From Nitrospirota bacterium (GTDB taxonomy: Bacteria; UBA2233), in assembly GCA_011620345.1 (NCBI GenBank), contig WOZJ01000005.1:1-10825 (forward strand): a DNA stretch of 10,825 nucleotides. Direction: 5' to 3'. The position numbers and the translations under genes were made by a program. The notes under the pieces were generated by a model. The model was given only the letters and a program-made list of their open reading frames with translations. It was not told the DNA's origin and made no database searches. Shown here in pieces: positions 1 through 10,825 of this stretch (the stretch's first letter is position 1; every line of letters starts with the position of its first letter).

Positions 1-10
1 CTTCCCATCT

Positions 11-36
11 GATAGCCGGGTCTTTCTAGGCCCGGC
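11..36 (+). repeat. REP-like stem-loop unit A (diverged, inverted)
   Basis: A GATAG head leads into a 9-bp stem, GCCGGGTCT (15-23) pairing with AGGCCCGGC (28-36), with one T·G wobble and a TTCT loop at 24-27. It matches the two units at 46-71 and 97-122 when those are read on the minus strand: same GATAG head, same CGGG at the stem base, same TTCT loop. The inner stem bases differ but still pair. There is no T-run after the stem, so a Rho-independent terminator is not favoured. Confidence 0.6.
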
Positions 37-45
37 GCAAAGAGA

Positions 46-71
46 GCTGGACAAGAATGTCCCGCCTATCG
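46..71 (-). repeat. REP-like stem-loop unit B
   Basis: On the minus strand this reads as a GATAG head followed by an imperfect 8-bp palindrome around a TTCT loop. On the plus strand the inner arms GGACA (49-53) and TGTCC (58-62) flank AGAA, with one mismatch lower in the stem (T48 against C63). Bases 49-71 are identical to 100-122. Confidence 0.7.
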
Positions 72-96
72 GGGGCCGGCGGAAAGGCAGAACGTA

Positions 97-122
97 GCGG
101 GACAAGAATGTCCCGCCTATCG
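97..122 (-). repeat. REP-like stem-loop unit C
   Basis: This is the cleanest copy. A perfect 8-bp stem, GCGGGACA (97-104) with TGTCCCGC (109-116), surrounds an AGAA loop on the plus strand (TTCT on the minus strand), and CTATC follows, which is GATAG on the minus strand. It lies 51 bp from unit B in the same orientation, with a 23-bp exact match (49-71 and 100-122). It is about 70 bp downstream of the stop of the 108-aa gene, a usual place for REP-type repeats. Confidence 0.7.
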
Positions 123-189
123 AGGGGCTTGGCTTCGGTGATCTTCATGGCAAACGAAAGACATAGAAGGAAGAACATAGCCCGGCGAG

Positions 190-516
190 CTAGCGGAATA
201 CGACCTGCCTCACGCTGGTTTCGCGCTCGATCGCTCCGGCAATCTCTTTCCTTGCCACCTCGTCTAAAATGGGCTCCACCTCGGAGATCCAGCACCCTTC
301 CTGGTTCTGCCTGATCTTCGGGCCCAGGACAAAACCAGGAACAAGGGCATAGCCCCAACCGCCCGAACCGCAACACGAAGTGTCACAAACGGCGTAACCC
401 ACGAAGTAGAGCACCTCTTTCCCGGCGTAACGAAGCGTCCTTTCGTGGGTAAGCGCGTAGTGCCCGCTTATGGAAGTCACATCCTCCCCAAGCATCGGAT
501 GCACGAACTCAGGCAT
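190..516 (-). CDS. small Cys-rich conserved-looking hypothetical protein (CDTSCCG motif)
   Basis: Function unknown; 108 aa. The ATG at 514-516 is preferred because GGAGGGGG (522-529) sits 5 bp upstream. A TTG at 598-600 would extend the frame to 136 aa, but it would overlap the nagA end and lacks such a site. No signal peptide or membrane segment is seen. The centre carries CDTSCCGSGGWGYALVPG (44-61), with Cys44, Cys48 and Cys49 close together in a Gly-rich turn; Cys75 follows and the C-terminus is a charged helix. Clustered Cys suggests a metal site or redox role, which is inference. From memory, small proteins with a similar SCCG-GG-ALVPG stretch occur in anaerobic bacteria, but I cannot name the family. 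It lies 64 bp after nagA on the same strand, so co-transcription is possible. No functional link to amino-sugar catabolism is visible. Confidence 0.75.
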   Translation of the reverse strand: MPEFVHPMLGEDVTSISGHYALTHERTLRYAGKEVLYFVGYAVCDTSCCGSGGWGYALVPGFVLGPKIRQNQEGCWISEVEPILDEVARKEIAGAIERETSVRQVVFR

Positions 517-580
517 CGAAACCCCCTCCAATGGCCACTCGATAGCGGCCCTTTGTTCGTCGTTCGCCCAAAAGCGCCCC

Positions 581-1735
581 TCAAGGGCCTTGGTAGGCAA
601 GCCTACCCGCCCTGTATACCCGCCTCACTCCAAAGACGGGGCTAAGGACAACAAAGTCGGCCTGGCAGCCCGGGAGAATGGCCCCCATGCCCGGAAGCCC
701 GAGTGCCCTGGCCGGGTTGAGACTGAGCATTCTGGCCGCTTCATTCAAAGAAAAGCCTACTTTAACCAAGTTTTGAAATGCCTTGTCCATTGTAAGCAGC
801 GAGCCCGCGAGCGTCCCGTCAGAGAGCCTTGCCCTGCCCGCCTTGACCTCAACCTCCAACCCGCCAAGCCGGTAGCCCCCATCGGGCAGGCCCGTCGCCG
901 CGATCTGGTCGGTAACGGCAACGAGCCGATCCAAAGAGGCGGCATTACGTACAAAACGGAGCATCTCCGGAGCAACGTGAACAAGGTCGCATATGAGTTC
1001 GAGGTACGCTTGCGGGCTTTCAAGCAGCGCGAGCGCCGCGCCCGGATCTCTGTGGTGAACGGGGCGCATCGCGTTGAACAGATGGGTTGCACGGTCGGCA
1101 CCCCGGTAAAGGGCCTTTTTGGCCTCGTCAAAGCTTGCCCCCGTATGGCCTAGCGCCACTTTAAGGCCAAGGTTGGCCGCCTCGGAAACAAGCTCGAGGG
1201 CGCCCGCAAGCTCAGGAGCGAGCGTGAGCCCTCGAAGCGTGCCTTTGGAAAGCTTTGCTAACAGAGTAAGCTCTTTCGTGTCGGGAAGCCTTAGGCTTTC
1301 CTCGGCATGGGCACCCTTAAAACCGGGGGAAAGGTAGGGCCCTTCCAGCCAAACCCCGAGCGCTTGGGCGCCCGGCTTACGAGGATCGCAAAAAGCCCCC
1401 CCAAACGCCTTCATGAGCCCTTCTAGCGTTCCAGGCCCAAGCGAGACGAGCGTTGGAAGGAATGCCGTCACTCCGTGGCTTATGAGTGCCCCCGCCATAC
1501 CCTCCAACGCATCCGTTAGCTCGGCCCCACCGGATGCCTCAGACGGGTCGAACCCGCAAACTCCGTGCGTGTGGATGTCGATGAACCCGGGGGCGAGCAA
1601 AAGCCCGCCCAAATCTTCCCCTTTCGAGTCGACCCCCTCGAACACCTCCGCGAGGCACCCCTCTGCCACACGGACGGTTCCTGGAAAAACCGTCTCGTAC
1701 GGCGTCAGGATCTTTGCATTCGTAAGGCTCAGCAT
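581..1735 (-). CDS. nagA: N-acetylglucosamine-6-phosphate deacetylase
   Basis: Cytoplasmic amidohydrolase that removes acetate from GlcNAc-6-phosphate to give glucosamine-6-phosphate, in amino-sugar catabolism and cell-wall recycling. It has 384 aa, the normal family length. Motifs run in family order: HTHG (55-58) after a small N-terminal beta domain, EGPYLSPGFKG with the metal ligand Glu131, GHTGA with His197, THLFNAM with His218, a D-x-x-H stretch near 250-253, the catalytic Asp276 in AVTDQ, and DGTLAGS (306-312). The ATG at 1733-1735 is used; a GTG two codons upstream (1739-1741) is possible, and neither has a well-placed Shine-Dalgarno. It is divergent from the GlcG-like gene with about 80 bp between. 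No nagB, PTS or sugar-kinase gene is in the window, so the source of the phosphorylated sugar lies elsewhere. The product assignment is secure; the exact start is not. Confidence 0.93.
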   Translation of the reverse strand: MLSLTNAKILTPYETVFPGTVRVAEGCLAEVFEGVDSKGEDLGGLLLAPGFIDIHTHGVCGFDPSEASGGAELTDALEGMAGALISHGVTAFLPTLVSLGPGTLEGLMKAFGGAFCDPRKPGAQALGVWLEGPYLSPGFKGAHAEESLRLPDTKELTLLAKLSKGTLRGLTLAPELAGALELVSEAANLGLKVALGHTGASFDEAKKALYRGADRATHLFNAMRPVHHRDPGAALALLESPQAYLELICDLVHVAPEMLRFVRNAASLDRLVAVTDQIAATGLPDGGYRLGGLEVEVKAGRARLSDGTLAGSLLTMDKAFQNLVKVGFSLNEAARMLSLNPARALGLPGMGAILPGCQADFVVLSPVFGVRRVYRAGRLAYQGP

Positions 1736-1747
1736 ACTCACCAGGGT

Positions 1748-1776
1748 TTGCGCGTGCTCCCGATCCTGAGGATAAT
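1748..1776 (+). promoter_or_regulatory. sigma70-type promoter of the GlcG-like gene, -10 inside a palindrome
   Basis: TTGCGC (1748-1753) and GATAAT (1771-1776) are 17 bp apart, the ideal spacing, and the -10 matches the consensus at 5 of 6 bases. The -10 lies within the perfect palindrome AGGAT-A-ATCCT (1769-1779), so a dimeric regulator could bind there. Transcription would begin near 1783, leaving a short AT-rich leader. The same region must also drive nagA the other way, but a minus-strand promoter is less clear. Confidence 0.55.
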
Positions 1777-1805
1777 CCTAAAAATAAGCCAACGACAACA
1801 AAAAA

Positions 1806-1811
1806 AGGAGG
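1806..1811 (+). promoter_or_regulatory. ribosome binding site of the GlcG-like gene
   Basis: A consensus AGGAGG lies 6 bp before the ATG at 1818, within an A-rich leader. It fixes the start and predicts strong translation. Confidence 0.85.
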
Positions 1812-1817
1812 AACAAC

Positions 1818-2264
1818 ATGCCAAAACGCGCTCTTTTTTCGACCCGGCCTTTTCTTACGCTCGAAGGCGCACGAGTCATTCTCGAAGCGGCCAAGGAAAA
1901 GGCCAAAGAGATCGGCGTGGACATGGACATTGCGGTCGTTGATGGAGGCGGCCACTTAATCGCGTTCGAACGGATGGATGCGGCTAAAATCACGGGCATC
2001 GACATCGCCATCAACAAGGCCTTCACCTCGGCCTGCACGCGCAAGCCCACTTCCGAGTACGCGAAGATCGCCGGCCCGGGCGGGGAGGCGTTCGGCATCC
2101 ACGCCTCCAACCAGGGTCGGTTCATGGTCTTTGGCGGAGGTGTACCTATCGTTATACACGACGAGGTCGTTGGCGCCGTAGGCTGCTCCTCGGGAAGTGC
2201 CGCGCAGGACGAGGCCGTCGCCAGCGCCGGCATCGAGGCTTTCCTTCAAATACTCAAGGGTTAG
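1818..2264 (+). CDS. GlcG/HbpS-family (DUF336) small protein
   Basis: A 148-aa protein covering one complete GlcG/HbpS (PduO C-terminal-like) domain. The N-terminal helix pattern TLEGARVILEAAKEKAKE (14-31) leads into VDGGGHLIAFERMDAA (41-56), then a helix with INKAFTSACTRKPT (65-78), a GGGVPI strand turn (106-111) and the closing GAVGCSSGSAAQDEAVASAG (119-138). All are typical of the family. Some members bind heme or act as heme sensors, others occur in glycolate or propanediol clusters, and most are uncharacterised. No signal peptide is seen, so it is probably cytoplasmic. It appears to be a single-gene unit with its own promoter, ending convergently inside the 3' end of the next minus-strand gene (11-bp overlap). 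The family call is firm; ligand and role are unknown, and no glycolate or diol genes are nearby. Confidence 0.88.
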   Translation: MPKRALFSTRPFLTLEGARVILEAAKEKAKEIGVDMDIAVVDGGGHLIAFERMDAAKITGIDIAINKAFTSACTRKPTSEYAKIAGPGGEAFGIHASNQGRFMVFGGGVPIVIHDEVVGAVGCSSGSAAQDEAVASAGIEAFLQILKG

Positions 2265-3066
2265 GCCCTATGCGCGACATAAGAAACACCCATTCCTCCC
2301 AGCCTGGACTTAAGGGCTCGAGCGGGTACCAGCCATCGCCCTGGCTAACAGGCAGACCAGCAGGGGGCGACTGGGGCATCGGGACCTGTTGTGGGGGAAC
2401 CCCAGGGGCCTGAACGGGCCTTGGCGGCTGGGCCGGGGCCGGGGCAGACACTGTAGGGGCCGGGGTTGAAGCACTGGGGGGTGCACCAAGGGATGGCTGG
2501 GCCGGTGCAGCGGGTACTTGCGCCCCCTGGGACAAGGCCTGCGCGTAAGAACGCTCCAAACAGGCAAACCCTTCATCGATGCCCTCTTCTGCACCTTCCT
2601 GGGTAGGAAAATCGTAGCGGGCGAGCGAACCGTCCGGACAGCCAACCTCCAAGAGCAGCCTCTGGCCGTCTGAAATTCCGCGGTACGTGTAAGTTTGCCC
2701 GTTGGCGTCTATCATCGTGTAGCGTAGCGCATTCCGCCCCTCGATAGGCACACTTTCCGGAACGAGCGTGTAGAGAAGCTCCTCGTTGTGGGAATACACC
2801 CTCGGGTAGCCAAGGATGCCGAGCGAGACGACGGTAGGCTCTCCGAGCTTAAGCTCCATCGTGTAGCCGCCTTCGTAGGTTGCACGCCCCACGGCCTTTT
2901 CCGTATCGATCTCGCAGGAAATGAACGGCCCGCGTTCATCCCAGGCATGCAAGAGGGGATAGATGCACGATTCTTCCCAGCTTGGCTCCGCCCAAAGTGC
3001 AGATGGAAGGCAAAGGCAAGCAATAACGCTTACCCAAAGCAAGCTTGCAGCAGCCCAAACGCGCAT
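2254..3066 (-). CDS. secreted protein with proline/alanine-rich C-terminal linker
   Basis: Function not recognised; 270 aa. The ATG at 3064-3066 follows GGAGGGG (3072-3078) by 5 bp. Residues 1-26 form a signal peptide, with likely cleavage after ALWA. A lipobox-like VIAC ending at Cys17 is an alternative, but the hydrophobic stretch continues beyond it. The mature part begins with a roughly 150-residue beta-rich domain containing Cys34, Cys51, Cys143 and Cys169, which could form two disulfides. Residues 184-240 are almost all Pro, Ala, Gln and Ser, like a wall- or envelope-spanning linker, and a short Trp-rich tail follows (244-264). It is the last gene of the five-gene minus-strand run, 27 bp after the TorD-like gene, and its end overlaps the convergent GlcG-like gene by 11 bp. 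An envelope role is inference. Confidence 0.8.
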   Translation of the reverse strand: MRVWAAASLLWVSVIACLCLPSALWAEPSWEESCIYPLLHAWDERGPFISCEIDTEKAVGRATYEGGYTMELKLGEPTVVSLGILGYPRVYSHNEELLYTLVPESVPIEGRNALRYTMIDANGQTYTYRGISDGQRLLLEVGCPDGSLARYDFPTQEGAEEGIDEGFACLERSYAQALSQGAQVPAAPAQPSLGAPPSASTPAPTVSAPAPAQPPRPVQAPGVPPQQVPMPQSPPAGLPVSQGDGWYPLEPLSPGWEEWVFLMSRIGPNP

Positions 3067-3093
3067 GTCCGCCCCTCCGTGCTCCTTATTGTG

Positions 3094-3831
3094 TTATTGC
3101 CCTTGTTGTTCGCCTTCCTTTCCGCTTTCCAGAAAATGCTCCTTTGCTTCCTCTAGGTAGGCAAGGTCGAAGCGAAGGTAGGGCGGCAACGTAAGCGCAA
3201 GGCCTCGATAAAAGGAATGCCCTGTTTGCTCAAGGACAAGCTCGGAGAGCTTGTCTACGAAGCTCAACGGATGGGCCTTCAAGAATTCGATCGAAGTCGA
3301 GATGTCTTTGAGGGCCTCCTCGATGCCATCTTGCCCCTTCTCCTCGAGCGTGTCAGCGATCCGCTCCGAGAGCCTCGCTAAGAACAGCAGCTCGAGGCCT
3401 AAGTGGTCCTCGGGCTCGTTCGATTCCTGCTTGAGCTCAAACTTGGCCATCCAGTAGGCCTTGTAGACCTCGTCCCTTGGCTCGTCCATCAGCATCCTGT
3501 GCTTGCCCCGGAACAGGGATTCGTAAGGATAAGGCGATTCTTTTGCAGAAACACCCGGAGGCACGATAAACAGCTTGGCGTACTCCGTGGCCGCTTCCTT
3601 AAGCGGCATCTCCTTGTCCTGCTCCTTCGCGACCCTTTGGAGAAAGTCCCTAAAAAGGGCGAGGCCTTCTTGGTAGCGCTCGCTCTCAACCAGCTTCTCC
3701 AGCGCTCCAAGCCCTTGGAGAACGCCTTCTAGGTCTCCTAAGACCTCTTCGTTAGGGTCCTTATAAAGAGAAATGCCGAAAAAAGCAAGCAAGTCTCTTC
3801 TTGCCTTAAAGGCTTGAATAATCTCGTCCAT
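3094..3831 (-). CDS. TorD/DmsD-family molybdoenzyme maturation chaperone
   Basis: A 245-aa, largely helical cytoplasmic protein of the TorD family, chaperones that bind an apo-molybdoenzyme (often its Tat signal) and assist cofactor insertion before export. Signatures are EYAKLFIVPPG (83-93), then PYPYESLF (100-107), the family's EPEDHLGLELLFLARL block (139-154) and FLKAHPLSFVDKL (183-195). The ATG at 3829-3831 is chosen because AAGGGG (3837-3842) lies 5 bp upstream. The open frame continues upstream to 3933, but that part overlaps the polyferredoxin gene and does not look like TorD. The C-terminus has a hydrophilic tail (236-245). It is 32 bp downstream of the polyferredoxin gene, a pairing usual beside molybdopterin oxidoreductases, yet no such enzyme is in the window. 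Its client is unknown. Confidence 0.88.
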   Translation of the reverse strand: MDEIIQAFKARRDLLAFFGISLYKDPNEEVLGDLEGVLQGLGALEKLVESERYQEGLALFRDFLQRVAKEQDKEMPLKEAATEYAKLFIVPPGVSAKESPYPYESLFRGKHRMLMDEPRDEVYKAYWMAKFELKQESNEPEDHLGLELLFLARLSERIADTLEEKGQDGIEEALKDISTSIEFLKAHPLSFVDKLSELVLEQTGHSFYRGLALTLPPYLRFDLAYLEEAKEHFLESGKEGEQQGQ

Positions 3832-3853
3832 CGAATCCCCTTCGTAGTTCGTC

Positions 3854-3879
3854 GGCCAGCCTTTTACGAAAGGCTGGCC
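3854..3879. other. perfect 11-bp stem-loop around the polyferredoxin stop codon
   Basis: GGCCAGCCTTT (3854-3864) pairs exactly with AAAGGCTGGCC (3869-3879) around a 4-base loop (3865-3868). Read on the minus strand, the hairpin covers the last codons of the polyferredoxin gene, places the TAA stop across the loop and one stem base, and ends 12 bases before the TorD Shine-Dalgarno. On the plus strand a run of six T (3885-3890) follows a few bases later, so it could terminate antisense transcripts. On the minus strand no T-run follows, so mRNA processing or stability control between the two genes is more likely. Confidence 0.7.
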
Positions 3880-4943
3880 CTGGCTTTTTTCACGCACGCT
3901 GGGCAGAGCGTCCGCTCGCCCGCAAACAACCATTCCCTTTTACATCCAGCGCAGGGTCGCTTCTCAACGAGGACCAATACGGCCTCCCGAACGTCCAACC
4001 CGCAAGGCTTGAGCGAAAGCGCTTTTTCAAAACAGACATCCTGGCACATCCCGCACCCAAGGCACTTTAGAGCGTCAAAAACGAAGGCCTGCTTGCCGTC
4101 AACGTCCTTCACGTCCAGCGCCTTCGTAGGGCAGAGCCTGCTGCAGACCATGCAGGCGCTGCAACGCTCGGCGTCGATCTCGGGACGATGGAACAGTTTA
4201 CTCCAAAGCGCAGGCCACGCCTGAAGTGTGGGTAGCTTCCCGGACCGGCTCACCGCTCGTTTGACCCCCAAAGCGACCCCTGGGTCGCTGGTTTTGGCCT
4301 TGGGTAGAAGGCTGGACAAGCTCCTTGCCGCACCCTTTTGGGCAGACCCCGCCAAAAAATTGAAGAAGGAACGCCTAGAGAGTTGATTTTGCTGCTCGAA
4401 GGCATCGTTTTCCGGCATGGGCCCACGCTCGATGGTAAGCAGCCCGGTGTGTAGCCGATCCCCTTCGAACGCCCAAGGCTTCTTTTGGCCCTCTGCGCAC
4501 TCCTGGCAATTCCCAACCCAGATGGTCACGGACGTTTCGCCGAGGGTCGCAAGGCCGGCCAGCCAAGCGGGAAACAGCATCCCAAGGCAGCCAATTTGCA
4601 TTCGTTGCCTTGCCATAAGCTGGGCCTCGTCAATCCGCTTCTTGCAGGCAAACAGCCTTCTTTTGTCGTTCAGCGTCAGAAACCCCGCGCCTAAAGCTTG
4701 CTTTACGGCCACGGCGATCGCGCCCGTTGGACAGGCCGCCATACACAGCCCGCACAGCGTGCATCGCTCGTTTACGCTGAACCCCTCTTTGCCGATCGTG
4801 AGCGCGCCCTCGGGGCATGCGTCCTTGCATCGGGTACAAGAAGACAGGCGGCTACGGATGCGAAGGCAGCGCTCGAGCTCCAACCGAAACGCGTTTTCCT
4901 GTCCCATCATTCGAAGGACGAGCCCGGCAGGGTTTAGCGCCAT
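3864..4943 (-). CDS. polyferredoxin with four [4Fe-4S] motifs and a C-terminal CxxC pair
   Basis: A 359-aa electron-transfer protein. The N-terminal half has Cys26 with C36-x2-C39-x3-C43-P, then C61-x2-C64-x2-C67-x3-C71-P. The C-terminal half repeats a two-cluster ferredoxin: C261-C264-C267-C271-P and C294-C297-C300-C304. Between them are Cys100, Cys119 and a C146-x2-C149 pair plus SRRSFFNFLAG (189-199), which resembles a twin-arginine motif but is internal. The end has C331-x2-C334 and C347-x2-C350, spaced like a zinc ribbon or rubredoxin-like knuckle. No N-terminal signal or membrane helix is clear. The ATG at 4941-4943 has a G-rich site about 9 bp upstream. It sits just before the TorD-like gene, suggesting it passes electrons to or from a molybdoenzyme encoded elsewhere. 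A maturation or regulatory role is also possible. Confidence 0.88.
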   Translation of the reverse strand: MALNPAGLVLRMMGQENAFRLELERCLRIRSRLSSCTRCKDACPEGALTIGKEGFSVNERCTLCGLCMAACPTGAIAVAVKQALGAGFLTLNDKRRLFACKKRIDEAQLMARQRMQIGCLGMLFPAWLAGLATLGETSVTIWVGNCQECAEGQKKPWAFEGDRLHTGLLTIERGPMPENDAFEQQNQLSRRSFFNFLAGSAQKGAARSLSSLLPKAKTSDPGVALGVKRAVSRSGKLPTLQAWPALWSKLFHRPEIDAERCSACMVCSRLCPTKALDVKDVDGKQAFVFDALKCLGCGMCQDVCFEKALSLKPCGLDVREAVLVLVEKRPCAGCKREWLFAGERTLCPACVKKARASLS

Positions 4944-4990
4944 AGCGGTAAAGCCCCCTTTGGACCTTTGGCCAAATGCTTTTTCATCGT

Positions 4991-5605
4991 CTAATCCTGC
5001 ACTTCGATGTAAACGGCATAGGGGGGTGAGACATAGCCCTTTGCATGGTATGGCATCGGCCCGACTTGGACATAGAACGTTCCCGCTGGAAGGCCATACA
5101 CCATCGAAACCCGCTCGAAGTCCGGGAACACGGCCCTAGGGGGCAAAAGCACCTTGCCATCCGGCTTGAGCACGCCAAACAAGATGGCGGCACCACTCGA
5201 ACCCTCGGGAAAAGCCAGCATTATGGCCACCTGAGCGGGGCCATCGAGCGAAAAGGCGTACACGTCCACGTCGTCGTCTTGAAGTTGGCCCTCGAGGTCC
5301 CTTGCAAACGGCAGGGCTTGGGCCTCGCTTGGCGTATCGTTAGGCTCTTTTTCTTTGAGCGGGGGAAGGTGAACGCCTTGGGCCGGAACGGCCTCCCCTT
5401 GGGGCTGGCCTCCTTGCTGAGGAGTAAGCTGAACGACGTTCCCAAGAAGATCCTGGACCCCCGCAGGAAGGTTAAGCGTTTGCGCCCGAAGGCTTTGCGC
5501 AACCATCAAAAACCCAAGCCCAACCCCTGCAAAAAGGGATAGAAGACGCCCTTTGTGCACGCATACGGCTAGGATTTTACCTCGATCAATCATTAAAAGG
5601 TGCAT
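4991..5605 (-). CDS. exported PPC-domain (bacterial pre-peptidase C-terminal) protein
   Basis: 204 aa from the ATG at 5603-5605. The start is uncertain because no Shine-Dalgarno is convincing; an ATG four codons later (5591-5593) is equally possible. A basic stretch (H17-K18-G-R20) precedes a hydrophobic core (21-37), with likely signal-peptidase cleavage after SLRA (41). A Gln/Pro-rich linker (62-82) leads to a PPC-type beta-sandwich: EKEPNDTPSEAQALPF (85-100), then the LEGQLQDDDVDVYAFSLDG block (104-122), and a GLPAGTFYVQVG strand (171-182). PPC domains usually hang on secreted proteases or other exported enzymes and may bind substrate or surface; here the domain stands alone. It starts 21 bp after the SoxB-like gene, so the two may act together outside the membrane, which is inference. 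Confidence 0.82.
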   Translation of the reverse strand: MHLLMIDRGKILAVCVHKGRLLSLFAGVGLGFLMVAQSLRAQTLNLPAGVQDLLGNVVQLTPQQGGQPQGEAVPAQGVHLPPLKEKEPNDTPSEAQALPFARDLEGQLQDDDVDVYAFSLDGPAQVAIMLAFPEGSSGAAILFGVLKPDGKVLLPPRAVFPDFERVSMVYGLPAGTFYVQVGPMPYHAKGYVSPPYAVYIEVQD

Positions 5606-5625
5606 CCAATTGCTTTGTTTTTTTC

Positions 5626-5655
5626 ATTATAGCGAACCGGACGCTGGAAAGCGAA
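5626..5655 (-). promoter_or_regulatory. possible internal promoter overlapping the SoxB-like stop codon
   Basis: On the minus strand a perfect TATAAT (5626-5631) contains the TAA stop of the upstream gene (5627-5629). A weak TTCGCT -35 (5650-5655) is 18 bp away. The start point would be close to 5619, about 14 bases before the proposed PPC-protein ATG. This could uncouple the four downstream genes from the SoxB-like gene. The -10 is strong; the -35 is poor. Confidence 0.4.
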
Positions 5656-7276
5656 CGGGCGCCGGCTGCATCCCCAAGCTCGCTCCAAACAACGCCTCGT
5701 ACTGCGAGCGGACGGCCTTGGGCAAATCCGTTGCGACCATCCGGCCGTCTTCCTGGGGCGTGATCGGAGAACGGCGGGCAAGGTAGGCCTTGATCGCCTC
5801 ATGAATCCCCGTATCCAGCACGCGCGTATCCAACGCGTGAGGGATCCTGCAGAGCACATCGGGGGCATCCCCCTCCCTTTGGCAGGATACGACGCTGTAG
5901 AGCCTTTCTTCTTGAAGGGGGGATCCATTCACGAAAACCTCTTTGAGCCGTTCCCCCTTTTTGGCAAACGCCTCAAAGACCACCTTCATTCCGGAGAACC
6001 TAGGAAGCCAACCACCAAAAAGCCGATCCGGGTTTCTAGAGAAGACATGCTCGAGCTCTTCCTCTAAAAAGGACTTGAGCTGCCAGCCGTAGACTTTCCC
6101 CACCTTCAACGGCTCTGGGTTGGGCAGTGCGCTCCAAAGGTCCGCCTCCAAAATCGGCCCGGGCTCGATCACGGGTCCAAACCTAAAGCCGTTGCTAAGA
6201 GCGATATCTGTTCCCGCGGCCTCGCGCATCGCATCCGTGATCACGCGATCGAGCGGGGTATCGAGCACGTCGTGACGATAAAGCGGCCCCAAGGTCTCGC
6301 CGATCACCTCCCCCATGAGGACTGAGAACGGACCGAGTGCCTTCGTAATGGCCTCTTTGACCGGCGCGTCCTCCTTAAATCGATCCGGAGTTACGGGAAG
6401 GAGCTTCCAGCTTCGATCGACAACCCTGCCGTTTTGTACGGTCAAATCGAGCCTCCCAAGGAAAGAACCGAACGCTCCGGGCTCGATAACCCAAGCCGAG
6501 CCTACTTGGACGGGAACAAACGTCCGCTCGTGCGTATCGCCGGACAAAAAGATGTCCACTCCCTCGACCCTTCTTGCGAGGTCCGTCGCCCTGATCAGCC
6601 CTACATGCGTAGCAAGGATGACGATGTCCGCCCCCTTCTTGCGCACTGCCTGGATAAAAGGCCCGAGCACGTCTGGTCCGGCATATCCAAGCCCCACCGA
6701 ATACCCAGGCGGCTGGCGCTTGGGGACGTCCGGGTCGGTAAACCCTATGACGGCCACGCGAACACCATCCAGATCGGCCATGATATAGGGGGGGAATACC
6801 AGCGTCTTTGTCTTTTCCTCGTACACGTTCGCGGCGATCGTTGGGTACTCGAGCGCCCTGGTAAGCTCACGCATCGCATGCGCCCCGTAGGCCACCTCCC
6901 AGTTCCCTGGAAGCGCCACGTCCGGCTTGAGCGCGTTCATAGGGCCTAAGAGCGCGCGGCCTTTGGAGAGGCTTGCCGGCCCGGAACCCTGGAACGTATC
7001 GCCCAAGTCGACAAAAAGAACGCCGGCTGGGTTTGCCTTACGGCACGCCCGGACATAGCCGGCAACCCTAGCTAACCCTCCCGCGGGCTTGATCAAAGAG
7101 GATTGACCTTGCCAAAACAGCTCAGGATGTGTTTCGAGCTGGGCGTGCAGGTCCGCCATAACGAGCAAGGTTACCCTTTTCGATGGGCCTTGCGCGGACC
7201 CTGGACGAACGCCGCAGCCGAGAGCAAAAGCAAGGAAAGCGCCAAAAAACAACCGCCAAACGCCCTGCAAAAACAT
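5627..7276 (-). CDS. secreted SoxB-like / 5'-nucleotidase-family metallohydrolase
   Basis: 549 aa with the two-domain plan of UshA/CD73 5'-nucleotidases and the thiosulfohydrolase SoxB. The ATG at 7274-7276 follows GGGAGGGG (7281-7288) by 4 bp; an ATG ten codons upstream (7304-7306) lacks a site. A signal peptide spans about 1-28, cleaved after GSA or lipidated at Cys21 (ALGC). The metallophosphatase half shows ADLHAQL (Asp42, His44), GDTFQG (Asp93), GNWE (Asn125-Trp126), ATHVG (His224) and SGDTHE (Asp247, His249). The second half (about 320-500) has SNGFRFG (361-367) and GGWLPRFSGM (421-430), laid out as in SoxB. Family 5'-nucleotidases have GNHE and GHTH or GHSQ, and SoxB has GHWE. Here Trp replaces the catalytic His as in SoxB, and Asp replaces one metal His. 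The substrate is therefore open: nucleotide, sulfur ester or other. It is first in the five-gene minus-strand run. Confidence 0.85.
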   Translation of the reverse strand: MFLQGVWRLFFGAFLAFALGCGVRPGSAQGPSKRVTLLVMADLHAQLETHPELFWQGQSSLIKPAGGLARVAGYVRACRKANPAGVLFVDLGDTFQGSGPASLSKGRALLGPMNALKPDVALPGNWEVAYGAHAMRELTRALEYPTIAANVYEEKTKTLVFPPYIMADLDGVRVAVIGFTDPDVPKRQPPGYSVGLGYAGPDVLGPFIQAVRKKGADIVILATHVGLIRATDLARRVEGVDIFLSGDTHERTFVPVQVGSAWVIEPGAFGSFLGRLDLTVQNGRVVDRSWKLLPVTPDRFKEDAPVKEAITKALGPFSVLMGEVIGETLGPLYRHDVLDTPLDRVITDAMREAAGTDIALSNGFRFGPVIEPGPILEADLWSALPNPEPLKVGKVYGWQLKSFLEEELEHVFSRNPDRLFGGWLPRFSGMKVVFEAFAKKGERLKEVFVNGSPLQEERLYSVVSCQREGDAPDVLCRIPHALDTRVLDTGIHEAIKAYLARRSPITPQEDGRMVATDLPKAVRSQYEALFGASLGMQPAPVRFPASGSL

Positions 7277-7304
7277 GCTACCCCTCCCTTTTCTTCTAAC
7301 GGGC

Positions 7305-7319
7305 ATTCTACTATAGAAT
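7305..7319. promoter_or_regulatory. divergent promoter region with operator-like palindrome
   Basis: ATTCTA (7305-7310), a CTA spacer and TAGAAT (7314-7319) form a perfect inverted repeat in the only AT-rich part of the 103-bp gap between two divergent transcription units. Each arm read outward is TAGAAT, one base from the TATAAT -10, so the two promoters may overlap here. No good -35 is seen on either side, which would fit an activator-dependent or overlapping promoter pair. Confidence 0.4.
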
Positions 7320-7365
7320 AGAAAACAATAGGGAAACGCCTCGTTGCAGGCTCAACCCAAAAAGC

Positions 7366-7373
7366 AAAGGAGG
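7366..7373 (+). promoter_or_regulatory. ribosome binding site fixing the aldolase-family start
   Basis: AAAGGAGG lies 6 bp before the ATG at 7380, which decides against the in-frame TTG at 7344. Confidence 0.85.
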
Positions 7374-7379
7374 AACACT

Positions 7380-8789
7380 ATGATCGAGACAAAAACGGAC
7401 CTCGCAAAAAAGCTCAAGGGTATCGTCCGGTTCGATTCTGCCGGATCCTTGGTGGAACTCTCGGAATCGGCGCTGTCAGAAGGAACCATCGACGAACTCG
7501 TCGAATCGTACGTTTTCACCGAAGACGCAACGCTCAAAGATGCGCTATACCATCTTATCGGGGCTATCGCCCAAAGACTTGGCATTTGGTCTGCCTCGAT
7601 CCAGGGGCTCTACGAGGCGATGGGGCGTGGGGAGTGCTCCGGGTTCACCGTCCCCGCTATGAACCTGCGCGGAATGACGTACGATATGGCGCGCGCGGCG
7701 TTCCGCGCGGCCAAGCGCCTTAACACGAAGGCGTTCATCTTGGAGATCGCCAAATCCGAGATCGGCTACACGTTCCAGCGTCCGGCCGAGTACCGAACGG
7801 TCCTATTGGCCGCGGCCATCAAGGAGGGCCACAAAGGACCCGTCTTCATCCAGGGCGACCATTTCCAGATCAACGCCAAGAACTTTGCCCAAGACCCCCA
7901 AAAAGAGGTGCAGGGACTTAAGGCGCTCGTAAAAGAGGCGCTCGAAGCGGAGTTTTTCAACATCGACATCGACGCCTCGACGGTCGTGGACCTAAGCAAG
8001 CCGACCCATGCCGAGCAACAGCGGAACAACTACGAGATCGAGGCCGAGCTCGTCCGGCACATCCGGGCCCTGGAACCCAAGGGGGTTACGGTATCGGTGG
8101 GCGGGGAAATCGGCGAAGTGGGCAAGGTGAATTCGACGCCCGAAGATCTCATCGCCTTTATGGACGGGCTTATCAAGGAGCTGCAAACAAAAGGAAACCT
8201 CAAGGCAATCAGCAAAATCTCCGTACAGACGGGAACGTCGCACGGCGGTGTCGTCTTGCCCGACGGAACGATCGCCAAGGTCAAGCTCGACTTCGACGTG
8301 CTAGAGAAGCTCTCCAAGCTATCGAGGGAACGCTACGGGCTCTCAGGGGCCGTCCAGCACGGCGCCTCTACCCTTCCGGACGAGGCCTTCGATGAGTTCC
8401 CCAAGCGGGGTACGGCAGAGATTCACTTGGCCACCGGCTTCCAGAACCTCCTGCTCGACCACCCCAGGTTGCCGTTAGATTTCCAGCACGAGCTGATGAG
8501 CTACATGGATAAAAACTTCGTCAACGAAAAGAAGCCCGACGAAACGCAAGAGCAGTTCTACTACAAAACGAGGAAAAAGGTCTTCGGGCCGTTCAAGCGG
8601 GCATTCTGGAGCCTACCCAAGGACTTTAAAGGGGACTTCGGGAAAGACTTGGAAGACCGTTTCGTCTTTCTGTTTGAAAAACTCGGCGTTCGGGACAGGA
8701 CTGGTCTTGTTGAGCGCTACATCACCCCCACCGAGCTCGAGCGAAGCCCCTCGAAGACCACGCTCGACATCCTAAAAACACTCGCATAG
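7380..8789 (+). CDS. class II fructose-bisphosphate aldolase-family protein, enlarged
   Basis: 469 aa, well above the usual 280-360 aa of class II aldolases, which cleave ketose bisphosphates with a zinc ion. A mostly helical N-terminal addition (about 1-80) precedes the barrel. Barrel motifs are GFTVPAMNLRG (88-98), IQGDH (Asp160, His161), FFNIDIDAS (192-200), SVGGEIGEVG (Glu243), QTGTSHGG (His288) and VQHGAS (His327), then GTAEIHLATGFQN (344-356). The spacing of Asp, His, Glu, His and His fits the metal and catalytic residues of the family. A C-terminal extension of about 110 residues contains an aromatic, basic stretch (393-410). Being soluble, it should act in the cytoplasm. It is the first gene of a plus-strand pair with the dehydrogenase 14 bp behind. 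The substrate (fructose or tagatose bisphosphate, or another ketose phosphate) cannot be told from sequence. Confidence 0.82.
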   Translation: MIETKTDLAKKLKGIVRFDSAGSLVELSESALSEGTIDELVESYVFTEDATLKDALYHLIGAIAQRLGIWSASIQGLYEAMGRGECSGFTVPAMNLRGMTYDMARAAFRAAKRLNTKAFILEIAKSEIGYTFQRPAEYRTVLLAAAIKEGHKGPVFIQGDHFQINAKNFAQDPQKEVQGLKALVKEALEAEFFNIDIDASTVVDLSKPTHAEQQRNNYEIEAELVRHIRALEPKGVTVSVGGEIGEVGKVNSTPEDLIAFMDGLIKELQTKGNLKAISKISVQTGTSHGGVVLPDGTIAKVKLDFDVLEKLSKLSRERYGLSGAVQHGASTLPDEAFDEFPKRGTAEIHLATGFQNLLLDHPRLPLDFQHELMSYMDKNFVNEKKPDETQEQFYYKTRKKVFGPFKRAFWSLPKDFKGDFGKDLEDRFVFLFEKLGVRDRTGLVERYITPTELERSPSKTTLDILKTLA

Positions 8790-8803
8790 CCAGGAGGCCC
8801 CCT

Positions 8804-9835
8804 ATGAAAGCGCTCGTTTTGAAAGCCCACGGCGAGATAGGCCAGGTCGCCCTAGAGGAGGTGGAAGCCCCAAAGCCCAAAAGAGGAGAGGTGCTCGTCA
8901 ACATCAAGGCCGCGGCCTTGAACCATTTAGACCTCTGGGTCGTCCATGGGATGCCCGGCCTGAAACTCCAATTTCCTCACGTTTTGGGGGCGGACGGCTC
9001 CGGGGTCGTGGCTCAAGTGGGTGAAGGGGTTACGCGAGTCAAAAGGGGTGACCCCGTCATGATCAACCCTGGCCTAAGCTGCGGAACCTGCGAGTACTGC
9101 GAGATGGGAGAGCACAGCCTCTGCCCAAAGTTCAGCATCCTGGGTGAGCACGTTCCTGGCACGTTTGCCGAGTACGTGGCCGTTCCGGAAACGAACGTCG
9201 TGGCGCTACCCAAAGCCTCCTCTTACGAGGAAGCGGCCGCTTCCTCGCTCGTGTTCCTTACCGCCTGGCGGATGCTCGTGACTAGGGGGCGCATCAAACC
9301 CTCGGAGACGATCCTCATCCACGGGATCGGGGGAGGAGTTTCGCTTGCATGCTTGCAGATCGCGCTCGCTACGGGCCTTCGGGCCATCGTTACGTCCTCT
9401 TCGACAGACAAGGTCGAGCGGGCTATGGGGCTCGGCGCACACTTCGGGATCAACCACACGCTAAAGGACGTCGCAAAAGAGGTGCGCGAGCTCACCAACG
9501 GCCAAGGCGTGGATACCGTGGTCGACTCGGTAGGCGAACAAACTTGGGGAACCTCGCTCAAATGCCTCAAGAAGGGGGGAAGGCTGGTAACCTGCGGGGC
9601 TACGACGGGAGGCAACCCCCCAGCCGACATCAACCGGATTTTTTGGAACCAGATTTCGATCATCGGTTCTACGATGGGATCGATGAACGACTTTCGAGAG
9701 TTCGTGCGGTTCATGGGGATCAAAAAGATCCGTCCCATCATCCACAGGTCCTACTCCTTGGAGGAAGGGATGACGGCGCTTGAGGACCTCAAAAATCAAA
9801 GACAGTTCGGCAAGATCGTGTTGAACGTAAGCTAA
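8804..9835 (+). CDS. MDR-family (zinc-type) alcohol dehydrogenase/quinone oxidoreductase-like protein
   Basis: 343 aa, full length for the medium-chain dehydrogenase/reductase superfamily, which uses NAD(P)H. AGGAGG (8792-8797) is 6 bp before the ATG. The GroES-like N-terminal domain keeps the four structural-zinc cysteines, Cys93, Cys96, Cys99 and Cys107. The catalytic-zinc site is missing: the usual Cys is Asn40 (AALNHLDLW), and the GHE motif is GADGSG (62-67). The Rossmann domain has a glycine-rich turn GIGGGV (174-179) and SSSTDK (198-203) at the expected cofactor site; RLVTCGATTGG (260-270) and SIIGSTMGS (285-293) match the subfamily. It may thus work as a zinc-independent reductase of quinones or enones rather than as an alcohol dehydrogenase. 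It is probably co-transcribed with the aldolase-family gene. Its stop overlaps the stop of the convergent gene. Confidence 0.9.
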   Translation: MKALVLKAHGEIGQVALEEVEAPKPKRGEVLVNIKAAALNHLDLWVVHGMPGLKLQFPHVLGADGSGVVAQVGEGVTRVKRGDPVMINPGLSCGTCEYCEMGEHSLCPKFSILGEHVPGTFAEYVAVPETNVVALPKASSYEEAAASSLVFLTAWRMLVTRGRIKPSETILIHGIGGGVSLACLQIALATGLRAIVTSSSTDKVERAMGLGAHFGINHTLKDVAKEVRELTNGQGVDTVVDSVGEQTWGTSLKCLKKGGRLVTCGATTGGNPPADINRIFWNQISIIGSTMGSMNDFREFVRFMGIKKIRPIIHRSYSLEEGMTALEDLKNQRQFGKIVLNVS

Positions 9836-10392
9836 CGCGTATCGAGTGTCGTCAAGAATGTCGCCCGGTCCGGGGCACCGGTATGGCTGTAGGCGAGGTA
9901 CGAGAGGTCCAGGTGGTTCGTGTCGACGCCTTTCTTCAGCAGGTTAAACAAAAGCGTGACTCTTCGGGATGCAAGGGGGCCTAATGGAAGGCTTTGCTGG
10001 GAAGGGCTTCTTGGCGCCTCCCTGATGGCGTCGAGGTCTTTAGAGGAGCGAACCTGGCCAATCGGGTAATCGAAAAGAACAGGCGGAAACGGCCTGGCAA
10101 AGGCCAGCACAAGCCCAGACGAGCCGCCAAGCGCGTCGTACTTGTCGGCATCTGTAATGTAGAAAAGCAAGACGTTGTAAGGGTTGAGTACCAGCGTTTC
10201 GCTTGAGGTGTTTTTGACCTCCAACTCGAGAGCCCAGGCGTCCCCGTAACCGGGTCCTCTTATGATTTTGCGATCTTTGACCGTCGCAACGAGCGCAAGC
10301 TCTGGCGCTTGGGCCTCCTGCCCGAAGCTTGGGGGAGCGACCATACAAAGAAGCGCCACAAAAACCAGGAACAGCATTGCCTTTGCTTTCAT
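9832..10392 (-). CDS. secreted protein, possible DUF4352-like beta-sandwich
   Basis: Function not recognised; 186 aa from the ATG at 10390-10392, though a TTG twelve codons upstream is open. The chosen start gives a clear signal peptide: Lys2 and Lys4, hydrophobic 6-19, cleavage near SFG-QE (24-25). Its Shine-Dalgarno is weak, with AAGG almost touching the ATG. The mature part starts LALVATVKDRKIIRGPG, then ALELEVKNTSSETLVLNP (54-71) and VLLFYITDADKYDALGG (74-90). This order, a strand pair with an NTSS turn followed by a residue-rich loop, resembles the DUF4352/telokin-like domains that occur on exported proteins. That is a tentative match. The stops of this gene and the convergent dehydrogenase share CTAA at 9832-9835. 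Confidence 0.75.
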   Translation of the reverse strand: MKAKAMLFLVFVALLCMVAPPSFGQEAQAPELALVATVKDRKIIRGPGYGDAWALELEVKNTSSETLVLNPYNVLLFYITDADKYDALGGSSGLVLAFARPFPPVLFDYPIGQVRSSKDLDAIREAPRSPSQQSLPLGPLASRRVTLLFNLLKKGVDTNHLDLSYLAYSHTGAPDRATFLTTLDTR

Positions 10393-10457
10393 GCCTTCAA
10401 GTGTAACGCCAAGGCCGCCCCAGCACAAACAACTGCAATTCTTTGCCTTGGAAGGCG

Positions 10458-10670
10458 CTACCTCCCTTCCGCTTTATTGAAACTTGAAGGCGCTATGACA
10501 GGCGCTGTATTTCTGTATGACATCCCGTTATCCGCCGCTATCTGCCTTATCTTGGCAAGATCGCCATCTGCTAGTCCCGCAAGGATCGCATCTAGCCTCC
10601 CCAAGTGATGGTGCATGTTGGCCAACGCATCATCTTTGGTATCTTGCGGGGGATTGATCACATAAACCAC
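10458..10670 (-). CDS. small hypothetical helical protein
   Basis: 70 aa from a GTG at 10668-10670, with GGAG 8 bp upstream; the frame stays open upstream without another start, so the N-terminus is not certain. The centre reads ALANMHHHLGRLDAILAGL (15-33) followed by GDLAKIRQIAADNGMS (36-51). Two amphipathic helices with that wording remind me of small periplasmic four-helix proteins of proteobacteria, but here there is no signal peptide and the C-terminus is short and polar, so this could be a truncated relative. The start VVYVIN also recalls DsrE-type proteins, but the resemblance stops there. It precedes the secreted-protein gene at 10392 on the same strand by 65 bp. Coding status is likely but not certain. 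Confidence 0.5.
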   Translation of the reverse strand: MVYVINPPQDTKDDALANMHHHLGRLDAILAGLADGDLAKIRQIAADNGMSYRNTAPVIAPSSFNKAEGR

Positions 10671-10718
10671 TTGCTGTTCTCCATAAGAGGCAGTTGGCCG
10701 CCGCCCACTATTGGGATA

Positions 10719-10727
10719 TGGTATACT
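10719..10727 (+). promoter_or_regulatory. extended -10 promoter for a gene beyond the right edge
   Basis: TGGTATACT is an extended -10 element (TG, one base, then TATACT, 5 of 6 matches). No -35 is obvious 17 bp upstream, as extended -10 promoters allow. It is followed by an AT-rich leader. CGGAG at 10814-10818 would sit about 7 bases before a start codon placed just after base 10825, so the gene probably begins outside the window. A 16-codon frame (ATG at 10771, TAA at 10819-10821) lies in the leader; it lacks a spaced Shine-Dalgarno. Confidence 0.45.
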
Positions 10728-10825
10728 TTTTAGAGAGCTGGTTGCATGGTATAGGTTAGCTTAAAAAAGGATGGGTATCTTAGGCCCAACAAAAGGAGTT
10801 TTCTATAGCTACACGGAGTAACCAC

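Follow-up and report, generated by a model that had tools for sequence, protein, structure and literature searches.

A dispersed family of GATAG-headed REP/BIME units and its putative cognate RAYT clade in a Nitrospirota genome and in other phyla

The window, by which we mean the whole stretch of 10,825 nucleotides that was analysed, is the entire contig C23 of a draft Nitrospirota genome, and it opens with a group of short palindromes. The question is whether these palindromes are REP elements of the kind associated with RAYT transposases, or hairpins of some other origin or function. A preliminary description had read them as a REP/BIME-like cluster of three hairpins with GATAG flanks, two of them sharing 23 identical bases and the third inverted and diverged. 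The cluster and the neighbouring gene comprise the following features.

11 to 35, plus strand: REP unit of Z type, from its head GATAGCCGGGTCTTTCTAGGCCCGG, in which the GATAG head is followed by a hairpin of CCGGGTCT, the loop TTCT and AGGCCCGG; covariance model 38 bits, fold z −4.2
46 to 70, minus strand: REP unit of Y type with one stem pair mismatched, GATAGGCGGGACATTCTTGTCCAGC; 40.8 bits, fold z −4.9
97 to 121, minus strand: REP unit of Y type with a TTCT loop and a perfect 8-bp stem, GATAGGCGGGACATTCTTGTCCCGC; 43.5 bits, fold z −6.0
1 to 1, minus strand: first base in the head of a fourth, Y-type unit whose body is C61:25044-25068(−); 43.5 bits
190 to 600, minus strand: 136-aa ORF with no Pfam or NCBIfam match, also present at the corresponding position of the sister genome, where it is conserved

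The bases at 49–71 do recur exactly at 100–122 (GGACAAGAATGTCCCGCCTATCG), and the unit at 11 lies in the opposite orientation with a 9-bp stem, as had been described. All three window units fold strongly as single-stranded DNA (z −4.2 to −6.0); the description of the hairpins needs amending only in that the 46–70 unit has one mismatched stem pair. The count of three likewise holds within the window, and a fourth unit straddles its edge: the last 55 nt of contig C61 are identical to the first 55 nt of the window, and since such an end overlap is what contig ends in an assembly graph show, we take this unit to span the C23/C61 joint. The heads of the array therefore fall at 121(−), 70(−), 11(+) and 1(−). 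The array lies 3′ of the 136-aa ORF, 68 nt separating the 3′ end of the ORF from the nearest unit, and on the far side an ORF on C61 faces it with its 5′ side. A search of the window for GATAG followed by a hairpin with an 8-bp stem and a 4-nt loop returned exactly three units, against a mean of 0.004 in mononucleotide shuffles, and the unit pattern itself occurs twice in the window and not once in 200 dinucleotide shuffles.

The family extends well beyond the window. A pattern scan of the 1.8-Mb genome recovered 20 copies within three mismatches, as against none for the reversed control. A covariance model derived from 21 different units gives about 30 units of at least 28 bits in this genome and 91 in its sister UBA2233 (G001; Nitrospirae, same genus); in each of two unrelated genomes it gives two to three matches, the best with E values of 0.11 and 0.28. 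The expectation that copies would be dispersed was thus borne out, with some 30 here and some 90 in the sister, as was the expected placement between genes and 3′ of them. Outside ORFs of at least 100 aa lie 26 of the 30 own-genome units, although such ORFs make up 83% of the DNA examined; units are often 3′ of genes, and many are between convergent genes. The four units inside ORFs comprise two that flank an N gap and two in the N-terminal stretch of a 426-aa ORF with a TTG start, perhaps upstream of its real start. Eight own-genome units score at least 42 bits, the remainder being off by one to several bases, and the copy number is low for REPs. What was observed is a dispersed REP/BIME family, as the preliminary description proposed. 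Several of the contigs C23, C61, C41, C47, C2 and C60 of this genome end in or beside unit arrays, and the GATAG repeats seem to fragment the assembly.

Comparison with the sister also shows how the arrays differ between close relatives. Contig C48 of UBA2233 carries the site orthologous to that of the window cluster, 92% identical over 1.6 kb and bounded by matching outer flanks; four units stand here against one there, a difference of 120 bp and three units. The single UBA2233 unit has the head-side flank of the 97–121 unit and the tail-side flank of the C61 unit. At C26:17977 the relation is reversed, one unit here corresponding to five alternating Y and Z units in the sister, and at C26:69267 both species have one unit, so not every site differs. 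Because unit number differs at orthologous sites, we infer that arrays grow or shrink within the genus. A candidate empty site on C3 (L015 1498-1705 versus L055 6300-6320) was rejected: the sister is without about 196 bp there, and the edge falls within a degenerate unit (GGGGACAAGAAT), so that a deletion in the sister, begun in the hairpin, seems likelier than a clean insertion here.

The units fall into two main covarying subtypes, Y (ACATTCTTGT), with the stem end ACA/TGT and the loop TTCT or TTCC, and Z (for example GCTTTCCAGC), with the stem ends GCT/AGC, CCT/AGG and relatives. Among the 21 units, 91% of stem cells are paired, compared with 21–46% when the partners are slid. Changes on both sides of the stem account for 20 cells, spread over four of the eight stem pairs, a number reached in none of 500 shuffles; the covariation score is 0.357 against a shuffled mean of 0.137 (0/500). 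Among the covarying pairs are 6-25 (G-C/C-G), 11-20 (A-U/G-C/C-G) and 13-18 (A-U/U-A). The stem is thus kept by compensatory changes, the covariation that the REP proposal called for. A third, rarer subtype with the loop AAAC or AAGC (GACAAACACGTC; for example G001:C11:28871-28895) is found in UBA2233, where it replaces Y in arrays, and has one copy in the window's genome (C26:49725-49749).

Neighbouring units are mostly inverted, in 7 of 9 adjacent cases in this genome and 33 of 42 in the sister. An inverted Y/Z combination makes up 19 of 24 adjacent pairs in UBA2233 and all 43 in other phyla, where YY, ZZ and tandem pairs were absent among those 43. This pairing rule offers a natural experiment on why REP pairs have two types. 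The unpaired GATAG head was present in 21 of 23 own units, 45 of 48 in UBA2233 and, with no head required, 143 of 155 in other phyla, frequencies that are biased upward because most loci, the cross-phylum ones included, were fetched with GATAG-containing patterns. The heads do not follow the GT[AG]G form that defines the GTAG superfamily, GGTAG occurring in only 2 of the 155 units from other phyla, in line with the earlier remark that the GATAG head differs from the enterobacterial type.

The preliminary description had also called for a search for a RAYT gene flanked by the same unit. RAYT genes with units close by were found in nine genomes, the sister and eight others, and none was found in the window's own assembly. 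In UBA2233 the gene (G001:C44; L190 1639-2104) has units on both sides in BIME-like flanks. Its first half matches PF01797 (E 7e-9), and its two halves match NF047646 REP_Tyr_transpos with 62 and 25 bits, where the cut-off for the whole model is 80; a frameshift at a run of G interrupts the gene and may be real or an assembly error. When a RAYT-clade profile was used to rank the RAYT-like genes in unit-holding genomes, 30 loci were examined. Among the top nine (at least 167 bits), eight carry canonical GATAG hairpins no more than about 170 bp from the gene; at the ninth, L245, the GATAG hairpin just upstream is atypical and has a longer loop. Canonical GATAG hairpins were absent from all 21 lower-scoring loci, in flanks of up to 1.5 kb on each side. 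Three of the top nine (L243, L245 and L247) had not been used in building the profile. At L060 (Schekmanbacteria), L096, L100 (Omnitrophota) and L243 the gene stands between heads-out units, with Z at its 5′ side and Y at its 3′ side; at L247 a Z unit lies 5′ of the gene and a variant (ACTTTCCAGT) lies 3′ of it. In these five loci, then, a RAYT lies between inverted units of the family, the arrangement known as a REPtron. In a tree of RAYTs that included six GATAG-flanked enzymes, these all fall to one side of a branch, with modest support (72/82). The units very probably form a REP/BIME family with a cognate RAYT clade.

Could the hairpins instead be ordinary intrinsic terminators or mRNA-stabilising structures, alike through common function and not through mobility? 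Many units do lie just 3′ of genes, and the three folded units are stable hairpins. Terminators were nevertheless rejected for lack of T-runs, no consistent run following the units on either strand, and neither the conserved unpaired GATAG head nor the inverted Y/Z pairs, the sequence shared across phyla and the adjoining RAYT clade would be expected of them; we regard this explanation as very unlikely. Slighter still is the chance that we are dealing with MITE-like orphans derived from an ordinary IS200/IS605 element and not with RAYT REPs. Hairpins and Y1 enzymes are common to both systems and IS200-like TnpA genes are present in the sister, yet the sister's other Y1_Tnp (TnpA) loci are without GATAG hairpins, the window's genome yielded no Y1_Tnp at all, and the RAYT model fits the gene beside the units better than the IS200 model does (62 versus 24 bits). 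That the palindromes are operators of a DNA-binding regulator is the least probable reading, since units that are palindromic, intergenic and conserved between species would suit it, whereas compensatory stem changes that preserve the fold and not the sequence, the many units between convergent genes or 3′ of genes, and a unit number per site that varies between sisters do not.

The window feature is therefore best read as a REP array, very probably a small BIME with units in both orientations, a GATAG head and Y and Z subtypes, for which a RAYT-type enzyme would be the most likely mover. The units are probably mobile, and their mobilisation by a RAYT is inferred from the architecture of the loci. 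Such an enzyme, of the HUH/tyrosine type, would bind one folded strand of a unit, take the bases 5′ of the hairpin as a guide and then cleave, copying heads-out Y/Z pairs into new intergenic places and beside existing units. In the window's genome the enzyme is either lost or unassembled, so the array would now change, if at all, through recombination or slippage. Any cellular role, such as the protection or termination of transcripts 3′ of the 136-aa ORF, would be secondary.

The own assembly (96.8% complete, 72 contigs) yielded no RAYT by PF01797, NF047646 or the clade profile. The gene is likely absent, though not certainly so, given a fragmented draft in which several contig ends lie in or close to unit arrays; the units of this genome are either orphaned or dependent on a gene that the assembly lacks. 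To find the empty site, an ortholog of the gene next to the sister's RAYT was sought here and not found (best match 37% identical), a result compatible with loss of the RAYT or with an assembly gap. Among the 31 genomes searched, 22 are without a high-scoring member of the RAYT clade, which means either that orphan units are common in the GATAG family or that draft assemblies are incomplete.

The family was found in at least 30 assemblies, whose titles hold at least 10 phylum-level names among the matches listed, where a phylum represented by a single assembly may reflect misbinned contigs. Units are nearly letter for letter alike across distant phyla, and some GATAG-clade enzymes are only about 42–46% identical. 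We tentatively suggest, with some doubt, that GATAG units may be a third REP head class beside GTAG and CGTC, conserved across about ten phyla in the form of Y/Z pairs that accompany a single RAYT clade. If so, either the unit is more tightly constrained than its enzyme, or unit and enzyme have moved repeatedly between phyla as a pair. The usual description of REPs is that they are specific to a species (PMC6006769), and that of RAYTs is of single-copy genes passed on vertically (PMC8049555). Near-identical units with divergent enzymes make REP–RAYT co-specificity and transfer directly testable. What is surprising is not the kind of element but its unusual head, its strict Y/Z pairing and the way its units stay nearly identical across phyla beside divergent enzymes.

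Apart from the usual head, the GATAG family has the features by which REPs, BIMEs and REPtrons have been defined (PMC2817692, PMC3733652). Most REPs have been sorted into the GTAG and CGTC superfamilies, GTAG being degenerate at its second and third positions (PMC3733652). Like the GTAG-tagged superfamily and its BIMEs (Di Nocera 2013, PMC3733652), the GATAG units are short hairpins with a one-sided unpaired head and covarying subfamilies, form inverted dimers and clusters, are mostly intergenic and 3′ of genes, and flank a RAYT. They differ in the head, best taken as ATAG preceded by a conserved G, and in being near-identical in very distant phyla; some GTAG families are also common to distant species (PMC3733652). 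The Y and Z REPs of E. coli with yafM (Nunvar 2010, PMC2817692) similarly alternate in inverted pairs, and two different unit types delimit the RAYT gene there, but the GATAG units have no stem bulge, another head and unrelated sequence.

By motif only, the GATAG RAYTs and hairpins appear closest to group 3 / subclass 2.5 TnpA-REP (PMC6006769). They share with it a RAYT of about 155 aa, the HxH, WQ and YI..NP motifs, and short perfect hairpins with a 3–4 nt loop (PMC6006769, PMC8266576). Published accounts place subclass 2.5 mostly in xanthomonads and pseudomonads (PMC6006769, PMC8266576), whereas here the hosts belong to Nitrospirota, Omnitrophota, Schekmanbacteria and Deltaproteobacteria, and the Y motif is YI[EQ]xNP. 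The rules for automatic searching in the subclass 2.5 survey demanded GTAG or GTGG and would miss GATAG units, which suggests that surveys requiring GTAG miss real families. Literature searches returned no paper relevantly linking GATAG heads with REPs or RAYTs, and no paper containing the Y core that concerns bacterial repeats. For the S. maltophilia enzyme, a change at the first position of GTAG lowers cleavage and changes at the last two positions abolish it, and guide A3 and G4 have been proposed to select CT as the site of cleavage (PMC8266576). Cleavage at CT would be predicted for GATAG units as well, since ATAG keeps A3 and G4.

Two further loci deserve mention. In Desulfobacterota AH_259_B03_O07 (L250, ~1810-1835) a related RAYT, which lies outside the GATAG-flanked set and below the gap in scores, has a downstream GTAG-headed hairpin (GTAGGTCACGAGTCTTGCTCGTGAC), read by eye; the hairpin provides a useful contrast for the change of head. 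In UBA2233 (DDYN01000008.1; L194 3180-5280 and L190 1122-1367), repeated small coiled-coil/membrane ORFs are bracketed by GATAG units. Their starts are near-identical (MEWAQVLAIVVPVMLTIVIGVIYNNKRIDDLR..., MLDTHAAVKELTKAGLSEDAAEAIV...), and these ORFs may have been duplicated together with the units.
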